Positions 1 through 64,000 of a stretch of DNA of 64,000 bases are shown here, piece by piece. Origin of the DNA: Chitinophagales bacterium (GTDB lineage: Bacteria > Bacteroidota > Bacteroidia > Chitinophagales > CAIODY01); assembly GCA_026461075.1 (NCBI GenBank), contig JAPJNH010000164.1, positions 1 through 64,000 of the forward strand, in the 5' to 3' direction. Each line of letters starts with the position of its first letter. Position 1 is the first letter of the stretch. The notes under the pieces were generated by a model, which did no database searches, had not been told where the DNA came from, and was given only the letters and a program-made list of their open reading frames with translations. A program made the position numbers and the translations under genes.

Positions 1-1
1 A

Positions 2-379
2 AGCATGCAGCATCGCCAAGACCTCATTCTAACAGGATCTCTTGGTCATGAACAAATCGCATCATTGGTAGGCGCCGCCAGTGCAACCGCCTATGTATCT
101 TTGTTTGAAGGATTTGGGATTCCTATCATCGAGTCGATGCGTGCCGGCGTTCCAATTTTAACAAGCGATGCCAACTCCATGCGGGAAGTAGCAGGCAATG
201 CAGCGCTTCTAGTTGATCCAAACAAGATCGAATCCATTAGTCATGGACTTACCCGTTTAGCAAAAGAGGAAGAATTAAGATTAAATTTAATAGAAAAAGG
301 ATTGCAAAGACAAGCGCAATTCACCTGGGATAATAGCGCATTACAGTATTGGAACTCCGTTAGCCAATTATTCTCTTAA
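2..379 (+). CDS. Glycosyltransferase family 4-type, C-terminal part (5' truncated by window edge)
   Basis: The reading frame is open back to the first bases of the window, so the listed ATG at base 5 is probably internal and the gene starts outside. The visible 125 residues are the sugar-nucleotide-binding half of a GT-B fold enzyme. The stretch SLFEGFGIPIIESM carries the E-x(7)-E retaining-GT signature, followed by the typical SMREVAGNAALLVDP segment. It should transfer a sugar from an activated donor in the cytoplasm, for a surface glycan or lipid. Substrate cannot be judged from this end. Its last 20 bases overlap the convergent GNAT-like gene. Confidence 0.85.
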   Translation, partial: SMQHRQDLILTGSLGHEQIASLVGAASATAYVSLFEGFGIPIIESMRAGVPILTSDANSMREVAGNAALLVDPNKIESISHGLTRLAKEEELRLNLIEKGLQRQAQFTWDNSALQYWNSVSQLFS

Positions 380-1175
380 CCACGCGAGCTCCCTTTCTAA
401 GCCACTTCCACCATAACGGAGCGGGATTATATACACAATAATATACTTCCTTTGTTGCGCCGAAACCCGCAAAAAAACGATCAATTCCTTCGATACTACT
501 ACCACAAAAATCAAAACGCGCTAATCCTTTTGCACGCGCCGATTGAATAGCAGCATCTAACAACAGACTCATGGCGGCAGAGTCCTTTTGTACTTCATTA
601 CGTGCACCCGCCAGATAATACATGCACCTTTCATCCCATACCACCAAAAGTGCAGCTAAGCTTTCCCCTTCAGTAGTGCAAGCATAGGTCAATTCGCCAA
701 AACCTCCTTCCAAAGCCGCTTTCGTAGCTTTTTCCAAAAGTAATTCACTTAAAACCAGCTCATTTCCTCTGCTCGCATATACCTTTTTCATTAAGGCATA
801 AAGTGAAGCACTCGACGTACTTTTCTTCAATTGAATCGAACGTTCGCCCTTGCGTAACTGTCTTTCTAGTGCACTACTATAAGCCGTATCCTTAGACAAA
901 TCTAAGATACGCGTACTGCGCTCCTTGATTTGAAACGAAGCATAATTCGCTTTATCCAACCTAATTCCAGGAGCGAAATGAATCTCTACAAAAGCACGCT
1001 TCGTTAGCTGCTTCTTCACTTTTTCAAAACTCTTCTCCGTTACATAAGGCGTCAAAGGCGCATTGCAACAACGTTGCAGACCAGCGACCCGCTCCGTCAA
1101 CAAAGCAGCATCGCCTGCCCCTACGGCAGACAACCACTTGTTTTGTTCGAAAAGTAAAGTCGCAGAATCACCCAT
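360..1175 (-). CDS. GNAT/FemAB-like acyltransferase
   Basis: A 271-residue protein with the look of the FemAB-related acetyltransferase family (BioF2-like GNAT domain). The C-terminal half has the usual strand-helix pattern, including LAALLVVWDERCMYYLAGARNE, then a serine/leucine-rich helix and RFDFCGSSIEGIDRFFAGFG, which fits the end of the acyl-CoA or aminoacyl-donor pocket. Members modify amino groups of cell-wall or surface metabolites; the substrate here is unknown. It overlaps the neighbouring glycosyltransferase tail to tail by 20 bp. A TATCTTTA box lies 4 nt upstream of the ATG. dprA follows upstream on the same strand with a 24-nt gap, so the two could be co-transcribed despite that box. 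Confidence 0.6.
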   Translation of the reverse strand: MGDSATLLFEQNKWLSAVGAGDAALLTERVAGLQRCCNAPLTPYVTEKSFEKVKKQLTKRAFVEIHFAPGIRLDKANYASFQIKERSTRILDLSKDTAYSSALERQLRKGERSIQLKKSTSSASLYALMKKVYASRGNELVLSELLLEKATKAALEGGFGELTYACTTEGESLAALLVVWDERCMYYLAGARNEVQKDSAAMSLLLDAAIQSARAKGLARFDFCGSSIEGIDRFFAGFGATKEVYYCVYNPAPLWWKWLRKGARVVKRIIG

Positions 1176-1179
1176 GCTT

Positions 1180-1187
1180 TAAAGATA
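1180..1187 (-). promoter_or_regulatory. -7 box TATCTTTA before the GNAT-like gene
   Basis: Seven of eight bases match the Bacteroidota housekeeping -7 consensus TAnnTTTG. Only 4 nt separate it from the ATG, so the transcript would start at or next to the start codon. It lies in the 24-nt gap after dprA. Confidence 0.4.
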
Positions 1188-1199
1188 AGAAATCCATTG

Positions 1200-2300
1200 T
1201 TAACAGCGTTCCACTTGCTGACCAGGTTTCTGACGAAGCAAGCCCTTAAACTCCAATTGTAATAAGACGCTCGCTAATTTGCTAAAGGGCCACGCACATT
1301 GCAACATCAACTCGTCTAAATGCCAATGACTGCGTTGCGCTAAAAAATCCATCAACACTTTTTCATCCTCCGATAAAGTATGAAACAGAGAACCCTGTGG
1401 CGACTTTCTTTGCATCGGCTGACTCCAACCCATTATCTGCGCAAGATCCTCGCCACTCTCGATTAGATGCGCCACTTGTGTCTTAATCAACTTATGATTG
1501 CCTCTCATCGAAGCTTGTTTGACAGGTCCAGGAAAGGTAAATACATCGCGATTATAATCATTGGCCAGATAGGCGGTGATCATCGCACCACCCGTTTCCT
1601 TCGACTCAACCATTACGGTGGCATCGGCCAATCCAGCCACAATTCTATTACGCGCCGGAAAATTACGTCTGTCTGGGATATACGCATACGGATATTCAGT
1701 AATAACGCCGCCGCTATCTTGCATAGCAATAAAGGTATCGCGATGAGCTGCTGGATAGACATAGGACAAACCACCTGCAACAACCGCCCAGGTAGGCAGT
1801 TCATGCTTCATCGCCATTTTGTGCGCGACGATATCAATCCCCTTGGCTAGTCCGGAGATAATCCCTACTTCATAGTTCGCTAATTGCTCTATTAAATCAC
1901 GGCAGAGCTGCACGCCATAATCGGAGGCGAGGCGCGTACCAACGACGGCAATGACACGTTTATTGGGAGGGGGAAGCGTACCTCGATAAAACAGATGTAA
2001 CGGCGCATCTATACATTGCTCTAATTTTTTGGGGAAATATTCTTCGCCTAATACGACTAATTGCTGTTGTTGTTTGGCTAATAACGCAATCTCCTCTTGC
2101 GCCTTGTTCAAGGCACTTTTACGTTCTTTAAACAATCGTTTGGCACGGATAGTACCCACACCTTCGACAGTTTCCAAATGGCTCAACTTTTGCTCAAAGA
2201 CAGCACATGCTGAACCGAATTGGCGCAAAAGAGAACGGGCCGTAATCGGCCCGATATCTTCAATAAATGATAATGCTAGTATCGCAGTCCGCTCTTCCAT
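1200..2300 (-). CDS. dprA: DNA-processing protein DprA
   Basis: A 366-residue DprA/Smf protein, the cytoplasmic factor that protects incoming single-stranded DNA and loads RecA during natural transformation. An N-terminal helix-hairpin-helix-like segment (about 1-75: SFIEDIGPITARSLLRQFG) precedes the Rossmann-type domain (about 80-290). That domain shows the family blocks VGTRLASDYG, ISGLAKGIDIVAHKMA, ITEYP and FPARNRIVAGLADATVMVES. A winged-helix-like C-terminus (about 305-366) completes the usual architecture. Length is normal for the family. rny lies upstream on the same strand with a 24-nt gap, so rny-dprA is a plausible unit. Confidence 0.95.
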   Translation of the reverse strand: MEERTAILALSFIEDIGPITARSLLRQFGSACAVFEQKLSHLETVEGVGTIRAKRLFKERKSALNKAQEEIALLAKQQQQLVVLGEEYFPKKLEQCIDAPLHLFYRGTLPPPNKRVIAVVGTRLASDYGVQLCRDLIEQLANYEVGIISGLAKGIDIVAHKMAMKHELPTWAVVAGGLSYVYPAAHRDTFIAMQDSGGVITEYPYAYIPDRRNFPARNRIVAGLADATVMVESKETGGAMITAYLANDYNRDVFTFPGPVKQASMRGNHKLIKTQVAHLIESGEDLAQIMGWSQPMQRKSPQGSLFHTLSEDEKVLMDFLAQRSHWHLDELMLQCAWPFSKLASVLLQLEFKGLLRQKPGQQVERC

Positions 2301-2324
2301 ATTTGTTGGAAGAACAGCCGTTGA

Positions 2325-3896
2325 TTAACGAGCGATGCTCACGGCACGCGTCTCCCTAATAACAGTAACGCGAATTTGACCAGGATATTGCATCTCGTTC
2401 ATAATTTTTTGTGATAATTGGAAGCTCATCATCTCTGCTGTCTTATCATCTACTTTCTCCGCTTCTACAATAACACGCAATTCACGACCCGCTTGAATCG
2501 CAAACGCTTTCTCTACGCCTTCCATACCTAAGGCCATGTTCTCCAAATCCTTGATACGTTGAGTATACTGTTGGAAAGTATCACGACGAGCACCAGGACG
2601 AGCGCCGCTGATACTATCGCAAATCTGAATGATTGGAGAGATAACGAACTTCATTTCCATCTCATCGTGGTGTGCGCCAATCGCATTCACTACCGAAGGA
2701 TGTTCACCGTATTGCTCAGCCAATTTAGCACCTAACAAAGCGTGACTCAATTCTTGTTCGATATCCGGCACTTTACCGATATCATGTAATAAACCGGCGC
2801 GTTTAGCCAACTTCGGATTCATTCCTAATTCAGCCGCCATAATCGCACACATATTTGCTACCTCTTTCGAGTGTTGTAATAAATTCTGACCATAAGACGA
2901 ACGATAACGCATACGTCCAACCATACGAATCAATTCAGGGTGCAAACCGTGAATCCCTAATTCGATAGCCGTACGTTCACCAATCTCGATCACTTGATCT
3001 TCTAATTGCTTACGTGTTTTTTCTACCACCTCTTCGATACGAGCTGGGTGGATACGACCGTCTGTTACCAAACGTTGTAAAGACAAACGTGCGATCTCAC
3101 GACGAACAGAGTCGAAGCAAGAAATCAAAATAGTATCTGGGGTATCATCTACGATCAATTCAACTCCGGTAGCTGCTTCCAGTGCGCGGATATTACGACC
3201 TTCACGACCGATGATCTGACCTTTGATATCATCACTTTCCAATTGGAAGGTAGATACTGAGTTCTCAATGGCATGCTCTTGTGCCGTACGTTGAATCGTT
3301 TGGATAATGATTTTCTTCGCCTCTTTATTAGCTGAAAGACGCGCCTCATCCATGATAGTCTTGATATGTGACGAAGCCGCAGTTTTCGCTTCATCCTTCA
3401 AGGATTCTACCAATTTCTCACGAGCGTCTGCAGCACTCATACCTGCCACTTTTTCCAAAGTGCGAACACTCTCTGCATGCGCCGTTTCTAATTGCGCTTT
3501 CTTATCGTTCACCAAAGCCAACTGACGATTCAAATTCTCTTTTATCGTCTCTACCTCCTGCTCTTTGCGATTGTAATTCTCAATCTTTTGGTTGAGCGAC
3601 TGTTCCTTTTGCTTTTGCGTTAATTCACGTTCCTCCACTTTCTTTACACGTGTATTAAACTCCTTCTCCTGCTCGTTTTTGTATTGCTGATACTTTTCCT
3701 TCGCCTCTAAAATCTTCTCTTTCTTGATGTTCTCTGATTCTTTCTTTGCTGCTTCTAGGATGATCTCAGCTTCTTTTTCTGCCTGCTCCTTCTTTATTGA
3801 AGCTGCTTTGCCGAAAATGCTCTTCCCCACGAAAACACCGATACCCGTCCCCGCCACGATGGCGACGATGGCTGCGGTAATCACTTGTATATCCAT
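2325..3896 (-). CDS. rny: Ribonuclease Y
   Basis: A 523-residue membrane-anchored endoribonuclease that starts mRNA decay. One transmembrane helix (about 4-26) is followed by a long charged coiled coil (about 30-200). Next come a KH RNA-binding domain ([19 protein letters not shown]) and an HD metal-dependent phosphohydrolase domain with the hallmark HDIGK. The C-terminus, ending in [15 protein letters not shown], matches the family end. Domain order and length are canonical. A perfect -7 box lies about 80 nt upstream, leaving a 5' leader of roughly 70 nt. That is long for this window and could allow post-transcriptional control. Confidence 0.97.
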
Positions 3897-3975
3897 AATA
3901 TTCTATTTGGTTGGTTAATAAATTAGGTGGAGGCTCATTTTGGCTCTTTTTCCAAAGCCGACACACCTATTTTCA

Positions 3976-3983
3976 CAAAAATA
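3976..3983 (-). promoter_or_regulatory. -7 box TATTTTTG of rny
   Basis: On the minus strand this is a perfect TAnnTTTG match, with a TTTTG directly before it. Transcription from here gives a leader of about 70 nt before the rny ATG. The rest of 3984-4080 shows no gene or clear structure. Confidence 0.5.
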
Positions 3984-4108
3984 CAAAATTGAGGCCATAC
4001 TTTGTTGAAGCTTCGTCAATTTGAAATCGAAAATAATTAACATCATGGGGATAATCGTCCGCTTTAAGCCATAAAAAATGACTTATTTTGCAGTTCAATT
4101 TTGAAACT

Positions 4109-5071
4109 ATGGCTAGCATCGACTCAATCCAAAAAATCGACGACCGTGAAACACGTATGGGCTTCGGCGACGGACTCGCTGAACTCGGAGAATCAAATCC
4201 TAATGTAATAGCGCTCACAGCCGACTTGGCAGGGTCGTTACGTATGGACAAATTCATCGCTAAATACCCAGAACGTTTCGTTCAATGCGGTATCGCGGAA
4301 GCAAACATGATTGGCGTTGCAGCAGGCATGACGATTGGCGGAAAGATTCCTTATACAGGGACTTTTGCCAACTTCTCGACAGGCCGTGTCTACGATCAAA
4401 TTCGTCAGTCGGTAGCCTATTCTGAAAAAAATGTAAAAATCTGTGCTTCGCATGCAGGTCTTACCCTAGGGGAAGATGGCGCGACCCACCAGATTCTAGA
4501 AGATATTGGTTTGATGCGTATGTTGCCGGGTATGACTGTTATCGTGCCGGCAGATTATAACCAAACAAAGGCGGCTACGAAAGCAATTGCCGACTATCAA
4601 GGTCCTGTTTACCTCCGTTTCGGTCGTCCGAAAGTGGCTAACTTCACCAACCCCGACAATTTCGTGATTGGGAAAGCAGAAGTTTTAGCTGAAGGTAGCG
4701 ACGTGAGCATTATCGCTTGCGGTCATTTAGTATGGCCTGCTGTAGAGGCTGCCAAGGCCTTAGCAGCTAAAGGAATCACGTGTGAAGTAATAAATATGCA
4801 CACGATTAAACCTTTGGATGAAAATGCAATCATACTAAGTGCAAAGAAAACGGGATGTGTGGTTACAGCGGAAGAACATCAACGTAATGGCGGTCTTGGA
4901 GATGCAGTGGCACAAGTGTTAGCGAGAAACTATCCTTGTCCGGTGGAAATGGTAGCAGTGAACGACTCCTTTGGCGAAAGCGGAACCCCAGCGCAGTTGA
5001 TGACGAAGTACGGTTTAGATGCAGCACATATCGAAAAAGCTGTAGAAGCCGTTCTTGTTCGCAAAAAGTAA
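4109..5071 (+). CDS. Transketolase C-terminal subunit (split type)
   Basis: A 320-residue protein corresponding to the pyrimidine-binding and C-terminal domains of transketolase, as in organisms that encode the enzyme as two polypeptides. Family blocks are ALTADLAGS, RFVQCGIAEANMIGVAAGM, GRVYDQIRQSVAYS, HAGLTLGEDGATHQ and the C-terminal AEEHQRNGGLGDAVAQ. With its partner it would move two-carbon units between sugar phosphates in the pentose phosphate pathway. The track start (TTG at 4088) is unlikely: ATG at 4109 begins MASIDSIQK, and a promoter-like TTATTTTGCAG overlaps the TTG. The N-terminal (thiamine-diphosphate) half normally sits next door but is not in this window; rny is divergent upstream and a sigma factor lies downstream. 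Confidence 0.9.
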   Translation: MASIDSIQKIDDRETRMGFGDGLAELGESNPNVIALTADLAGSLRMDKFIAKYPERFVQCGIAEANMIGVAAGMTIGGKIPYTGTFANFSTGRVYDQIRQSVAYSEKNVKICASHAGLTLGEDGATHQILEDIGLMRMLPGMTVIVPADYNQTKAATKAIADYQGPVYLRFGRPKVANFTNPDNFVIGKAEVLAEGSDVSIIACGHLVWPAVEAAKALAAKGITCEVINMHTIKPLDENAIILSAKKTGCVVTAEEHQRNGGLGDAVAQVLARNYPCPVEMVAVNDSFGESGTPAQLMTKYGLDAAHIEKAVEAVLVRKK

Positions 5072-5107
5072 TCCTAGTCTTCGTTTTCAGCTCCGACAAT
5101 ACACAAT

Positions 5108-5647
5108 ATGACTGACGAAGAGCTGATACAATCCTTCAAAACGCCGCTTAAAGAAAAAGCGTTTCGCGTGTTGGTACAACGCTACCAGCAACGATTGTAT
5201 TATCATGTCCGTCGTATGGTGATTGATCACGATGATGCGAACGATGTCCTGCAAAATGCCTTCATTAAAATCTGGCATAATCTCGAAAACTTCCGTGGCG
5301 ACGCACAACTCTTCACCTGGCTCTATCGTATTGCTACGAACGAGTCCCTGAGCTTTTTAAGTGCCAAACAAAAACGCCTCGCGATATCCATCGACGATCT
5401 ACAATACACCCTCGCCAACCAGCTAAAAAGCGATAAATACTTTGAAGGAGATGCAATCGAATTAAAGCTACAAGCTGCCATTCTATCGCTACCTGAAAAG
5501 CAAAGAATCGTTTTCAACTTGCGCTATTATGATGAAATGCCGTATGAAGAGATGTCGAAAGTCCTCGGCACCTCGGAAGGCGCTTTGAAAGCATCCTATC
5601 ATATCGCCGCAAAAAAAATAGAAGAACAAATTCGAACCGCCGATTAA
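5108..5647 (+). CDS. ECF-type RNA polymerase sigma factor
   Basis: A 179-residue sigma-70 family protein with only regions 2 and 4, the ECF layout. Region 2 is seen in DHDDANDVLQNAFIKIWHNL and the following TWLYRIATNESLSFL. Region 4 is LPEKQRIVFNLRYYDEMPYEEMSKVLGTSEGALKASYHIA, with the helix-turn-helix that reads the -35 element. The next two genes, on the same strand with gaps of 37 and 12 nt, encode a single-pass membrane protein and a Spy-like periplasmic protein. It is therefore probably held inactive by an envelope sensor. No separate promoter was found in the 36-nt upstream gap. Confidence 0.92.
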   Translation: MTDEELIQSFKTPLKEKAFRVLVQRYQQRLYYHVRRMVIDHDDANDVLQNAFIKIWHNLENFRGDAQLFTWLYRIATNESLSFLSAKQKRLAISIDDLQYTLANQLKSDKYFEGDAIELKLQAAILSLPEKQRIVFNLRYYDEMPYEEMSKVLGTSEGALKASYHIAAKKIEEQIRTAD

Positions 5648-5684
5648 ACAATCCAATCAAAATGCTGTCTTAGTACTAGAAAAC

Positions 5685-6506
5685 ATGAAACAACATCCCG
5701 AAATAGTAAATGAGTTGCAGGACATCGCTCCTACGCTAGCCTCCTTACAAGGTCGTGGATGCCCGTTTGTGGTACCTGTAGACGAAATGAAGGATTTTGA
5801 GAAAGTGGATTGGCAAAAACTCGCAGAACAAAAAGAAAACGAAGCAATTTTAGGTAATAAAGTAGGCGCATGGGCCGTACCGGAGAATTATTGGATAACC
5901 TTATCTCAGGATATTTTCAATAATACCACAAAAGAAGTCCCACAAGAATTAGCTATTGCGGAGATTTCGAAGATAGGCGGATTTACAACTCCAGCACACT
6001 TCTTCGACCATTTAAGCGACGAGATATTTAGTAAGATAGAACGTGAAGTAATAACCACCCAAAAAACGCAAGCTTTCCGCATGCCGGAGGCTTATTTTGA
6101 AGGTCTTGAAGCAGAAATTCTAAATAAGATTACTGCCGAAAAAGTGATCGTCCATAGACGTACCCTTCACGTGAATTGGCGTAGCATAGCCGTTGCAGCG
6201 GTATTAGCTGGCGTAATATTTAGTGCTGTCTGGTTTTTAAAGCTTAATAATACAAGCCTAGGCGTAGAAACTGTTGCAACCACTGCCATGAATGAGCAAC
6301 AATTACAAGATTACGTACAAGAACAAGCGAGTGAAGCAGATATTCAAAATATGGTAGAGGCAAACGAACTAGAAACGGCGCAGGAAGAAGAGCTACAGCA
6401 ACTAGTATCGGAGCCGGAAGAAAAAACAAGTGAAAACAAAAAAGCAGTGCTCGAAGAATATATAAGTAATGAAATTGACGAATCGACACTCACTGAATTA
6501 TTGTAA
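5685..6506 (+). CDS. Single-pass membrane protein, probable anti-sigma-type regulator
   Basis: A 273-residue protein with no recognised enzymatic domain. The cytoplasmic part (1-160) contains short related motifs: AWAVPENYWITLSQDIFNN, GFTTPAHFFDHLSDEIFSKI and AFRMPEAYFEGLEAEILNKI (about 62, 99 and 130), plus a more distant one near 26. The pattern is xP-x-x-Y/F-F-x-x-L-x-x-E/D-I. A transmembrane helix follows (about 166-186). The periplasmic tail is strongly acidic and glutamate-rich. Position directly after an ECF sigma gene and this topology suggest an anti-sigma factor whose repeats bind the sigma. That role is inferred; no zinc-binding anti-sigma motif was seen. Confidence 0.55.
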   Translation: MKQHPEIVNELQDIAPTLASLQGRGCPFVVPVDEMKDFEKVDWQKLAEQKENEAILGNKVGAWAVPENYWITLSQDIFNNTTKEVPQELAIAEISKIGGFTTPAHFFDHLSDEIFSKIEREVITTQKTQAFRMPEAYFEGLEAEILNKITAEKVIVHRRTLHVNWRSIAVAAVLAGVIFSAVWFLKLNNTSLGVETVATTAMNEQQLQDYVQEQASEADIQNMVEANELETAQEEELQQLVSEPEEKTSENKKAVLEEYISNEIDESTLTELL

Positions 6507-6518
6507 TTTTACCAACGA

Positions 6519-6959
6519 ATGAAACGCTATCTCACCCTTTTATGGTTTGTCTTGCTCCTCCCCGTGATGAGCTTGCGCGCTGCTGAAGATGGCACGACGC
6601 TGAAAGAGAAGATCGAAGCACGCCGTGTTTCATTCCTTACCCAACGTCTCGACCTCACCCCTGCTGAATCACAAGTATTTTGGCCAGTATATAACCAATA
6701 TAGAAAAGAGCTCGACGCAGTTAGGAAGAATAAGAAGGAAATCGTAGATGCGAATCTTCAAAGCATGTCGGACACAGAAATTGCTGCCTTGCTCGAAGCA
6801 GGATTTGCAGCCGAGGCAAAAGAACTAGAGATCAAACAACGCTACTATAGCGAATTCAGAAAGATTTTAAGCGCTAAAAAAATCGCGAAATTGTATAAAG
6901 CAGAAAAAGACTTTATCAAGATTGTGCTCGACGAGTTCTATAACAATCCTCAGCGCTAA
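6519..6959 (+). CDS. Spy/CpxP/LTXXQ-like periplasmic sensor protein
   Basis: A 146-residue secreted protein. A signal peptide (1-21, ending SLRA^A) precedes an all-helical charged domain. The block FLTQRLDLTPAESQVFWPVYNQY resembles the LTxxQ repeat region of Spy, CpxP, ZraP and CnrX proteins, in which LTP-x-E/Q-x-x-x-F is characteristic. Such proteins act as periplasmic chaperones or as metal/envelope-stress sensors. Lying 12 nt after the membrane regulator and in line with an ECF sigma gene, it likely supplies the input to that system. The ligand is unknown; no His/Cys-rich metal site stands out. Confidence 0.6.
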   Translation: MKRYLTLLWFVLLLPVMSLRAAEDGTTLKEKIEARRVSFLTQRLDLTPAESQVFWPVYNQYRKELDAVRKNKKEIVDANLQSMSDTEIAALLEAGFAAEAKELEIKQRYYSEFRKILSAKKIAKLYKAEKDFIKIVLDEFYNNPQR

Positions 6960-6976
6960 TTTCCGCCCCTTTTTTG

Positions 6977-6984
6977 TACTTTTG
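6977..6984 (+). promoter_or_regulatory. -7 box TACTTTTG of rsmE, 4 nt from ATG
   Basis: Perfect match to TAnnTTTG; the sequence reads TACTTTTGAAGG-ATG. The expected start point falls on or beside the start codon, which suggests a leaderless or nearly leaderless rsmE transcript. Confidence 0.55.
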
Positions 6985-6988
6985 AAGG

Positions 6989-7684
6989 ATGGAATTGTTC
7001 TTCGGACATCAAACCTCCCCTAGTCACATTGCTTTGGAAGAAAGCGATGCGCGTCATTGCGCCGCCGTCTTGCGTCACAAAGCAGGAGATACAATCTGGT
7101 GTTCGGATGGTAAAGGGAATAAGTGGAAGATTGAAATCGACGCCATCAATAAAAACAAAGTAGAAGGTATTATCCTCGAACACCGCGTCTTCGAACGCAT
7201 TCAACCCTTCGTGCATTTAGTTATAGGCATTGCCAAACACCAAGATCGCTGGGAGTGGTTGATTGAAAAACTTACAGAGTTTGGCATCAACCGTATCACA
7301 CCTATTATCACCCGTCATACCGAACGTAAAAACATTAACGAAGATCGTCTTCGTAAGATAATGGTGGCAGCGATGAAACAATCCAATCAGGCTTGGCTAC
7401 CACAACTCGATGCTGTATGCACCTTAGAACAATTTTTGGCTCATCCACATCATGCGCCGATGCTAATTGCGCATAACGAAGAAGCGATCAGCAAAAGCTT
7501 AGTACAGCACGCATGGCCGAGTGATGGAGATACCTGCGCATTGATAGGTCCGGAAGGAGGATTTTCAAATGAGGAGATCGAGCTCGCGCTGGCGAAAGGA
7601 GCGAAAGCATGGTGGTTGGGAGAAACACGACTTCGACTAGAGACGGCAGCGATCGGCGCCGCCGCAATATTACGTAACAGATAA
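6989..7684 (+). CDS. rsmE: 16S rRNA (uracil(1498)-N(3))-methyltransferase
   Basis: A 231-residue SPOUT-fold RNA methyltransferase that places N3-methyl on U1498 of 16S rRNA near the decoding site, using S-adenosylmethionine. An N-terminal PUA-like domain (MELFFGHQT...HHCAAVLRHKAGD region) is followed by the trefoil-knot domain. SAM-binding loops are ALIGPEGGFSNEE and WLGETRLRLETAAIGAAAIL near the C-terminus, both diagnostic. Length is typical. hbd follows 15 nt later and folB overlaps that, so the three may be one transcript. Confidence 0.95.
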   Translation: MELFFGHQTSPSHIALEESDARHCAAVLRHKAGDTIWCSDGKGNKWKIEIDAINKNKVEGIILEHRVFERIQPFVHLVIGIAKHQDRWEWLIEKLTEFGINRITPIITRHTERKNINEDRLRKIMVAAMKQSNQAWLPQLDAVCTLEQFLAHPHHAPMLIAHNEEAISKSLVQHAWPSDGDTCALIGPEGGFSNEEIELALAKGAKAWWLGETRLRLETAAIGAAAILRNR

Positions 7685-7699
7685 AATTATACTTGGCAT

Positions 7700-8557
7700 A
7701 TGAGTCATTCGATACAAAGAATCGCTGTTTGCGGCGCCGGCACCATGGGTGCGGGCATCGCCCAGGTCGCTGCCGCTGCCGGCTTCGACACCTTCCTCTC
7801 CGACATCAACGCAGCAATGCTGGAGAAGGCAAAGGCAGGTATCTATAAAAACTGGACTACCGCCATTGAAAAAGGGAAAATGACAAGTGAAGCGATGCAG
7901 GCCGCACAAGCGAAACTGCAATTCGTAACGACCCTTGAGCAGACGCCGGTGGATATGGTCATTGAAGCCATTATCGAACGCTTAGATATCAAACAAAAAC
8001 TATTCTGCGACATCGCAGTATGGAATAACGAACAGACGATTATTGTCAGCAATACATCATCGCTTTCTATCACGCAGATTGCTGCCGGCGTACCTCACCC
8101 CGAGCGCGTTGCAGGAATGCACTTCTTCAACCCAGCACATCTCATGAAATTAGTAGAGGTGGTGGAAGGAGCTGCGACATCCAATAATACCATGCAGCAA
8201 GTGAAAGTGGTAGCTGAGAAAATGGGAAAAACGGTTGTGCTAACGAAGGACGCTCCCGGCTTTATCGTCAACCGCGTCGCACGTCATTACTATGTCGAGA
8301 ATTTAAAATTAGCAGAAGAAGGTGTTGCCGATCTAAATACCTTGGATAACCTCTGTGAAAATGCAGGATTTAAAATGGGCGCCTTCCGTCTAATGGATCT
8401 AATCGGAAACGATATCAACTTTGCGGTGACGAGCTCATTGTTCAACGCATTCCATCAAGACAGTAAGTTCCGTCCTAGCCGCATCCAAGAGCAAAAAGTA
8501 TTAGCGGGTCATTTAGGCAGAAAAACAGGCAAAGGTTTTTATGACTACAACAAATAA
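7700..8557 (+). CDS. 3-hydroxybutyryl-CoA dehydrogenase (HAD family)
   Basis: A 285-residue 3-hydroxyacyl-CoA dehydrogenase that interconverts 3-hydroxyacyl-CoA and acetoacyl-CoA with NAD(P) in the cytoplasm. The Rossmann motif is CGAGTMGAGIAQVAAAAGF at the N-terminus. The active-site block NTSSLSITQIAAGVPHPERVAGMHFFNP supplies the catalytic serine and histidine, and the C-terminal helical domain contains KDAPGFIVNRV and GRKTGKGFYDY. It is the short monofunctional type, without a hydratase domain. The last 17 bases overlap folB in another frame. Role in butyrate metabolism or in beta-oxidation cannot be separated from sequence. Confidence 0.9.
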   Translation: MSHSIQRIAVCGAGTMGAGIAQVAAAAGFDTFLSDINAAMLEKAKAGIYKNWTTAIEKGKMTSEAMQAAQAKLQFVTTLEQTPVDMVIEAIIERLDIKQKLFCDIAVWNNEQTIIVSNTSSLSITQIAAGVPHPERVAGMHFFNPAHLMKLVEVVEGAATSNNTMQQVKVVAEKMGKTVVLTKDAPGFIVNRVARHYYVENLKLAEEGVADLNTLDNLCENAGFKMGAFRLMDLIGNDINFAVTSSLFNAFHQDSKFRPSRIQEQKVLAGHLGRKTGKGFYDYNK

Positions 8558-8927
8558 GGTGTTGATAGAAGTCCGTGGCGTTCGTGTCAAAGCGAATCAC
8601 GGCTGGTATGAAGAGGAGCGCGTGAATGGCAACGACTTCGAAGTAGATATTTGTCTGACCTTGAAAAACAATCACGGAAAGAATACCGCTGATGAGTTGA
8701 ATAATACGCTCAACTATGAGCAGGTCTACGCGATTATTTTAGAAGAGATGGCCATTACCTCGAAATTGTTGGAGGAGGTCTTGACGCGCATGGAAGCGCG
8801 CATCCGTTCCTTTGAATCGGTGGAGGCGGGAGAAATTCGTCTTTGCAAATTAAATCCTGCTCTTTTAGCCCAAGCGGAGAAGGTCTGTGTGCGCTATGTT
8901 TGGGGCGAGCAAAGGAATTGTTTTTAA
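8541..8927 (+). CDS. folB: Dihydroneopterin aldolase
   Basis: A 128-residue T-fold enzyme of folate synthesis, cleaving 7,8-dihydroneopterin to 6-hydroxymethyl-dihydropterin and glycolaldehyde. The N-terminal signature VRGVRVKANHGWYEEERVNG aligns with the family pattern (L/V-x-G-x-x-x-x-x-x-HGxxxxE), and NYEQVYAIILEEM and LLEEVLTRMEARI follow the usual course. The start overlaps the end of hbd by 17 bp, which points to translational coupling. tRNA-Cys follows after 33 nt with its own -7 box. Confidence 0.9.
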   Translation: MTTTNKVLIEVRGVRVKANHGWYEEERVNGNDFEVDICLTLKNNHGKNTADELNNTLNYEQVYAIILEEMAITSKLLEEVLTRMEARIRSFESVEAGEIRLCKLNPALLAQAEKVCVRYVWGEQRNCF

Positions 8928-8944
8928 TTTTCGACTAAAAGTAT

Positions 8945-8952
8945 TATATTTG
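8945..8952 (+). promoter_or_regulatory. -7 box TATATTTG of tRNA-Cys
   Basis: Perfect TAnnTTTG ending 8 nt before the first base of the tRNA; a TTG about 25 nt upstream (8918-8920) could be the -33 element. Confidence 0.6.
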
Positions 8953-8960
8953 CAGTTCAA

Positions 8961-9031
8961 GGTCGGATGGCCGAGTGGCTAGGCAGAGCTCTGCAAAAGC
9001 TTCTACAGCGGTTCGAATCCGCTTTCGACCT
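8961..9031 (+). tRNA. tRNA-Cys (anticodon GCA)
   Basis: A full cloverleaf can be drawn. The acceptor GGTCGGA pairs with TTCGACC (one G-U), the anticodon loop is CTGCAAA with GCA at 8993-8995, and the T arm is GCGG-TTCGAAT-CCGC. The discriminator base is T, as expected for tRNA-Cys. CCA is not encoded. Confidence 0.95.
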
Positions 9032-9032
9032 C

Positions 9033-9062
9033 AAAAACCCCTGATAATCTCAGGGGTTTTTT
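9033..9062 (+). terminator. Intrinsic terminator after tRNA-Cys
   Basis: Stem AAAAACCCCTGA / TCAGGGGTTTTT with a 5-nt TAATC loop, ending in a T run, directly downstream of the tRNA. Confidence 0.85.
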
Positions 9063-9073
9063 CGTTTTATATA

Positions 9074-9103
9074 TTCTGTTCTGGTTCGTGTCTCACGAAC
9101 CAG
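9074..9103. repeat. Perfect 10-bp hairpin, copy 1 of a dispersed motif
   Basis: CTGGTTCGTG-TCT-CACGAACCAG forms a perfect 10-bp stem with a 3-nt loop. The left part, TTCTGTTCTGGTTCGT, recurs with one change at 9257-9272. It lies past the tRNA terminator, so it is probably a small repeat element rather than a terminator. Confidence 0.6.
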
Positions 9104-9139
9104 TAATTAATATACTTCCCAACAACATTACTTCAGCCA

Positions 9140-9237
9140 ATCGCATATCGCGATTCGTATATCGCAAATCGAGATTCGCGTATCGCGTATTGCAAATTGC
9201 GATTCGCGTATTGCAAATTGAAATTCGCATATCGCGA
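9140..9237. repeat. Tandem heptanucleotide array, 14 units
   Basis: Exactly 98 nt that divide without gaps into 14 heptamers of related sequence, roughly (A/T)T(C/T)G(C/A)(A/G/T)(A/T): for example ATCGCGA, TTCGCGT, ATTGCAA, ATCGCAT. Several units recur identically. On the minus strand the array stays open and reads as a pseudo-heptad peptide, because 3 units make 21 nt. No cas genes, spacers or coding context are present. Confidence 0.8.
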
Positions 9238-9256
9238 TTTTTTCATTAAAACAACC

Positions 9257-9288
9257 TTCTGTCCTGGTTCGTCCCAAATACTCGGGAC
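9257..9288. repeat. Hairpin motif, copy 2
   Basis: TTCTGTCCTGGTTCGT matches 9074-9089 at 15 of 16 positions, here followed by a GTCCC...GGGAC inverted repeat (8-nt loop). A further CAGGAC at 9321-9326 can pair with GTCCTG at 9261-9266. Confidence 0.45.
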
Positions 9289-9335
9289 ATCATTAATCAT
9301 TAATAACCGTCCACTTTTTTCAGGACATGACATTT

Positions 9336-9377
9336 TTAATCCTTAATTATTCATTCTTCACTTTTCACTTTTCACGA
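9336..9377. repeat. Second-family heptamer array, 6 units
   Basis: TTAATCC, TTAATTA, TTCATTC, TTCACTT, TTCACTT, TTCACGA in unbroken succession. The 16-mer TTTTTAATCCTTAATT at 9333-9348 recurs exactly at 33100-33115. The intervening stretch also has CATTAAT twice in tandem (9291-9304). Confidence 0.65.
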
Positions 9378-9380
9378 TTT

Positions 9381-9416
9381 ATAGATTTCATCTATACATT
9401 TATAGAAAATATCGTT
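9381..9416 (+). promoter_or_regulatory. OxyR-type operator upstream of katG
   Basis: The pattern is ATAG-N7-CTAT-N6-ATAG-N7-CGTT, close to the OxyR tetrad consensus ATAG-N7-CTAT-N7-ATAG-N7-CTAT. It ends 22 nt before the katG -7 box, so it abuts the -33 region as expected for an activator site. The same arrangement, also with N6 in the middle, stands before oxyR at 46216-46251. The shared half includes CTATA, TATAGA and AATATC in register. Confidence 0.7.
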
Positions 9417-9427
9417 TTTATCAATAA

Positions 9428-11737
<2,310 letters not shown>

Positions 11738-11756
11738 TGTGTGAGAAGTTAGCGTC

Positions 11757-11799
11757 AAAGAGCTCTGAATCGTGGTTGATTCGGAGCTCTTTTATTTTA
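11757..11799 (+). terminator. Intrinsic terminator of katG
   Basis: A 15-bp stem, AAAGAGCTCTGAATC / GATTCGGAGCTCTTT (one T-G wobble), with loop GTGGTT and a T-rich tail. The tail runs straight into the -7 box of the next gene, and the TTG at 11776-11778 in the loop/stem could serve as that promoter's -33 element. Confidence 0.8.
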
Positions 11800-11807
11800 T
11801 ATCTTTA
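11800..11807 (+). promoter_or_regulatory. -7 box TATCTTTA, 4 nt from the next ATG
   Basis: Seven of eight matches to TAnnTTTG, with 4 nt to the ATG at 11812. It suggests a leaderless transcript for the HTH/helical-repeat gene, starting within the katG terminator tail. Confidence 0.45.
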
Positions 11808-11811
11808 GGTT

Positions 11812-12984
11812 ATGCGTTTAGTCATTCGAAATAGAGTTGAAAAAAGATATGGACACCCGATTGTGTTCTCTAGCGACTGTGAGCGCCTATCGGAGCATAT
11901 CTTCGAGACAACAGGTACTCGCGTAAGCGCCCAAACCTTACGTCGATTATTTGGATTCTTGAGTGGTAGCACACAACCCGGTCCTCACACTTTGCACATA
12001 CTTGCAAATTATTGCGGACTAAACTCCCCTGAAGATTTTAAACAAAATACAGCTATACAACTCGAGTTACCGCAAGATAAAGCGATGATTCAAGCTGAAA
12101 TCATCCGCCATTTCTATACAATCGATCATGTACCAGGAATGGATTTCAACTACCAAAATGCCTGCGGAAATATTGCAGAAATTATCTGCAACAATCATGC
12201 GCTATTAATCGAACTAGGCAGCTTTTTAAGTCAGCACCCAATTGCTCAAATTTACTTCTTCGAACGCTTCCCTTTCATAGATGGTTTGGCAGGACCTTAC
12301 ACTTCCTTTCTAAAAAACTATATGCAACACAAGGAAGGTTTCGAACCGAAATTATTCGGTAATTGTATGCTCTTCTTAGGCGCCTTCCTTTCTCAAAATA
12401 AAAAAGACCAAGAAGCCTATTACGCACAAATCTTAGCCTTGCCAGATTATATCCAATATCATCCTTTTCCAACAGGACGAAGAAGAGTTATTAAAATTAT
12501 TCAAAGTGATGGAGCTGAGAGGAAAAAGGAAATAAAAAAAGCCTTCGAGGAAGAGTTGATTATGCGTAAAGACAAAGAAGTATTTCGCGCCACCCCTTAT
12601 TATCCTTTTATTATGGTGGAAGGATTAAACTTAATTAAAGAGTACGAAGCGGCAAGTGAAATGATTAAAATAGCAGATGAATTCTATTCACATAGCAATA
12701 ATCTTTTTGTCGAACCAGGCTATCACGAATGCTTTAAAATGTCGCGTGCTATCACCTATTTTCATACCGGTAAAGAAGATCAAGCAAAAATTTTAATGCA
12801 GTCGATCAACCCGCGCGACTTCGCTTTCACGAATCAAAAATACTATTCCATTATGCATACCATTTTGGAAAGAGAGCTCTGCTCCGATAGCGCCAAACGT
12901 AAAAAAGAATTACTGCTCGGACGATTTCGCGAATTAATCCAACAAACGAAGTACACTTACTTCAAAACACATTGGCCCACATAA
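11812..12984 (+). CDS. HTH-like / helical-repeat regulator, paralog A
   Basis: A 390-residue cytoplasmic protein of no named family. The N-terminal 80 residues look like a DNA-binding-type helical domain with the motif VSAQTLRRLFGFLSGSTQPG, then a second block TLHILANYCGLNSPEDFKQ. The remaining about 300 residues are entirely helical with TPR-like spacing (for example YEAASEMIKIADEFYSHSNN, KEDQAKILMQSINP). The gene at 49264-50487 has the same two-part plan and matching motifs (ISPHTISRLTGFF, NAIAQFLGYRDVYDFEK). It lies 74 nt after katG, separated by a terminator. A transcription-regulator role is inferred from architecture only. Confidence 0.5.
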   Translation: MRLVIRNRVEKRYGHPIVFSSDCERLSEHIFETTGTRVSAQTLRRLFGFLSGSTQPGPHTLHILANYCGLNSPEDFKQNTAIQLELPQDKAMIQAEIIRHFYTIDHVPGMDFNYQNACGNIAEIICNNHALLIELGSFLSQHPIAQIYFFERFPFIDGLAGPYTSFLKNYMQHKEGFEPKLFGNCMLFLGAFLSQNKKDQEAYYAQILALPDYIQYHPFPTGRRRVIKIIQSDGAERKKEIKKAFEEELIMRKDKEVFRATPYYPFIMVEGLNLIKEYEAASEMIKIADEFYSHSNNLFVEPGYHECFKMSRAITYFHTGKEDQAKILMQSINPRDFAFTNQKYYSIMHTILERELCSDSAKRKKELLLGRFRELIQQTKYTYFKTHWPT

Positions 12985-13011
12985 AAAAAGCCCTTCTTTT
13001 GGAAGGGCTTT
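12983..13011. terminator. Bidirectional terminator between convergent genes
   Basis: GCCCTTC-TTTTG-GAAGGGC flanked by an A run on the left and TTTA on the right. It can serve both the regulator gene (+) and the small membrane protein gene (-). Confidence 0.75.
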
Positions 13012-13037
13012 ATCATTACAACGCCATAGCGAAAATA

Positions 13038-13220
13038 TTAGTGTTTGCGATCGTAAGTTACGCTCTGCTCAGATCCTTCTGGATGCGGAGAAACATAACC
13101 CTTAGAATACATGATCACGCAAGCTGTTAAAAAGAATGCTAACAAGGCAGCAAAAGTAATAACAATGATATCCTTCGATTTTTGCGTGGTTTCGTCAGTG
13201 TGATGATGACCGTGTGACAT
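13038..13220 (-). CDS. Small His-rich single-TM protein
   Basis: The ORF track starts 10 codons too early: the ATG at 13220 gives MSHGHHHTDE and has a perfect -7 box 19 nt upstream that overlaps the longer version. The 60-residue product has a histidine-rich N-terminus (HGHHH), one transmembrane helix (about 17-40, DIIVITFAALLAFFLTACVIMY) and a polar tail. The function is not recognised. The histidines could bind metal, or it could be a small subunit of a membrane complex. It lies convergent to the helical-repeat regulator and downstream of frr on the same strand. Confidence 0.6.
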   Translation of the reverse strand: MSHGHHHTDETTQKSKDIIVITFAALLAFFLTACVIMYSKGYVSPHPEGSEQSVTYDRKH

Positions 13221-13239
13221 GTTGTTCAATTTTGTGTTA

Positions 13240-13247
13240 CAAATATA
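13240..13247 (-). promoter_or_regulatory. -7 box TATATTTG of the small TM protein
   Basis: Perfect TAnnTTTG on the minus strand, 19 nt from the ATG at 13220, supporting the shorter start. Confidence 0.55.
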
Positions 13248-13269
13248 CAAATTTTTCTAAAAAAAAGTC

Positions 13270-13836
13270 TTAAACGGTCATAATTTCCTTCTCTTTCACA
13301 TCCATATGCTTGTCTGCCAAAGCGATATATTTATCCGTTAACGCCTGAATTTCAGCTTCATAACCCTTAGCCGCATCTTCTGCCAAACCGTCTTTCTGCA
13401 ACTTCTTGATCGCCTCCATCGCATCACGACGAATATTACGAACTGCAACTTTACTATTCTCAGCAACACTCTTCGCCGACTTCACCAAGTCCTTACGACG
13501 CTCTTCCGTCAATGGAGGTAAAATCAAACGAATCACTACGCCATCATTCATTGGAGTAACCCCCAAATTAGCCGCTAAAATAGACTTTTCGATCGGTCCT
13601 AACATGCTCTTTTCCCAAGGCTGAATCACCAAGGTACGCGCGTCTAATGTATTGATATTAGCCACTTGACTCAATGGCGTTGGCGAACCATAATATTCTA
13701 CCATCAAGCCATCTACCATATTCGGACTTGCTTTGCCCGCACGTATTTTCAACAATTCCACTTCTAGGTGTTCAATTGCTTTGTGCATGCTATCTTTTGT
13801 CTCGTCGACATGCATTTTTGCTTCTTCCAAACTCAT
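13270..13836 (-). CDS. frr: Ribosome recycling factor
   Basis: A 188-residue RRF that splits post-termination ribosomes together with EF-G. Diagnostic blocks are LLKIRAGKASPNMVDGLMVEYYG, NINTLDARTLVIQPWEKSML, GVVIRLILPPLTEERRKDLV and the C-terminal helix ending KEKEIMTV. The ORF-track start (13917) adds 27 residues that no RRF has; ATG at 13836 (MSLEEAKMHV) fits family length. A divergent conserved gene starts 97 nt away. Confidence 0.95.
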   Translation of the reverse strand: MSLEEAKMHVDETKDSMHKAIEHLEVELLKIRAGKASPNMVDGLMVEYYGSPTPLSQVANINTLDARTLVIQPWEKSMLGPIEKSILAANLGVTPMNDGVVIRLILPPLTEERRKDLVKSAKSVAENSKVAVRNIRRDAMEAIKKLQKDGLAEDAAKGYEAEIQALTDKYIALADKHMDVKEKEIMTV

Positions 13837-13918
13837 TTTGTTAAATTTTGAAAGACAAAATAGCAACAATTTGTTGTAGACTGCAAATAATTTGAGAACA
13901 ATCTCAACACACATCACT

Positions 13919-13926
13919 TATCTTTA
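13919..13926 (+). promoter_or_regulatory. -7 box TATCTTTA before the 191-aa gene
   Basis: Seven of eight matches to TAnnTTTG, 7 nt upstream of ATG 13934; supports that start over the TTG at 13892. Confidence 0.4.
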
Positions 13927-13933
13927 CAGCATT

Positions 13934-14509
13934 ATGCATGAAATTGAGCCTTTTTATAACTGGCTGGATTACTACAATTCAGAAGAGGATGAAAAAAGTC
14001 CTTTTTATGGTACTGAACATAGTGAATTTGAATTCAGCAATACCATCTATAACTTCTATGTGCATCCGCAATGGGATAGCTTCGGCGCGGAAAATTTATA
14101 CATCAAAATACTATTTGCAGACTACGCTAAACATTTCATGGTCATTGAAATGATTGGTGAATGGAATGATTGTATCACGAACGATATCATGACCTTCAAA
14201 CGTGATTTTATCGACCCTTTCATCGAACATGGTATTTACAAGTTTATTTTGATTGGCGAAAACGTTCTCAATTTCCATTATAGCGACGATTGCTATTATG
14301 AAGAATGGTATGAGGATATTCGTGATAATGGTGGTTGGATCGCAGCCCTCAATTTCAGAGAACATGTTTTGGAAGAAATGCGCAGAGCAGGCATACATCA
14401 CTATGTGCTGATGAACAATCCAGATGAGGAGATATTATGGCGCAACCAAAAGCCCTTTACCTTCCATAAGTTGATCGAAGAGAATCTGATGCCACGTTTA
14501 CTCCCCTAA
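13934..14509 (+). CDS. Conserved-looking hypothetical protein (191 aa)
   Basis: I do not recognise the family. The track start at 13892 is a TTG; ATG at 13934 (MHEIEPFYNWLDYYN) follows a -7-like box and is preferred. The product is soluble, acidic and very rich in aromatic residues: YSDDCYYEEWYEDIRDNGGW, and YNFYVHPQWDSFGAENLYIK. There is no signal peptide or transmembrane segment. The alternation of short strands and helices suggests a compact alpha/beta fold. It is divergent from frr and 28 nt upstream of cca on the same strand. Confidence 0.6.
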   Translation: MHEIEPFYNWLDYYNSEEDEKSPFYGTEHSEFEFSNTIYNFYVHPQWDSFGAENLYIKILFADYAKHFMVIEMIGEWNDCITNDIMTFKRDFIDPFIEHGIYKFILIGENVLNFHYSDDCYYEEWYEDIRDNGGWIAALNFREHVLEEMRRAGIHHYVLMNNPDEEILWRNQKPFTFHKLIEENLMPRLLP

Positions 14510-14524
14510 GCCGTTAGGATTTCT

Positions 14525-14532
14525 TATCTTCG
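14525..14532 (+). promoter_or_regulatory. -7-like box TATCTTCG of cca, 5 nt from ATG
   Basis: Seven of eight matches to TAnnTTTG, only 5 nt before the start codon; would give a leaderless or nearly leaderless message. Confidence 0.4.
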
Positions 14533-14537
14533 CGACA

Positions 14538-15956
14538 ATGTCAGCGATTGTATTTACGGATTTTGAACGCGAGCTATTTACCAGAATTGGTCAATGCGCC
14601 GATACTTTAAACTACCCCTGCTTTATAATGGGCGGCTTTGTCCGTGATAAATTATTACATCGACCAACCAAAGATATGGACATCATGGTCGTAGGCAGTG
14701 GTGTACACTTTGCTGAAACCTTGAAGGAGAAAGAATTTCCAAACGGTCATTTATCTGTCTATCGCAATTTCGGTACCGCCTTAATCAAAGAAGAAGGATT
14801 AGAAATTGAATTCGTAGGCGCACGAAAAGAATCATATAGAAGTAATTCCCGCAAGCCAATCGTAGAAGAAGGTAGCATGGAAGACGATCTAAGTCGCCGT
14901 GATTTCACTATCAACGCGATGGGAATTTGTCTCAATCAAGACCGCTTCGGAGAATTGGTTGATCTCTTCGAAGGCCAAAAAGATCTACAAGATCAAATCA
15001 TCCGTACTCCCTTAGAGCCTGTCATTACTTTCTCAGACGACCCGCTACGCATGCTTCGTGCTATCCGCTTCGCCACACGCCTTGGCTTTCAAATTGAAGA
15101 AAATACCTGGAAAGGAATTTGTGAAAGCGCAGAACGTATTAAAATAATTTCACAAGAACGTATTAGCGACGAGCTGAACAAAATCATCCTCTGTGGTCGT
15201 CCATCACGAGGCTTTGAACTTTTAGATCAATGCGGATTACTACAACATATCTTTCCTGAATTCGTCGCCCTAAAAGGCGCGGAATATGTAGATGGAAAAG
15301 GACATAAAGATAATTTCACGCACACCCTACAAGTGCTCGATAATATCTGTTTAGCTACCGACGACCTCTGGCTTCGTTGGGCCGCTATTCTACATGATAT
15401 CGCTAAACCAGCCACAAAGCGTTTTGATAAAAAAGTAGGCTGGACCTTCCACGGTCACGAAGTCGTAGGCGCACGTATGGTCCCGAAAATATTTGGTCGA
15501 CTGAAACTACCACTCGACGAAAAAATGCGCTTCGTTAAAAAATTGGTGTTCCTCCACCTACGCCCGATTTCACTCACTAAGGACAATATCACGGATAGCG
15601 CAATCCGTCGTTTATTATTCGAAGCAGGCGAAGATATCGATCACTTAATGAAATTATGCGAATCAGATATCACTTCGAAAAATCGACAAAAAGTGATTCG
15701 CTACCTCGAGAATTTTGAATTAGTGAAACAGCGCATGAAAGAGGTGGAAGAAAAAGATCATCTCCGTAATTGGCAGCCTCCTGTGAGCGGAGAACTTATT
15801 ATGAAAACCTTCAAAATCAATCCAGGACCAATTGTTGGAAGAATCAAAGATGAAATCCGTGAACAGATTTTAGATGGTAAGATTCCTAATACCTATGAAG
15901 CAGCTGTAGCACTCATGCATAAACTTGCGGCAGCAGAAGGTGTGGTAGTTCGCTAA
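14538..15956 (+). CDS. cca: CCA tRNA nucleotidyltransferase / poly(A) polymerase family with HD domain
   Basis: A 472-residue class II nucleotidyltransferase. The catalytic head shows GGFVRDKLLHRPTKDMDIMVVG with the DxD metal ligands, then RRDFTINAMGI and the RNA-binding neck (DDPLRMLRAIRFATRLGF). A C-terminal HD domain contains LHDIAKPATKR. It should add CCA to tRNA 3' ends. This fits both tRNAs in the window, which lack encoded CCA. A poly(A) polymerase role cannot be excluded by sequence alone. A TIGR02757 gene follows with a 1-nt gap. Confidence 0.92.
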   Translation: MSAIVFTDFERELFTRIGQCADTLNYPCFIMGGFVRDKLLHRPTKDMDIMVVGSGVHFAETLKEKEFPNGHLSVYRNFGTALIKEEGLEIEFVGARKESYRSNSRKPIVEEGSMEDDLSRRDFTINAMGICLNQDRFGELVDLFEGQKDLQDQIIRTPLEPVITFSDDPLRMLRAIRFATRLGFQIEENTWKGICESAERIKIISQERISDELNKIILCGRPSRGFELLDQCGLLQHIFPEFVALKGAEYVDGKGHKDNFTHTLQVLDNICLATDDLWLRWAAILHDIAKPATKRFDKKVGWTFHGHEVVGARMVPKIFGRLKLPLDEKMRFVKKLVFLHLRPISLTKDNITDSAIRRLLFEAGEDIDHLMKLCESDITSKNRQKVIRYLENFELVKQRMKEVEEKDHLRNWQPPVSGELIMKTFKINPGPIVGRIKDEIREQILDGKIPNTYEAAVALMHKLAAAEGVVVR

Positions 15957-15957
15957 T

Positions 15958-16740
15958 ATGAACAAAACAGAAAAAGCCATAAAAGTATTACTGGATCGCG
16001 CACTTGAAAACTATGCGCACGCCGGATTCATTGACGCCGACCCTATCCAAATCCCACATCGCTTTTCCCTAAAACAAGACATAGAAATCGCAGGTCTTTT
16101 TGCCGCACTCTTTGCTTGGGGCCAACGAAAAACCATCATTGCGAAATGTACCGAGCTGATGCAGCGCATGGACAATGCGCCCTACGACTTCGTACTAAAT
16201 CACTCCGCAACGGAACTAAAGAAGCTAGAGAACTTTGTACATCGCACCTTTAACAGTACCGATTTACTTTACACCATCAATTTTCTGCATCGACATTATA
16301 GTAAGCATGCAAGCTTAGAAGTTGCTTTTGTGCCGGAGACGAAATATCTATCAAACGATACAGGCAACGCTTTAATTCAATTTCACCACCATTTTACTAA
16401 AAACGAATACTTTCCAAAACGCACAGAAAAACACATCGCTTCGCCTGCAAAGGGTTCGTCTTGTAAGAGGCTGAATATGTACCTCCGTTGGATGTGCCGC
16501 ACGAATGCAGAAGGCATAGATTTTCAACTCTGGAACAAAATCAAACCACATCAACTTGTTTGTCCCTTAGATGTCCATGTAATGCGCGTTTCAGAGAAAA
16601 TCGGCTTATGTACCTTTGAAAGCAATGCTTGGGAAAACGCCTTAAAACTGAGCAATAAACTAAAACAATTCGACCCTCAAGATCCAATCAAATACGATCT
16701 CGCGTTATTTAGTCTGGGTGCCGACGGCTTGTACAAATAA
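15958..16740 (+). CDS. TIGR02757 family protein
   Basis: A 260-residue cytoplasmic protein of a family known mainly from Bacteroidota and annotated only as TIGR02757. Characteristic segments are DPIQIPHRFSLKQDIEIAGL, FAALFAWGQRKTIIAKCTEL, NAPYDFVLNHS, LVCPLDVHVMRVSEKIGL and FDPQDPIKYDLALFSLG. The helix-rich layout and LDVHV/FDP-DPxKYD ending resemble helix-hairpin-helix DNA glycosylase-like folds, but that is only an impression. It starts 1 nt after cca and is probably translated with it. Confidence 0.85.
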   Translation: MNKTEKAIKVLLDRALENYAHAGFIDADPIQIPHRFSLKQDIEIAGLFAALFAWGQRKTIIAKCTELMQRMDNAPYDFVLNHSATELKKLENFVHRTFNSTDLLYTINFLHRHYSKHASLEVAFVPETKYLSNDTGNALIQFHHHFTKNEYFPKRTEKHIASPAKGSSCKRLNMYLRWMCRTNAEGIDFQLWNKIKPHQLVCPLDVHVMRVSEKIGLCTFESNAWENALKLSNKLKQFDPQDPIKYDLALFSLGADGLYK

Positions 16741-16751
16741 ACATTTTCGCG

Positions 16752-16759
16752 TAGCTTAG
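16752..16759 (+). promoter_or_regulatory. -7-like box TAGCTTAG, 4 nt from ATG
   Basis: Seven of eight matches to TAnnTTTG with the same 4-nt spacing to the start codon (16764) seen at several other genes here. Confidence 0.3.
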
Positions 16760-16763
16760 ACCT

Positions 16764-17693
16764 ATGCGTAAACTACTATTCATTTTACTACTTGCTGTGT
16801 CTTTCAAAAATTTCGCACAGCCTTTACCGACCACAAAAATATTATTCTTCCCAGTCACCTATTCGCCGAACTATAACATCTTCATGTTAAGCGAACCCTT
16901 GAACCTGACGAGCTTTCACGGCTATAACAATCAACCAAGCTTTCATGCGAATGGCAGTCAGGTGGATTACGTTTCTATACGCGAAGATAAACAAGCCGAT
17001 ATTTATCGCTACGATTTCAAAGCACAGCAAACGCAACGAATCACCAATACCACCACCTATAAAGAATACTCGCCGCGATGGTCGGCCGACGAAAAATCAT
17101 TTACCGTTGTTCGTGTAGAACCCGACGACAGCACACAATATTTATGGCGTTATAATGCCGATGGAACTCCGGCACAACAACTCTCCAAGGCCAATCCTGT
17201 TGGCTATTATACACCTTTCAACAAAAACTATTTTGGTCTTTTTGTATTAAACAAAAAAGGAGGCGACCTCTACATTTTAGATAGCAAAGGAAGAGTAAAA
17301 AAAGTAGATGAAAACATTGGTCGATGCTTATTACCAATTCACAATAAAGAAACAGATACCACCTTTTACTATGTAAGTAAAAAGCCTTACCCAGATTCTA
17401 ATTATCATATCATGCAATGCACGCCTCGTGGAAAGATACGTCAGGTAGGCATTTTTCCTAAAGGCATCGAAGATTTCTGTATCGGGCCGAATGGTATGTT
17501 GTGTTTTGGCTACGAGCATAAGCTGTACGCCTTACCTATCGGAGACGGCAAGATTCATTCCTTAACAGAAGCATACTTCATCGCTGATTTCAGTACGAAG
17601 CCGTGGGCTAATTTCTATCGCTTAAATTATTACGAAGAAAAGCCTGGTGCAGGATATTTCACCGTAGTAGTATATGAAGGCGAAAAGCCTTAA
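16764..17693 (+). CDS. Secreted TolB-like (PD40) beta-propeller protein
   Basis: A 309-residue exported protein with an N-terminal signal peptide (MRKLLFILLLAVSFKNFAQ). Short TolB/PD40-type repeats follow, for example QPSFHANGSQVDYVSIREDKQADIYRYD and YSPRWSADEKSFTVVRVEPD. About five blades can be traced. Such propellers usually bind proteins or peptidoglycan-linked partners in the periplasm. No catalytic domain or sorting signal was seen. It ends 1 nt before the convergent SDR gene. Confidence 0.7.
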   Translation: MRKLLFILLLAVSFKNFAQPLPTTKILFFPVTYSPNYNIFMLSEPLNLTSFHGYNNQPSFHANGSQVDYVSIREDKQADIYRYDFKAQQTQRITNTTTYKEYSPRWSADEKSFTVVRVEPDDSTQYLWRYNADGTPAQQLSKANPVGYYTPFNKNYFGLFVLNKKGGDLYILDSKGRVKKVDENIGRCLLPIHNKETDTTFYYVSKKPYPDSNYHIMQCTPRGKIRQVGIFPKGIEDFCIGPNGMLCFGYEHKLYALPIGDGKIHSLTEAYFIADFSTKPWANFYRLNYYEEKPGAGYFTVVVYEGEKP

Positions 17694-17694
17694 A

Positions 17695-18390
17695 CTACAT
17701 TTTTAACAACATAGGACGTAACTCTAAATCTACAGGAAGTAGATTGGCAGGCGTTTTCAAACAATACACGACTCCGTTAGCAATGTCTTCTGCTTGCATG
17801 AAATTGTCGTTCACCTGAACGGTAGGATAATGCACAAAGAAATCCGTTTTCACTGATCCTGGATAGATACAGGTAACTTTTACATTGAATGGACGAGCCT
17901 CTTTAAATAATGACGAAGAGAAGCCTCTTACGGCGTGTTTGGAAGCACAATAAACAGAACCCTCCGGAATACCATTAGTGGCAGCTATGGAGGCTATATT
18001 AACGATATGACCTAGCTTACGCTCCTTCATATGAGGTAATACCACTTTCGTCACGAAGAACACACCCATCACATTGGTCTGCATCATTTCCGTCATCTCT
18101 TCAATCGTCAACTCATCGAATATTCTGAAATAGCCTAGACCAGCATTGTTTACCAATACATCAATACCTGCCGGAGCAAGTGTTAAGGTGGCTTGCATGG
18201 CAGCTTCTACCGAAGCGAAATTCCCTACATCACATTTTACAAAATGAAATTGCGCATGACTTAAATTGGCAGGCGCGGTTCTACCCCATCCTATCACCGT
18301 TATTCCTTGCGCTAATAAAGCTTCTGCCGTTGCTAATCCAATTCCTTTGCTGACGCCAGTTACAATGGCTGTTTTGTTATTTAATTCCAT
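17695..18390 (-). CDS. Short-chain dehydrogenase/reductase
   Basis: A 231-residue SDR oxidoreductase. The cofactor motif TGVSKGIG (TGxxxGIG) is at residues 11-18, NNAGLGYF lies mid-protein, the catalytic serine is in VNIASIAA, and the Y-x-x-x-K dyad is VYCASKHAVRGF. IYPGSVKTDFF closes the core. It reduces or oxidises a carbonyl/hydroxyl with NAD(P)H; the substrate is unknown. A perfect TACATTTG box sits 4 nt before the ATG. Confidence 0.92.
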   Translation of the reverse strand: MELNNKTAIVTGVSKGIGLATAEALLAQGITVIGWGRTAPANLSHAQFHFVKCDVGNFASVEAAMQATLTLAPAGIDVLVNNAGLGYFRIFDELTIEEMTEMMQTNVMGVFFVTKVVLPHMKERKLGHIVNIASIAATNGIPEGSVYCASKHAVRGFSSSLFKEARPFNVKVTCIYPGSVKTDFFVHYPTVQVNDNFMQAEDIANGVVYCLKTPANLLPVDLELRPMLLKM

Positions 18391-18394
18391 ATTG

Positions 18395-18402
18395 CAAATG
18401 TA
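18395..18402 (-). promoter_or_regulatory. -7 box TACATTTG of the SDR gene, 4 nt from ATG
   Basis: Perfect TAnnTTTG on the minus strand; reads TACATTTGCAAT-ATG, predicting a leaderless transcript. Confidence 0.55.
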
Positions 18403-18425
18403 GAAAAGCTTAGCACATAAAACAA

Positions 18426-18455
18426 AAAACCCCTTCCTTTTCAGGAAGGGGTTTT
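18426..18455 (-). terminator. Intrinsic terminator of the Omp28/T9SS gene
   Basis: Stem AAAACCCCTTCCT / AGGAAGGGGTTTT with loop TTTC, 22 nt past the stop codon. Confidence 0.85.
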
Positions 18456-18476
18456 AAAATATCGTTCGTTCTAAGA

Positions 18477-20474
18477 TTACTTAGTAACGTTCAAGTTTTT
18501 AACGTAAGTAACGCCATTCACTGTTAATGCTACGAAGTAAGCACCAGCAGTCATGTTGTCAGTGTTAACTTTAACTTGCGTAGCACCATTTACATTACCC
18601 AAGTTTTGTTGGTAAGCAACTTGACCAGAGAAATTGTAAACAGAAACATAAGCTTTACCGTTAGCGTTGAAGTTAACGTTAACATCACCACCATTTACTA
18701 AGTTTGGAACCACGTTCATGTTGATGTCAGCAGCTTCAACAGCGTCAACACCAGTTGTGTAATGGAACTTAGTTTCGCTAGCATTGTAAACAACACCAGT
18801 TTGAGCATCAATAGCCATGATAACGATGTGCATGTTATCTTGGTTTTGAGTAGCAGGAATAGTATAGTTGAAAGTATGTGTAGCAGTATAACCGTCTACG
18901 ATTGGACCAGCAACAGAACCAGCATCACCATTGTAGTTACCGTTCAATAATGCACGGCCAACGTGATCGTAAGACATACTTGCAGCAGGAACCGGAGATG
19001 GTTCAGTTTGCCAGTTATGACCAGCACCGTTCAATACTTGGTTAGCTTGAGTTGAAGAGTAGTAGTTAGTTTGGTTATAACCAGCGTCAGTACCTTTAAC
19101 ATCATCTTCTACCATTACAGCCAACAAGTTGATTGTATTAGAGATAGTTGTTTTGAAAGTAGCAGAAGCATTGATTGTCAACGCGCGAGTAGACTTGTTG
19201 AAAGTCATGTTACAACTAGTAGCAACTGGAGCTACCAAAGTAGATAAAACTGAGTAGTAGTTATCGAATGCAGTGTTAGAAACACTTTCACCCAACAATA
19301 AACGATCGATGTTAGCACCAGGGAAACCTGAGAAGGCAGCACCATTATCGTAGTCAGTTACAGTCATTGGATCACCATTGTGAACAGCGATACCGATGAA
19401 AGTACCATCAGTGTGTTTGTTGTCCATGTATTCCATAGCAACTGCACCACGTGGGCACCATCCACACCAAGTACCTGTACCTTCTTCAAATACAGTATTT
19501 TTAGTTGGAGGAGTTGCAACAGTAGAAATAACTGCAGAAGCAGCATTGTTAGTGATATCACTTTCAGTTGCACCACCGTTTACAGAAGTAACAGCAGCGT
19601 TGATTGTGTATTCACCAGTCATTGACTTATTGAAAGGAATTGTATGGTTAAAAGTATACGTTCCATAAGGAGCCAAGTTCAAAGCGCTGAAAGTAGCTGA
19701 ATTTGGAGCACCACCATCTGTCCAAGAGATAGTCAAATCATTGATAGGAGCACCGTTATTGTAAACATCACCACTAATAGTTACGTTAGTGTTAGTTTTT
19801 TCGAAACGGAATTGGCTCAAACCAACCATTTGTGCATCAATGTTAGTGATTGAAGTTACGTTGATATCATCAACCCACAAGATGTACATATCGTTAGATT
19901 TGTTAACGAAAGCAACATTGATAGTTTGTCCTGCATAAGCAGCCAAGCTAATAGCGTGCTTTACAAAACCATTACTACTTTCAGCAGAGATGCTTGTTAA
20001 AGTAGAAGTAAAGTTTGCTGTAGAAGCTGCACCAGTTGTAGAAATCATTACATCATAACCATCAGGAAACTGAGGATCCAATGCAATAGCTTCCCATACT
20101 AAGTAATCAGTAGCACCAGGAGTGAAAGATGGAGACATCATCCAGTCGTTTGATTGACCAGCAGTGCTATACCAAGAAATTGATTGAGCAACAGTATCAA
20201 AAGTTGTACCTGCAGAATTTGTAGCGAAACGGCGAGAAATCCAACCGTTAGTACCCATGTAAGCTAAGTCAGCTTGTGTTGTAGAATAAGGAGTTTTACC
20301 ATCTAAGCTGATTTGAGACCAACCTGTTGGCATACCACCAATAGTTACAGTACCACCGGTAGCCGTAGTAACTGTGTTTAATGTCAATCCTGAGAAGGAT
20401 TCGCTCAATTGCGCACTAGCAGCGAAAGGCAACATGGCACACAATAGAGAAAGAAGACGTAGATTCTTTTTCAT
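18477..20474 (-). CDS. Secreted Omp28-like protein with T9SS type A sorting domain
   Basis: A 665-residue cell-surface or secreted protein. Signal peptide (1-21, ending ASA^Q); a choice-of-anchor J-type beta domain (about 25-215, LVWEAIALDPQFPDGYDVMI); a CARDB-like beta domain (about 220-320). An Omp28-related region (about 325-580) opens with a thioredoxin-like FEEGTGTWCGWCPRGAVAME. The C-terminal sorting domain (about 590-665) has NVNFNANGKAYVSVYNFSGQ and ends in AYFVALTVNGVTYVKNLNVTK. The CGWC pair may be redox active, but that is unproven. It is divergent from another T9SS cargo gene and has a strong terminator, suggesting a well-expressed single gene. Confidence 0.85.
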   Translation of the reverse strand: MKKNLRLLSLLCAMLPFAASAQLSESFSGLTLNTVTTATGGTVTIGGMPTGWSQISLDGKTPYSTTQADLAYMGTNGWISRRFATNSAGTTFDTVAQSISWYSTAGQSNDWMMSPSFTPGATDYLVWEAIALDPQFPDGYDVMISTTGAASTANFTSTLTSISAESSNGFVKHAISLAAYAGQTINVAFVNKSNDMYILWVDDINVTSITNIDAQMVGLSQFRFEKTNTNVTISGDVYNNGAPINDLTISWTDGGAPNSATFSALNLAPYGTYTFNHTIPFNKSMTGEYTINAAVTSVNGGATESDITNNAASAVISTVATPPTKNTVFEEGTGTWCGWCPRGAVAMEYMDNKHTDGTFIGIAVHNGDPMTVTDYDNGAAFSGFPGANIDRLLLGESVSNTAFDNYYSVLSTLVAPVATSCNMTFNKSTRALTINASATFKTTISNTINLLAVMVEDDVKGTDAGYNQTNYYSSTQANQVLNGAGHNWQTEPSPVPAASMSYDHVGRALLNGNYNGDAGSVAGPIVDGYTATHTFNYTIPATQNQDNMHIVIMAIDAQTGVVYNASETKFHYTTGVDAVEAADINMNVVPNLVNGGDVNVNFNANGKAYVSVYNFSGQVAYQQNLGNVNGATQVKVNTDNMTAGAYFVALTVNGVTYVKNLNVTK

Positions 20475-20571
20475 TGTTAATCAAATTTGTTTTAGGGTAG
20501 CAAAATAGGGAAAAATTGACAAATTCCTAACAATTCTATGAATTTTTAGAAACGTTTTTAACAGTTTTTCG

Positions 20572-20579
20572 TATATTTG
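20572..20579 (+). promoter_or_regulatory. -7 box TATATTTG of the 243-aa T9SS gene
   Basis: Perfect TAnnTTTG, 16 nt before ATG 20596. The 121-nt gap to the divergent gene also holds a minus-strand CTATTTTGC with a TTTG about 20 nt further up, probably the opposite promoter. Confidence 0.55.
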
Positions 20580-20595
20580 AACAAACCTCTTAACA

Positions 20596-21327
20596 ATGAA
20601 GCTAAAAATAACACTCGTATTGGCTTTGGTACTGGCGTCCGCTTTTTCTCTCCGTGCGAATGCGCAAAGCATCTCTTTTACTGATAATGGCTCAGCTACT
20701 TATGTCTCTGGTTATAACTCTGATTATGATGTGGCAATTTTAGATACATTAAAGAGTACCTACTCTGCAAACAAGCAAGTAACCTGGTCGGTCGTTAAAT
20801 TAAGCGGTCCTTCACAATGGTCATTTACCAATTGTGATCCAGCTTCTTGCTATTCAGCACAATCGCCTTATAACTATTTAAGTAACTCTAATACAAATAC
20901 ACCTTGGGCTATCGCTCCAAATGCATCAGGCACATTCACATTCCACGTGGTATTACGTAATATCGCTGGTAATGGCGTGTATAAATTAACAGCTTGGGTT
21001 GATGGTGACAGCGTAAACACTGCAGTAAGCAGAATGCTAAATATTACAGTAACGCAAGCCGTTGGTATCAGCAAAATCAGCGCTCCGGAAGTTAAGCTTT
21101 ACCCAATTCCAGCAAATGATATTTTAAATGTAGATTTAAACAATTTCAACGATGCGAAACGTGTTGAAGTTTATAACCTAATTGGTGCTAAAATGGGCTC
21201 TTACCCTGTAGATGGAGATAGCAACAATAGCATTCCTGTGAACAACTTAAATCCAGGGATGTATTTCGTAAAAGTGATGGATTCTCGCAGTGGTATTCTT
21301 ACCACTAAGACTTTCCAAAAACGTTAA
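20596..21327 (+). CDS. Secreted protein with T9SS type A sorting domain
   Basis: A 243-residue exported protein: signal peptide (1-24, SLRANA^Q), a beta-sandwich-like region (about 25-155) with FHVVLRNIAGNGVYKLTAWVD, then a classic sorting domain. That domain opens KLYPIPANDILNVDLNNF and closes NPGMYFVKVMDSRSGILTTKTFQKR. The middle domain was not assigned; it has two cysteines (CDPASC) that could form a disulfide. Strong -7 box upstream and terminator downstream make it an independent unit. Confidence 0.8.
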   Translation: MKLKITLVLALVLASAFSLRANAQSISFTDNGSATYVSGYNSDYDVAILDTLKSTYSANKQVTWSVVKLSGPSQWSFTNCDPASCYSAQSPYNYLSNSNTNTPWAIAPNASGTFTFHVVLRNIAGNGVYKLTAWVDGDSVNTAVSRMLNITVTQAVGISKISAPEVKLYPIPANDILNVDLNNFNDAKRVEVYNLIGAKMGSYPVDGDSNNSIPVNNLNPGMYFVKVMDSRSGILTTKTFQKR

Positions 21328-21342
21328 GACTTATAATTCACT

Positions 21343-21373
21343 AAAAATCCCCTTCCAAAAGAAGGGGATTTTT
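21343..21373 (+). terminator. Intrinsic terminator after the 243-aa T9SS gene
   Basis: Stem AAAAATCCCCTTC / GAAGGGGATTTTT with loop CAAAA, then more T. The following 140 nt up to the TonB receptor stop codon show nothing further. Confidence 0.88.
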
Positions 21374-21517
21374 TTTGCCCTATACGTACCTAATTCTTTA
21401 TGAATTAATAGCGTTTAACATTGGAAAGATAGCTCATGCTATCAATTTATTAATGCGCAAAATATACGCTGCCGAAGCACTTTTGATGTAAGCTTCAAGC
21501 TTCACTTCTGAACCCTT

Positions 21518-23842
21518 TTAAAACGTATAATCGAAGCCGATTGCAGGTAAAATAGGCAATTGGTTGATTCGTTGATTCGTGATACGATCGAAGTAGAACA
21601 TATTAGCACGATTGTATACATTGGTAACACTGAAAACAGCTTCCAATAGACCATTCTTGCCGATATACGCCTTCTTCTTCAAACTAATATCCATACGATG
21701 AAAGTAGGGTAAACGACCGTCATTTAATTTCGAATCATATAAAATACCTAGCTGTCCATTATTCGTCAAGTAGTTTGTATTCAAGCCTTGCGAGAAGTCG
21801 AACTTCTCATAAAATCCTTGTGTCTTGGTGAATGGGAAGCCACTACCGTAGTTCCAACGAGCACCAAATTCCCAAGTCAAGTCCTTACCAAATTGATAGG
21901 TCATCAACAAATTGACATTGTTACGACGATCAAATGGCGGCCAGTAATACACTTTCGTTCCATCAGCTAATTTCGTTCCATCATAACGCATCACATATCC
22001 GTGACCGTATACCACCCAGAATGAAAGTCCTTTATAATCGAGCTTACACGACAAATCTGTTCCATAAGCATAACCTTTCTCAATCATAAAGTTTGGATCT
22101 TGCACCTGCACTTTATTACGATTGATATTGATTAATTGCGTAAAGTCTTTAATGTATCCTTCCACATTAAATTCTAAATACTTCTTCCAATCATACTCCA
22201 CTCCCGCTACTGCTTGCCATGCTTTCTGCAATTTACTAGTAGCCAATTCCCCTTCGGTGTTTTTCAACTCCTCTTCTGGTCCAGAAAGGAAGCCGGTGAA
22301 TAAATTCACCACATCTCTATCCGACTTGGTAGACATCAAGTTTTGAGAGTATTTACCTGCCGCGAATTTGAAGCGTAAATTTTGAGAGTAATTAAACTTC
22401 ATCCCGATACGTGGCTCCACTGAAATTTCATTCAAAGACGCATAGTAAGGGATTCTCAAGCCTGGTTCGATTACAAATCTTTTGTTCTTTACCTTTTTGA
22501 ACAAAATATAAGAAGCAAGTTCTGTGGTATTCTGATCTTCTCCAGAACCTACTTTCAAGCCGGTAGCCGTGAAGAAATTATAGGTGGTCTTGAAGCCATT
22601 CACTTCGAAGCCGTAATTCAAAAACGCATCATCTTCCATTCGATAGCCGAAGTCTAATCCTGCAGAGAAGCCGCCGATACTAGTTGAGCGCGGACGACCA
22701 TCTGCCTCACGCAAGACAAGGCTATATTTTGAATAAGCCATATTACCTTTTACCAAGGTGGTTGAATTAGCAGGACTAATGACAAAATTAGCGCCGCAGC
22801 CAAAAGAGCCCCACGCGAATTCCGCTAGCTTACGATAGTTCGCGCTATCACGGAAATTAAAGGCAAACAAATTCAATTTAGAACCACTATTACTGTTGAA
22901 AGATAATTTACCATATAAGTCTGTAAACGTGTATGGCAGGCCATTTCCTGTCGTATCTGCATATGGATAAAACACTTTAGAAGAACGATTCAAATAGCTC
23001 GATTTTGCACTTACTAAAAAGGAAGTACTCGAACCATTATCCCCTTTCATCTTCTTCAAAGGACCTTCTAAAATCACTTTGCTAGTAAAGGTATTCGCAG
23101 ACACCTTGCCGCTCAAACGTTTTTTATTCCCATCGCGGGTTGTAACGTCGATGATAGCAGAGGTAGCGCCGCCGTAGTTTGCATTGAAGGCAGCAGTCTT
23201 TACATCCGCATTTTTGATGATATCCGTTTCGAATACCGAGAACAAACCAAGTGAGTGAAAGGGATTGTAGATAGTCATCCCATCAATCATAATACGATTC
23301 TGCACAGGTGCACCACCACGAATATACAATTGACCACCTTGATCACCGGAGCTCACCACACCAGGCACTACTTGAAGGTATTGCGCTAAGTCGGGGGAAC
23401 CACCGATACTCGGCATAGATTTGATTTGCGTCGCCGTTACTTGCATGGCGCCCACATTCACATTGCTCAGCTTCTCATTTTTTTTCGCAGAAACATTCAC
23501 AGTACCTGTAGTACGCGCTTTTTTAGTGAGCGAAATACGTTGCGTAAGCACTTGCCCCGCTTTGATCTCTACGCTAATCAAAGCTGTATCATAACCGACA
23601 TAGGTACAAAAAACAGTATAGGTACCAACAGGAATTTTTTTAATGGTGTAAAAACCATTCAAATCCGTTTGTTCAGCTAGTTCCGTTCCTTTCAGCAAGA
23701 CATTTGTTAATGGAATTGCCTCACCAGTACCTTGATCATAGACAAAGCCTTTGATATCGCCAGTGATAGTGTTTTGTGCATACAAAAAATGCCCACTGAG
23801 AAGTAGGCATATTTGTATTATCGCGAATGATAGTTTACGCAT
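21518..23842 (-). CDS. TonB-dependent outer-membrane receptor with carboxypeptidase-like domain
   Basis: A 774-residue outer-membrane transporter or signalling receptor. Signal peptide (1-22); CarboxypepD_reg-like domain (about 27-112, TGEAIPLTNVLLKGTELAEQ); plug domain (about 120-240) with GQLYIRGGAPVQNRIMIDGM and NPFHSLGLFSVFETDIIKN; then the beta-barrel, ending on phenylalanine (GFDYTF) as the BAM machinery prefers. The substrate is unknown. No SusD partner is adjacent, so this is not a typical polysaccharide-utilisation pair. It starts 39 nt downstream of sucC on the same strand. Confidence 0.9.
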   Translation of the reverse strand: MRKLSFAIIQICLLLSGHFLYAQNTITGDIKGFVYDQGTGEAIPLTNVLLKGTELAEQTDLNGFYTIKKIPVGTYTVFCTYVGYDTALISVEIKAGQVLTQRISLTKKARTTGTVNVSAKKNEKLSNVNVGAMQVTATQIKSMPSIGGSPDLAQYLQVVPGVVSSGDQGGQLYIRGGAPVQNRIMIDGMTIYNPFHSLGLFSVFETDIIKNADVKTAAFNANYGGATSAIIDVTTRDGNKKRLSGKVSANTFTSKVILEGPLKKMKGDNGSSTSFLVSAKSSYLNRSSKVFYPYADTTGNGLPYTFTDLYGKLSFNSNSGSKLNLFAFNFRDSANYRKLAEFAWGSFGCGANFVISPANSTTLVKGNMAYSKYSLVLREADGRPRSTSIGGFSAGLDFGYRMEDDAFLNYGFEVNGFKTTYNFFTATGLKVGSGEDQNTTELASYILFKKVKNKRFVIEPGLRIPYYASLNEISVEPRIGMKFNYSQNLRFKFAAGKYSQNLMSTKSDRDVVNLFTGFLSGPEEELKNTEGELATSKLQKAWQAVAGVEYDWKKYLEFNVEGYIKDFTQLININRNKVQVQDPNFMIEKGYAYGTDLSCKLDYKGLSFWVVYGHGYVMRYDGTKLADGTKVYYWPPFDRRNNVNLLMTYQFGKDLTWEFGARWNYGSGFPFTKTQGFYEKFDFSQGLNTNYLTNNGQLGILYDSKLNDGRLPYFHRMDISLKKKAYIGKNGLLEAVFSVTNVYNRANMFYFDRITNQRINQLPILPAIGFDYTF

Positions 23843-23881
23843 AACAGGTTTTTGGTTCTTTAAAGAGAGCTAGTTGGGTCC

Positions 23882-25093
23882 TTAGCTAACTGCTTGTTTT
23901 ACCAAATCAGCTGCTTCTTCCAAACGGATAGCAGACTGAACTTTTAAGCCAGAGGCTTCGATTAATTCTTTCGCTGCTTCAGCATTAGTACCTTGCAAAC
24001 GAACGATGATTGGAATATTGATGGTTCCGATCGACTTATACGCATCAACCACACCTTGTGCAACACGGTCGCAACGTACGATACCACCGAAGATATTCAC
24101 CAAGATCGCTTTTACATTAGGGTCTTTCATGATGATACGGAAACCTGCTTCTACCGTAGTAGCGTTTGCAGTACCTCCCACGTCTAAGAAGTTAGCTGGC
24201 TCACCGCCACTCAACTTAATCATATCCATGGTAGCCATTGCCAAACCGGCACCGTTTACCATACAACCTACGTTACCATCTAATTTAACGAAGTTCAAAT
24301 TGTATTCACCTGCTTCTACTTCTGTAGGATCTTCTTCTGTCACATCACGCATTGCAAGTAAGTCAGGGTGACGTACCAAAGCGTTATCATCCAAATTCAT
24401 TTTACAGTCAACTGCGATGATTTTCTCATCAGAAGTTTTGAAGAGAGGATTGATTTCAAGCATTGAGCAATCTAAACCTACGTAAGCATTATACAGACGA
24501 GTAACGAAAGCCACCATATTTTTGAAAGCATCACCGCTCAAACCGAAGTTGAAAGCGATTTTACGTGCTTGGAAAGGAGCTAAGGTTGCATTCGGTTGTA
24601 CCCACTCTTTGAAAATTTTCTCAGGAGTATGATGTGCTACTTCTTCAATATCCATTCCACCTTCCGTAGAATACATAATTACGTTTTGTCCTTTTGCGCG
24701 ATCCAAAAGAATCGACAAATAGAATTCTTTTGTTGGATTCGGTCCGTCATAATATACGTCCTGAGCCACCAAAATTTTATTTACCACTTTACCAGCTTCA
24801 CCCGTTTGGATTGTTACCAATGTACCTCCCAATAGGTTGCTGGCAACTGTTTTCGCGTCGTCAGCAGACTTAACTACTTGCACACCACGTTGTTCAGTAC
24901 CAACTACCTTTCCCTTTCCACGGCCACCCGCATGAATTTGAGCTTTGATTACAGCGAACTTAGAATTCGTTGCAGTAGCAATAGAGTTATAAGCGGCAAT
25001 CGCTTCATCAACAGATGAACAAGCAATACCTTCCTGTGTCGGAACTTGGTATTTGTTCAATAAGGTTTTCGCCTGGTATTCGTGCAGATTCAT
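23882..25093 (-). CDS. sucC: Succinyl-CoA ligase (ADP-forming) beta subunit
   Basis: A 403-residue ATP-grasp subunit of the TCA-cycle enzyme that couples succinyl-CoA cleavage to nucleotide triphosphate synthesis. N-terminal MNLHEYQAKTLLNKYQVPTQ and KAQIHAGGRGKGKVV are diagnostic. LEINPLFKT and DGNVGCMVNGAGLAMATMD, then NIFGGIVRCDRVAQGV near the C-terminus, confirm the beta chain. The alpha subunit gene (sucD) is not in this window; in Bacteroidota the two are often apart. A perfect -7 box is 20 nt upstream. Confidence 0.96.
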   Translation of the reverse strand: MNLHEYQAKTLLNKYQVPTQEGIACSSVDEAIAAYNSIATATNSKFAVIKAQIHAGGRGKGKVVGTEQRGVQVVKSADDAKTVASNLLGGTLVTIQTGEAGKVVNKILVAQDVYYDGPNPTKEFYLSILLDRAKGQNVIMYSTEGGMDIEEVAHHTPEKIFKEWVQPNATLAPFQARKIAFNFGLSGDAFKNMVAFVTRLYNAYVGLDCSMLEINPLFKTSDEKIIAVDCKMNLDDNALVRHPDLLAMRDVTEEDPTEVEAGEYNLNFVKLDGNVGCMVNGAGLAMATMDMIKLSGGEPANFLDVGGTANATTVEAGFRIIMKDPNVKAILVNIFGGIVRCDRVAQGVVDAYKSIGTINIPIIVRLQGTNAEAAKELIEASGLKVQSAIRLEEAADLVKQAVS

Positions 25094-25113
25094 AATGTAT
25101 AAAATTAGAGGCT

Positions 25114-25121
25114 CAAATTTA
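25114..25121 (-). promoter_or_regulatory. -7 box TAAATTTG of sucC
   Basis: Perfect TAnnTTTG on the minus strand, 20 nt from the start codon. The rest of the 217-nt divergent region to 25310 holds only the opposite promoter. Confidence 0.55.
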
Positions 25122-25298
25122 CAGCTATTCCTCTAAAATCCCAAGTAGAATATGCATTTTATCGGTAAGAATTAATCAAGGTGTTGATAAAACAGATTTC
25201 TCACAAGTTTTCTAGCTCCTTTCACTAAAAGAATTAATAAGAAATTCTTTACCTAGCCTGCCTTAAGCAAGTCACCTAGCTGATTCGTTTAAAAATCG

Positions 25299-25306
25299 TA
25301 TTTTAG
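25299..25306 (+). promoter_or_regulatory. -7-like box TATTTTAG, 4 nt from ATG
   Basis: Seven of eight matches to TAnnTTTG, with the recurrent 4-nt gap to the start codon at 25311. Confidence 0.35.
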
Positions 25307-25310
25307 CCAC

Positions 25311-26573
25311 ATGATTTGGATAATTGTCATCACCATTCTCTGTGTCGCGTTTTTTGCAGGCTATGAAATTGCCTTCGTGAGCTCTAACAAGCTGCGCATT
25401 GAATTAGAGCGCTCGCAAAATAAGCTCTCTGCACGCATTTTAAGCAGATTCCTCAAAAACCCTTCGCATTTTATAGGTACTATCCTCGTTGGGAACAATA
25501 TCGCCCTCATCATTTACGAGATTTATATGTCGCAGTTGATGGACCCTAAATTATCTGCCTGGATCTATGGGGACAAGGAACCAAATTCTCTGGTCATTTT
25601 ATTGATCTCTTCACTTATCGCTACCTTAATAATCCTTGTTTTGGGTGAATTTATCCCGAAAGCACTTTTTCGAATCAACCCGAACTCTTGGTTGAATGTG
25701 CTGGCGATCCCTTTTCAAATTGTTTTCTGGTGCATTTCCCCTGTTGCCATTTTCTTCGCTTGGCTAGCGAAAAAACTGTTGAACCTGTTCATCAAAGGTC
25801 GGATTGAAGAAAAGAAACCCGTTTTTAGTCGCCACGACTTGGAACATTTTGTAAAACAAACACAACCGAAAGAGACGCAACACCAAGAAATCAATACTGA
25901 GATTTTTGAAAACGCACTTTACCTCACAGAAGTAAAGGTTAGAGAATGTATGATTCCGCGCACTGAAATTGTAATGATTGACGTGAGCGCAAGTATTGAG
26001 GAGATGCGCAATATGTTTATTCAAACTAAACTATCTCGTTTGATTGTTATCGATGACGAAGCGGATAATGTGCTCGGTTACGTACATCACCAAGATTTAT
26101 TACTAGTACCACAAAGTATTAAAAGCATCATCAAACCTATCCCAGCGATTCCAGAATCGATGATGGCAGTTGATTTGATGAACCTCTTCATGCGTGAAAG
26201 AAAAAGTATTGCTTGGGTAGTAGATGAGCATGGTGGAACTGCAGGCTTGGTAACGATGGAAGACGTATTGGAAGAGATTTTTGGAGAAATACATGACGAG
26301 TTCGATGCCGCACATGAATTAGTGGATCAGCAACTGGCTACGAATGAGTATCTTTTCAGCGGTCGTATAGAAATTGATTTCATCAATGACAAGTACGATT
26401 TAAATATTCCAACAGGCGAATACGAAACACTTTCCGGATATATCTTACATCATCATGAAAGTATTCCTACCGTGAGCGAGGTATTGAATTTAGACCAATT
26501 CGAAATCACGATTATTGCGGGCACCACGACGAAAATTGATACGGTAAAATTGAAAGTAATACAGGACGTATAA
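25311..26573 (+). CDS. CNNM/CBS-domain membrane protein (hemolysin C / CorC-like)
   Basis: A 420-residue inner-membrane protein. The CNNM (DUF21) domain has about four hydrophobic segments in residues 1-150 (FFAGYEIAFVSSNKLRIE, TILVGNNIALIIY, ILVLGEFIPKALFR). A CBS pair follows (about 200-330; VRECMIPRTEIVMID, AWVVDEHGGTAGLVTMEDVLEEIFGEI), then a CorC_HlyC domain to the end. Family members transport or regulate divalent cations, mainly Mg2+, with adenine nucleotide sensing by the CBS pair. Gliding protein GldE has the same layout but its usual neighbour gldD is absent. pth starts 2 nt downstream. Confidence 0.85.
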   Translation: MIWIIVITILCVAFFAGYEIAFVSSNKLRIELERSQNKLSARILSRFLKNPSHFIGTILVGNNIALIIYEIYMSQLMDPKLSAWIYGDKEPNSLVILLISSLIATLIILVLGEFIPKALFRINPNSWLNVLAIPFQIVFWCISPVAIFFAWLAKKLLNLFIKGRIEEKKPVFSRHDLEHFVKQTQPKETQHQEINTEIFENALYLTEVKVRECMIPRTEIVMIDVSASIEEMRNMFIQTKLSRLIVIDDEADNVLGYVHHQDLLLVPQSIKSIIKPIPAIPESMMAVDLMNLFMRERKSIAWVVDEHGGTAGLVTMEDVLEEIFGEIHDEFDAAHELVDQQLATNEYLFSGRIEIDFINDKYDLNIPTGEYETLSGYILHHHESIPTVSEVLNLDQFEITIIAGTTTKIDTVKLKVIQDV

Positions 26574-26575
26574 TT

Positions 26576-27136
26576 ATGAATTACCTGATTGTAGGCTTAG
26601 GCAATATCGGCTCCGAATACGAGAAAACACGTCATAATATAGGTTTCGACGTGGTACAAGCTTTAGCGAATGAGCATAAAGTACGCTTCGAAATTGATCG
26701 ACTTGCTTATTATACGCACTTCAAACACAAAGGAAGAAACTTTCATCTCATCATGCCCACTACTTATATGAACCTAAGTGGCAAGGCAGTGAAATATTGG
26801 ATGCAGCAACTGAAAATTGAGAAAGAGAATATCTTAGTCGTTCTCGACGATCTATCCCTTCCTGTGGGCTGTTTACGGATGAAGGCCAAAGGTTCAGATG
26901 CGGGTCATAATGGCTTGAAAAATATCGATCTTGAAACAGGCGGGAATAACTACCCTCGCCTAAAATTTGGTATTGGAAATAATTTTTCCAAAGGTCGTCA
27001 AGCGGATTATGTGCTAAGCAAATTCAAGCCAGAGGAAAACACACTTATCGAACCAAAACTCAAAAAGGCAATGGAAATGGTGCTTGCGTTTGGTACTATC
27101 GGTTTGGAACGTGCGATGAACTTATACAATGAATAA
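26576..27136 (+). CDS. pth: Peptidyl-tRNA hydrolase
   Basis: A 186-residue bacterial Pth that frees tRNA from drop-off peptidyl-tRNA. N-terminal LIVGLGNIGSEYEKTRHNIGF includes the catalytic histidine; MPTTYMNLSGKAV, VLDDLSLPVGCLRMKAKGSDAGHNGLKNI and YPRLKFGIG are family blocks. Length is normal. It starts 2 nt after the CNNM gene and overlaps the EamA gene by 8 nt, so the three form a tight unit. Confidence 0.96.
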   Translation: MNYLIVGLGNIGSEYEKTRHNIGFDVVQALANEHKVRFEIDRLAYYTHFKHKGRNFHLIMPTTYMNLSGKAVKYWMQQLKIEKENILVVLDDLSLPVGCLRMKAKGSDAGHNGLKNIDLETGGNNYPRLKFGIGNNFSKGRQADYVLSKFKPEENTLIEPKLKKAMEMVLAFGTIGLERAMNLYNE

Positions 27137-28007
27137 GTCGAAACATTATATCGCCCTATTCATCGGCACTTGGTGCATTGGATGGTCGGCGATCTTTGTA
27201 AAAATGACCGGACTTCCCGGAATCATTTCTGCTTATTACCGCGTATTCATCGCCCTTGCCATTCTCCTGCCAGTTTGGATAATCCGTCAGCTACGCTATC
27301 CTGAAAAACGTATCCCTCTTTTTAACAAGCAAATTCTACTAGCCATCTTAGGCGGTATTTTCTTCGGACTAGATCTTACTTTTTGGAATACATCCATCAT
27401 GGAAGGAACCGCTTCCATCGCCACTGTTCTTGCTAATTTCGCTCCGATTTGGGTGGCCTTAGGCGCTTGGTTGCTTTGGCGCAATCGCCCTTCCAATCGT
27501 GTTTGGCTGGGAACTGCCGTGGCTATGACAGGAATCTTTTGTATTCTTGATTTCAAACAATTACAAGCAGCAAAAATCTCTTGGGCTGATACACTCGCAT
27601 TAGTCGCCTCTTTCTTCTATGCCATTTATTTACTGACCACACAAGAAGTTCGCAAAAAGTTAGACACTTTCAGTTTCATGACCTTTGCCACCTTAGGAAG
27701 TACCTTGATGCTAGCTGTTTCAGCCTATTTTGCAGACATTTCCTTAGCGCTTCCTCCGACTAATACCTGGCCTGCTTTAATCGGATTGGGCCTCATCACA
27801 CATGTAATTGGATGGATGGCTATCAACTATGCTTTAGGATTTATACCGAGCACCATCGCCTCCGTTAGCTTACTTAGTCAGGCAGTATGGACCGCTATCT
27901 TCGGATATATCATACTTTCGGAGCACTTGCCAATTCATCAATGGATTGGTGGGGCGATTGTACTCCTTGGTATTTGGTTGGTGAATAGCAAAAAGACCGT
28001 TAAGTAA
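27129..28007 (+). CDS. EamA/DMT-family transporter
   Basis: A 292-residue polytopic membrane protein with about ten transmembrane helices in two EamA repeats (about 8-140 and 155-288). Typical segments are WSAIFVKMTGLPGIISAYYR, EGTASIATVLANFAPIWVALG and HVIGWMAINYALGFIPSTIA. These drug/metabolite exporters move small metabolites; the substrate is unknown. The start overlaps pth by 8 nt, suggesting coupling. Confidence 0.88.
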   Translation: MNKSKHYIALFIGTWCIGWSAIFVKMTGLPGIISAYYRVFIALAILLPVWIIRQLRYPEKRIPLFNKQILLAILGGIFFGLDLTFWNTSIMEGTASIATVLANFAPIWVALGAWLLWRNRPSNRVWLGTAVAMTGIFCILDFKQLQAAKISWADTLALVASFFYAIYLLTTQEVRKKLDTFSFMTFATLGSTLMLAVSAYFADISLALPPTNTWPALIGLGLITHVIGWMAINYALGFIPSTIASVSLLSQAVWTAIFGYIILSEHLPIHQWIGGAIVLLGIWLVNSKKTVK

Positions 28008-28039
28008 ATTGAACTAAAACAGATGTACATTGTTTAATT

Positions 28040-28549
28040 ATGATGAAGTACAATATTTTGTTTCTAACTATTTTAGGCTGCTTATTAGCAGGATGCGATC
28101 ATCCGCAAAATATTCAAGTAAACCAAGCCAACACAAGCACCCCAATCATGAATAAAGATTCATTTCCAGTACAGCTTAGCGATAAAGAATGGCAAGAAAA
28201 ATTAACGCCCGACCAATACTATGTATTACGTCAAAGCGGTACAGAAAGGCCTTTCACAGGTAAATACACCTTGCACTTCGAAAAAGGAACCTATGTTTGC
28301 GCAGGTTGTGGAACGGAGTTGTTCGCAGACAGTATGAAGTTTGAATCACACTGCGGATGGCCTAGCTTCGATAACGAAATTGCGGGTGGTAAAATCATCA
28401 AACGCGAAGATAACAGCCACGGGATGCGTCGCATAGAAATTATCTGTGCAACTTGTGGTGGACATCTAGGGCATTTATTTGATGATGGACCTACAGCTAG
28501 CGGACTCCGTTATTGTGTGAATTCAGCGGCTATAGAGTTCAAGCATTAA
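28040..28549 (+). CDS. msrB: Peptide-methionine (R)-S-oxide reductase MsrB, lipoprotein form
   Basis: A 169-residue enzyme that repairs methionine-R-sulfoxide in proteins. Two CxxC zinc pairs (CAGC and CATC), WPSFDNEIAGGKI, GHLGHLFDDGP and the catalytic RYCVNSAA are all present. The N-terminus is a lipoprotein signal with lipobox LLAGC (cysteine at about residue 19), so the enzyme should be anchored in the cell envelope rather than cytosolic. No msrA is fused or adjacent. It ends by overlapping the convergent sigma54 regulator by 4 bp. It fits the oxidative-stress theme, though no OxyR-like site was seen before it. Confidence 0.93.
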   Translation: MMKYNILFLTILGCLLAGCDHPQNIQVNQANTSTPIMNKDSFPVQLSDKEWQEKLTPDQYYVLRQSGTERPFTGKYTLHFEKGTYVCAGCGTELFADSMKFESHCGWPSFDNEIAGGKIIKREDNSHGMRRIEIICATCGGHLGHLFDDGPTASGLRYCVNSAAIEFKH

Positions 28550-29904
28550 TCGCGACGAAGACTATATTTTTCGATTTTATTGTACAGATGGCTACGTTGA
28601 ATATCAATTTCATCCGCAGTCTTGGTTACATTCCAACCATTCTTCTGTAATTTAAATTCGATGAAAACACGTTCCATAAAGTCTTTGAACTCCTGAAACT
28701 TGTCGTATTTTTCAAAAATATCTTCGAGCGTATTCGCCTTCGATTTATTGCCGACAACATAATTCTGAACCTCAGTTTCAGTGATTTTTTGATCACTTAA
28801 AATTACTAAGCGTTCGATGACATTATGTAATTCGCGAATATTTCCACTCCATTGAATCTGCTGCAATTCAGCCATTGCTTTCGGAGTGATAATTTTTCTG
28901 GTAATGCTATAATCTTCGCAGATCTCATTCACAAAGCGTTCTGCGATCATCGGAATATCTTCCGCACGTTCATTCAAACTAGGAACGTGAATCAAGATTA
29001 CACTTAAGCGATGGTATAAATCAATACGGAAATTATTATTGTCGATCTCGCGATTTAAGTCTTTGTTCGTCGCAGCGATCACACGTACATCAACGGTAAT
29101 GTCTTTATCGCCACCGACACGGGTAATTTTATTCTCTTGTAAAGCGCGCAATACTTTCGCTTGTGCAGCCAAACTCATATCTCCAATTTCATCTAAGAAT
29201 AAAGTACCTCCGTTGGCTTGCTCGAACTTACCAATACGCTGTTTAATGGCTGAGGTGAAGGCGCCTTTTTCATGACCGAATAATTCACTTTCGATTAATT
29301 CAGCAGGAATAGCGGCACAGTTCACTTCGATTAATGGTCCGTTGGCACGATGACTTTTTTCATGAATCCAACGTGCTACCAATTCTTTACCGGTACCATT
29401 TTCACCCGTAATCAAAATACGAGCGTCGGTAGCAGCAACTTTATCAATAGTATCTTTAATTTTCTTAATCGCTGGAGAATCACCAACGATTTCACGATTC
29501 TTCGTCACTTTACGCTTCAATACTTTCGTTTGTGTTACCAAACTTTGTTTGTCGAGTGCGTTTCGAAGAGATATTAATAAACGATTCAAATCGGGTGGCT
29601 TACTGATATAGTCGTAAGCTCCTTTTTTCACGGCTTCAACAGCAGTATCTACGGTACCATGACCGCTGATCATGATAAAAGGTAAATCAGGGTTAGCTGC
29701 TAGTGAATTTTCTAGCACTTCCATGCCATCAAATTTTGGCATTTTAATATCGCACAACACTAAATCGTAGGCGATTTCTTTAATTTTCTCAATAGCCTCT
29801 GCGCCATCGGCAGCTTCGTCGACCGTATATTTTTCGTACTCTAGTATTTCACGGAGCGATTTGCGGATAGCTTTTTCATCATCCACAATAAGGATATGAG
29901 GCAT
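28546..29904 (-). CDS. Sigma-54-dependent response regulator (NtrC family)
   Basis: A 452-residue regulator with three domains: receiver (1-120; phosphoacceptor D52 in LVLCDIKMPKFDG), AAA+ ATPase (about 140-370; Walker A GENGTGKE at 167-174, Walker B GGTLFLDEIGDM), and a Fis-type HTH (about 420-448; NVTKTADEIDIQRSHLYNKI). The loop that contacts sigma54, normally GAFTGA, reads GAFTSA (214-219). No histidine kinase is adjacent, so its partner is elsewhere. Target promoters of the -24/-12 type were not found in the window by eye. Confidence 0.92.
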   Translation of the reverse strand: MPHILIVDDEKAIRKSLREILEYEKYTVDEAADGAEAIEKIKEIAYDLVLCDIKMPKFDGMEVLENSLAANPDLPFIMISGHGTVDTAVEAVKKGAYDYISKPPDLNRLLISLRNALDKQSLVTQTKVLKRKVTKNREIVGDSPAIKKIKDTIDKVAATDARILITGENGTGKELVARWIHEKSHRANGPLIEVNCAAIPAELIESELFGHEKGAFTSAIKQRIGKFEQANGGTLFLDEIGDMSLAAQAKVLRALQENKITRVGGDKDITVDVRVIAATNKDLNREIDNNNFRIDLYHRLSVILIHVPSLNERAEDIPMIAERFVNEICEDYSITRKIITPKAMAELQQIQWSGNIRELHNVIERLVILSDQKITETEVQNYVVGNKSKANTLEDIFEKYDKFQEFKDFMERVFIEFKLQKNGWNVTKTADEIDIQRSHLYNKIEKYSLRRD

Positions 29905-30025
29905 TGTATACTGATTTTTAAAGGTTAAGCGAAGATGCCATTTTTTTTTTACACTTCTAAAGGTTTTTAGGTGAAAAAGGAAGGCGAAGAATAAAATAGC
30001 AAAAAGCAGTCCAAAAAAAATTAAT

Positions 30026-30033
30026 TAACTTTA
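30026..30033 (+). promoter_or_regulatory. -7-like box TAACTTTA before yqeY
   Basis: Seven of eight matches to TAnnTTTG, 21 nt before the ATG at 30055. Upstream of it lies a run of about 11 T on the plus strand (29939 onward). Confidence 0.35.
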
Positions 30034-30054
30034 GGCATAATAAAAAGATTATTT

Positions 30055-30516
30055 ATGGCATTAGTAGATTCAATCAATGGAGCAATTAAGGAAGCAATGT
30101 TAGCAAAACAAGAGGGACGTTTACGTGGCTTGCGAGCCATCAAAGGCGCTATTCTTTTAGCATTGACAGAGAAAGGTGCAGGCGACTCCTTGACAGCAGA
30201 GAAAGAAATGCTAGTATTAACGAAGTTAGCCAAGCAACGTAAAGAATCGATGGAGATTTTCTTGAAAGAAAACCGTCCGGAATTAGCACAAAAGGAGCAA
30301 GAAGAATTAGACGTTATTGAAGCGTATTTGCCGAAGCAAATGTCAGCCGAAGAAATCACTGAAGCTGTTAAAGGTTTTATCGAACAAGTGGGTGCAAAAT
30401 CACCAGCGGATATGGGTAAGGTGATGGGCGTTGCCTCCAAAGCACTCGCAGGTAAGGCAGATGGCAAGACTGTTTCAGAAACGGTAAAAACGCTTTTAGC
30501 GCAAATTGCAGGTTAA
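30055..30516 (+). CDS. GatB/YqeY domain protein
   Basis: A 153-residue soluble helical protein of the YqeY family, related to the tRNA-binding tail of GatB. Family blocks are LRGLRAIKGAILLALTEKGA, KLAKQRKESMEIFLKENRPEL, EQEELDVIEAYLPKQMSAEE and the end GKADGKTVSETVKTLLA. It may bind tRNA or influence tRNA-dependent amidation; an exact role is not established. The cvpA-like gene starts 1 nt after its stop. Confidence 0.92.
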   Translation: MALVDSINGAIKEAMLAKQEGRLRGLRAIKGAILLALTEKGAGDSLTAEKEMLVLTKLAKQRKESMEIFLKENRPELAQKEQEELDVIEAYLPKQMSAEEITEAVKGFIEQVGAKSPADMGKVMGVASKALAGKADGKTVSETVKTLLAQIAG

Positions 30517-30517
30517 T

Positions 30518-31006
30518 ATGTGGCTCGATATCCTATCCTTACTTTTTATCGTGTATGGATTCATTCGTGGATTCAGCAAAGGATTAGTGATGTCAATCAT
30601 TTCTTTAGTGGCCTATATTTTAGGAGTGATGTTAACAATTCGCTTCTCCCACCAAGTAACCAATCTGCTGGGATGGAACGATAAAACATGGGCTCCTATT
30701 GCTGTTTTTTTATTATTGTTTATCGCGATTTTTATTGTCTTTAAAATCGTAGGAAAGCTGATTGAAGGCCTATTGGAAGCCATCGCATTAAGTTTCGTAA
30801 ATAAGTTATTAGGAGGAATTGTGGGAGCCATCATAGCTTTGATTATTATGAGTGGAATGGTATGGTTGCTGGAATTCGGTCACTTGATAAACGAAAGTAC
30901 TATATCGAAGTCGAAAGCCTATGCCATCGAAAGAAAGGTAGGACGGATGATCAGTGTTTTGAAAGTTGAAGAGTATAAAAATTCCATCAATTACAATAAG
31001 CACTAA
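30518..31006 (+). CDS. CvpA family membrane protein
   Basis: A 162-residue membrane protein with four hydrophobic helices. Family-typical segments are MWLDILSLLFIVYGFIRGFSKGL and a mid-protein GWNDKTWAPIAVFLLLFIAIF. CvpA was named for colicin V production; its broader role in envelope integrity and bile tolerance is only partly known. The track start at 30506 is a TTG inside yqeY; ATG at 30518 directly after the yqeY stop is preferred. The next gene overlaps its stop codon by one base. Confidence 0.85.
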   Translation: MWLDILSLLFIVYGFIRGFSKGLVMSIISLVAYILGVMLTIRFSHQVTNLLGWNDKTWAPIAVFLLLFIAIFIVFKIVGKLIEGLLEAIALSFVNKLLGGIVGAIIALIIMSGMVWLLEFGHLINESTISKSKAYAIERKVGRMISVLKVEEYKNSINYNKH

Positions 31007-32964
31007 TGCGATTACCCTTTTCAATAGCACTCCTATTCTCTCTTTTTATCTTAACGAACGATAGTGTCATTGCGCAACAAGCTAGTGATTTAGCATTTCC
31101 GATGCATATCACCTACAGTGCGGCTCCGACGAAAAAAATAGTTTTCAATTGGACGGCAGATACCAACTTCGCTACCATTTCCTTTTCGAAAAAATTAATG
31201 AATGCTAGTACCTGGGGGCCGACAAATACCTACAGTGGAACGATTAGCAATTTTAATGACTTAGCGGTACAAAAAGGACTTCGTTACGAATATCACATCC
31301 AAATACAACGAAAGCATTCCTTACCGAGTGTCGATCAATATTTCTGTGGCGGCTTTGAAAGTGCCAACCAGAGCTCATTTGGCGAAATGATTGTATTGAT
31401 CGATTCGACCTATGCCATCCCTTTACAAAACGAATTACAACAATTACTATTAGATCTCACGGCAGATGCTTGGTGGGTACATCCCATTTATGTAAGTCGA
31501 ACACAGAGCGTAGCCAACATTAAATCGCTGATCCAAAATCTCTATCATAAGCGCCATGATTTACCTAGTGCATTATTGATTGTCGGTCATGTGCCAGTTC
31601 CTTATAGTGGCGATCTGAACCCTGATGGACATCCGGATCACCAAGGCGCTTGGCCAACGGATTTATTCTATGCAGATATCGATGGTAATTGGACCGATAA
31701 TAGCGTAAACAATACCGTTGCTAGTCGAGTAGAAAATCAAAATATCCCTGGCGATGGTAAATACGACCAAAGTAATTTACCGAGTGATGTAGAGTTGAGT
31801 GCTGGAAGAATCGACTTTTATAATTTACCAAGTTTTAGTAGTTCAGATACGAGTTTGTTGCAACAGTATTTGACTCGCTTGCACCAGTTTAAAACGGGAT
31901 TGATTAGCTATCGCAAGCGGATGTTGGTAGATGACAACTTCGGTTATTTTAACGGCGAAGCATTTGCGCAAAACGCCTATAGAAATGGATATGCTTGTGT
32001 GGGCGGAGACAGTACTCGTAACGGAGATTATTTCACAACCTTAGCTGCACAAGATTATTTATGGTCGTATGCTTGTGGCGGAGGCAGTTATACGAGTGCA
32101 GCAGGGATTGGCACTACGCAAGACTTTTCGAATGTTCCTTTGAATCACGCCTTCACGATGAGCTTTGGTTCTTATTTCGGCGATTGGGATGCCAGTGATA
32201 ATTTTTTAAGAGCAGCACTTGCAGGTTCAAATGGCGCCTTCACAAATTGTTGGGCCGGTCGACCGAATTGGTATTTCCACACCTTAAGCGCGGGAATGCC
32301 GATGGCTACTGCAATTACGAATAGTCAGAATAATAGCGCTTTGTATGGTCCGTTGAACTATGGTTATTATGCTATCCATACAGAATTTCTCGGTGACCCG
32401 AGTTTACGTCAGGATTATTTCAGTGTGTGTCAGAATTTAAGTTCGCAAGCCATTTACAATAATAGCCGCGTACAATTGAATTGGTCGGCTAATCTAGGTA
32501 ATAATGTTTTGGGCTATGAAGTATTACGTGCGAAAAATATTCAAGATTCTTTCTATGTGATTTCACATGGTATGATTGGCAGTTCTAGCTTTATTGATAG
32601 CTTTCCTTTATTGGGTACTAACGTCTATCAAGTGCGTGCGATTCGTTTAGAGCAGAGCATTTGCGGTAGCTATTACAATCACTGTTTAGGTATATTTGAT
32701 TCGATTGCTAATATAACGCCAAACGGAATAGAGCCTTTAACTAACATAGCATGGAGCATTTATCCAAGTAGTATTACGGATAATGAATATTGGAATATAA
32801 ATGGCAGCTACCCTACTTCTAGCCGTTTCAAATTGTATGATGAAACGGGCGTATTACTTTGGAACGGAAATGCAGAAACGAATCGTATACCGTTTATACC
32901 TAAGCGTGCAGGCGTTTACTTCTTAGAAGCGAATGGTGTAACGAAGAAGGTTATGAAGTTTTAG
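31006..32964 (+). CDS. Secreted caspase-like (C25-like) protein with T9SS-type C-terminus
   Basis: A 652-residue exported protein: signal peptide (1-23), a small beta domain (about 25-110), then an alpha/beta region (about 120-470). That region follows the order of gingipain/C25 peptidases: ALLIVGHVPVPYSG, a DLNPDGHPDHQG loop with LFYADIDGNWTDN, then WSYACGGGSYTSAAG and TMSFGSYFGDWD. Where C25 enzymes have GHG and a catalytic cysteine, this protein has GGG and glycine, so it may be non-proteolytic. A beta domain and a sorting-like end (AWSIYPSSITDNEYW...GVYFLEANGVTKKVMKF) follow. The FGSYFGDWD block seems familiar from uncharacterised secreted proteins. C25 relationship is an inference. Confidence 0.6.
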   Translation: MRLPFSIALLFSLFILTNDSVIAQQASDLAFPMHITYSAAPTKKIVFNWTADTNFATISFSKKLMNASTWGPTNTYSGTISNFNDLAVQKGLRYEYHIQIQRKHSLPSVDQYFCGGFESANQSSFGEMIVLIDSTYAIPLQNELQQLLLDLTADAWWVHPIYVSRTQSVANIKSLIQNLYHKRHDLPSALLIVGHVPVPYSGDLNPDGHPDHQGAWPTDLFYADIDGNWTDNSVNNTVASRVENQNIPGDGKYDQSNLPSDVELSAGRIDFYNLPSFSSSDTSLLQQYLTRLHQFKTGLISYRKRMLVDDNFGYFNGEAFAQNAYRNGYACVGGDSTRNGDYFTTLAAQDYLWSYACGGGSYTSAAGIGTTQDFSNVPLNHAFTMSFGSYFGDWDASDNFLRAALAGSNGAFTNCWAGRPNWYFHTLSAGMPMATAITNSQNNSALYGPLNYGYYAIHTEFLGDPSLRQDYFSVCQNLSSQAIYNNSRVQLNWSANLGNNVLGYEVLRAKNIQDSFYVISHGMIGSSSFIDSFPLLGTNVYQVRAIRLEQSICGSYYNHCLGIFDSIANITPNGIEPLTNIAWSIYPSSITDNEYWNINGSYPTSSRFKLYDETGVLLWNGNAETNRIPFIPKRAGVYFLEANGVTKKVMKF

Positions 32965-32968
32965 TGGC

Positions 32969-32982
32969 TTAATTCCTATTGC
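32969..32982. repeat. 14-bp direct repeat, left copy
   Basis: TTAATTCCTATTGC, repeated exactly at 33117-33130. The copies flank a 134-nt AT-rich spacer between two convergent genes; the right copy covers the DUF4175 stop codon. Confidence 0.6.
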
Positions 32983-33095
32983 TTTTCATATTCTTTTCGG
33001 AGTTTTATATATAAAAATATAATAAGTTGTCCTTTTATACAACTTTCGTTTGTTAATTCTGAATAGAATAACACGCTTTCCTAATAAAAAGTATT

Positions 33096-33123
33096 TTAAT
33101 TTTTAATCCTTAATTCTTAATTC
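33096..33123. repeat. Heptamer array, 4 units (same family as 9336-9377)
   Basis: TTAATTT, TTAATCC, TTAATTC, TTAATTC in unbroken register. It shares a 16-nt exact match with the intergenic array upstream of katG. Confidence 0.55.
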
Positions 33124-36100
33124 CTATTGCCCTCCCGCACGAATTGCCTTGAAGTAGTCTTCTACAAGCTGCTTATAGTAGGGCGAAAATTCAGGAGGGA
33201 CTGTTTGATAGCCTTCCATCATCGCTTGACGTTTCTTAATATAATCGAGGACGGCAGAAGGCAAAGCTGGCGTCTGATCTTGTGCGGCATGACTTTCGCG
33301 CTTTTGATCTTTGTCTTGCTCACGACTTGCGTCTTCCACTTCTAACAAACGAGTTTCAATTTGTTTTTGACGGAGCAGCATTTCATTCGTCAGTCGCTTA
33401 TTCACTAACTGCGTTTCATTTAAATCCATCTGCTTCAACAACTGGTCGAGGTTACCATACTGTTGCTTACCGTCTTTATTGTACTGCTGATTAAATTCTT
33501 GTAAAGCCTTTCTCAACGCTGCTTGTTTCGCCGCAAGCTGTGCAAATTCTTTACTGCTTAACTGCGACTGTCCATGCTTTTGTTGTCCCTCTTGCTGCCC
33601 TTGTCCGCCACTACCACCAGCCGCGCCTTGCTTCTGCGCACCAGGTTTTTGACCAGGTTGTTCTCCAGGTTTTGGTTGCCCTTGTTTGCCCATCATCTTT
33701 TCCAAAGCATCGCGCATTTCTTTCGACATTTGATTGATGTCCTTCAATTGTTGACCAGCAGATTTCTTTCCACTCTTTCCTTGTCCGCTTCCGCCAGGTT
33801 TATTACAAGAACCAGATCCTGGCTTGCTTTGCTGGCTTTGTTGTTGCTGCATATTCTGCATCGTCTCATTCAACATCAAGGCTAAGTTATTTGCGCCGGT
33901 CATTATGTATTGTTGCTCCGATTGCGCAGCGCCGCTATTACGCTGTTCTAGATAATCCATCGCACGACTTTGATGCTTGTTTACCTCCGTCATCTGCTCC
34001 GTTACATATTTCTTCAATTGGAAGACCGTCTTCCCTAAAGAGTATAAAGAGTCTTCAATCAACTTCGCATCATCCTTTAGCTTGCGTTGTTGCTGCATGG
34101 CCTGTAAATAGGCAGGCGTATTAATGCTCATCGTGGAAAGCTGCTTCATTAAAGCTTCTTGCTCAAAAGAGAACTGTAATAAATTTTCGAGCAACTGACG
34201 GATTGCGCGTAAATCCATCTCCAACTGCTCTGATTCAGCAGATTGCGACTTCTCCTCCATTTTTTGCTGCATCTTCTTCATCTTCTGTGCGGCTGAGGAT
34301 TGCTTTTTAGATGCGCTACTGTTATTCTTTTGTTGTAATTGATCGGAAGCGTCTTGTTGATCTTGTTGCGCATCTTCCTGCTCCGCCTCTGTCTTAGCCA
34401 AATCCATTTTATTATTCAGCTGTTCATCCTGCTTTTTCAGGCTCTCCATTTGCTTCATCCACTCCTTATACTCCTTATTCAACTGATCTTGTTGTTGCTT
34501 TAAATCGGCACTCTTTTCTTGCGGAGCGAGTTCGGATTGCTTAGCCAACTCCGCTTGTTTGTCGGCCATCTCTTTCAACTTTTCCATAGCCATCTGCATC
34601 TGTTGATCGAGCTGCATCTGCTTGTACAAAGACATCATACGATCCATCTGCTTTTGCTGTTGATCGCCTTCTTGTTGCTTCTCTTTTAATTCGCGCACGA
34701 CATCATCCTTCGTCATTTGATCCATTTTATCAAGCAGCTGCTGCATATCTTTTGCTTGATTTTCATTTTTCATATCCTTCATCATCTCCTGCAAGGCTTC
34801 TAATTTTTCTTTCATCTCAGGAGTTAATGCATTCAAATCATCGAGTCGTGTTTTGTTTTCTTCCAAAGCCTTTTGCATCGCTGAAAGCTTGTCCTCTAAG
34901 GCCTTTTGTTGTTTTTGCAAATTCTCTAAAGCTTTCTGATCTTCGAAAGAAAGATTTTTCTTCTGCAATAATTTCTCTTGCATATTCTTAATCTGATCAC
35001 GGATTGCCTTAGCGTCTTTCAAGGCTTTCTCTAGATCTTTCTGCAAATTTTTGTTCGCATCCGCAATTGCTTTTTCCGTTTCATCAGAGGAGGCAAGCTT
35101 CAACTGCTTAAGCTCCGAACGTGCTGATTTAGGACCATGTATGCCGTCGTTATCCCAAGTGATCACATAATAATCTACGCGATCTCCGGGTGATAAGCCC
35201 AGTGTATTAAAGTCGAATGCGTATTGGAAACTAATCTTGTTTTTACCACTGTATGGAATATTGATATAAGTCCATGCTTCATTCTTAGCGCCGCTCGCAA
35301 GGTGTAGTTGATAGGCTAATTGTAATTTAGAAATTCCATAATCGTCTTCAGATTTACCATAGAAATAACGCTGACGTTCCTTGATTGAATCGCTCAGCTC
35401 TTCACATTGTAGAACAGGATATTGATCTGATTCGACATTCATCAAATAACTTACGCTATCGGCACGTAACATATCCTGATTAGCTGTGAACAGCTGATAT
35501 GCACCCGCTTTACGGGCGATGGTACTTACTTTGAAATCATTGGATTCATTAGCTAACAAACGGCTAGAGTCAGGTAGAATCAATTGTAATTGAGAGGTAT
35601 TCTGCGTATTGAATTTCCAGGTGATACGCGTTCCTTCTGGGATATTGAGATCTCCGGTTTGGCGTAATACTTCAGGGGCACGACCTGTATAAGCAGGATA
35701 TTGCAAATCGACTTCGAAGCCGATGATTTGTGGACGAAGTACTACTTGTACCTCATACATTTTGGAATGAAACTCTCCTGCTTCAAAACGGAAAGAAACT
35801 GCTTTTTGTAAATTGCTTAAAGTATAGCTAAAGCGATTCACGCTTTCCTTCTTCATCTTATACAACTGTCCGTCCCAATTGATTTCCACTTCGTCAGGAA
35901 AAGCTTCTCCGCTTAATTCAACTTCAATCTTTAAATCATTCTGCTGCAAGACGCGCAGGTTTTTGGTGAGTAGATTAAAATGAAAAGGCGACTCTTTCTC
36001 GAACTCAACAGCTGGTTGAAATAAGCGCGCGCTAGGCTTTAGCAAAGCGTTTGGGGCAAACACTAATAAAAGCACCAAAGCCAAAACCGGGACGGCTGCA

Positions 36101-36585
36101 TATGGAAGGTATTTCTTGTTGGTCTTTAAATCCACCGCGTTCACAAATTCGAAAGGCTGTATCGAAGTCGTTTTCTGCTCGATACTTGCCAATAGCAATT
36201 CCATCGAAATCAAACTGGAGGTGCTTTTTTCGGCGTCTTGCTTTAGTTGTAATACCGTGAGTAGTTTATCTTGAATAGGCTCGAAATGTCTTCCGATGAT
36301 GCGTGCTGCTTCTTCATACGACATGCCTTTCGCCAAACCGAAATAACCGAATACAGGACGGAATAAAAATTGAAAAAAAGTATACAGCCACAAGCCGATC
36401 CAAACTGCTAATAATAGCCAACGGATGTTAGAAGAAAAATAGAACTGATGTTCTAAGAAATTCATCCCCAAAAAGCTGATTAGAAGGAGCGCGACAGATA
36501 ATAGCAGGCCTCGTATAATCTGGTTGAGATAATACTTCCTTACAAAGGCGTCGAGTTTCTTTATGAGTAGATCAGCCTGGTTCAT
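33124..36585 (-). CDS. DUF4175 family membrane/coiled-coil protein
   Basis: An 1153-residue protein of a Bacteroidota-typical uncharacterised family. Three hydrophobic segments (about 25-45, 52-75 and 150-170) precede an extracytoplasmic beta-rich region (about 190-500). A very long Gln/Lys/Glu/Met-rich coiled coil follows (about 510-900: KKNLSFEDQKALENLQKQQK and similar), then a GQGQQEGQQ-type low-complexity stretch and a charged tail. The track start at 36597 is a TTG; ATG at 36585 (MNQADLLIKKLD) is preferred. Function is unknown; it may link membrane and periplasm. Many opposite-strand ORFs inside it are shadows of its biased codons. Confidence 0.85.
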   Translation of the reverse strand: MNQADLLIKKLDAFVRKYYLNQIIRGLLLSVALLLISFLGMNFLEHQFYFSSNIRWLLLAVWIGLWLYTFFQFLFRPVFGYFGLAKGMSYEEAARIIGRHFEPIQDKLLTVLQLKQDAEKSTSSLISMELLLASIEQKTTSIQPFEFVNAVDLKTNKKYLPYAAVPVLALVLLLVFAPNALLKPSARLFQPAVEFEKESPFHFNLLTKNLRVLQQNDLKIEVELSGEAFPDEVEINWDGQLYKMKKESVNRFSYTLSNLQKAVSFRFEAGEFHSKMYEVQVVLRPQIIGFEVDLQYPAYTGRAPEVLRQTGDLNIPEGTRITWKFNTQNTSQLQLILPDSSRLLANESNDFKVSTIARKAGAYQLFTANQDMLRADSVSYLMNVESDQYPVLQCEELSDSIKERQRYFYGKSEDDYGISKLQLAYQLHLASGAKNEAWTYINIPYSGKNKISFQYAFDFNTLGLSPGDRVDYYVITWDNDGIHGPKSARSELKQLKLASSDETEKAIADANKNLQKDLEKALKDAKAIRDQIKNMQEKLLQKKNLSFEDQKALENLQKQQKALEDKLSAMQKALEENKTRLDDLNALTPEMKEKLEALQEMMKDMKNENQAKDMQQLLDKMDQMTKDDVVRELKEKQQEGDQQQKQMDRMMSLYKQMQLDQQMQMAMEKLKEMADKQAELAKQSELAPQEKSADLKQQQDQLNKEYKEWMKQMESLKKQDEQLNNKMDLAKTEAEQEDAQQDQQDASDQLQQKNNSSASKKQSSAAQKMKKMQQKMEEKSQSAESEQLEMDLRAIRQLLENLLQFSFEQEALMKQLSTMSINTPAYLQAMQQQRKLKDDAKLIEDSLYSLGKTVFQLKKYVTEQMTEVNKHQSRAMDYLEQRNSGAAQSEQQYIMTGANNLALMLNETMQNMQQQQSQQSKPGSGSCNKPGGSGQGKSGKKSAGQQLKDINQMSKEMRDALEKMMGKQGQPKPGEQPGQKPGAQKQGAAGGSGGQGQQEGQQKHGQSQLSSKEFAQLAAKQAALRKALQEFNQQYNKDGKQQYGNLDQLLKQMDLNETQLVNKRLTNEMLLRQKQIETRLLEVEDASREQDKDQKRESHAAQDQTPALPSAVLDYIKKRQAMMEGYQTVPPEFSPYYKQLVEDYFKAIRAGGQ

Positions 36586-36594
36586 AGCCTTTTC

Positions 36595-36602
36595 CAAAGA
36601 TG
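36595..36602 (-). promoter_or_regulatory. -7-like box CATCTTTG of DUF4175 gene
   Basis: Seven of eight matches to TAnnTTTG, 9 nt from the preferred ATG; it overlaps the TTG that the track used as start, arguing against that start. Confidence 0.3.
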
Positions 36603-36649
36603 CATAAAAATCGTCAAATACTCAGGGCCAAAATGTTAATGATTTATCC

Positions 36650-36657
36650 TACATTTG
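36650..36657 (+). promoter_or_regulatory. -7 box TACATTTG of the ABC ATPase gene
   Basis: Perfect TAnnTTTG, 22 nt before ATG 36680. Confidence 0.5.
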
Positions 36658-36679
36658 TTTAGTATTAAAATATCTGAAA

Positions 36680-37447
36680 ATGGAACGTAGTCCGATAATT
36701 TCAGTAAGCGATTTGCGCAAAAGTTATGGTGAGTTTGAGGCTGTAAAGGGCATTAGTTTTGATGTCTATGAAGGAGAAATATTTGGCTTACTTGGACCAA
36801 ACGGTGCCGGTAAAACAACAACCTTAGAAATCATGGAAACGCTCCGGGATAAAAGTGCTGGAAAGGTACTAATCAACGGGCTTTCGGTAGATGATGCGCA
36901 GAATCAAATCAAACAAATTATTGGCGTTCAATTACAGGCTGCGGGCTTCTACCCTGGTTTGCACTTATTAGATTTATTAGAATTATTCTCCGGGCTATAC
37001 AACGTGCAGATCGATCCGATGGCGATTTTAGAAAAAGTGAATCTGTCAGAAAAAGCAAAAGCAAAATACAAAGACCTGAGTGGCGGTCAGAAACAGCGTT
37101 TCAGTATTGCCACAACTTTAATCAATACGCCGAAAATTATCTTCCTCGACGAACCAACTACTGGTCTCGACCCGCAAGCACGTCGTAACCTATGGGATTT
37201 AATTCGTCAGGTACGCGATAATGGAACGACAGTCATGATTACCACGCACTATATGGACGAAGCGGAGCAGCTATGTGACCGTGTAGGGGTGATGGACAAA
37301 GGAACTTTAATCGCTTTGGATACACCAGACAATTTAATTGATCAACTGGTTGCAAAGGGATTCGTTCGTCCGAAACAAGTCAAGCAAGCGAATTTAGAAG
37401 ATGTGTTTTTAGATTTGACAGGCGTGGAATGGCAAGCAGAATCATAA
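36680..37447 (+). CDS. ABC transporter ATP-binding protein (ABC-2 type), no permease adjacent
   Basis: A 255-residue ABC ATPase: Walker A LLGPNGAGKTTTLE (about 37), signature LSGGQKQRFSIA, Walker B KIIFLDEPTTGLDPQARRN and switch histidine ITTHYMDEAEQLCDR. The C-terminal tail after the core is short (LIDQLVAKGFVRPKQVKQANLEDVFLDLTG), as in CcmA/NatA-like export ATPases. An ABC-2 permease normally follows, but here the next gene is an S41 protease overlapping by 19 bp. The permease must be elsewhere or the ATPase has another partner. Confidence 0.92.
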   Translation: MERSPIISVSDLRKSYGEFEAVKGISFDVYEGEIFGLLGPNGAGKTTTLEIMETLRDKSAGKVLINGLSVDDAQNQIKQIIGVQLQAAGFYPGLHLLDLLELFSGLYNVQIDPMAILEKVNLSEKAKAKYKDLSGGQKQRFSIATTLINTPKIIFLDEPTTGLDPQARRNLWDLIRQVRDNGTTVMITTHYMDEAEQLCDRVGVMDKGTLIALDTPDNLIDQLVAKGFVRPKQVKQANLEDVFLDLTGVEWQAES

Positions 37448-39093
37448 GAAGAATGCAGAAAGGTAAGTTGTGGATTTTGGGTTTAGTTGCAGTGTTCGTT
37501 TTAACGGCCGCTGGTGAAAGCTATTTTGAAGTCAATAAAAACCTCGAACTGTTTTCTTCCTTTTATAAAGAGTTGCTAAGTAACTACGCCGACCCTGTTG
37601 ACCAAGAAAAAGTGGTGAAGAGTGGTATTGATGCGATGTTAGCTTCACTTGATCCTTATACGACCTATATCCCAGAGAGTGATATGGCGAATTATAAATT
37701 TCAAACCACTGGCAAGTACGGTGGGATTGGCGCTACGGTTCGTGATCTCGGTGATTATATTGTGATTGCCGAACCTTATGAAGGCTTCCCTGCACAAAAG
37801 GCCGGATTAAAAGCTGGAGACGCTATTATAAGTATTGATGGAACTGATTGTAAAGGAAAAAGTGTGGATGATATTTCACATTTCTTAAAAGGCCCTGCAG
37901 GCTCGATTATTAATATTACGATACAACGTCCTGGTCAGAAAGATTTACTCAGCATTCCGCTACAACGTGAAGAAATACATTTGAACGCGGTGAGCTATGC
38001 AGGAATTTTAGATGGGCAAATTGGCTATATTCGTTTCACACAATTCACTGACAATAGCGCTCGCGATTTAGAACGTGCACTCAATCAGTTAAAGAAGGAG
38101 AATAGCGCAATTAAAGGCTGGATACTTGATTTGAGAGGTAATCCTGGTGGCTTATTGACAGAGGCTGTGGACGTGACGAATTTATTTGTCCCTAAAAACA
38201 GTTCAATTGTCAGTACGCGTGGTAGAAAACCTAGCTCTACTAAAATGTTCAAAGCCTTGAATGAGCCTTTTGATGAGAACACTCCGTTGGTAGTGCTTAC
38301 TGCGCGTAATTCGGCTTCGGCAAGTGAAATCGTGGCAGGTGCCATTCAAGATTTAGATCGTGGTATTATCGTTGGCCAACGAAGCTTTGGCAAAGGTTTG
38401 GTACAAACGACCTTCCCATTGACCGGTTTACGTGCGCAAGTTAAAATCACTACAGCAAAGTATTATACCCCAAGCGGCAGATGTATTCAAGCACTCGACT
38501 ATTCGCATCGTAACGTAGATGGATCGGTAGATAAAGTAGCAGACTCCTTGAAACACGCTTTCCAAACGATGAAAGGGCGGACGGTATATGACGGAGGCGG
38601 AATCGAACCAGATGCAGCAGTAACGGCGAAAGAATACAGTCAATTACTCAGTGTATTGGTTGCTAAAAATTTATTATTTGAATATGCTACACAGTATGTT
38701 CTAAATCATCCAGTAATCGGTTCGGTGAAAGATTGGCAATGGAATAAGATTGCAGATTTAGAGCAATTTCTACAGACACGTTCCTTTACCTATGAGGCTA
38801 CTGCAGAAAGTGAAATTGCATTATTAGAAAAGAAGGCGAAGGAGAATGGAGAACAAGAATTACTAGAAGAATTAAAGGCTTTTAAAGCATCCTTACACCG
38901 TTCGCTACATGAGTCATTGCAAGAAAATAAATCAGAACTCAGCGAATTATTGAGTACAGAGATTGCCAGTCGCTATGCCTTACAGAAAGGGCGTTTCCAG
39001 AACGCGCTCCAATTCGATGCAGACATTAAAGAGGCCACTCGTCTATTGAAAGACAAGTCGGCGTATGAGCAATTATTACAATTGAAAAAGTAA
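37429..39093 (+). CDS. S41 family C-terminal processing protease
   Basis: A 554-residue periplasmic tail-specific protease of the CtpA/Prc type. N-terminal signal or anchor (hydrophobic core LWILGLVAVFVLTAAG), N-terminal helical region, PDZ domain (about 90-175, YGGIGATVRDLGDYIVIAEP and AGLKAGDAIISIDGT), then the S41 core. That core has ILDLRGNPGGLL, the catalytic serine in ARNSASASEIVAG and lysine in RSFGKGLVQ. A long helical tail (about 410-554) follows. An alternative ATG at 37453 begins 5 nt after the ABC gene's stop and is equally plausible. It probably trims envelope proteins. Confidence 0.93.
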   Translation: MASRIIRRMQKGKLWILGLVAVFVLTAAGESYFEVNKNLELFSSFYKELLSNYADPVDQEKVVKSGIDAMLASLDPYTTYIPESDMANYKFQTTGKYGGIGATVRDLGDYIVIAEPYEGFPAQKAGLKAGDAIISIDGTDCKGKSVDDISHFLKGPAGSIINITIQRPGQKDLLSIPLQREEIHLNAVSYAGILDGQIGYIRFTQFTDNSARDLERALNQLKKENSAIKGWILDLRGNPGGLLTEAVDVTNLFVPKNSSIVSTRGRKPSSTKMFKALNEPFDENTPLVVLTARNSASASEIVAGAIQDLDRGIIVGQRSFGKGLVQTTFPLTGLRAQVKITTAKYYTPSGRCIQALDYSHRNVDGSVDKVADSLKHAFQTMKGRTVYDGGGIEPDAAVTAKEYSQLLSVLVAKNLLFEYATQYVLNHPVIGSVKDWQWNKIADLEQFLQTRSFTYEATAESEIALLEKKAKENGEQELLEELKAFKASLHRSLHESLQENKSELSELLSTEIASRYALQKGRFQNALQFDADIKEATRLLKDKSAYEQLLQLKK

Positions 39094-40446
39094 TTATTCA
39101 GCGCTTAATAAGTCGCGAATAATAGTTTGTACTTCTGGCGTATTCCATTTATCCATTACCTGCTCAATGCTAGCCAATTCATTCAAGTAATGATCATGAC
39201 GTTGACCTGCTTGATAGGCTTGCGCATAAGAGATATGCGGAGAGAAAGTTACCTGTGCATACAAACTCAAGAAGCTTGGATTTTCTTTGCTGATGCGCGA
39301 TTCAATTTGCTTGCGTAACAAGAATTTCGGATCACCTGTTTTATCACGCATTTCGATGAAGTTGTCTAGGGCAAGTTGCGCCACCGCATCTCCATTAGGT
39401 TTACGTAAGCGACTGAAGTTATTGAATACTTCGGTCCAATTATCGTCTCCCAAAGATTCCATTAACTCATCCAGCACTACGCAATCTTCGAAGCCGCAGT
39501 TCATCCCTTGTCCGTAGAAAGGAACAATCGCATGTGCCGCATCTCCGATCAAACACACTTTGTCTTTGTAGTTCCAAGGATTGCAACGCACGATAGACAA
39601 AGATGAAGTAGGATTAGCATGCCAATCTTCTAAATAGCTTGGCATCATAGGTAAAGCATCCGCAAAATATTCCTGCATGAAAGCAGTGATCTCTTGGTCG
39701 GTATTCAACTTAGAGAAAGATACTTCGCCTTCGAAAGGTAAAAATAAAGTACAGGTAAAGCTACCATCCAAGTTAGGCAAAGCAATTAGCATAAAGCTTT
39801 TGCGCGGCCAGATATGTAAGGCGGTCTTCTCCATTTGAAATCCACCATTCGCATCTGGAGGAATCACTAATTCTTTATATCCACTTTCGATATAGGTTTG
39901 CGAATAATCGAAGCGATCTGTTTTTGTTTGTAGAGAATGGCGGACAGGACTAAAAGCACCATCTGCACCAATCACCATATCCGGCGTACGTTCTACCACT
40001 TCCCCACTTGCTTCGTTCAACACTTTTGCCTTCGCACTTTTAGGATCTACATCTATACAACGGTGTTCAAAATGAATTTTGATATTTGGATATTGATCAG
40101 CCAATTCCATTAGGCGCATATTGATACCACCACGGCTCACGCTATAAATGGCTTGCCCTTCTTTTCCATAAGGTTGGAACGACTGTGAGCCATCCATATG
40201 GTGTATTTGACGGCCATACATTGGAATAGCTATCTCGCGAATAGCATCTTGCAAACCTGCACCGGCAAGGCCTCTGAAGCCACGGTCGCTCAGTGCCAAA
40301 TTGATACTTCTTCCAGCAGAGATTCTGTTCTTACGCATGTCTACACGACGTTCGAACAAATTCACTTCATGTCCACGTTTAGCTAAGTAAATAGAGACAA
40401 GACTGCCGATCAGTCCACTTCCCATTACATCAATTTGTTTCTTCAT
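39094..40446 (-). CDS. kmo: Kynurenine 3-monooxygenase
   Basis: A 450-residue FAD-dependent hydroxylase that turns L-kynurenine into 3-hydroxykynurenine with NADPH and O2, in tryptophan catabolism or de novo NAD synthesis. FAD motifs are GSGLIGSLVSIYLAKRGHEV (GxGxxG), VIGADGAFSPVRHSL and VCLIGDAAHAIVPFYGQGMN. Kynurenine-enzyme blocks are ISAGRSINLALSDRG, MYGRQIHHMDG and IYSVSRGGINMRLMEL, which separate it from other hydroxylases. No other pathway gene is nearby. It has its own perfect -7 box, overlapped by an inverted repeat. Confidence 0.9.
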   Translation of the reverse strand: MKKQIDVMGSGLIGSLVSIYLAKRGHEVNLFERRVDMRKNRISAGRSINLALSDRGFRGLAGAGLQDAIREIAIPMYGRQIHHMDGSQSFQPYGKEGQAIYSVSRGGINMRLMELADQYPNIKIHFEHRCIDVDPKSAKAKVLNEASGEVVERTPDMVIGADGAFSPVRHSLQTKTDRFDYSQTYIESGYKELVIPPDANGGFQMEKTALHIWPRKSFMLIALPNLDGSFTCTLFLPFEGEVSFSKLNTDQEITAFMQEYFADALPMMPSYLEDWHANPTSSLSIVRCNPWNYKDKVCLIGDAAHAIVPFYGQGMNCGFEDCVVLDELMESLGDDNWTEVFNNFSRLRKPNGDAVAQLALDNFIEMRDKTGDPKFLLRKQIESRISKENPSFLSLYAQVTFSPHISYAQAYQAGQRHDHYLNELASIEQVMDKWNTPEVQTIIRDLLSAE

Positions 40447-40459
40447 AACAGCGAGGTTC

Positions 40460-40480
40460 TTTGTTTACAGGGGAAACAAA
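40460..40480. promoter_or_regulatory. Inverted repeat overlapping the kmo promoter
   Basis: TTTGTTT-ACAGGGG-AAACAAA, perfect 7-bp arms with a 7-nt spacer. It overlaps the first bases of the kmo -7 box and the start point region, a good place for a repressor site. The arms TGTTT/AAACA recall parS, but the centre differs. Confidence 0.4.
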
Positions 40481-40484
40481 TATA
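40477..40484 (-). promoter_or_regulatory. -7 box TATATTTG of kmo
   Basis: Perfect TAnnTTTG on the minus strand, 30 nt from the kmo ATG, just past the parB stop codon. It shows kmo need not depend on the parAB transcript. Confidence 0.55.
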
Positions 40485-40487
40485 AAA

Positions 40488-41441
40488 TTAGATATTAAGC
40501 AATTGGATGATTCTTGTCAGGTCGTCGTCACTAGCAAAAGGAATGCTAATTTCTCCTTTTCCATTTGGCTGACGAGTCATTTTGATACGTGTACCCAACT
40601 TAGTGGTCATTTGCGCTTGAATCTTCAAATGCCCAGGTGTTAGTCCGTTTGCATCTGCACCGCTCGGCGTTTTGAGTGCTTTCGCAGCACCACCGCGTAC
40701 GGCTTTGATGGATTGCACGTACATCTCCATCTGACGAACAGAGAATTTATTTTCAATCAATTTTTTATATGCCAATAATTGTTGATCGACATGTTCCAAA
40801 CCATTGATAGCACGTGCATGTCCCATAGAGATCTTACGTTCTTTCAACGCGATTTGAATTACTTCAGGCAACTTCAACAAATTCAAGAAATGCGTTACAG
40901 TACTACGATTTTTGCCTACGCGAGCCGCCACTTGTTCATCCGTCAAGGCACATTCTTTCTTCAAACGTTGGTAGGTAATCGCAACTTCAATATCATTTAA
41001 ATCTTCACGTTGAATATTCTCTACCAAGGCCATTTCGACCATTTCTTGATCGTTGGCTGTACGGATATAGGCAGGCACTTCCGTTAAGCCAGCAAGCTTA
41101 CTTGCACGCAAACGGCGTTCACCCGAGATCAACTGATATTTATATTCTTGGCCAGTAATACGACGAAGCGTAATAGGCTGAATCAGACCATGTGTTTTGA
41201 TAGATTCAGAAAGGTCATTAAGTGCTTGCTCGTCAAAATCAACACGTGGTTGAAACGGATTCACTTCGATTTCTGTGAGCTTTACAAGATCGATTGCAAC
41301 AGCATTATTAGCAGGTTCTCCAGCGAAAGCTGCAGCAGCGCTATTATCTGCGTTACGGCCTTTAGGAGCGACCACATCTTCATCAATACCTTGCAATAAG
41401 GCACGTATTCCTTTTCCTAAACCTTCTTTTTGTTTGGACAT
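40488..41441 (-). CDS. parB: Chromosome-partitioning protein ParB
   Basis: A 317-residue ParB/Spo0J CTPase that loads on parS sites and organises the origin region. The N-terminal CTP-binding domain has EVNPFQPRVDFDEQAL, THGLIQPITLR and LISGERRLRASKLAGL (GERR). The central HTH domain has VENIQREDLNDIEVA, DEQVAARVGKNRSTVTHFLN and KISMGHARAI. A short dimerisation tail closes the protein. It lies 14 nt downstream of parA on the same strand. No clear parS site was found in the window. Confidence 0.96.
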   Translation of the reverse strand: MSKQKEGLGKGIRALLQGIDEDVVAPKGRNADNSAAAAFAGEPANNAVAIDLVKLTEIEVNPFQPRVDFDEQALNDLSESIKTHGLIQPITLRRITGQEYKYQLISGERRLRASKLAGLTEVPAYIRTANDQEMVEMALVENIQREDLNDIEVAITYQRLKKECALTDEQVAARVGKNRSTVTHFLNLLKLPEVIQIALKERKISMGHARAINGLEHVDQQLLAYKKLIENKFSVRQMEMYVQSIKAVRGGAAKALKTPSGADANGLTPGHLKIQAQMTTKLGTRIKMTRQPNGKGEISIPFASDDDLTRIIQLLNI

Positions 41442-41455
41442 ATTCTCGTGGTATA

Positions 41456-42286
41456 TTATTCTTCTGTTGAGTTATTTTCGGTATTGCCTTCGCTTGCGTC
41501 AGCAGCTGCCTCCCCTTCAACTTTTTGATTACGTTTCAAAATTTCACGCGCCAAGTTTAGGTAATTCAAAGCACCGGTACAGTCAGCGTCGTAAGCGATA
41601 GCAGGCTTTCCAATGGTTGGCGCTTCTGCGAGTGAAACGTTACGATGTATGATGGTATTGAATACTAAATCTTCAAAGTGAGGTTTGATTTCATTCACCA
41701 TTTGATGACTCAAACGAAGACGTTGGTTGAACATCGTCAACAAAATCCCTTCGATACTAAGATCCACATTGATACGAGTACGAACTATTTTGATGGTGTT
41801 CAACAATTTGCCCAAACCTTCTAATGCGAAGAATTCACATTGAACAGGAATCAAAACAGAATCGGCAGCGGTGAGTGCGTTAACAGTGATAAGGCCTAGT
41901 GACGGAGAACAGTCGATGATGATATAGTCGAACTGATCTTTTACAGAATCAAGAACGGCCTTCATGATACGCTCACGATTTTGATGGTTCACGAATTCGA
42001 TTTCGGCACCCACTAGATCCATACTTGCTGGCAAGAGGAAAAGGTTAGGTGTTTCCGTTTCGATCATCGCTTTGTCGATGGTCACTTCGTTGATCATACA
42101 CTCATACAAACCGGTTGTGATTTGTTTCGGGTTGAAACCGATACCGGAAGTGGCATTTGCTTGCGGATCTGCATCGACCAACAAGACTTTATATTCTAAA
42201 ACGGCGAAGCTAGCAGCCAAGTTGATTGCTGAGGTAGTTTTACCTACTCCACCCTTTTGATTCGCTATTGCAATAATTTTTCCCAT
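41456..42286 (-). CDS. parA: ParA/Soj family ATPase
   Basis: A 276-residue Walker-type ATPase for chromosome segregation. It has the deviant Walker A KGGVGKTTSAINLA at the N-terminus, LLVDADPQANATSG, DYIIIDCSPSLGLITVNALTA and the C-terminal LNLAREIL. The last about 25 residues (EGEAAADASEGNTENNSTEE) are acidic and low complexity, beyond the usual family end. It forms an operon with parB and has a perfect -7 box 17 nt upstream. Confidence 0.96.
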   Translation of the reverse strand: MGKIIAIANQKGGVGKTTSAINLAASFAVLEYKVLLVDADPQANATSGIGFNPKQITTGLYECMINEVTIDKAMIETETPNLFLLPASMDLVGAEIEFVNHQNRERIMKAVLDSVKDQFDYIIIDCSPSLGLITVNALTAADSVLIPVQCEFFALEGLGKLLNTIKIVRTRINVDLSIEGILLTMFNQRLRLSHQMVNEIKPHFEDLVFNTIIHRNVSLAEAPTIGKPAIAYDADCTGALNYLNLAREILKRNQKVEGEAAADASEGNTENNSTEE

Positions 42287-42303
42287 AGATATAATTCGAG
42301 ATT

Positions 42304-42311
42304 CAAAAATA
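42304..42311 (-). promoter_or_regulatory. -7 box TATTTTTG of parAB
   Basis: Perfect TAnnTTTG on the minus strand, 17 nt before the parA ATG. Confidence 0.5.
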
Positions 42312-42352
42312 AGCCTAAAATCAGGTCTAGGAACTACCTATTTTCAAATAAG

Positions 42353-42393
42353 TTACGCACAGTCGTCAATAATCGTGGATAGCGTGGGGATAA
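42353..42393. other. Cluster of three DnaA-box-like sequences next to parAB
   Basis: TTACGCACA (42353), CGTGGATAG (42374) and TGGGGATAA (42385) match TTATCCACA or its complement at 7, 7 and 8 of 9 positions. A strongly AT-rich stretch follows to about 42465. The arrangement resembles a weak replication-origin-type site, but the boxes are imperfect. Confidence 0.25.
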
Positions 42394-42470
42394 CTTTTGA
42401 AACGCATCAAATTATAGGCATTATTTACTTTTATTAACAGCGTTTATGCAATTTTTAGAAAGAGTGCAAA

Positions 42471-43625
42471 ATGAGTACTAACTTGCCAAATATTATTAAA
42501 TTGGATTTAGAAAAGATTCAGAAAATGAAGTTTATAAAAAGCAAATCACAACTCAACTATTTACTTTTTGGAATTGCATTTGGGTGTTGCTTTCCCATTA
42601 TTGCACTCGTGTTCGACATTTTCTTTTATTACAAACTAGATTGTTCATGGGCCTCCATAAAGTATGCGCATATGAACGATCCGCTTATTTACATTATTGA
42701 CACCGCGCCCATTTTCTTAGGAATCGCCTTTGGAATTGCTGGTTCAAAGCAGGCGGCTGTTTTAAAACTAAACCAAGGATTAGAAAAAAGTTCTGCAGAA
42801 GTTGACCAAAAGAATAAAATCTTGAATGAGACTTTGGATGAATTAAAAAGAACCCAAACTAATTTAATTCACACAGAAAAAATGAGTGCTGTTGGTCAGT
42901 TGACTGCAGGTATTGCCCATGAGATTAATAATCCAATCAACTTTGTTCTATCCAATGTAACTCCGTTAAAAAGGGATGTGGCAGATTTAATTAGTGTAAT
43001 TGAATCAATTAAAAAAATTGATCATGCAAGCGCCAAAGAAACGCATGAATTAATCAAAAGTATCGATTTGCAATATACTATCGATGAAATTGATGAGCTG
43101 TTAATTGGCTTGGAAGAAGGAGCAACACGTACTGCAGAAATTGTTAGGGGCTTAAAGAATTTTAGTAGAACAGAAGAATTTGGAACAAATCTCACTAATA
43201 TAAACGAGTGCATTAAGACAACCGTTATTCTCCTTAAACATAAGCTAGGTAAACGCATAAAAATCGAGAAGGAGCTCGGTGATATTCCTTTAATCAACTG
43301 TCATTCAGGAAAAATAAATCAGGTTTTCATGAATTTATTAAGCAACTCGATTGATGCAATAGAGGGCGAAGGAACGATTAAAATCATCACTAAAATTTAC
43401 GATCCAAAACAAATACAGATTATTTTAGCTGATACAGGAAAAGGAATGACACCAGAAATATCGCAAAAAATATTCGATCCGTTTTTTACTACCAAAAATG
43501 TAGGTGATGGAACAGGATTAGGTTTGAGCATTAGTTATGGTATCATTAAAGAGATGCAAGGATCTATCGAATTCACTAGTGAAGTGGATAAAGGAACAAC
43601 ATTTACTATCAATTTACCGATATAA
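42471..43625 (+). CDS. Membrane sensor histidine kinase
   Basis: A 384-residue kinase. Two transmembrane helices (about 28-50 and 78-100) enclose a short loop of only about 25 residues, so it has no large extracellular sensor. A coiled coil (about 104-138) leads to the dimerisation domain with phosphoacceptor H150 in GIAHEINNPINFVLSN. The ATPase domain follows (NLLSNSIDAIEGEG, ILADTGKGMTPE, GTGLGLSISYGII). The phosphoacceptor region carries an insert of about 60 residues before the second helix (ETHELIKSIDLQYTIDEID). It heads a four-gene run (gaps 9, 1 and 42 nt) of phosphorelay parts. Confidence 0.9.
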   Translation: MSTNLPNIIKLDLEKIQKMKFIKSKSQLNYLLFGIAFGCCFPIIALVFDIFFYYKLDCSWASIKYAHMNDPLIYIIDTAPIFLGIAFGIAGSKQAAVLKLNQGLEKSSAEVDQKNKILNETLDELKRTQTNLIHTEKMSAVGQLTAGIAHEINNPINFVLSNVTPLKRDVADLISVIESIKKIDHASAKETHELIKSIDLQYTIDEIDELLIGLEEGATRTAEIVRGLKNFSRTEEFGTNLTNINECIKTTVILLKHKLGKRIKIEKELGDIPLINCHSGKINQVFMNLLSNSIDAIEGEGTIKIITKIYDPKQIQIILADTGKGMTPEISQKIFDPFFTTKNVGDGTGLGLSISYGIIKEMQGSIEFTSEVDKGTTFTINLPI

Positions 43626-43634
43626 TTTACAGCT

Positions 43635-45218
43635 ATGTTAAGTAATTCAAAAGCCTATAACATCCTTTATGTGGATGATGAAATTCACAACCTAAATTCA
43701 TTCAAGGCCGCATTCAGAAGATTTTACAATGTCTATACCGCACTGAGTGCAAAAGACGGTATTGAAATCATGCGTGAAACACCCATTCACCTAATCATCA
43801 CCGATCAGCGCATGCCAGAAATGACAGGTGTTGAATTTCTTGAAAAAGCGATTGGTATTCAGCCAGAGTCGATCAGAATGATTCTAACGGGATACAGTGA
43901 TGTAGAGGATATCATTAGAGCGATTAATACGGGTCGTATCTACAGATATATTACCAAGCCTTGGTCGGAACAAGAATTGAAACTTACGATAGACCTTGCG
44001 CTTGAAAGTCTAGATTTAAAAATAAGAAATACGCAACTGCAAGAAGATGCGATTAAGAACGCATTAGAAGTTGAATCTGCTAAATTCAAGGATCAATTCT
44101 TGGCGAATATGAGTCATGAAATCCGCACACCGATGAATGCTATTGTAGGGATGACACGTTTGATGTTGAAGAGAGAGCAGGATCAGGAAAATTTAAAGTA
44201 TTTAGGAGCCATCCAGCATGCAAGTGAAAATTTATTGATTCTCATTAATGATATCCTAGACATCAGTAAGATCCAATCGGGGAAGATGCATATCGAACAA
44301 ATTCCGATTTCGCTGAGAGCCACCATTAATGGGTGCTTTTCAACGCTTATTTACAAATGCGAAGAGAAAGGTTTACAACTGAAATTAGAAATTGATTCAA
44401 GTATTCCAGACTCCATTATAAGCGATCCAACCCGCTTAAATCAAATATTAATTAACCTAGTTGGAAATGCGATCAAATTCACGAAAGAAGGAGAAATCAT
44501 CCTTCGCGTTAGTACAGCAGTCAAAGACAATCCAAGCTCTACTGACTTTCAGTTTTTAAAATTCGAAGTGATTGATTGTGGTATCGGCATTGAAAAAGGA
44601 AAAACAGCTTTCATCTTTGACAGCTTTACGCAATCAAGCTCCAGTACCGCTCGTAAATATGGTGGAAGTGGACTTGGCCTATCTATTACGAAGCAACTCG
44701 TTTCTTTAATGGGTGGTTCTATTGATGTGATAAGTGAAATTAATAAAGGAAGTAATTTCTTCTTCACCATTCCACTTATCGTTTCGAATATGGATTCGGT
44801 TATTGCCTCACAACAATCGAATATGGATTATTTGCTCAAGGCAAAGAATCTTAAGGGTATTTCCCTTTTATTGGTAGAGGATGACAGTTTTAATCAAATC
44901 GTCGCGGTGGATACACTGGAATCCCTAATCCCTGAAATTAAAATTACGATTGCGGAAAACGGCTTGCTTGCTTGCGAAAAAGCCCAATCTGAGAAATTCG
45001 ATATAGTTTTAATGGATCTACAAATGCCTGAATTAAATGGCTATGAGGCCACTGAAAAAATAAGACAGTTTTCTAGCATCCCCATTATTGCTATGACAGC
45101 GGATGCTTTAAAAACCGATAACGATAAGTGCTTAGCGGTAGGGATGAATGATTATATATCCAAACCATTCGAAGAGGCTAATCTGATTGATAAAATCTAC
45201 AAACAAGTAAACAAATAA
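43635..45218 (+). CDS. Hybrid kinase REC-HisKA-HATPase-REC
   Basis: A 527-residue soluble hybrid kinase. Domain order: receiver 1 (5-125; phosphoacceptor D57 in LIITDQRMPEMTG), a short coiled coil, HisKA (H161 in NMSHEIRTPMNAIVGM), HATPase (LVGNAIKFTKEGEI, YGGSGLGLSITKQLV) and receiver 2 (about 410-527; FDIVLMDLQMPELNGYEA). There is no transmembrane segment. Receiver 1 (LTGYSDVEDIIRAINTGRIYRYITKPW) resembles those of RpfG/HD-GYP-type regulators. It probably takes phosphate from the upstream kinase and passes it to the HPt encoded next. Confidence 0.93.
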   Translation: MLSNSKAYNILYVDDEIHNLNSFKAAFRRFYNVYTALSAKDGIEIMRETPIHLIITDQRMPEMTGVEFLEKAIGIQPESIRMILTGYSDVEDIIRAINTGRIYRYITKPWSEQELKLTIDLALESLDLKIRNTQLQEDAIKNALEVESAKFKDQFLANMSHEIRTPMNAIVGMTRLMLKREQDQENLKYLGAIQHASENLLILINDILDISKIQSGKMHIEQIPISLRATINGCFSTLIYKCEEKGLQLKLEIDSSIPDSIISDPTRLNQILINLVGNAIKFTKEGEIILRVSTAVKDNPSSTDFQFLKFEVIDCGIGIEKGKTAFIFDSFTQSSSSTARKYGGSGLGLSITKQLVSLMGGSIDVISEINKGSNFFFTIPLIVSNMDSVIASQQSNMDYLLKAKNLKGISLLLVEDDSFNQIVAVDTLESLIPEIKITIAENGLLACEKAQSEKFDIVLMDLQMPELNGYEATEKIRQFSSIPIIAMTADALKTDNDKCLAVGMNDYISKPFEEANLIDKIYKQVNK

Positions 45219-45219
45219 T

Positions 45220-45564
45220 ATGCTAGCGAATCTTGATTTCTTGAAATCATTTACGAAAGGCGATGTTGAGAAGTTGAATAAATACATCTCTATTTTCATT
45301 GATACTGTACAACAAAAGGATATCGAAATAAAAAAGGCTTTGGAGGATAAGAAAAAGGAGGTGATAAAAATTCATGTCCATACCTTAAAATCCCAATGTC
45401 GTTATATGGGATTGAATAATCTCGAACCACTTATATTACAGATTGAAGAGGCCTGTGGATTAGAGGATTCATCCTTAGATGCTATTGCAGAACAACTGAG
45501 CACCCTACTCGCAAATTTGAATCAGGCCATCCTAGAATTAGGGGAAGTGATTCAAAAAAAATAG
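45220..45564 (+). CDS. HPt phosphotransfer protein
   Basis: A 114-residue all-helical protein with the HPt signature around H54 (KIHVHTLKSQCRYMGLNNLEPLI) and the usual four-helix spacing to LANLNQAILELGE. It has no catalytic domain. It starts 1 nt after the hybrid-kinase stop, so it should be translated with it. It likely shuttles phosphate between receiver 2 of the hybrid and the membrane-anchored receiver of the next gene. Confidence 0.85.
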   Translation: MLANLDFLKSFTKGDVEKLNKYISIFIDTVQQKDIEIKKALEDKKKEVIKIHVHTLKSQCRYMGLNNLEPLILQIEEACGLEDSSLDAIAEQLSTLLANLNQAILELGEVIQKK

Positions 45565-45581
45565 GCTAAAAATAATTTTAT

Positions 45582-45589
45582 TAAATTTA
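45582..45589 (+). promoter_or_regulatory. -7-like box TAAATTTA before the REC-TM gene
   Basis: Seven of eight matches to TAnnTTTG, 17 nt before ATG 45607, in the only sizeable gap (42 nt) of the phosphorelay run. The last gene may have extra independent expression. Confidence 0.3.
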
Positions 45590-45606
45590 CACATCAAATT
45601 ATAACA

Positions 45607-46125
45607 ATGGCTAACAAAACGGAACGTACAATATTTGTTATCGACGATGACAGCATGCAATTACAAATGTTAAATGACTATTTAAGTCAGAACTACGTAA
45701 TTAAAATTCATCAGTTTAAAACAGGTGAAGAAGCCATTGCGAACTTACATCTCAATCCGGATATGGTTATCCTTGATTATCATTTAAGTTTAGATAATAG
45801 TGCCATGAATGGGGTGGATGTTTTGAAGCAAATAAAGATTGCAAATCCATCTACCAATGTAATTATACTATCCGGACAAGATAAAATATCTGTTGCGGTA
45901 GAATGCATGAAGCATGGCGCATACGACTATATTGTAAAAAGCGAGAGTGCTTTTGCAAGAATCGAAAACGCATTAGCACGTATTGGAGAGCACTTAAGTA
46001 CGGTTAACCAACTTAAAATTTATAAGCTAGGTTTCCGAATTGCCATTGCAGCAATTGTAATTATTAGTATTATTTCAATCATACTAGTAAAGGCAGGAAT
46101 GGCTTCGGCTAAATATTGGGCCTAA
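45607..46125 (+). CDS. Receiver domain with C-terminal transmembrane anchor
   Basis: A 172-residue protein. Residues 8-125 are a complete receiver: acidic pocket IDDDS, phosphoacceptor D57 in MVILDYHLS, conserved serine in VIILSGQ and lysine in AYDYIVKSE. There is no DNA-binding or enzymatic output. Instead residues 141-164 (LGFRIAIAAIVIISIISIIL) form one hydrophobic helix, with a positively charged stretch just before it, so the receiver faces the cytoplasm and is tail-anchored. There is an insert in the beta3-alpha3 loop (SLDNSAMNG). It is probably the terminal receiver of the relay and a membrane-bound interaction switch. Confidence 0.85.
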   Translation: MANKTERTIFVIDDDSMQLQMLNDYLSQNYVIKIHQFKTGEEAIANLHLNPDMVILDYHLSLDNSAMNGVDVLKQIKIANPSTNVIILSGQDKISVAVECMKHGAYDYIVKSESAFARIENALARIGEHLSTVNQLKIYKLGFRIAIAAIVIISIISIILVKAGMASAKYWA

Positions 46126-46215
46126 TTAATCTTTTGCGTTCACACGCATAAGTATCGTAACTATTTATTGGGGATTCATCTGACGAAAGTTCATTGAGTT
46201 TGTGATATAGAACAA

Positions 46216-46251
46216 ACTGATATTTTCTATATTAGTATAGACAATATCTAT
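46216..46251 (+). promoter_or_regulatory. OxyR-type operator directly upstream of oxyR
   Basis: The pattern is ACTG-N7-CTAT-N6-ATAG-N7-CTAT, three perfect tetrads and one poor. An additional ATAG stands at 46207-46210. The operator ends 3 nt before the ATG, which suits autorepression. CTATA, TATAGA and AATATC fall in the same register as in the katG operator (17 of 22 bases shared over the central part). Confidence 0.65.
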
Positions 46252-46254
46252 AGC

Positions 46255-47187
46255 ATGAACTTACAACAATTAGAATATATCGTAGCGGTAGATCGTTACC
46301 GTCATTTCGTGACGGCAGCGGAGAAATCATATATCACGCAAGCGACCTTGAGCATGATGATTAAGAAATTAGAGGAAGAGCTCGGGATACAAATTTTCGA
46401 TCGCCGAAAGCAGCCTGTAGAACCAACTCCGGCAGGAAAGGAAATCATAGAAAGAGCGCATCGCATCTTATTTGAGGTGCGTAGTATGGAAGATTATGCA
46501 CGTGAAATCAATCACGGCATGACAGGCACTTTAAGCATTGGTATTATCCCCACACTTGCCCCCTATCTCCTTCCAAAATTAATCCCTCCATTCTTAAAAG
46601 AGCTGCCCGATGTACAGTTGCAAATCCATGAACTGCGCACAGCCGACATGATTCAGCAACTCGCCAAGGGAGAATTAGATCTAGGAATCGCAGCTACACC
46701 ATTGGCACAAGAGGCGCTCGTAGAATATCCACTCTTTTATGAGCCCTTCTATGCATATTTGGGAAAGAATGCTAAATCAGATCCTAAAAAATATTTCGAT
46801 CAGAAGTTATTACTCGACAAACAACTTTGGTTGTTGGAAGATGGACATTGTATGCGAACACAAGTATTAGATATCTGTTCGCGCAGAAACAAGCGAAGTC
46901 ATATTCCAATGATACAATACGAATCAGGAAGTATTGAAACCTTGATTCAGCTGGTCGATGAACAAGGCGGTTTAACAATTGTGCCTGCTCTTGCAGTGGA
47001 ACGTTTAACAAAAACACAGAAAACACATCTACGTGAATTTGCACCCCCTACCCCAGTTCGAGAAGTAAGTTTGATTAGTAATAAACACTTCGCACGTAAA
47101 GGCTTACTGAAGGCTGTTCAGCAAATCATTCAGAAGAAAATTGAGTTACCTCAAGAAAAACGACAACAGGTTTTACCGATAGTTTAA
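46255..47187 (+). CDS. oxyR: Hydrogen-peroxide-sensing regulator OxyR
   Basis: A 310-residue LysR-type regulator. The N-terminal winged HTH (MNLQQLEYIVAVDRYRHFVTAAEKSYITQATLSMMIKKLE) aligns with OxyR. The sensor domain holds LLEDGHCMRTQVLDIC with C199 and C208, the same residue numbers as the redox pair of E. coli OxyR. Peroxide oxidation of this pair switches the protein. A matching operator precedes its own gene and katG, 37 kb away, giving direct sequence support for katG control and for autoregulation. A flavin reductase gene follows after 32 nt. Confidence 0.95.
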   Translation: MNLQQLEYIVAVDRYRHFVTAAEKSYITQATLSMMIKKLEEELGIQIFDRRKQPVEPTPAGKEIIERAHRILFEVRSMEDYAREINHGMTGTLSIGIIPTLAPYLLPKLIPPFLKELPDVQLQIHELRTADMIQQLAKGELDLGIAATPLAQEALVEYPLFYEPFYAYLGKNAKSDPKKYFDQKLLLDKQLWLLEDGHCMRTQVLDICSRRNKRSHIPMIQYESGSIETLIQLVDEQGGLTIVPALAVERLTKTQKTHLREFAPPTPVREVSLISNKHFARKGLLKAVQQIIQKKIELPQEKRQQVLPIV

Positions 47188-47197
47188 TGGGATAAAC

Positions 47198-47205
47198 TAC
47201 CTTTG
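47198..47205 (+). promoter_or_regulatory. -7 box TACCTTTG of the flavin reductase gene
   Basis: Perfect TAnnTTTG, 14 nt before ATG 47220, showing that the gene has its own promoter after oxyR. Confidence 0.5.
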
Positions 47206-47219
47206 TACAAACAATATTT

Positions 47220-47744
47220 ATGAAAGATAATTACCTAGTGGTGGCTGGCACCATGCGTCAGCATTCCAATACAGAAAAAGTAGCGAAGTGGTATGTAGAG
47301 CAATTAGAGCAAGCGGGTAAGCGAGTTAGTTATATCAATCTAAATGAACTACCGATAGCACAATTCGATTTGAATCACAAAACAGAGCAGCAGGAGGCGA
47401 TGGAAAATACCATGGTACAACCTGCTACGAAGTTTATTTTTGTGGTCCCTGAATATAATGGTTCATTCCCTGGCGCTTTAAAAGCATGGATCGATTGTTG
47501 CGATGTCAAGACAGCCTTCTGGGGCAAGAAGGCGGCAATTACAGGCTTATCTAGCGGTCGTAATGGCAATTTGCGAGGAATGGATCATCTAACGGGTGTA
47601 TTGAATTATATGAAGATAAATGTCATGCACTATAAGGTTAGCTTGCCGACGATTCCTCAAATTTTGAATGCGGACGGTCAGATTGAAGATGCGGTGCATC
47701 TCGATATGATGAAACGTCAGTTAAGTGATTTCATCGAATTCTAA
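47220..47744 (+). CDS. NAD(P)H-dependent FMN reductase (flavodoxin-fold)
   Basis: A 174-residue flavodoxin-like oxidoreductase. VVAGTMRQHSNTEKVAKWYV is the phosphate-binding loop for FMN, VVPEYNGSFPGALKAWIDCC is the family's PEYN-GSxPGxLKNxID block, and KKAAITGLSSGRNGNLRG follows. It reduces flavins, quinones or azo compounds with NAD(P)H. Position just after oxyR suggests a role in redox homeostasis, but no OxyR site lies before it. Its stop codon overlaps the next start by one base. Confidence 0.9.
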   Translation: MKDNYLVVAGTMRQHSNTEKVAKWYVEQLEQAGKRVSYINLNELPIAQFDLNHKTEQQEAMENTMVQPATKFIFVVPEYNGSFPGALKAWIDCCDVKTAFWGKKAAITGLSSGRNGNLRGMDHLTGVLNYMKINVMHYKVSLPTIPQILNADGQIEDAVHLDMMKRQLSDFIEF

Positions 47745-48370
47745 TGTTTTCCTTTCTAGTATATCGCCAGAAGAATTTGCAGAGCTATTGGATAGCTTAT
47801 TGGATTCTTTTGGCGATTTTACTTTTGACACAGTGTTTGCTGACGCAAGACGAATTATTTTTATTCGTCAATCGTCATACCAATAACTATTTAGATTTAC
47901 CAATGAATGGTATCACCTTCATTGGCTCTGGATGGGTCTTTGGCGCTGTCATCGGTCTTGCTTTCTTTTATAGAGACAAAAGACTGGGCCTTTTATTATT
48001 GAGCACCTATATCTTAAGCACTTTACTTGCACAAGGAATCAAACATATACTACCGGCGATTCCTCGTCCACAACTTCATTTTGCAGAAATAAAGCAAGCG
48101 ATTCGTTTACCGAAAGGAGCAGAAGTTTTAAAATTAGCCAGCTTTCCAAGTGGACATAGCACCTCTATCGCAGCATTGGCAACTATACTAGCTTTTTACT
48201 TCAGGAAGTATTCCATTGCACTGCCGTTATTAGCAATAGCCTTTATAGTAGCCTTTTCACGCGTTTATGTCGCTGCGCACTTTTTTAGAGATATCAGCGC
48301 AGGAATATTTCTCGGGACGGAGGCAGCAGCGATTTGTATATTATTATTTAGAAAAAAACTAGAACAGTAG
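47744..48370 (+). CDS. PAP2-family membrane phosphatase
   Basis: A 208-residue polytopic protein with about six transmembrane helices. Type 2 phosphatidic acid phosphatase motifs are present: KHILPAIPRPQ (motif 1), FPSGHST (motif 2) and SRVYVAAHFFRDISAG (motif 3, catalytic histidine). Spacing in motif 1 is one residue longer than the common K-x6-RP. It dephosphorylates lipid phosphates such as undecaprenyl pyrophosphate, phosphatidate or lipid A; which one is not evident. It overlaps the convergent outer-membrane-like gene by 12 bp. Confidence 0.9.
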   Translation: MFSFLVYRQKNLQSYWIAYWILLAILLLTQCLLTQDELFLFVNRHTNNYLDLPMNGITFIGSGWVFGAVIGLAFFYRDKRLGLLLLSTYILSTLLAQGIKHILPAIPRPQLHFAEIKQAIRLPKGAEVLKLASFPSGHSTSIAALATILAFYFRKYSIALPLLAIAFIVAFSRVYVAAHFFRDISAGIFLGTEAAAICILLFRKKLEQ

Positions 48371-49186
48371 CCCAATCGTTGCAATCATTTCATAGGTTGC
48401 AAAGGCTTCTCTTGCGGTACCTCCGTAGACATTCAGATTATAATAACGAGCGTAATCCGCTTTGTTAGTAAACTCCAAATAAAGTTTGTGATGGAAGCTT
48501 GCACGGACGCCGAATTCAAGGCCTGTATTCCACCCACCGAACTGAAATTGCGTTTTGTTATGACGACCAAACAATTCGTTTTCTACGTGCGGGATTAAGG
48601 GACCTACACCAAATCTTCCAATAGCGTCGATACGTATCGGAGCAGAGGGGCACGTATACCAATTCCAACGCTTCACGATATTAAACAGGAAGAAATTAGC
48701 CCCGTTATTTAAGAAATAATAGTTCCCTGTTTTACGTTGCCACAATACAAGCGAATCCGTATAGCGACCGTTCAAAGTCCCTTGCACGCGGACCATTTGA
48801 CTGTCAGCGATGATATGTTTAGTATGATCAAAATTTAATTCAACACCCCACCCTTTCTTTTCATTAATCCAATAACCTAAGCGATAATTGTATTGCGGAA
48901 TAGTCAAGGCCATCTTAAAAATAGATTTTTCATTCCAACCTGGATGATCATGCGCTTGAACAGCAAGATAGGTATAGTCATTATTTAACTCTGGTTGCGC
49001 GACATGAATATCAGGACGAGTATACCACTCTTTATTGTAGCCCCATGCGAACCAAACTTTATCATGCGAGAGCCATTTTGGGGCTGCCTTCTCGCTTTTT
49101 ACATCACTGTTAGTTGTGGAAGATTGGGCAAAAAGTGAGGAGCACGCTAGTGCAACAAAAAGCAGTAGTAAAAAACCTTTTTTCAT
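48359..49186 (-). CDS. Probable outer-membrane beta-barrel protein
   Basis: A 275-residue exported protein. Signal peptide (1-20, SSLFA^Q), then alternating amphipathic strands with many aromatic residues (VWFAWGYNKEWYTR, YNYRLGYWINEKKGWGVELNF, FGGWNTGLEFGVRASFHHKLYLEF). It ends in phenylalanine (TIGLLF), the usual C-terminal barrel signal. About 10-12 strands seem likely. No specific family was recognised. Position opposite a lipid phosphatase could hint at an envelope-lipid function, but that is speculative. Confidence 0.65.
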   Translation of the reverse strand: MKKGFLLLLFVALACSSLFAQSSTTNSDVKSEKAAPKWLSHDKVWFAWGYNKEWYTRPDIHVAQPELNNDYTYLAVQAHDHPGWNEKSIFKMALTIPQYNYRLGYWINEKKGWGVELNFDHTKHIIADSQMVRVQGTLNGRYTDSLVLWQRKTGNYYFLNNGANFFLFNIVKRWNWYTCPSAPIRIDAIGRFGVGPLIPHVENELFGRHNKTQFQFGGWNTGLEFGVRASFHHKLYLEFTNKADYARYYNLNVYGGTAREAFATYEMIATIGLLF

Positions 49187-49263
49187 AGCAAATAATTAGG
49201 CTACGAAGTAAATAAAAAAAATGAAGATTTAAGCTGATGGAAATCATTCCAACCAATGTATGG

Positions 49264-50487
49264 CTAAATAGTCTGGATAAAATCGCGCATTAGCTTATTT
49301 TGAATCAAATGAGTTATTTCGATGGCTTCATTTTTCAACTGTAAGCTTTCGGCTTTATTCCGAACATTGCTATGTGAAGCTGAAAGTAAGTCCCACGCAG
49401 AAGAAGTTAAAGATGCACTATACCAACCTCCTTTAAAGCTTTTCAGTTCTTCCACTCTTACGATGCCTAAACGCAATCCTTCGAACTGAAGTATTGATTG
49501 AAATTCATAATCGACAATATTGGTTGTCATGGCCCAAAGAATTTCTTCTTTAATTAAATCACTTTGCTTCAAAATATGTTCTGCTCCGATAAATAAAAAT
49601 GTCCGCACCAAACGACCAAGCCAAGCAATTCTAAACGGCGCGTAATTGGTATCCTTAGCATGTTGTATCCCTTCCTTTAATAAGGCTTCTAGCTTTTTGT
49701 CATTCAATTCACCATTGAATGCTTTGGTATAAAGGAAGTTAACAAAGAGTCTTGAATAGAGATGCGGAAAATCAATATGTGCCGAGCTTACTTTCTTCTT
49801 ATAACTTGCTTTAAAAGTTTTAAAAGGAATCAAGCCACCAAAACCTCTTTCGAAGTACTTATTGTTGGCATATTCTTCGTAGAAAATCTTCTCATGAATT
49901 GAAATTTCCTGTGTGGTATAAATGCGTTCGATTGAATTAAGAAAATAAAAGCCATGATTATCCTCGTCTACGAAATGATGGAAATAGGATAAACGAGCTT
50001 TTTCATTTTTCTCAATAGCATGAATGATTTTATCTGCACGAGTAGTGTTAGTACGAAACTCTGTTGCGATTATATGATTCAAGCGAATATGTGCCGGAGA
50101 GAGCGGACTAATTCTACTATAATAATCTGCAAATTCTTCTGCACGCAACATCTCCAACGCTAATAATGCCCTAGATTCAAAGATACTTAAGACATTTACT
50201 TCGGAAATTTGACCGCTCGAAACCTTCTCAAAATCATATACATCACGATAGCCCAGAAATTGCGCAATCGCATTGATATTATATAAGTAGGGTTTGGTGG
50301 TAGAACTAAAGAAGCCTGTTAAACGAGATATGGTATGAGGCGATATTTGATATTTTGCAGCATTAAGAATTTCTGCAATTTTAATAGAGTCGCTATGAGA
50401 TTGCAGTTTACAATTGGTTATGCGTTGCAATTCCTCCAATAAGGCGTTAATTGTTTCGTCTTTTAATTGATACTGCGGCTTGGGCAT
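49264..50487 (-). CDS. HTH-like / helical-repeat regulator, paralog B
   Basis: A 407-residue cytoplasmic protein built like the gene after katG. The N-terminal about 85 residues carry the shared motif YQISPHTISRLTGFFSSTTKP and NINAIAQFLGYRDVYDFEKV. The remaining about 320 residues are helical, TPR-like. Shared positions include S-x-x-T-(L/I)-x-R-L-x-G-F and the downstream GY/GL-x-(S/D)-x-x-DF. Over the C-terminal part the two are only weakly alike, so they are distant paralogs. It lies 3.1 kb from oxyR, whereas paralog A lies next to katG. The exact function is unknown. Confidence 0.5.
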   Translation of the reverse strand: MPKPQYQLKDETINALLEELQRITNCKLQSHSDSIKIAEILNAAKYQISPHTISRLTGFFSSTTKPYLYNINAIAQFLGYRDVYDFEKVSSGQISEVNVLSIFESRALLALEMLRAEEFADYYSRISPLSPAHIRLNHIIATEFRTNTTRADKIIHAIEKNEKARLSYFHHFVDEDNHGFYFLNSIERIYTTQEISIHEKIFYEEYANNKYFERGFGGLIPFKTFKASYKKKVSSAHIDFPHLYSRLFVNFLYTKAFNGELNDKKLEALLKEGIQHAKDTNYAPFRIAWLGRLVRTFLFIGAEHILKQSDLIKEEILWAMTTNIVDYEFQSILQFEGLRLGIVRVEELKSFKGGWYSASLTSSAWDLLSASHSNVRNKAESLQLKNEAIEITHLIQNKLMRDFIQTI

Positions 50488-50553
50488 CTTCTGAAATAAG
50501 GGTTAATTATCAGAAAGTTATACAAATATTTTGAGAGTTAAAACATCTACAAA

Positions 50554-51189
50554 CTATTTACGCAGAACTGCTCTTAGTACCAATCCAGTTCCTATATGGT
50601 ATATACCTTCATTCAAATTCACTTCTAATTCCTCGATATAGTCCAATTCAAAATCTTTACACAAGTTTATAATCTCATCCTTGCTATAAAGCATGGCCTC
50701 CTCTTTAGGTCCGCCCACCTTTGGATTCTTGGCATTATATGCAAGATGGCCTTTACTAAACGCTTCCATAATTAGATAGCCTCCTTTCTTCAAATAAGGT
50801 AAAATAGTACCTATCATCAACTCTTTAACATTCGCAGGAAAATGAGCATAGGACAATGCAATTACATCAAATTGATTCTCCGTATACGGCAAATTATCAT
50901 CCGTATTAACAAAGTATTCAATCTTCACATTATTACTATTAGCCAACTTTTCCGCCTTTTTCATTCCTTCTATACTGATATCAAATGCAAAGACGTCCCA
51001 GCCTAGACCAGCTGCATAAACTGCATTCCGTCCCTCACCCTCTGCAGGGAACAATATTTTCCCAGGCTCTAGTTTTGACAACTGTTCCTTAATAAAATTA
51101 TTTGGTGCCGTACCATAGGCGAATTCCTCTTGTGAATAACGCTCGTCCCACATATGTTTCATGGAATAATTTTTTTCGAAGATAGTCAT
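50554..51189 (-). CDS. Class I SAM-dependent methyltransferase (TehB-like)
   Basis: A 211-residue small-molecule methyltransferase. MWDERYSQEEFAYGTAPNNF is typical of the tellurite-resistance/TehB-like group. Motif I reads ILFPAEGEGRNAVYAAGLG, motif post-I DVFAFDISIEGMKKAEKLA, and ALSYAHFPANVKELM is mid-domain. Motif I has EGEGRN where many relatives have GCGEGRN. The substrate is unknown. The start is uncertain: in-frame ATGs at residues 1, 10 and 13 are possible and the family usually begins near the third. Confidence 0.85.
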   Translation of the reverse strand: MTIFEKNYSMKHMWDERYSQEEFAYGTAPNNFIKEQLSKLEPGKILFPAEGEGRNAVYAAGLGWDVFAFDISIEGMKKAEKLANSNNVKIEYFVNTDDNLPYTENQFDVIALSYAHFPANVKELMIGTILPYLKKGGYLIMEAFSKGHLAYNAKNPKVGGPKEEAMLYSKDEIINLCKDFELDYIEELEVNLNEGIYHIGTGLVLRAVLRK

Positions 51190-51257
51190 TGCACATTAGC
51201 TTTAGTGTAACATTAGATACCTACCATTTTATTTTAAGATAAATAATCAAGAATGCT

Positions 51258-51265
51258 TACATTTG
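51258..51265 (+). promoter_or_regulatory. -7 box TACATTTG of tRNA-Ala
   Basis: Perfect TAnnTTTG ending 13 nt before the first base of the tRNA. Confidence 0.6.
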
Positions 51266-51278
51266 AATTCTCTAAAGC

Positions 51279-51353
<75 letters not shown>

Positions 51354-51354
51354 A

Positions 51355-51392
51355 AAAATACCCCTGAACGAAATTCGTCTTAGGGGTATTTT
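51355..51392 (+). terminator. Intrinsic terminator after tRNA-Ala
   Basis: Stem AAATACCCCT / AGGGGTATTT around a 16-nt loop that itself contains ACGAA/TTCGT, then TTGTTTT. Confidence 0.75.
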
Positions 51393-51444
51393 GTTTTAGG
51401 AAAAAAATATAATAAAAACCATACTCTATACATCCAGGCCTTGA

Positions 51445-52647
51445 CTAGTCTTTTAACGAATACAGCAAATAAATATTCAACAAGTTAAACGCTAAGCCCA
51501 ATAAAGACCAGTACTTAATTTTTACTAATGCTGTTTTTGTATTAAAAACGTATAGCAATAATAAGGGAAAGAAAGCTGCAGGATAACGCATTTGCATAGC
51601 ACTCAACTTAACGGACGCTAAAACCATTAAAAGGATAATAACGGTAATGGATAATTGCTGCCAACTAAATGAATATAGTAATTCATCCTTCATAATCAGT
51701 AAAGCAGCTACAGAAGCCATCGCTAATTCAAGATGAAATATAAGATGGCAAAAACTACGTAAATCATGTGCTGCTAAATCCGTACGCCAATTATCTTGCG
51801 CAAAGTAAAGACAAGCAGTCAGGGTAATAAACACAACTAGATTCTTCCATTGCACTATAAACCAAGACTTGAAATCTCCCTTTAGAAATACATAGGACAG
51901 AAAAAACCAGTTAAGGACAAATTCTGCATTCTGCCAATGGAAGGATCCTAGGCTAACAATCTTGGAACTTGCCGGTGCGATACCCTGCCACAAACTGAAA
52001 ATGTATAGAGGAAAAGGTAGCAGAATTAAGTAAAATAAAACTAATTCTATCCAATGCATCCGCTTCGATACAAACAGATAGAATGGCCATATAAACACTA
52101 CCACAGATAAGTTTTGTTTCCCGATTATTGTCAAGGCTCCCAATAATGCGGATACTAAAATGATTAATCCACGCTTGCGATAAGTATTCCCTTTTTGCTC
52201 CAGAAATTCAATCACCCATAAAAAAACTGTCATTAATAATACTGGCGGAAAATCTCCCATGGCCCGCGCACAAAGCACCACAGAACCCGGAATAAAAATT
52301 ACTATACTGGGATGAAGTAGAAATCCCTTTCGCTTAAGAAGTAGAAAACAAAGCCAAACAGACACAGAAAACTGAACGACAAACAACAAGCGCATTGTTC
52401 CAATATGCGTGCGCACATAAGCTGGAAACAAAGAAAATAACCAAGTGCTTAAAATGCCAGAGGTGCCTTTGTACTGCTGGATAAACGCAGAAGAAAAGAA
52501 ATTTCCCTTCCAATCCAAATTCGACAAATAGATCTGCTCATCGCCGATAGGATGATTAGACGATAGCAAAACAATTGCGCACATTCCTAAAAAAAGCAAG
52601 ATACACTCAAAGGCTATTCTATCCTTAAAAAAAAGTATTAATCTCAT
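51445..52647 (-). CDS. Polytopic membrane protein, GT-C glycosyltransferase-like
   Basis: A 400-residue protein with about ten transmembrane helices. The first extracytoplasmic loop has SNHPIGDEQIYLSNLDWKG, and an acidic DE pair at this place is typical of GT-C glycosyltransferases (ArnT/PMT-like), which use polyprenyl-linked sugars. No stronger family motif was seen, so this is tentative. The gene overlaps the upstream kelch gene by 4 nt (ATGA) and ends a run of four same-strand genes with two cytoplasmic glycosyltransferases. A surface glycan or lipid-modification role is likely. Confidence 0.5.
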   Translation of the reverse strand: MRLILFFKDRIAFECILLFLGMCAIVLLSSNHPIGDEQIYLSNLDWKGNFFSSAFIQQYKGTSGILSTWLFSLFPAYVRTHIGTMRLLFVVQFSVSVWLCFLLLKRKGFLLHPSIVIFIPGSVVLCARAMGDFPPVLLMTVFLWVIEFLEQKGNTYRKRGLIILVSALLGALTIIGKQNLSVVVFIWPFYLFVSKRMHWIELVLFYLILLPFPLYIFSLWQGIAPASSKIVSLGSFHWQNAEFVLNWFFLSYVFLKGDFKSWFIVQWKNLVVFITLTACLYFAQDNWRTDLAAHDLRSFCHLIFHLELAMASVAALLIMKDELLYSFSWQQLSITVIILLMVLASVKLSAMQMRYPAAFFPLLLLYVFNTKTALVKIKYWSLLGLAFNLLNIYLLYSLKD

Positions 52648-53672
52648 TTGCTCGGGACAAAGGTTCGATGAATCCCACTCACCGAAATGCGAGAATGTCT
52701 ACCACCACTAATTAAATGAATCGTATCCTCTATTACTCCACTTAATATACCATGACGTGCTTCTGGTAATTCGCCAATCTTTTGCCACTTCCCTACCGCT
52801 GGATCATAACAATCTATTTCATCCGAACACGACCATACAAATTCACCTCCGAAAACATATATTTTATTTCTATACACTATCGAAGACAAGCCGCCTCTAG
52901 CGGTAGGAATAGAATCTACATGGGACCATTGCTGCTTAGAAAGCGAATAAGCTTCCACTGATCGCAAGGTCTTTCTCAAATCATCTTGTCGACCACTGAT
53001 CACATATAAATTTCGATTCAAAACCTCCATGCGATGGTGATCGCGCGGAGTATGAAACGACTTTAATGCTATCCAATGATTCGTTTTGATAGAATATGCC
53101 CACAAATTATTCTTTACATTTAAATCTAAGCCTACCCCTCCCGCGTAATAAATGGTATCATTCAAATACACGGCAGCACCTGCTCCACGTGCCTCTGGTA
53201 AAGCACTTAAAGATGTCCATGTTTTCAACCTTGGGTTATAAGCATATACTGCCTTCTGCGGTGTATACTTCGCCACATTCACCCCACGATAACGAAAGCC
53301 CAAAGGACCAAAGCCTCCAATTACATAAATCAAACTATCGTCACTAAGTACGGCAGCATGATTTAAAGGCGCGGGCAAACTAGCTTCCTTCTTCCACTCA
53401 TTCGTATGACTATCATACATCCAAAGATCATCGAAGCTACGCATAAAATAATCGAGTCCTCCGAGCACATAAAATTTATTCCCGAATACTGTTCCGCTCG
53501 CCTCTGTACGATGAATCGGCAATTCCTGACGCAAGCCGAAATAACCACCGTCATTTGTTACTTGTTCGTCCAAAGGCAATGACCAGGAAAGATTCCACCA
53601 GCAAAAAAATACGATAAAAGAAATAACGCCCACTGATAATAGTAACAACAGCCATCTGATTTTTTTTGACAT
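52644..53672 (-). CDS. Membrane-anchored kelch-repeat beta-propeller
   Basis: A 342-residue protein: an N-terminal signal anchor (about 5-30, WLLLLLSVGVISFIVFFCWW) followed by a kelch propeller filling the rest. Blades show the di-glycine and later Tyr/Trp pattern: YVLGGLDYF, YVIGGFGPL, YYAGGVGLD, YVISGRQDD, YVFGGEFVW and LISGGRHSR, about six blades in all. It should sit in the periplasm facing outward. Known members include sialate mutarotases and carbohydrate oxidases, but no catalytic residues were recognised. Flanking sugar-transfer genes suggest glycan handling. Confidence 0.8.
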   Translation of the reverse strand: MSKKIRWLLLLLSVGVISFIVFFCWWNLSWSLPLDEQVTNDGGYFGLRQELPIHRTEASGTVFGNKFYVLGGLDYFMRSFDDLWMYDSHTNEWKKEASLPAPLNHAAVLSDDSLIYVIGGFGPLGFRYRGVNVAKYTPQKAVYAYNPRLKTWTSLSALPEARGAGAAVYLNDTIYYAGGVGLDLNVKNNLWAYSIKTNHWIALKSFHTPRDHHRMEVLNRNLYVISGRQDDLRKTLRSVEAYSLSKQQWSHVDSIPTARGGLSSIVYRNKIYVFGGEFVWSCSDEIDCYDPAVGKWQKIGELPEARHGILSGVIEDTIHLISGGRHSRISVSGIHRTFVPSK

Positions 53673-53678
53673 ATGCTT

Positions 53679-54965
53679 TTATAAACGCTCTAATAGCTTG
53701 GCTAGATTAAACGCTTGATTTTTTCTAGAATAGGATTTATAATTTGTTGCAGTAGAACTTACTTTACCTGTTTGTTTGAATTCAAAATAAGCCTCCTCTA
53801 AAGATAATGCAATTTCCTTTGCATCACTACAATTATATCCAGCATTTGTCTCATTTACAATCATTTGCAAATCACTTTCGTCATTTACAGATACTAATAC
53901 TTTTCGCTCTAATGCGAGATACTCATAAATCTTTGCAGGCAACAAGCGATTCTCGGGATTAGTGAGTACCAACAAAAGATTACTTTCTGCCAATTGCGTA
54001 AATAACATTCGCTTCGGTAGACGAGGCGTCGTATGAATATATTTATTAATTGCCGCATCATAATTTTTGATGCGTTGAACCTGATCCGGTTGATATTCTA
54101 TTCCTAAAAAATGAATCTCCGTATTTGCATCAGGAATACGATGTATAAAAATAGAAAAGCCCTCTAAAAAATCTTCTAATCGGTGATAGGGGTAAATGGT
54201 CCCAGCAAAGGCAATTCTAAATTTGTCAGACTTCTGTTGCACCTGTTTAACCTCTTCTATTTCTTCCTCAATATAGCCGTTAAAAACAGTAGCCGTTTGA
54301 ATAGAAGACACCAAGTGCTTCAACTTCTCTTGCTCGAAAGGATTAGAGGTAATGACCAATTTAGCTTCCTGCAAATATTTCTTTTCAAAGAATCGAAACC
54401 AATAATTATTTAGAATACGATTCAATCCACTGGCTTTCAAATTATCATCCTTACTTGTCCAACCATCTCTGTAATCCAATAGGTACGGCACTTTATACTT
54501 CTTTGCTAGTAAACGCGCATACTTGAATAAAATGAAAGGTTCCCCACTTGCTAAAATCAAATCTACTGCATTCGACTTTAGATAGTTGTCAGCAGCTCTA
54601 AACAATGACCACTTATTATCAAAGAGGGAGATTGGATAGGCCAATATTAAAGCAAGAAAAGAAAGTATTTTACGAACTAATACATATTTTTTATTTCCGT
54701 AATTTAAAAGAATACGATCACGCAAATTACTTTTATAAGGGACACGAATTATCGTTGCATTAGCCTCCGTTACAATACTAATCTCTTTCGCATTTGAACT
54801 TATCACATAATCCAAAGGGTCATTTTGAATATTATCCCAATGACGTGTCACAATAATCGGATGTACACCTGCTTCTGGCAAGTATTTGTACCAACTATAA
54901 GGACGAAAAGCTCCTACTGAATTATAAGGAGGAAAGTCGTGAGCAAATATCAGAATGCGTTTCAT
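53679..54965 (-). CDS. Glycosyltransferase (GT4-like, GT-B fold)
   Basis: A 428-residue cytoplasmic glycosyltransferase. N-terminal MKRILIFAHDFPPYNSVGAFRPY is the acceptor-side Rossmann start; LLDYRDGWTS and KLVITSNPFEQEKL mid-protein; the donor-binding half has FRIAFAGTIYPYHRLEDFLEG and LPAKIYEYLALERKVLVSV with the usual E-x-x-A block. The track start (GTG at 54971) overlaps the upstream stop; ATG at 54965 is preferred. The hydrophobic patch at about 105-120 may aid membrane binding. It follows another GT gene with a 2-nt gap. Confidence 0.88.
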   Translation of the reverse strand: MKRILIFAHDFPPYNSVGAFRPYSWYKYLPEAGVHPIIVTRHWDNIQNDPLDYVISSNAKEISIVTEANATIIRVPYKSNLRDRILLNYGNKKYVLVRKILSFLALILAYPISLFDNKWSLFRAADNYLKSNAVDLILASGEPFILFKYARLLAKKYKVPYLLDYRDGWTSKDDNLKASGLNRILNNYWFRFFEKKYLQEAKLVITSNPFEQEKLKHLVSSIQTATVFNGYIEEEIEEVKQVQQKSDKFRIAFAGTIYPYHRLEDFLEGFSIFIHRIPDANTEIHFLGIEYQPDQVQRIKNYDAAINKYIHTTPRLPKRMLFTQLAESNLLLVLTNPENRLLPAKIYEYLALERKVLVSVNDESDLQMIVNETNAGYNCSDAKEIALSLEEAYFEFKQTGKVSSTATNYKSYSRKNQAFNLAKLLERL

Positions 54966-54967
54966 GC

Positions 54968-56131
54968 TCACTTTATATTGGCTTCAATTTTAACATACAA
55001 ATCAACCAATTTCTTTTTCTCCGCGTTCCAATTTATCTCTTGTTTTGCAGCAATAGCCTTTTCTTTAAAACTCGCGTAGTTAGCCAATATCGATTTTAAA
55101 CCATTGAGATAAGCTCCCTTCTCATCCGGATTTACACAGATACCATTTTGATATTGATTCAGAATAATCAGATATTCTGGTTGTTGAGTAGCTAGGACAG
55201 GGATTTCTGCAATAGTATATTCAAACAATTTATTATCGAGGGCATACCAATAAGACAAATTATTTTTGTTCCAAGTTGGCACCAACCCAACATCAGCACC
55301 AGATAAATACGAACAAATTTCAACCGGCTTAACAGCAGGATGAAAATAAATATTTGTATAATTTTTCGAAGCGACATAATCCTTCACATCCTGACAACCT
55401 TTATCGAAAGACGTGATGTATAAAAGATGTAATCCTTTTTGATTACCTATTTCATCAATCACTTGTTCATGATTATGTGTGCGGGCATAAATATGTGCTC
55501 CGATAAACACTAATAATTTTTCTTCCTTTGGAATATTAAACATCCCTTTCAAATCGACACTATTAAGCACAGGCTCTAGTTCAGGCGCATTGCGGATGAT
55601 TACTGGTTTTTCTTTAGCGCTGAAATACTGAAATAAAATATCCGATAAAGATTGATTTACGGTAAGTAGATAATCTGCTAATCGACCATTCCGTTTCTCC
55701 CGGAGCACTTGATATTTACGTACGATATACGATTTAATCAGAATCGACACGGGTAAGCCCTTTAAGTTGTTCAATGGCCATGCATGAAATAATTCGTGCG
55801 AGTCATACACAAATATCCTTTCAGGATGATGTTTCTTAATCCAAGCACCCGCATCACACATAAACTGATCATGACAATGAAATACTTGATAGTCTTCTTT
55901 CGCAATTCCTAAAGCGATAGCACGAACTTCCTTTTCTGCACTAAACTTAGCAATCGTGTCTGGAAATACTCTCTTCACTTTAAATCCATCTATCATTTCC
56001 TCTGAAGGCAGAGAAGCATCCTTGACACAATAAATACAAACAGAATGTCCTGCTTGTACTAATTCCTTCGCTTCCCTATGTACACGACGGTCATTCGTGA
56101 ATGGGTTATCTAAAAGCATGGCAATTTTCAT
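54968..56131 (-). CDS. Glycosyltransferase (GT4-like, GT-B fold)
   Basis: A 387-residue glycosyltransferase. N-terminal MKIAMLLDNPFTNDRRVHREAKELV is characteristic of the family (DxRVxxEA). EDYQVFHCHDQFMCDAGAW gives the HCHD motif. The C-terminal donor domain has LLVFIGAHIYARTHNHEQVI and ALDNKLFEYTIAEIPVLAT. The track start at 56146 lies 5 codons upstream; ATG at 56131 sits 3 nt after a -7-like box and fits the family. It is the first gene of a four-gene minus-strand cluster and divergent from a DsbA-like gene. Confidence 0.88.
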   Translation of the reverse strand: MKIAMLLDNPFTNDRRVHREAKELVQAGHSVCIYCVKDASLPSEEMIDGFKVKRVFPDTIAKFSAEKEVRAIALGIAKEDYQVFHCHDQFMCDAGAWIKKHHPERIFVYDSHELFHAWPLNNLKGLPVSILIKSYIVRKYQVLREKRNGRLADYLLTVNQSLSDILFQYFSAKEKPVIIRNAPELEPVLNSVDLKGMFNIPKEEKLLVFIGAHIYARTHNHEQVIDEIGNQKGLHLLYITSFDKGCQDVKDYVASKNYTNIYFHPAVKPVEICSYLSGADVGLVPTWNKNNLSYWYALDNKLFEYTIAEIPVLATQQPEYLIILNQYQNGICVNPDEKGAYLNGLKSILANYASFKEKAIAAKQEINWNAEKKKLVDLYVKIEANIK

Positions 56132-56134
56132 CCT

Positions 56135-56142
56135 TAAAATTA
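56135..56142 (-). promoter_or_regulatory. -7-like box TAATTTTA of the glycan cluster, 3 nt from ATG
   Basis: Seven of eight matches to TAnnTTTG. Facing a similarly placed box for the divergent gene within a 53-nt gap, it suggests paired promoters and short or absent leaders. Confidence 0.35.
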
Positions 56143-56173
56143 TCAAAATTCACGCAAAAAGAAGGATATTCTG

Positions 56174-56181
56174 TAGCTTTA
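56174..56181 (+). promoter_or_regulatory. -7-like box TAGCTTTA of the DsbA-family gene, 3 nt from ATG
   Basis: Seven of eight matches to TAnnTTTG, directly before ATG 56185; supports that start over the upstream ORF-track start. Confidence 0.4.
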
Positions 56182-56184
56182 ATC

Positions 56185-56817
56185 ATGAAAATTGAAATTT
56201 GGAGCGACATCGCTTGTCCTTTTTGTTATATCGGAAAACGTCGTTTAGAACAAGCTTTAGAGGCTAGTAAACACATTACTATAAGCGACATTATTTATAA
56301 AAGTTATCAGCTAGCGCCGCAACTAAAAATCACTGAACCAACTTCATTGAACGAATACCTAGCAAAAGTAAAAGGTATCAGTATTGAAGAAGCGCGAGAA
56401 ATGAACGCTTACGTTAGCAATTTGGCTTCAGAAGTAGGTCTTAGTTTCAATATCGAAGACGCACAACTTGCGAACACTTTCAACGCGCATCGTTTCTTAC
56501 ATCTTGCTAAATTCTTGCACTGCCAAGTTGAAGCCAAAGAGCTCCTAATGAAAGCGTATTTTTGTGATGGAATGAACGTAAATCAACTTGATACTTTCCT
56601 CACTATCGCACAGGACTTAAACATCGACGCAACGCTCGTAAATAAGTGGTGGTCGGATAATAGTTTTGAAGAAGAAGTTAGAAGAGATATTTACGAAGCA
56701 CAACAATATCAAATCAGTGGCGTGCCTTTATTTTTATTCAATGAAAGAATTGCTGTTTCTGGCGCACAACCATTAGAAGTTTTTCTAAGGGCCATGAAAC
56801 GTGCTAGCGAATTATAG
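56185..56817 (+). CDS. DsbA-family (FrnE-like) oxidoreductase
   Basis: A 210-residue thioredoxin-fold protein of the cytoplasmic FrnE group. MKIEIWSDIACPFCYIGKRR carries the active CPFC pair (C11, C14); the helical insertion includes EPTSLNEYLAKVKGIS, and SGVPLFLFNERIAVSGAQ holds the cis-proline loop. It has no signal peptide. The track start at 56101 adds 28 unsupported residues and lies within the divergent gene. FrnE-type proteins serve in thiol-disulfide exchange or oxidative-stress protection. The last 14 bases overlap the convergent giant gene. Confidence 0.9.
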   Translation: MKIEIWSDIACPFCYIGKRRLEQALEASKHITISDIIYKSYQLAPQLKITEPTSLNEYLAKVKGISIEEAREMNAYVSNLASEVGLSFNIEDAQLANTFNAHRFLHLAKFLHCQVEAKELLMKAYFCDGMNVNQLDTFLTIAQDLNIDATLVNKWWSDNSFEEEVRRDIYEAQQYQISGVPLFLFNERIAVSGAQPLEVFLRAMKRASEL

Positions 56818-59800
56818 TAAAATCGCCCTTTAAGAAACGATCCGTATCATCTAAGCCAAAACGATAGATGATCATGTACATATAGGTTCCAATTTCTTGC
56901 TCTTTACCATTGAAACGTCCATCCCATGGAGCGTTTGCGTCTGTCGTAAAATATACGCGTTGTCCCCAACGATTATATAACTCCATTCTAAACTGCAGTA
57001 AATTTGCAGCATTCGAAAAGATGGGACCAAAGGTGTCATCTAATCCATCTCCGTTAGGACTAAACGCATTCGGCAACATCATCCATCCCTCACATAAATT
57101 AATTACCATCATCGCATCATGCGCCTCGCAACCATAATTATTCATTACACTTACACTATAAGTACCGGAAGCCTGCACCTGATAATTTTGTCCATTACTT
57201 CCGTCCTGCCAAATGATTTGTTGAAAAGCTGGAACCGATAAAGTAACGGGTGTTTCATCCAAACATAATTCACGATCAGGCCCCAAGGATACACTAATCA
57301 ACCCAACAATCGGAACATATATAGAATCACTTGCGGTACAACCTGCTGCATCTTGAATCGTAACATGATACCACTCACTACCATTCAAAGCATTACTAGT
57401 AGACGTTCCTACGCCACCAGGTGTCCAGTAATAATTAAATGGAGCAATCCCTCTCAATGTTTGCACTTGTATTTTTCCGCGTGCCTGACCACAAGTATCT
57501 GGTCCCATACTCAAGGCTAATTGTGCGTTCACAGAAGACGCAACTGCAAAGGTATCTTTGATTGTACAATTTTTCGTATCAGAAACACTAATAATATAAT
57601 TCCCTGCTGCTAAATTAGAAAGATTTGCACTCGCGCTAACGGCAGGTGTCCAGACATAGGTATACAAAGGGGTTCCACCACTAGCAATCACTTGTATAGC
57701 TCCATTATTTTTAGCACAACTTGTCGCTGTAACATTACTGTTTAACGCCAAAGCATTGGGTTGTGTAATCGTTACTGTACCTTGTTTTGTACAATTACCA
57801 GCATCTGTAACATTGAAAGTATACGTACCTGCTTGCACATTACTTAAGCTCAACGTATTCGAAACAGATGGTGACCAAGTATACGAATACGGTGTAAAAC
57901 CACCACTTATACTTGCAGTCACGGATCCGTTACTAGCACCATAGCAAGAAACATTTTGTTGATTGTTAAAGGTGATTGCCAAGGTATTATTAATAGCAGG
58001 CACTGTCACTTGCACGCTGTCTTTACAACCAACGGCATCGATCACTACCACCTTATAAATACCTGCTGTAAGAGCGTTTGCAGTAGATAAAGCACTTACC
58101 GAAGGATTCCAATTATAGGAATATGGACTAGCACCACCCGATACATTCAATATAATTTTACCTGTATGATTGCCGCAAGTATCCGCCTTGACAGTGAAGC
58201 TAATTGCAGGACCAGAAGAACTTAAAATCTTGGCTGTATCGATAAGTGTGCAACCTTTGGTATCAGAAAGCGTTAAAATATAATTGCCAAGAGAAAGGTT
58301 AGAAGCTGCATTAGTAGAGGAAACAGCAGGATTCCAAGTATAGGTATAGGTGGGCGTTCCTCCGTTTGCGGTCCAGCTGATGCTCCCATTATTTTTACCG
58401 CAAGTCGTTGTTTGAATAGTAGGATTTAATGTCAGCGCAGCAGGGTGTGTCAAAGTATAGGAGGCCGTTGCAGAACAATTATGCGCATCCGCAACAGTGA
58501 CGCTATAATTACCGGCTCCGAGATTGTTAGGGTTAGCGCCGCTCAGACTGCTTGGTGTCCACGTATAGGAATAAGGGGTTTGACCACCAGAAGGGCTTAA
58601 GCTAATACTTCCATTCGTCGCATTAAAACAGCTAGGCTGATTAATGGTATTGGCAATCGAAATGGTATTAATAATGTTCGGGATAAAGAAAGAGAAAGTA
58701 TCTATACATCCGAAGGTATCGACTACAGAAATATGATACAATCCAGAAGCGATATTAGTTACAAAATTACAATTAGTAACATTGGGCTGCCAGTTATACG
58801 TGTAGAATGGCGTTCCACCCGACATGACGAAACTCGCGGCTCCGTTAGTATTATTACAATAGGCAGGTGTGAGTTGTATAGTATGACCAAACGCGGCAGG
58901 TGCTTTTATTTGCACGGTATCTTTCACCGTACAGGTACCAGTTTGCGAAACGGTAACGATATAAGTACCTGCGCCGAGATTTTTAATGGTATCAGTATTT
59001 TGTGTAGGACTGGTATTCCAAAGAATACTTGTCGAAAGCGTATTACCAGTAACATGTACCATAGCCCACGCATCATGGCTAGCAGGACAAGTTACATTCA
59101 CAGAATCAATACTTGTTCCGAGTACAGCGATTTGTTTGGAAACGGTATCACTTCCACTACAAGGATTCGTTGCAATTAATTGGACGGTATATACACCAGG
59201 AGCACTAAATTGATGACTAGGATTTTGTGCGCTTGAAACGTTGGATGTGCCACTGCTAGGATCACCAAAATTCCATTGCCAATTGTTCGGACAATTAGTA
59301 GAATTATCAGTGAAGGCGAAATTTGCTTTTGGCGAACAGAGCCACGAAAAGTTAGCCGTATACTTCGGGGCATTCATGATATAAATATCATCGATCGCAA
59401 TTCCATCAAAGGCGTTACAGGTAGTACCTGCACCGAAGGTAAATCGAAAGATCACATTGGCTTGCCCTGCTAAATTACTCATGCAATGTTTGGCTACAAC
59501 CCAAGCGCCAGAGCCGAAGCCGCCGACACATGGGCTAACAGCAGACTGTAAGGTGCCCGACCAACCATCGCGAACAGTTGCTAAGGTAGTAAGGTAATTG
59601 ATTGGCGAATAATTATACCAATTCGCAGTGTAACAATCCACTGGATCATTCAAAGCACCGACGTTCGTCCACGTAGTTCCATTATTTAGGGAGTACTGCA
59701 GATTTCCGCCATCATACTTACGTTCAGACGACCAATAAATTTTGAATTCGATATAGGGATGGGCGAGGTTTGTAAAATCGAAACAAGGGCTTTGTAGCCA

Positions 59801-60070
59801 AGAGCGTTCTCCGTTAGTATAAGCAGTACCTGTAAGACCACCAGTCACCCAGCATTTCAATCCTTGTCCAGCTACGTTAATAACAGTTTTGTTTGGAGCT
59901 CCCCAAGCCCAAGAAGTACCCGTACCGCCTGTGGTCCAGGCAGGTAATGTTTCAAACGTTTGGTGATAAGGATAAGCAGTAACGCATTGCGCAGATACGG
60001 GACTTCTACTCACCCAAAGGGAGAAGCAAAGGATTCCACATAATACCTGCCAAAGGGCACGCTTTTTCAT
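56804..60070 (-). CDS. Large secreted protein: PKD, eight SprB-like modules, gliding-type C-terminal domain
   Basis: A 1088-residue cell-surface protein. Signal peptide (1-28); choice-of-anchor/MAM-like domain (about 30-245, FDGIAIDDIYIMNAP); PKD domain (about 246-318, WNFGDPSSGTS); eight tandem SprB-type modules of about 75 residues (about 319-925; each with C-x-x-x-x-G, GG-x-x-P-Y-x-Y-x-W and G-x-Y-x-x-x-V-x-D-x-x-x-C). An Ig-like domain (926-995) and a CHU_C domain (996-1088, LPNAFSPNGDGLDDTF) follow. Modules 3-5 and 6-8 resemble each other as triplets. The end is the type B sorting signal, so T9SS export is expected. Such proteins act in adhesion and gliding. Confidence 0.9.
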   Translation of the reverse strand: MKKRALWQVLCGILCFSLWVSRSPVSAQCVTAYPYHQTFETLPAWTTGGTGTSWAWGAPNKTVINVAGQGLKCWVTGGLTGTAYTNGERSWLQSPCFDFTNLAHPYIEFKIYWSSERKYDGGNLQYSLNNGTTWTNVGALNDPVDCYTANWYNYSPINYLTTLATVRDGWSGTLQSAVSPCVGGFGSGAWVVAKHCMSNLAGQANVIFRFTFGAGTTCNAFDGIAIDDIYIMNAPKYTANFSWLCSPKANFAFTDNSTNCPNNWQWNFGDPSSGTSNVSSAQNPSHQFSAPGVYTVQLIATNPCSGSDTVSKQIAVLGTSIDSVNVTCPASHDAWAMVHVTGNTLSTSILWNTSPTQNTDTIKNLGAGTYIVTVSQTGTCTVKDTVQIKAPAAFGHTIQLTPAYCNNTNGAASFVMSGGTPFYTYNWQPNVTNCNFVTNIASGLYHISVVDTFGCIDTFSFFIPNIINTISIANTINQPSCFNATNGSISLSPSGGQTPYSYTWTPSSLSGANPNNLGAGNYSVTVADAHNCSATASYTLTHPAALTLNPTIQTTTCGKNNGSISWTANGGTPTYTYTWNPAVSSTNAASNLSLGNYILTLSDTKGCTLIDTAKILSSSGPAISFTVKADTCGNHTGKIILNVSGGASPYSYNWNPSVSALSTANALTAGIYKVVVIDAVGCKDSVQVTVPAINNTLAITFNNQQNVSCYGASNGSVTASISGGFTPYSYTWSPSVSNTLSLSNVQAGTYTFNVTDAGNCTKQGTVTITQPNALALNSNVTATSCAKNNGAIQVIASGGTPLYTYVWTPAVSASANLSNLAAGNYIISVSDTKNCTIKDTFAVASSVNAQLALSMGPDTCGQARGKIQVQTLRGIAPFNYYWTPGGVGTSTSNALNGSEWYHVTIQDAAGCTASDSIYVPIVGLISVSLGPDRELCLDETPVTLSVPAFQQIIWQDGSNGQNYQVQASGTYSVSVMNNYGCEAHDAMMVINLCEGWMMLPNAFSPNGDGLDDTFGPIFSNAANLLQFRMELYNRWGQRVYFTTDANAPWDGRFNGKEQEIGTYMYMIIYRFGLDDTDRFLKGDFTIIR

Positions 60071-60141
60071 GCTACGAAAATACGTAACGAAAGCCGAATT
60101 TATGTGAATTAATGGTTACTATCGACCAGAAATAATTAAAC

Positions 60142-60169
60142 AAAAAATCCCTCTTCGGAGGGATTTTTT
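60142..60169. terminator. Intrinsic terminator with UUCG tetraloop
   Basis: A perfect 12-bp stem AAAAAATCCCTC / GAGGGATTTTTT closed by a TTCG loop, 18 nt past the end of the partial cadherin-like gene. It is symmetric and could work on both strands, but the only gene ending here is on the minus strand. Confidence 0.88.
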
Positions 60170-60187
60170 GTTAGAACCATTTAGTTT

Positions 60188-63100
60188 TTAATGTTGAATT
60201 TCAACAAGTTGATTACTGAGTATTAAATCATCCTTCATGAGCACTACACGGTAGGTGCCTGCATTTAGATTACTTACCGGGATATTTAGCAAATCCACTC
60301 CTTGCGTAAAGTTACGTTCCATTACCAACTGATTCAAATTATTGAATACTTCACAATGCATGCCCGCCTGGTTATTTGCGACAAACCGAATACTTAAATT
60401 ATCATTTGCAGGGTTTGGATAAATACTAATTGAACTCTTCAGAATAGTTTTTACAGCCATAATAGAAGAGTATATCGGCAACTCGAAGCTAAGATTCGAA
60501 ACTGCTTTTATTCTATAGTAATTCAAGCCAGCAAATGGCGTAGAATGAATAAATGCAAATTCTACTTGCCCTTTCTTAATCTGAGCAGCTTCAATTTTAC
60601 CTACTTTAACAAAATGAATTCCGTCTGCCGAGTGTTCGATTTCAAATTCACGGTTCTCCGTATACATACTCATCTTCCAATTTAACCCTACTCCGTTCTT
60701 TTGTAACGAAGCGGTATTTTGAACAAACTGAATTGGTAAAACACCAGCATGAGAGATAATAATAGAAGTGCTTGCTGCCGCACGACAACCATTAGCATCG
60801 GTCATGGTATAAGTAACCGCGAATGTATCGACTACGCTTCCTGTGAGCGTAACCGTACCAGTTAAAGTATCCAAAATCAATCCTGCGGCTGCACTGAATA
60901 TTCCACCACTAAATCCACTCACGCTCGCATAGGCTGTACCATTCGCTGGATACGGACTTCCAACATAGTTAACCGTAGCAGCAGGTAACGCATTTACAGT
61001 AACTGTTGCGGTCTGCACTGCCGATACATCGATACCTGCATGTGCAGTATCACCATTATCCTTTACGTAAATACTTAAAGTTGCTACCCCACTCTGACCA
61101 TTGGCTACTGCGAAGGCCAAATTACCCGAGGCATCTATCGAAGGCTGGGTGCTAAATAAAGAGTTATTATCATTTGTTACAATAAAGTTTGCTGTTTGTG
61201 TTGATTCATTGCTAGGGCCCACAGAAATTGAATTTGCCCATCCATTCACAATATTAACGCCACTATTTGCACATACAGCAACATCGGTACCTTTACTGAA
61301 GGAAGGTGCATCATTTACTGGTAAAACGGTCAAGTAAATAATTCCTGTATTGGAGGTTAAAGTATCATAATCCTTCACCGTATAGGTCATGCTTACAGAA
61401 CCATAGAAATTAGCTGCAGGCGTGAAGCTAACATAACCTGGCAGTGTAGCAGAGTTGGTTATACTCCACGTTCCATTTGCTGTTACCAATGTACCTGTCA
61501 GCGCTACAGTGCTAGGATCCACAAACGTATTATCTACATCATTCGTAGCAACATCAAATGAAATTACATTGTCTTCATAGCCTACAGGATAATCATCAAT
61601 TGCTGTTGGCGTCCCTAAAGGCAAAATTGTGATATCAATATGTGTCAAAGAAGAAGTAGCACCACTCTTGTCATTCACGGTATAGTGAATTTGCGTTAAC
61701 GGACCAATAGGTGTAGAGAAGGTATACGTAAAGGTGACATTACCATAAATATCCACGGTATATGTTCCTTCGCCTGCTACGGTGAAAGAAGTTTGCTGAC
61801 CAGGCGTATACGGATCCAAATCAACTGAAGTTGAATCAAATTGATTATCAATATCGTAATCATTCGTCAAAACATTAAAAGTAATAGATGCAACAGATGC
61901 AGTTGCAGTGGTACTTCTAGCATCACTAACCGTTACAGGAGCATCATTAACTGGCGTGATAGTAACAATAATCAAACCACTATCAGAAACCAATCCTTGA
62001 TTATCCTTTATGGTATATGATTTAGGAGTAGCGGTTCCATTGAAGTTGGCTACTGGTGTGAAAGTTACTATGCCTAATGCATTAACGGTATAGGTTCCTT
62101 CACCAGTAACAGTGTAGCTCGTTTGGATTCCAGCAGTTAAAGGATCTAAATCCACTTTACTTGAATCAACATATCCATCATAATCGTAATCATTGCTAGT
62201 GATATCATAAGTTACCGCAACATCTTCCGATGTACTAAAAGCATCATCAATTGCAAAAGGGGCTGAATTTACTGCATTTACAACAACAGTAATCGTTGCA
62301 GTATTTGAAACTAAACCAAGGACATCCTTCACTGTGTACGGAATCACAACGGTTCCATTATAATACGGATCTGGGATAAAGGTTACATTACCTAGGATAT
62401 CAACGTAAAACTGGCCTTGTCCAGGCGCATAATAAGCACCCTGTATACCTGTTGTAGTAGGATCTAAGTCAACACGCGCTACGTTAATAGCATTCGTTCC
62501 ATAATCGTTATTCGTAACGGAAAAAGTGACACTCACATTTTCATTCGTACTCGCATTATCGTTTACAGCAGTTGGCGCACCAGCCGGGATAACTGTAACA
62601 TCAATCGTTGCAACGTTAGAGGTCAAACTAACTGAATTATCAACGGTATAATACAATGTAGTTACATTACCATAAAAGCTTGAAATAGGGGTAAAGGTTA
62701 AGGTAGCACCACTCAAAGAGAAAGTACCTTGACCACTTAAAGTATAAGTCGATTGTGTACCCGCAGTATATGGATCAAGATCGATACTACTATTTACCAA
62801 AGTGCCGTCCACATTGATATCGTTCGCTAATAAGCTAATATTAATCGGAGTATTTTGCGCAGTAGATGCAGTATTGGCAACCGCTACTGGAGGCGCATTT
62901 ACGTGCGTAACATTTATCGTAACAGTACCGGCAACGGTTCCAAGATTCGCATCATTTGCTGTAAACGTAAAACTAGAAAGCGCGTTCCCATAGGTATTTA
63001 CCGGAGGATCATAGGTAAGATAAACAATATTTGCAGCAGAAATCGTTTGACCAACAGTTACAGCGACCCCATTCAAATAAAGAGTACCCTGACTTGGTAA

Positions 63101-64000
63101 AGTAGAGATAGTGATTGATTGCAATGCGTCACTTTCAACATTTGTATAAGGAAAATCTGCAGCTACAAAGTGATATAAAACGTTTTCAGGAGTCGTAATT
63201 GTTGAATTAGTAGCAACCGGCGGATCATTCACCGCTGTTACCGTGATAGTAATAGTCCCTTGATTGGAAGTAAGGTTATCATTATCCTTCACTGTGTAGG
63301 TAATAGCAACGGTTCCATTGTAATTTGCAACAGGTGTGAACGTAACGACACCAGATGAATTGACAGTGAAAGTTCCCTTTCCTACTGACGTGAATGTTGT
63401 TTGTGTTCCCGCAGTAGCAGGATCTAAATCAACCGTACTTATAGTTACAGTTCCATCCACGTCATTATCATTTGTAACAACATTCAATGTCACTGCATTA
63501 TCTTCTGTTGTAGTCGTTGCATCATTATTTGCTACCGGAGCGGTAGGTATTTTGATCGCAAAGTTCAAGTTGTTTTCATTATTCGACAAAGCTGTGGTAA
63601 TACGATAACGCAAGCGACCATCGGCCGTTCCATGCGTACCTGTAATCGTGTTACCGATATCATTATTGACTTCACCAATAAAGGTGGCTCCCGTAGCACC
63701 CAAACTAGGAACTGCCGAAGCATAAGTAGTGGTAGTAGGATAATTGGTGGTTGATACTACAAAATGATACGTTGTATTATTGACAGGAGTAAAATTAATT
63801 TGCCATGCTCCATTAGATCCAACTGCAGAAGTTGCTTTTACCTTGTTATTATTTCCTGTGGTAGTACTAGAGTCAACCATAGAAACATAAAGTTGTGTTC
63901 CATTGATAGAACCAATACCCGTTCCATCTACTTTTCCTGGTGCAGCGGTACCATTCACATCCCAATACACATTACCCATGAATGGAATAATAGAACCCGC
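60188..64000 (-). CDS. Giant secreted cadherin-like/Ig-like repeat protein with T9SS type A end (N-terminus beyond window)
   Basis: The frame is open to the last base of the window, so the listed start (63979) is internal; at least 1270 residues are visible. A partial domain at the start (VYWDVNGTAAPGKVDGTGIG) is followed by about seven modules of about 90-100 residues. These carry ND-x-D-x-D/N, VDLDP-x-T-x-G-x-Q (five copies), GTxTVxxxGxVTFTP, YTVKDNxGLxSN and VNDAP motifs, resembling calcium-binding bacterial cadherin-like domains. Two divergent beta modules, a fibronectin-like domain (about 1110-1185) and a sorting domain (ISIYPNPANDNLSIRF ... GTYRVVLMKDDLILSNQLVEIQH) end it. A surface adhesin role is likely. 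Confidence 0.88.
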   Translation of the reverse strand, partial: AGSIIPFMGNVYWDVNGTAAPGKVDGTGIGSINGTQLYVSMVDSSTTTGNNNKVKATSAVGSNGAWQINFTPVNNTTYHFVVSTTNYPTTTTYASAVPSLGATGATFIGEVNNDIGNTITGTHGTADGRLRYRITTALSNNENNLNFAIKIPTAPVANNDATTTTEDNAVTLNVVTNDNDVDGTVTISTVDLDPATAGTQTTFTSVGKGTFTVNSSGVVTFTPVANYNGTVAITYTVKDNDNLTSNQGTITITVTAVNDPPVATNSTITTPENVLYHFVAADFPYTNVESDALQSITISTLPSQGTLYLNGVAVTVGQTISAANIVYLTYDPPVNTYGNALSSFTFTANDANLGTVAGTVTINVTHVNAPPVAVANTASTAQNTPINISLLANDINVDGTLVNSSIDLDPYTAGTQSTYTLSGQGTFSLSGATLTFTPISSFYGNVTTLYYTVDNSVSLTSNVATIDVTVIPAGAPTAVNDNASTNENVSVTFSVTNNDYGTNAINVARVDLDPTTTGIQGAYYAPGQGQFYVDILGNVTFIPDPYYNGTVVIPYTVKDVLGLVSNTATITVVVNAVNSAPFAIDDAFSTSEDVAVTYDITSNDYDYDGYVDSSKVDLDPLTAGIQTSYTVTGEGTYTVNALGIVTFTPVANFNGTATPKSYTIKDNQGLVSDSGLIIVTITPVNDAPVTVSDARSTTATASVASITFNVLTNDYDIDNQFDSTSVDLDPYTPGQQTSFTVAGEGTYTVDIYGNVTFTYTFSTPIGPLTQIHYTVNDKSGATSSLTHIDITILPLGTPTAIDDYPVGYEDNVISFDVATNDVDNTFVDPSTVALTGTLVTANGTWSITNSATLPGYVSFTPAANFYGSVSMTYTVKDYDTLTSNTGIIYLTVLPVNDAPSFSKGTDVAVCANSGVNIVNGWANSISVGPSNESTQTANFIVTNDNNSLFSTQPSIDASGNLAFAVANGQSGVATLSIYVKDNGDTAHAGIDVSAVQTATVTVNALPAATVNYVGSPYPANGTAYASVSGFSGGIFSAAAGLILDTLTGTVTLTGSVVDTFAVTYTMTDANGCRAAASTSIIISHAGVLPIQFVQNTASLQKNGVGLNWKMSMYTENREFEIEHSADGIHFVKVGKIEAAQIKKGQVEFAFIHSTPFAGLNYYRIKAVSNLSFELPIYSSIMAVKTILKSSISIYPNPANDNLSIRFVANNQAGMHCEVFNNLNQLVMERNFTQGVDLLNIPVSNLNAGTYRVVLMKDDLILSNQLVEIQH

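Follow-up and report, generated by a model that had tools for sequence, protein, structure and literature searches.

The 98 bases at positions 9140–9237 of the stretch of DNA analysed here (64,000 nucleotides, hereafter the window) lie between a tRNA-Cys gene and katG and can be read entirely as heptanucleotides. The array is made of 14 consecutive in-phase units with zero insertions (units 1–7: ATCGCAT ATCGCGA TTCGTAT ATCGCAA ATCGAGA TTCGCGT ATCGCGT; units 8–14: ATTGCAA ATTGCGA TTCGCGT ATTGCAA ATTGAAA TTCGCAT ATCGCGA). All 14 units carry (A/T)T(C/T)G at positions 1–4, which corresponds to the pattern WTYGNNN. Positions 5–7 are mostly C, R and W, giving a consensus that is mostly WTYGCRW. Fifty dinucleotide-shuffled versions of the window gave longest WTYG runs of 2 or 3 units, and the best run on the reverse strand was 3 units. 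The lag-7 self-identity of the array (57/91) is the highest of all 98-base stretches in the window (mean 22.9, sd 4.5). Together, these results confirm that the array is real and its coordinates exact, as originally predicted from the letters. The (A/T)T(C/T)G consensus proposed at that time holds for the first four positions of every unit, but the last three are not free. Neighbouring units average only 63% identity and the array is a degenerate one. The coordinates of all features are summarized in Table 1.

Table 1. Features of the window and right ends of the IS3-family element (G000, genome of the window; G002, genome of the same genus).
Feature	Position	Strand	Evidence or remark
tRNA-Cys (GCA)	8961..9032	+	ARAGORN; Rfam RF00005
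Strong intrinsic terminator after tRNA-Cys	9033..9061	+	12-pair stem and T tail
Palindrome CTGGTTCGTGTCTCACGAACCAG	9081..9103	.	core at two other sampled sites of own genome
Heptamer array, 14 units WTYGNNN, consensus WTYGCRW	9140..9237	.	run of 14 vs ≤3 in shuffles
First 49-bp half, 7 units: 21-bp sub-repeats 9140–9160 and 9161–9181, plus one unit	9140..9188	.	unit-lag identities
Second 49-bp half: sub-repeats 9189–9209 and 9210–9230, plus one unit	9189..9237	.	unit-lag identities
Palindrome GTCCCAAATACTCGGGAC	9271..9288	.	near-identical copy adjoins array in contig C44
Right-end remnant of IS3-family element, inverted repeat ...CCACTTTTTTCAGGACATGACA	9294..9332	+	~39 bp kept in window
Second heptamer array, NNNTTMA units	9333..9376	.	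orthologous to array of different units in G002
Conserved block upstream of katG, putative katG control region	9379..9446	+	G000/G002 alignment
katG, catalase-peroxidase	9473..11737	+	PF00141
Third period-7 array, TTAATYY units	33085..33136	.	period-7 scan
Right ends of IS3-family element	window 9294–9332; G000 C6:1842, C22:90, C119:28863; G002 C12, C13, C14, C20, C21, C36		

The array is located in the longest gene-free gap of the window (9033–9472). This gap had been described as the only long non-coding one; it is indeed the longest, but the third array of Table 1 shows that heptamers are also carried elsewhere. That third array sits at a short gap beside the gene 33124–36597. On the tRNA-Cys side, folB lies upstream of the tRNA gene, and the array follows the tRNA terminator. 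On the other side, 235 bp separate its end from the katG start, and a putative katG promoter box is found ~200 bp downstream. The array seems to occupy a spacer that is not transcribed. The box (9439–9446, TAnnTTTG-like) ends the conserved block before katG, and from general knowledge of Bacteroidota promoters we take it to be the katG promoter. The conserved block may be an operator bound by an oxidative-stress regulator, and some other relatives have similar motifs ahead of katG. The predicted identity of katG was borne out by its protein family match, and a scan of viral contigs for katG gave no find. The Rfam search around the array returned the tRNA as sole match, and the Pfam search gave no match for the array. 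A hairpin or structured strand was rejected, as the fold is not notable (z-score −0.98). Short dispersed palindromes of the TTCGTG..CACGAA and CCCRARTAYTCGGGA types adjoin heptamer arrays in the own genome and in G002 (window 9081–9103 and 9271–9288; L088, 6246; L126, 10580; L127, 3527).

Two open frames with a 7-residue period run through the array, one of 53 aa on the + strand (9088–9249) and one of 66 aa on the − strand (9133–9333). They could in principle encode an expressed repeat peptide. Neither frame has a Pfam match, the peptide would be absent in G002, and a period-7 frame is inevitable from a 7-nt repeat that lacks in-frame stops. We regard such a peptide as extremely improbable, in agreement with the original view that the frame is a false one.

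The units of the array are not equally related to each other. Identities at lags of 1 to 7 units are 63%, 60%, 77%, 70%, 62%, 59% and 80%. Shuffling the unit order reproduces the high values at lag 3 (59/77 positions) and lag 7 (39/49 positions) together in 0.05% of cases, although the best lag taken singly is only marginal (p = 0.05). The array is therefore composed of two 49-bp halves, each containing two 21-bp triplets and one unit. That 14 equals 2 × 7 probably reflects stepwise duplication, and a duplicated 7-unit block is the simplest account. We hold with moderate confidence that the array is a neutral product of slippage or unequal exchange. The array would have lengthened through successive tandem duplications in increments of one or a few heptamers, by replication slippage or unequal exchange, in the order 7, 21, 49 and 98 bases with point substitutions between rounds. 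It would then have persisted where it is harmless, that is, neutral in spacer DNA. The 7/21/49 hierarchy and the position between the tRNA-Cys terminator and the katG control block both argue for neutral growth.

The same site was compared in G002, whose katG is 91% identical to that of the window. One G002 contig, ending with folB and tRNA-Cys, runs into the left end of an IS3-family element, and another, starting at the right end of this element, runs into katG. These contig ends and a common CT at the junction suggest that the order in G002 is tRNA-Cys, IS3, katG. No WTYGCRW array was present in G002 at this site, nor at the two sister sites rplY|purH and meaB. The difference between the two genomes at the main site may correspond either to a gain here or to a loss in G002. 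Other relatives have different neighbours at the katG-array site. The second array of the window and its G002 ortholog could be aligned in phase; they differ by ~2 units and show substitutions at variable columns. The absence at three sites in G002 and the ~2-unit difference of the orthologous arrays are further points for neutral growth, as is the period-7 excess described below.

The original prediction had named absence of the array elsewhere in the genome and in relatives as a ground for refutation. Neither was observed. The WTYGCRW class occupies four unlinked loci of the own genome (the window and contigs C72, C146 and C44), and WTYG heptamer arrays occur in 30 of 61 genomes (own and relatives, one genome per species). 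The C72 array lies between two convergent terminators (rplY|purH), and all three sister arrays flank genes unrelated to katG or tRNA-Cys. Apart from heptamer and palindrome sequence, the flanks of the four loci have in common only matches of ~15 nt or less. Close to its end, the C146 array (positions 882–958; L003) switches orientation, so that its two parts make up an inverted pair. AATTAAR and ATTCATT types are commoner than WTYGCRW arrays in the own genome, of which ~430 kb of stretches were surveyed, many at contig starts and possibly repeat-enriched, with some contigs masked. These commoner arrays, the duplicated 7-unit block, the second array and the IS3 remnant had all been missed originally.

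Degenerate arrays of each period were counted across 144 kb of intergenic sequence sampled from the own genome and relatives, with intergenic regions delimited by simple ORF calling. Period 7 gave 43 arrays vs 0.1 in shuffles. There were 18 arrays at period 14, 9 at period 8, 3 at period 6 and 0–2 at other non-harmonic periods, for a shuffle expectation of ~0.1–0.8 per period. In the sampled genomes, period-7 arrays were found in convergent and divergent spacers in a ratio of 10:4, vs 55:107 for the gaps themselves (Fisher p = 0.008), and no strand bias relative to genes was detected. This distribution is expected if the arrays are tolerated rather than functional. Repeated protein-binding sites that affect katG, tRNA-Cys or chromosome structure are an alternative compatible with the strict phase, the partly constant block and the stress gene downstream, and variable columns do cluster across heptamer arrays overall (p = 0.005). 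However, the array 9140–9237 itself has no such clustering, it is lacking beside katG and tRNA-Cys in G002, its sister loci adjoin unrelated genes, and arrays avoid divergent promoter spacers without strand bias. A cis-acting role is thus unlikely, and as far as the evidence goes the array does not regulate katG.

Heptamer arrays of this general kind are spread over bacteria. Among the matches listed in a GTDB scan for five exact WTYGCRW units were Chloroflexota, Planctomycetota, spirochaetes, cyanobacteria and others. Degenerate ATCGCNN arrays of Chloroflexota (Thermoflexus and others; L168, L184, L218, L235, L245) are strikingly like the array of the window. The comparison with cyanobacterial genomes made originally is valid for the general kind, short tandem heptamers in non-coding DNA, but the host is Bacteroidota-like: a T9SS sorting domain ends one of its proteins.

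Arrays of one genome tend to be built from the same heptamer. The consensus unit was identical in 43 of 305 within-genome pairs of arrays vs 5 of 1399 between-genome pairs (label permutation p < 0.001, with and without the own genome). Heptamers flanking the arrays showed no such within-genome effect, and the sharing exceeds base composition. Independent local slippage does not predict common units at unlinked loci, and slippage by itself gives no reason for a step of 7; both points stand against purely neutral growth. Alternatively, the array could belong to a dispersed, genome-specific family whose units are spread by a trans-acting process, either recombination/template-switch copying or a dedicated enzyme, and lengthened by local duplication. 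This proposal is consistent with units that are common within genomes and different between relatives beyond base composition. It also agrees with the four unlinked WTYGCRW loci of the own genome, the 5-unit WTYG pattern being missing from both same-genus genomes, and with genus g2, where arrays are found not only in spacers but also within real genes (nadE, ileS and others). On the other hand, unit order is not common to the four own-genome loci beyond chance (p 0.16–0.93), which led us to reject the copying of whole multi-unit blocks among them. Moreover, neither the reverse transcriptase PF00078 nor the REP-type Y1 transposase PF01797 was found in the own genome (99.7% complete, some contigs masked). 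The two obvious enzymes are not needed, and telomerase-like or retron-type writing by a reverse transcriptase and REP/RAYT mobility were rejected. Dispersal in trans is in our view rather unlikely as the main origin, yet it is a serious rival and could act jointly with local growth.

In genus g2, arrays are seen within long open frames of conserved genes (L376–L378, nadE; L382, ileS-like; L383–L384; L385), the gene names being read off the translations instead of assigned by a family search. They encode stretches such as NEQLSI and LQIDICKLKIEQ in apparently variable loops, and several of these loci hold both array orientations as an inverted pair.

The remnant of an IS3-family element starts 57 bp downstream of the array, and the second array of the window lies directly beyond it. 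The element has OrfA/OrfB with an IS3 transposase and TG...CA inverted repeats, which characterize this family; its G002 copy matches NF033516 (267 bits) and has the ends TGTAACGTCCTG.../...CAGGACAAGACA. Eleven right ends were identified in G000 and G002, one of which is cut by a contig end. Among the 10 testable ones, the two located at katG (G000 and G002) represent one insertion. A period-7 array was found beyond 9 of these 10 right ends (each p < 0.03; p = 0.16 for the tenth). In the 70 bp beyond the 10 ends the lag-7 score averages 22.1 of 28 vs 10.2 in intergenic controls, and lags 5, 6, 8 and 9 stay close to control values. In the clear cases, it is the T/C-rich array strand that reads outward from the right end. 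Copies with an identical end sequence face different heptamers, as seen in G002, and the idea that the array is carried as IS cargo was rejected. In this one genus, the arrays therefore look like a target, not a cargo, of the IS3-family element.

Taken alone, the array 9140–9237 is of limited consequence, and further work is best directed at the genome-specific units and the IS association. The wider result makes it possible to test what favours a step of 7 nt in bacterial non-coding tandem repeats and whether arrays spread between loci. The IS3 association offers a natural marker of array age and makes the arrays candidates for a new kind of transposition target. Surveys of the Mrazek type reportedly count exact repeats. 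Such surveys largely overlook degenerate arrays, whose abundance is probably underestimated as a result; these arrays can also mislead gene callers. A bolder and doubtful proposal is that each genome of this order has its own heptamer dictionary, spread in trans in 7-nt steps, with degenerate units tolerated and intrusion into genes possible, the arrays serving as landing sites for the IS3-family element. In a limited search of the literature, neither order-wide within-genome sharing of degenerate heptamers nor an IS3 preference for arrays was found described.

Several known systems were compared with the array. Contiguous 7-nt units without spacers rule out a CRISPR array (repeats of ~21–50 nt with unique spacers). 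A REP/BIME element, with palindromic units and a Y1/RAYT transposase, was rejected for lack of PF01797 and because the array is not itself palindromic, its palindromes lying nearby. A phase-variation repeat, whose unit number switches expression from inside a promoter core or coding frame, was rejected because the array is ~200 bp upstream of the putative promoter box and outside supported genes. For plasmid iterons, defined as 17–22-bp direct repeats beside a rep gene, the observations are 21-bp sub-repeats within the array and folB, tRNA-Cys and katG as its neighbours. The best correspondence is with the heptanucleotide tandem repeats of prokaryotes (LSSR/STRR). The tandem length is beyond chance (14 vs ≤3 units), arrays are intergenic at several loci (4 of the same class and many of other units), and relatives vary (main array present or absent, second array different by ~2 units). 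Since neighbouring units are only 63% identical, the array falls outside a strict exact-repeat definition and fits only the broad, degenerate one.

In many bacteria, long simple repeats are most often heptanucleotides, for which polymerase slippage has been proposed (Mrazek et al. 2007, as cited in PMC4679880 and PMC4692102). As far as these citing papers present them, those repeats resemble our arrays in their unit of 7, which many genomes contain in excess compared with other unit lengths; the units described here, however, are degenerate, and a count restricted to exact repeats would miss most of them. TAACTGA direct repeats of Beggiatoaceae, cyanobacteria and some Bacteroidetes (MacGregor 2015, PMC4679880) are likewise heptamers at many intergenic loci, mixed with other heptamers in some genomes. 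They differ in the heptamer itself and in their position, most being within several nt of a start codon in the main genome, whereas the array ends 235 bp before katG. The GGGAATC and GGGGA(C/T)T repeats of Xanthomonas and Nostoc (Rehm et al. 2015, PMC4692102) also form arrays that recur between the same genes across related species and vary in length and sequence, but they are G-rich with quadruplex potential, and the units of the array 9140–9237 have no G-tracts. Insertion sequences landing specifically in repetitive extragenic sequence are known from REP elements (Tobes and Pareja 2006, PMC1525189); here, in contrast, the repeats are heptamer arrays, and the IS3-family element next to them has its right end turned towards the array. 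Prokaryotic heptanucleotide repeats are thus already known, and the array 9140–9237 adds to that kind.
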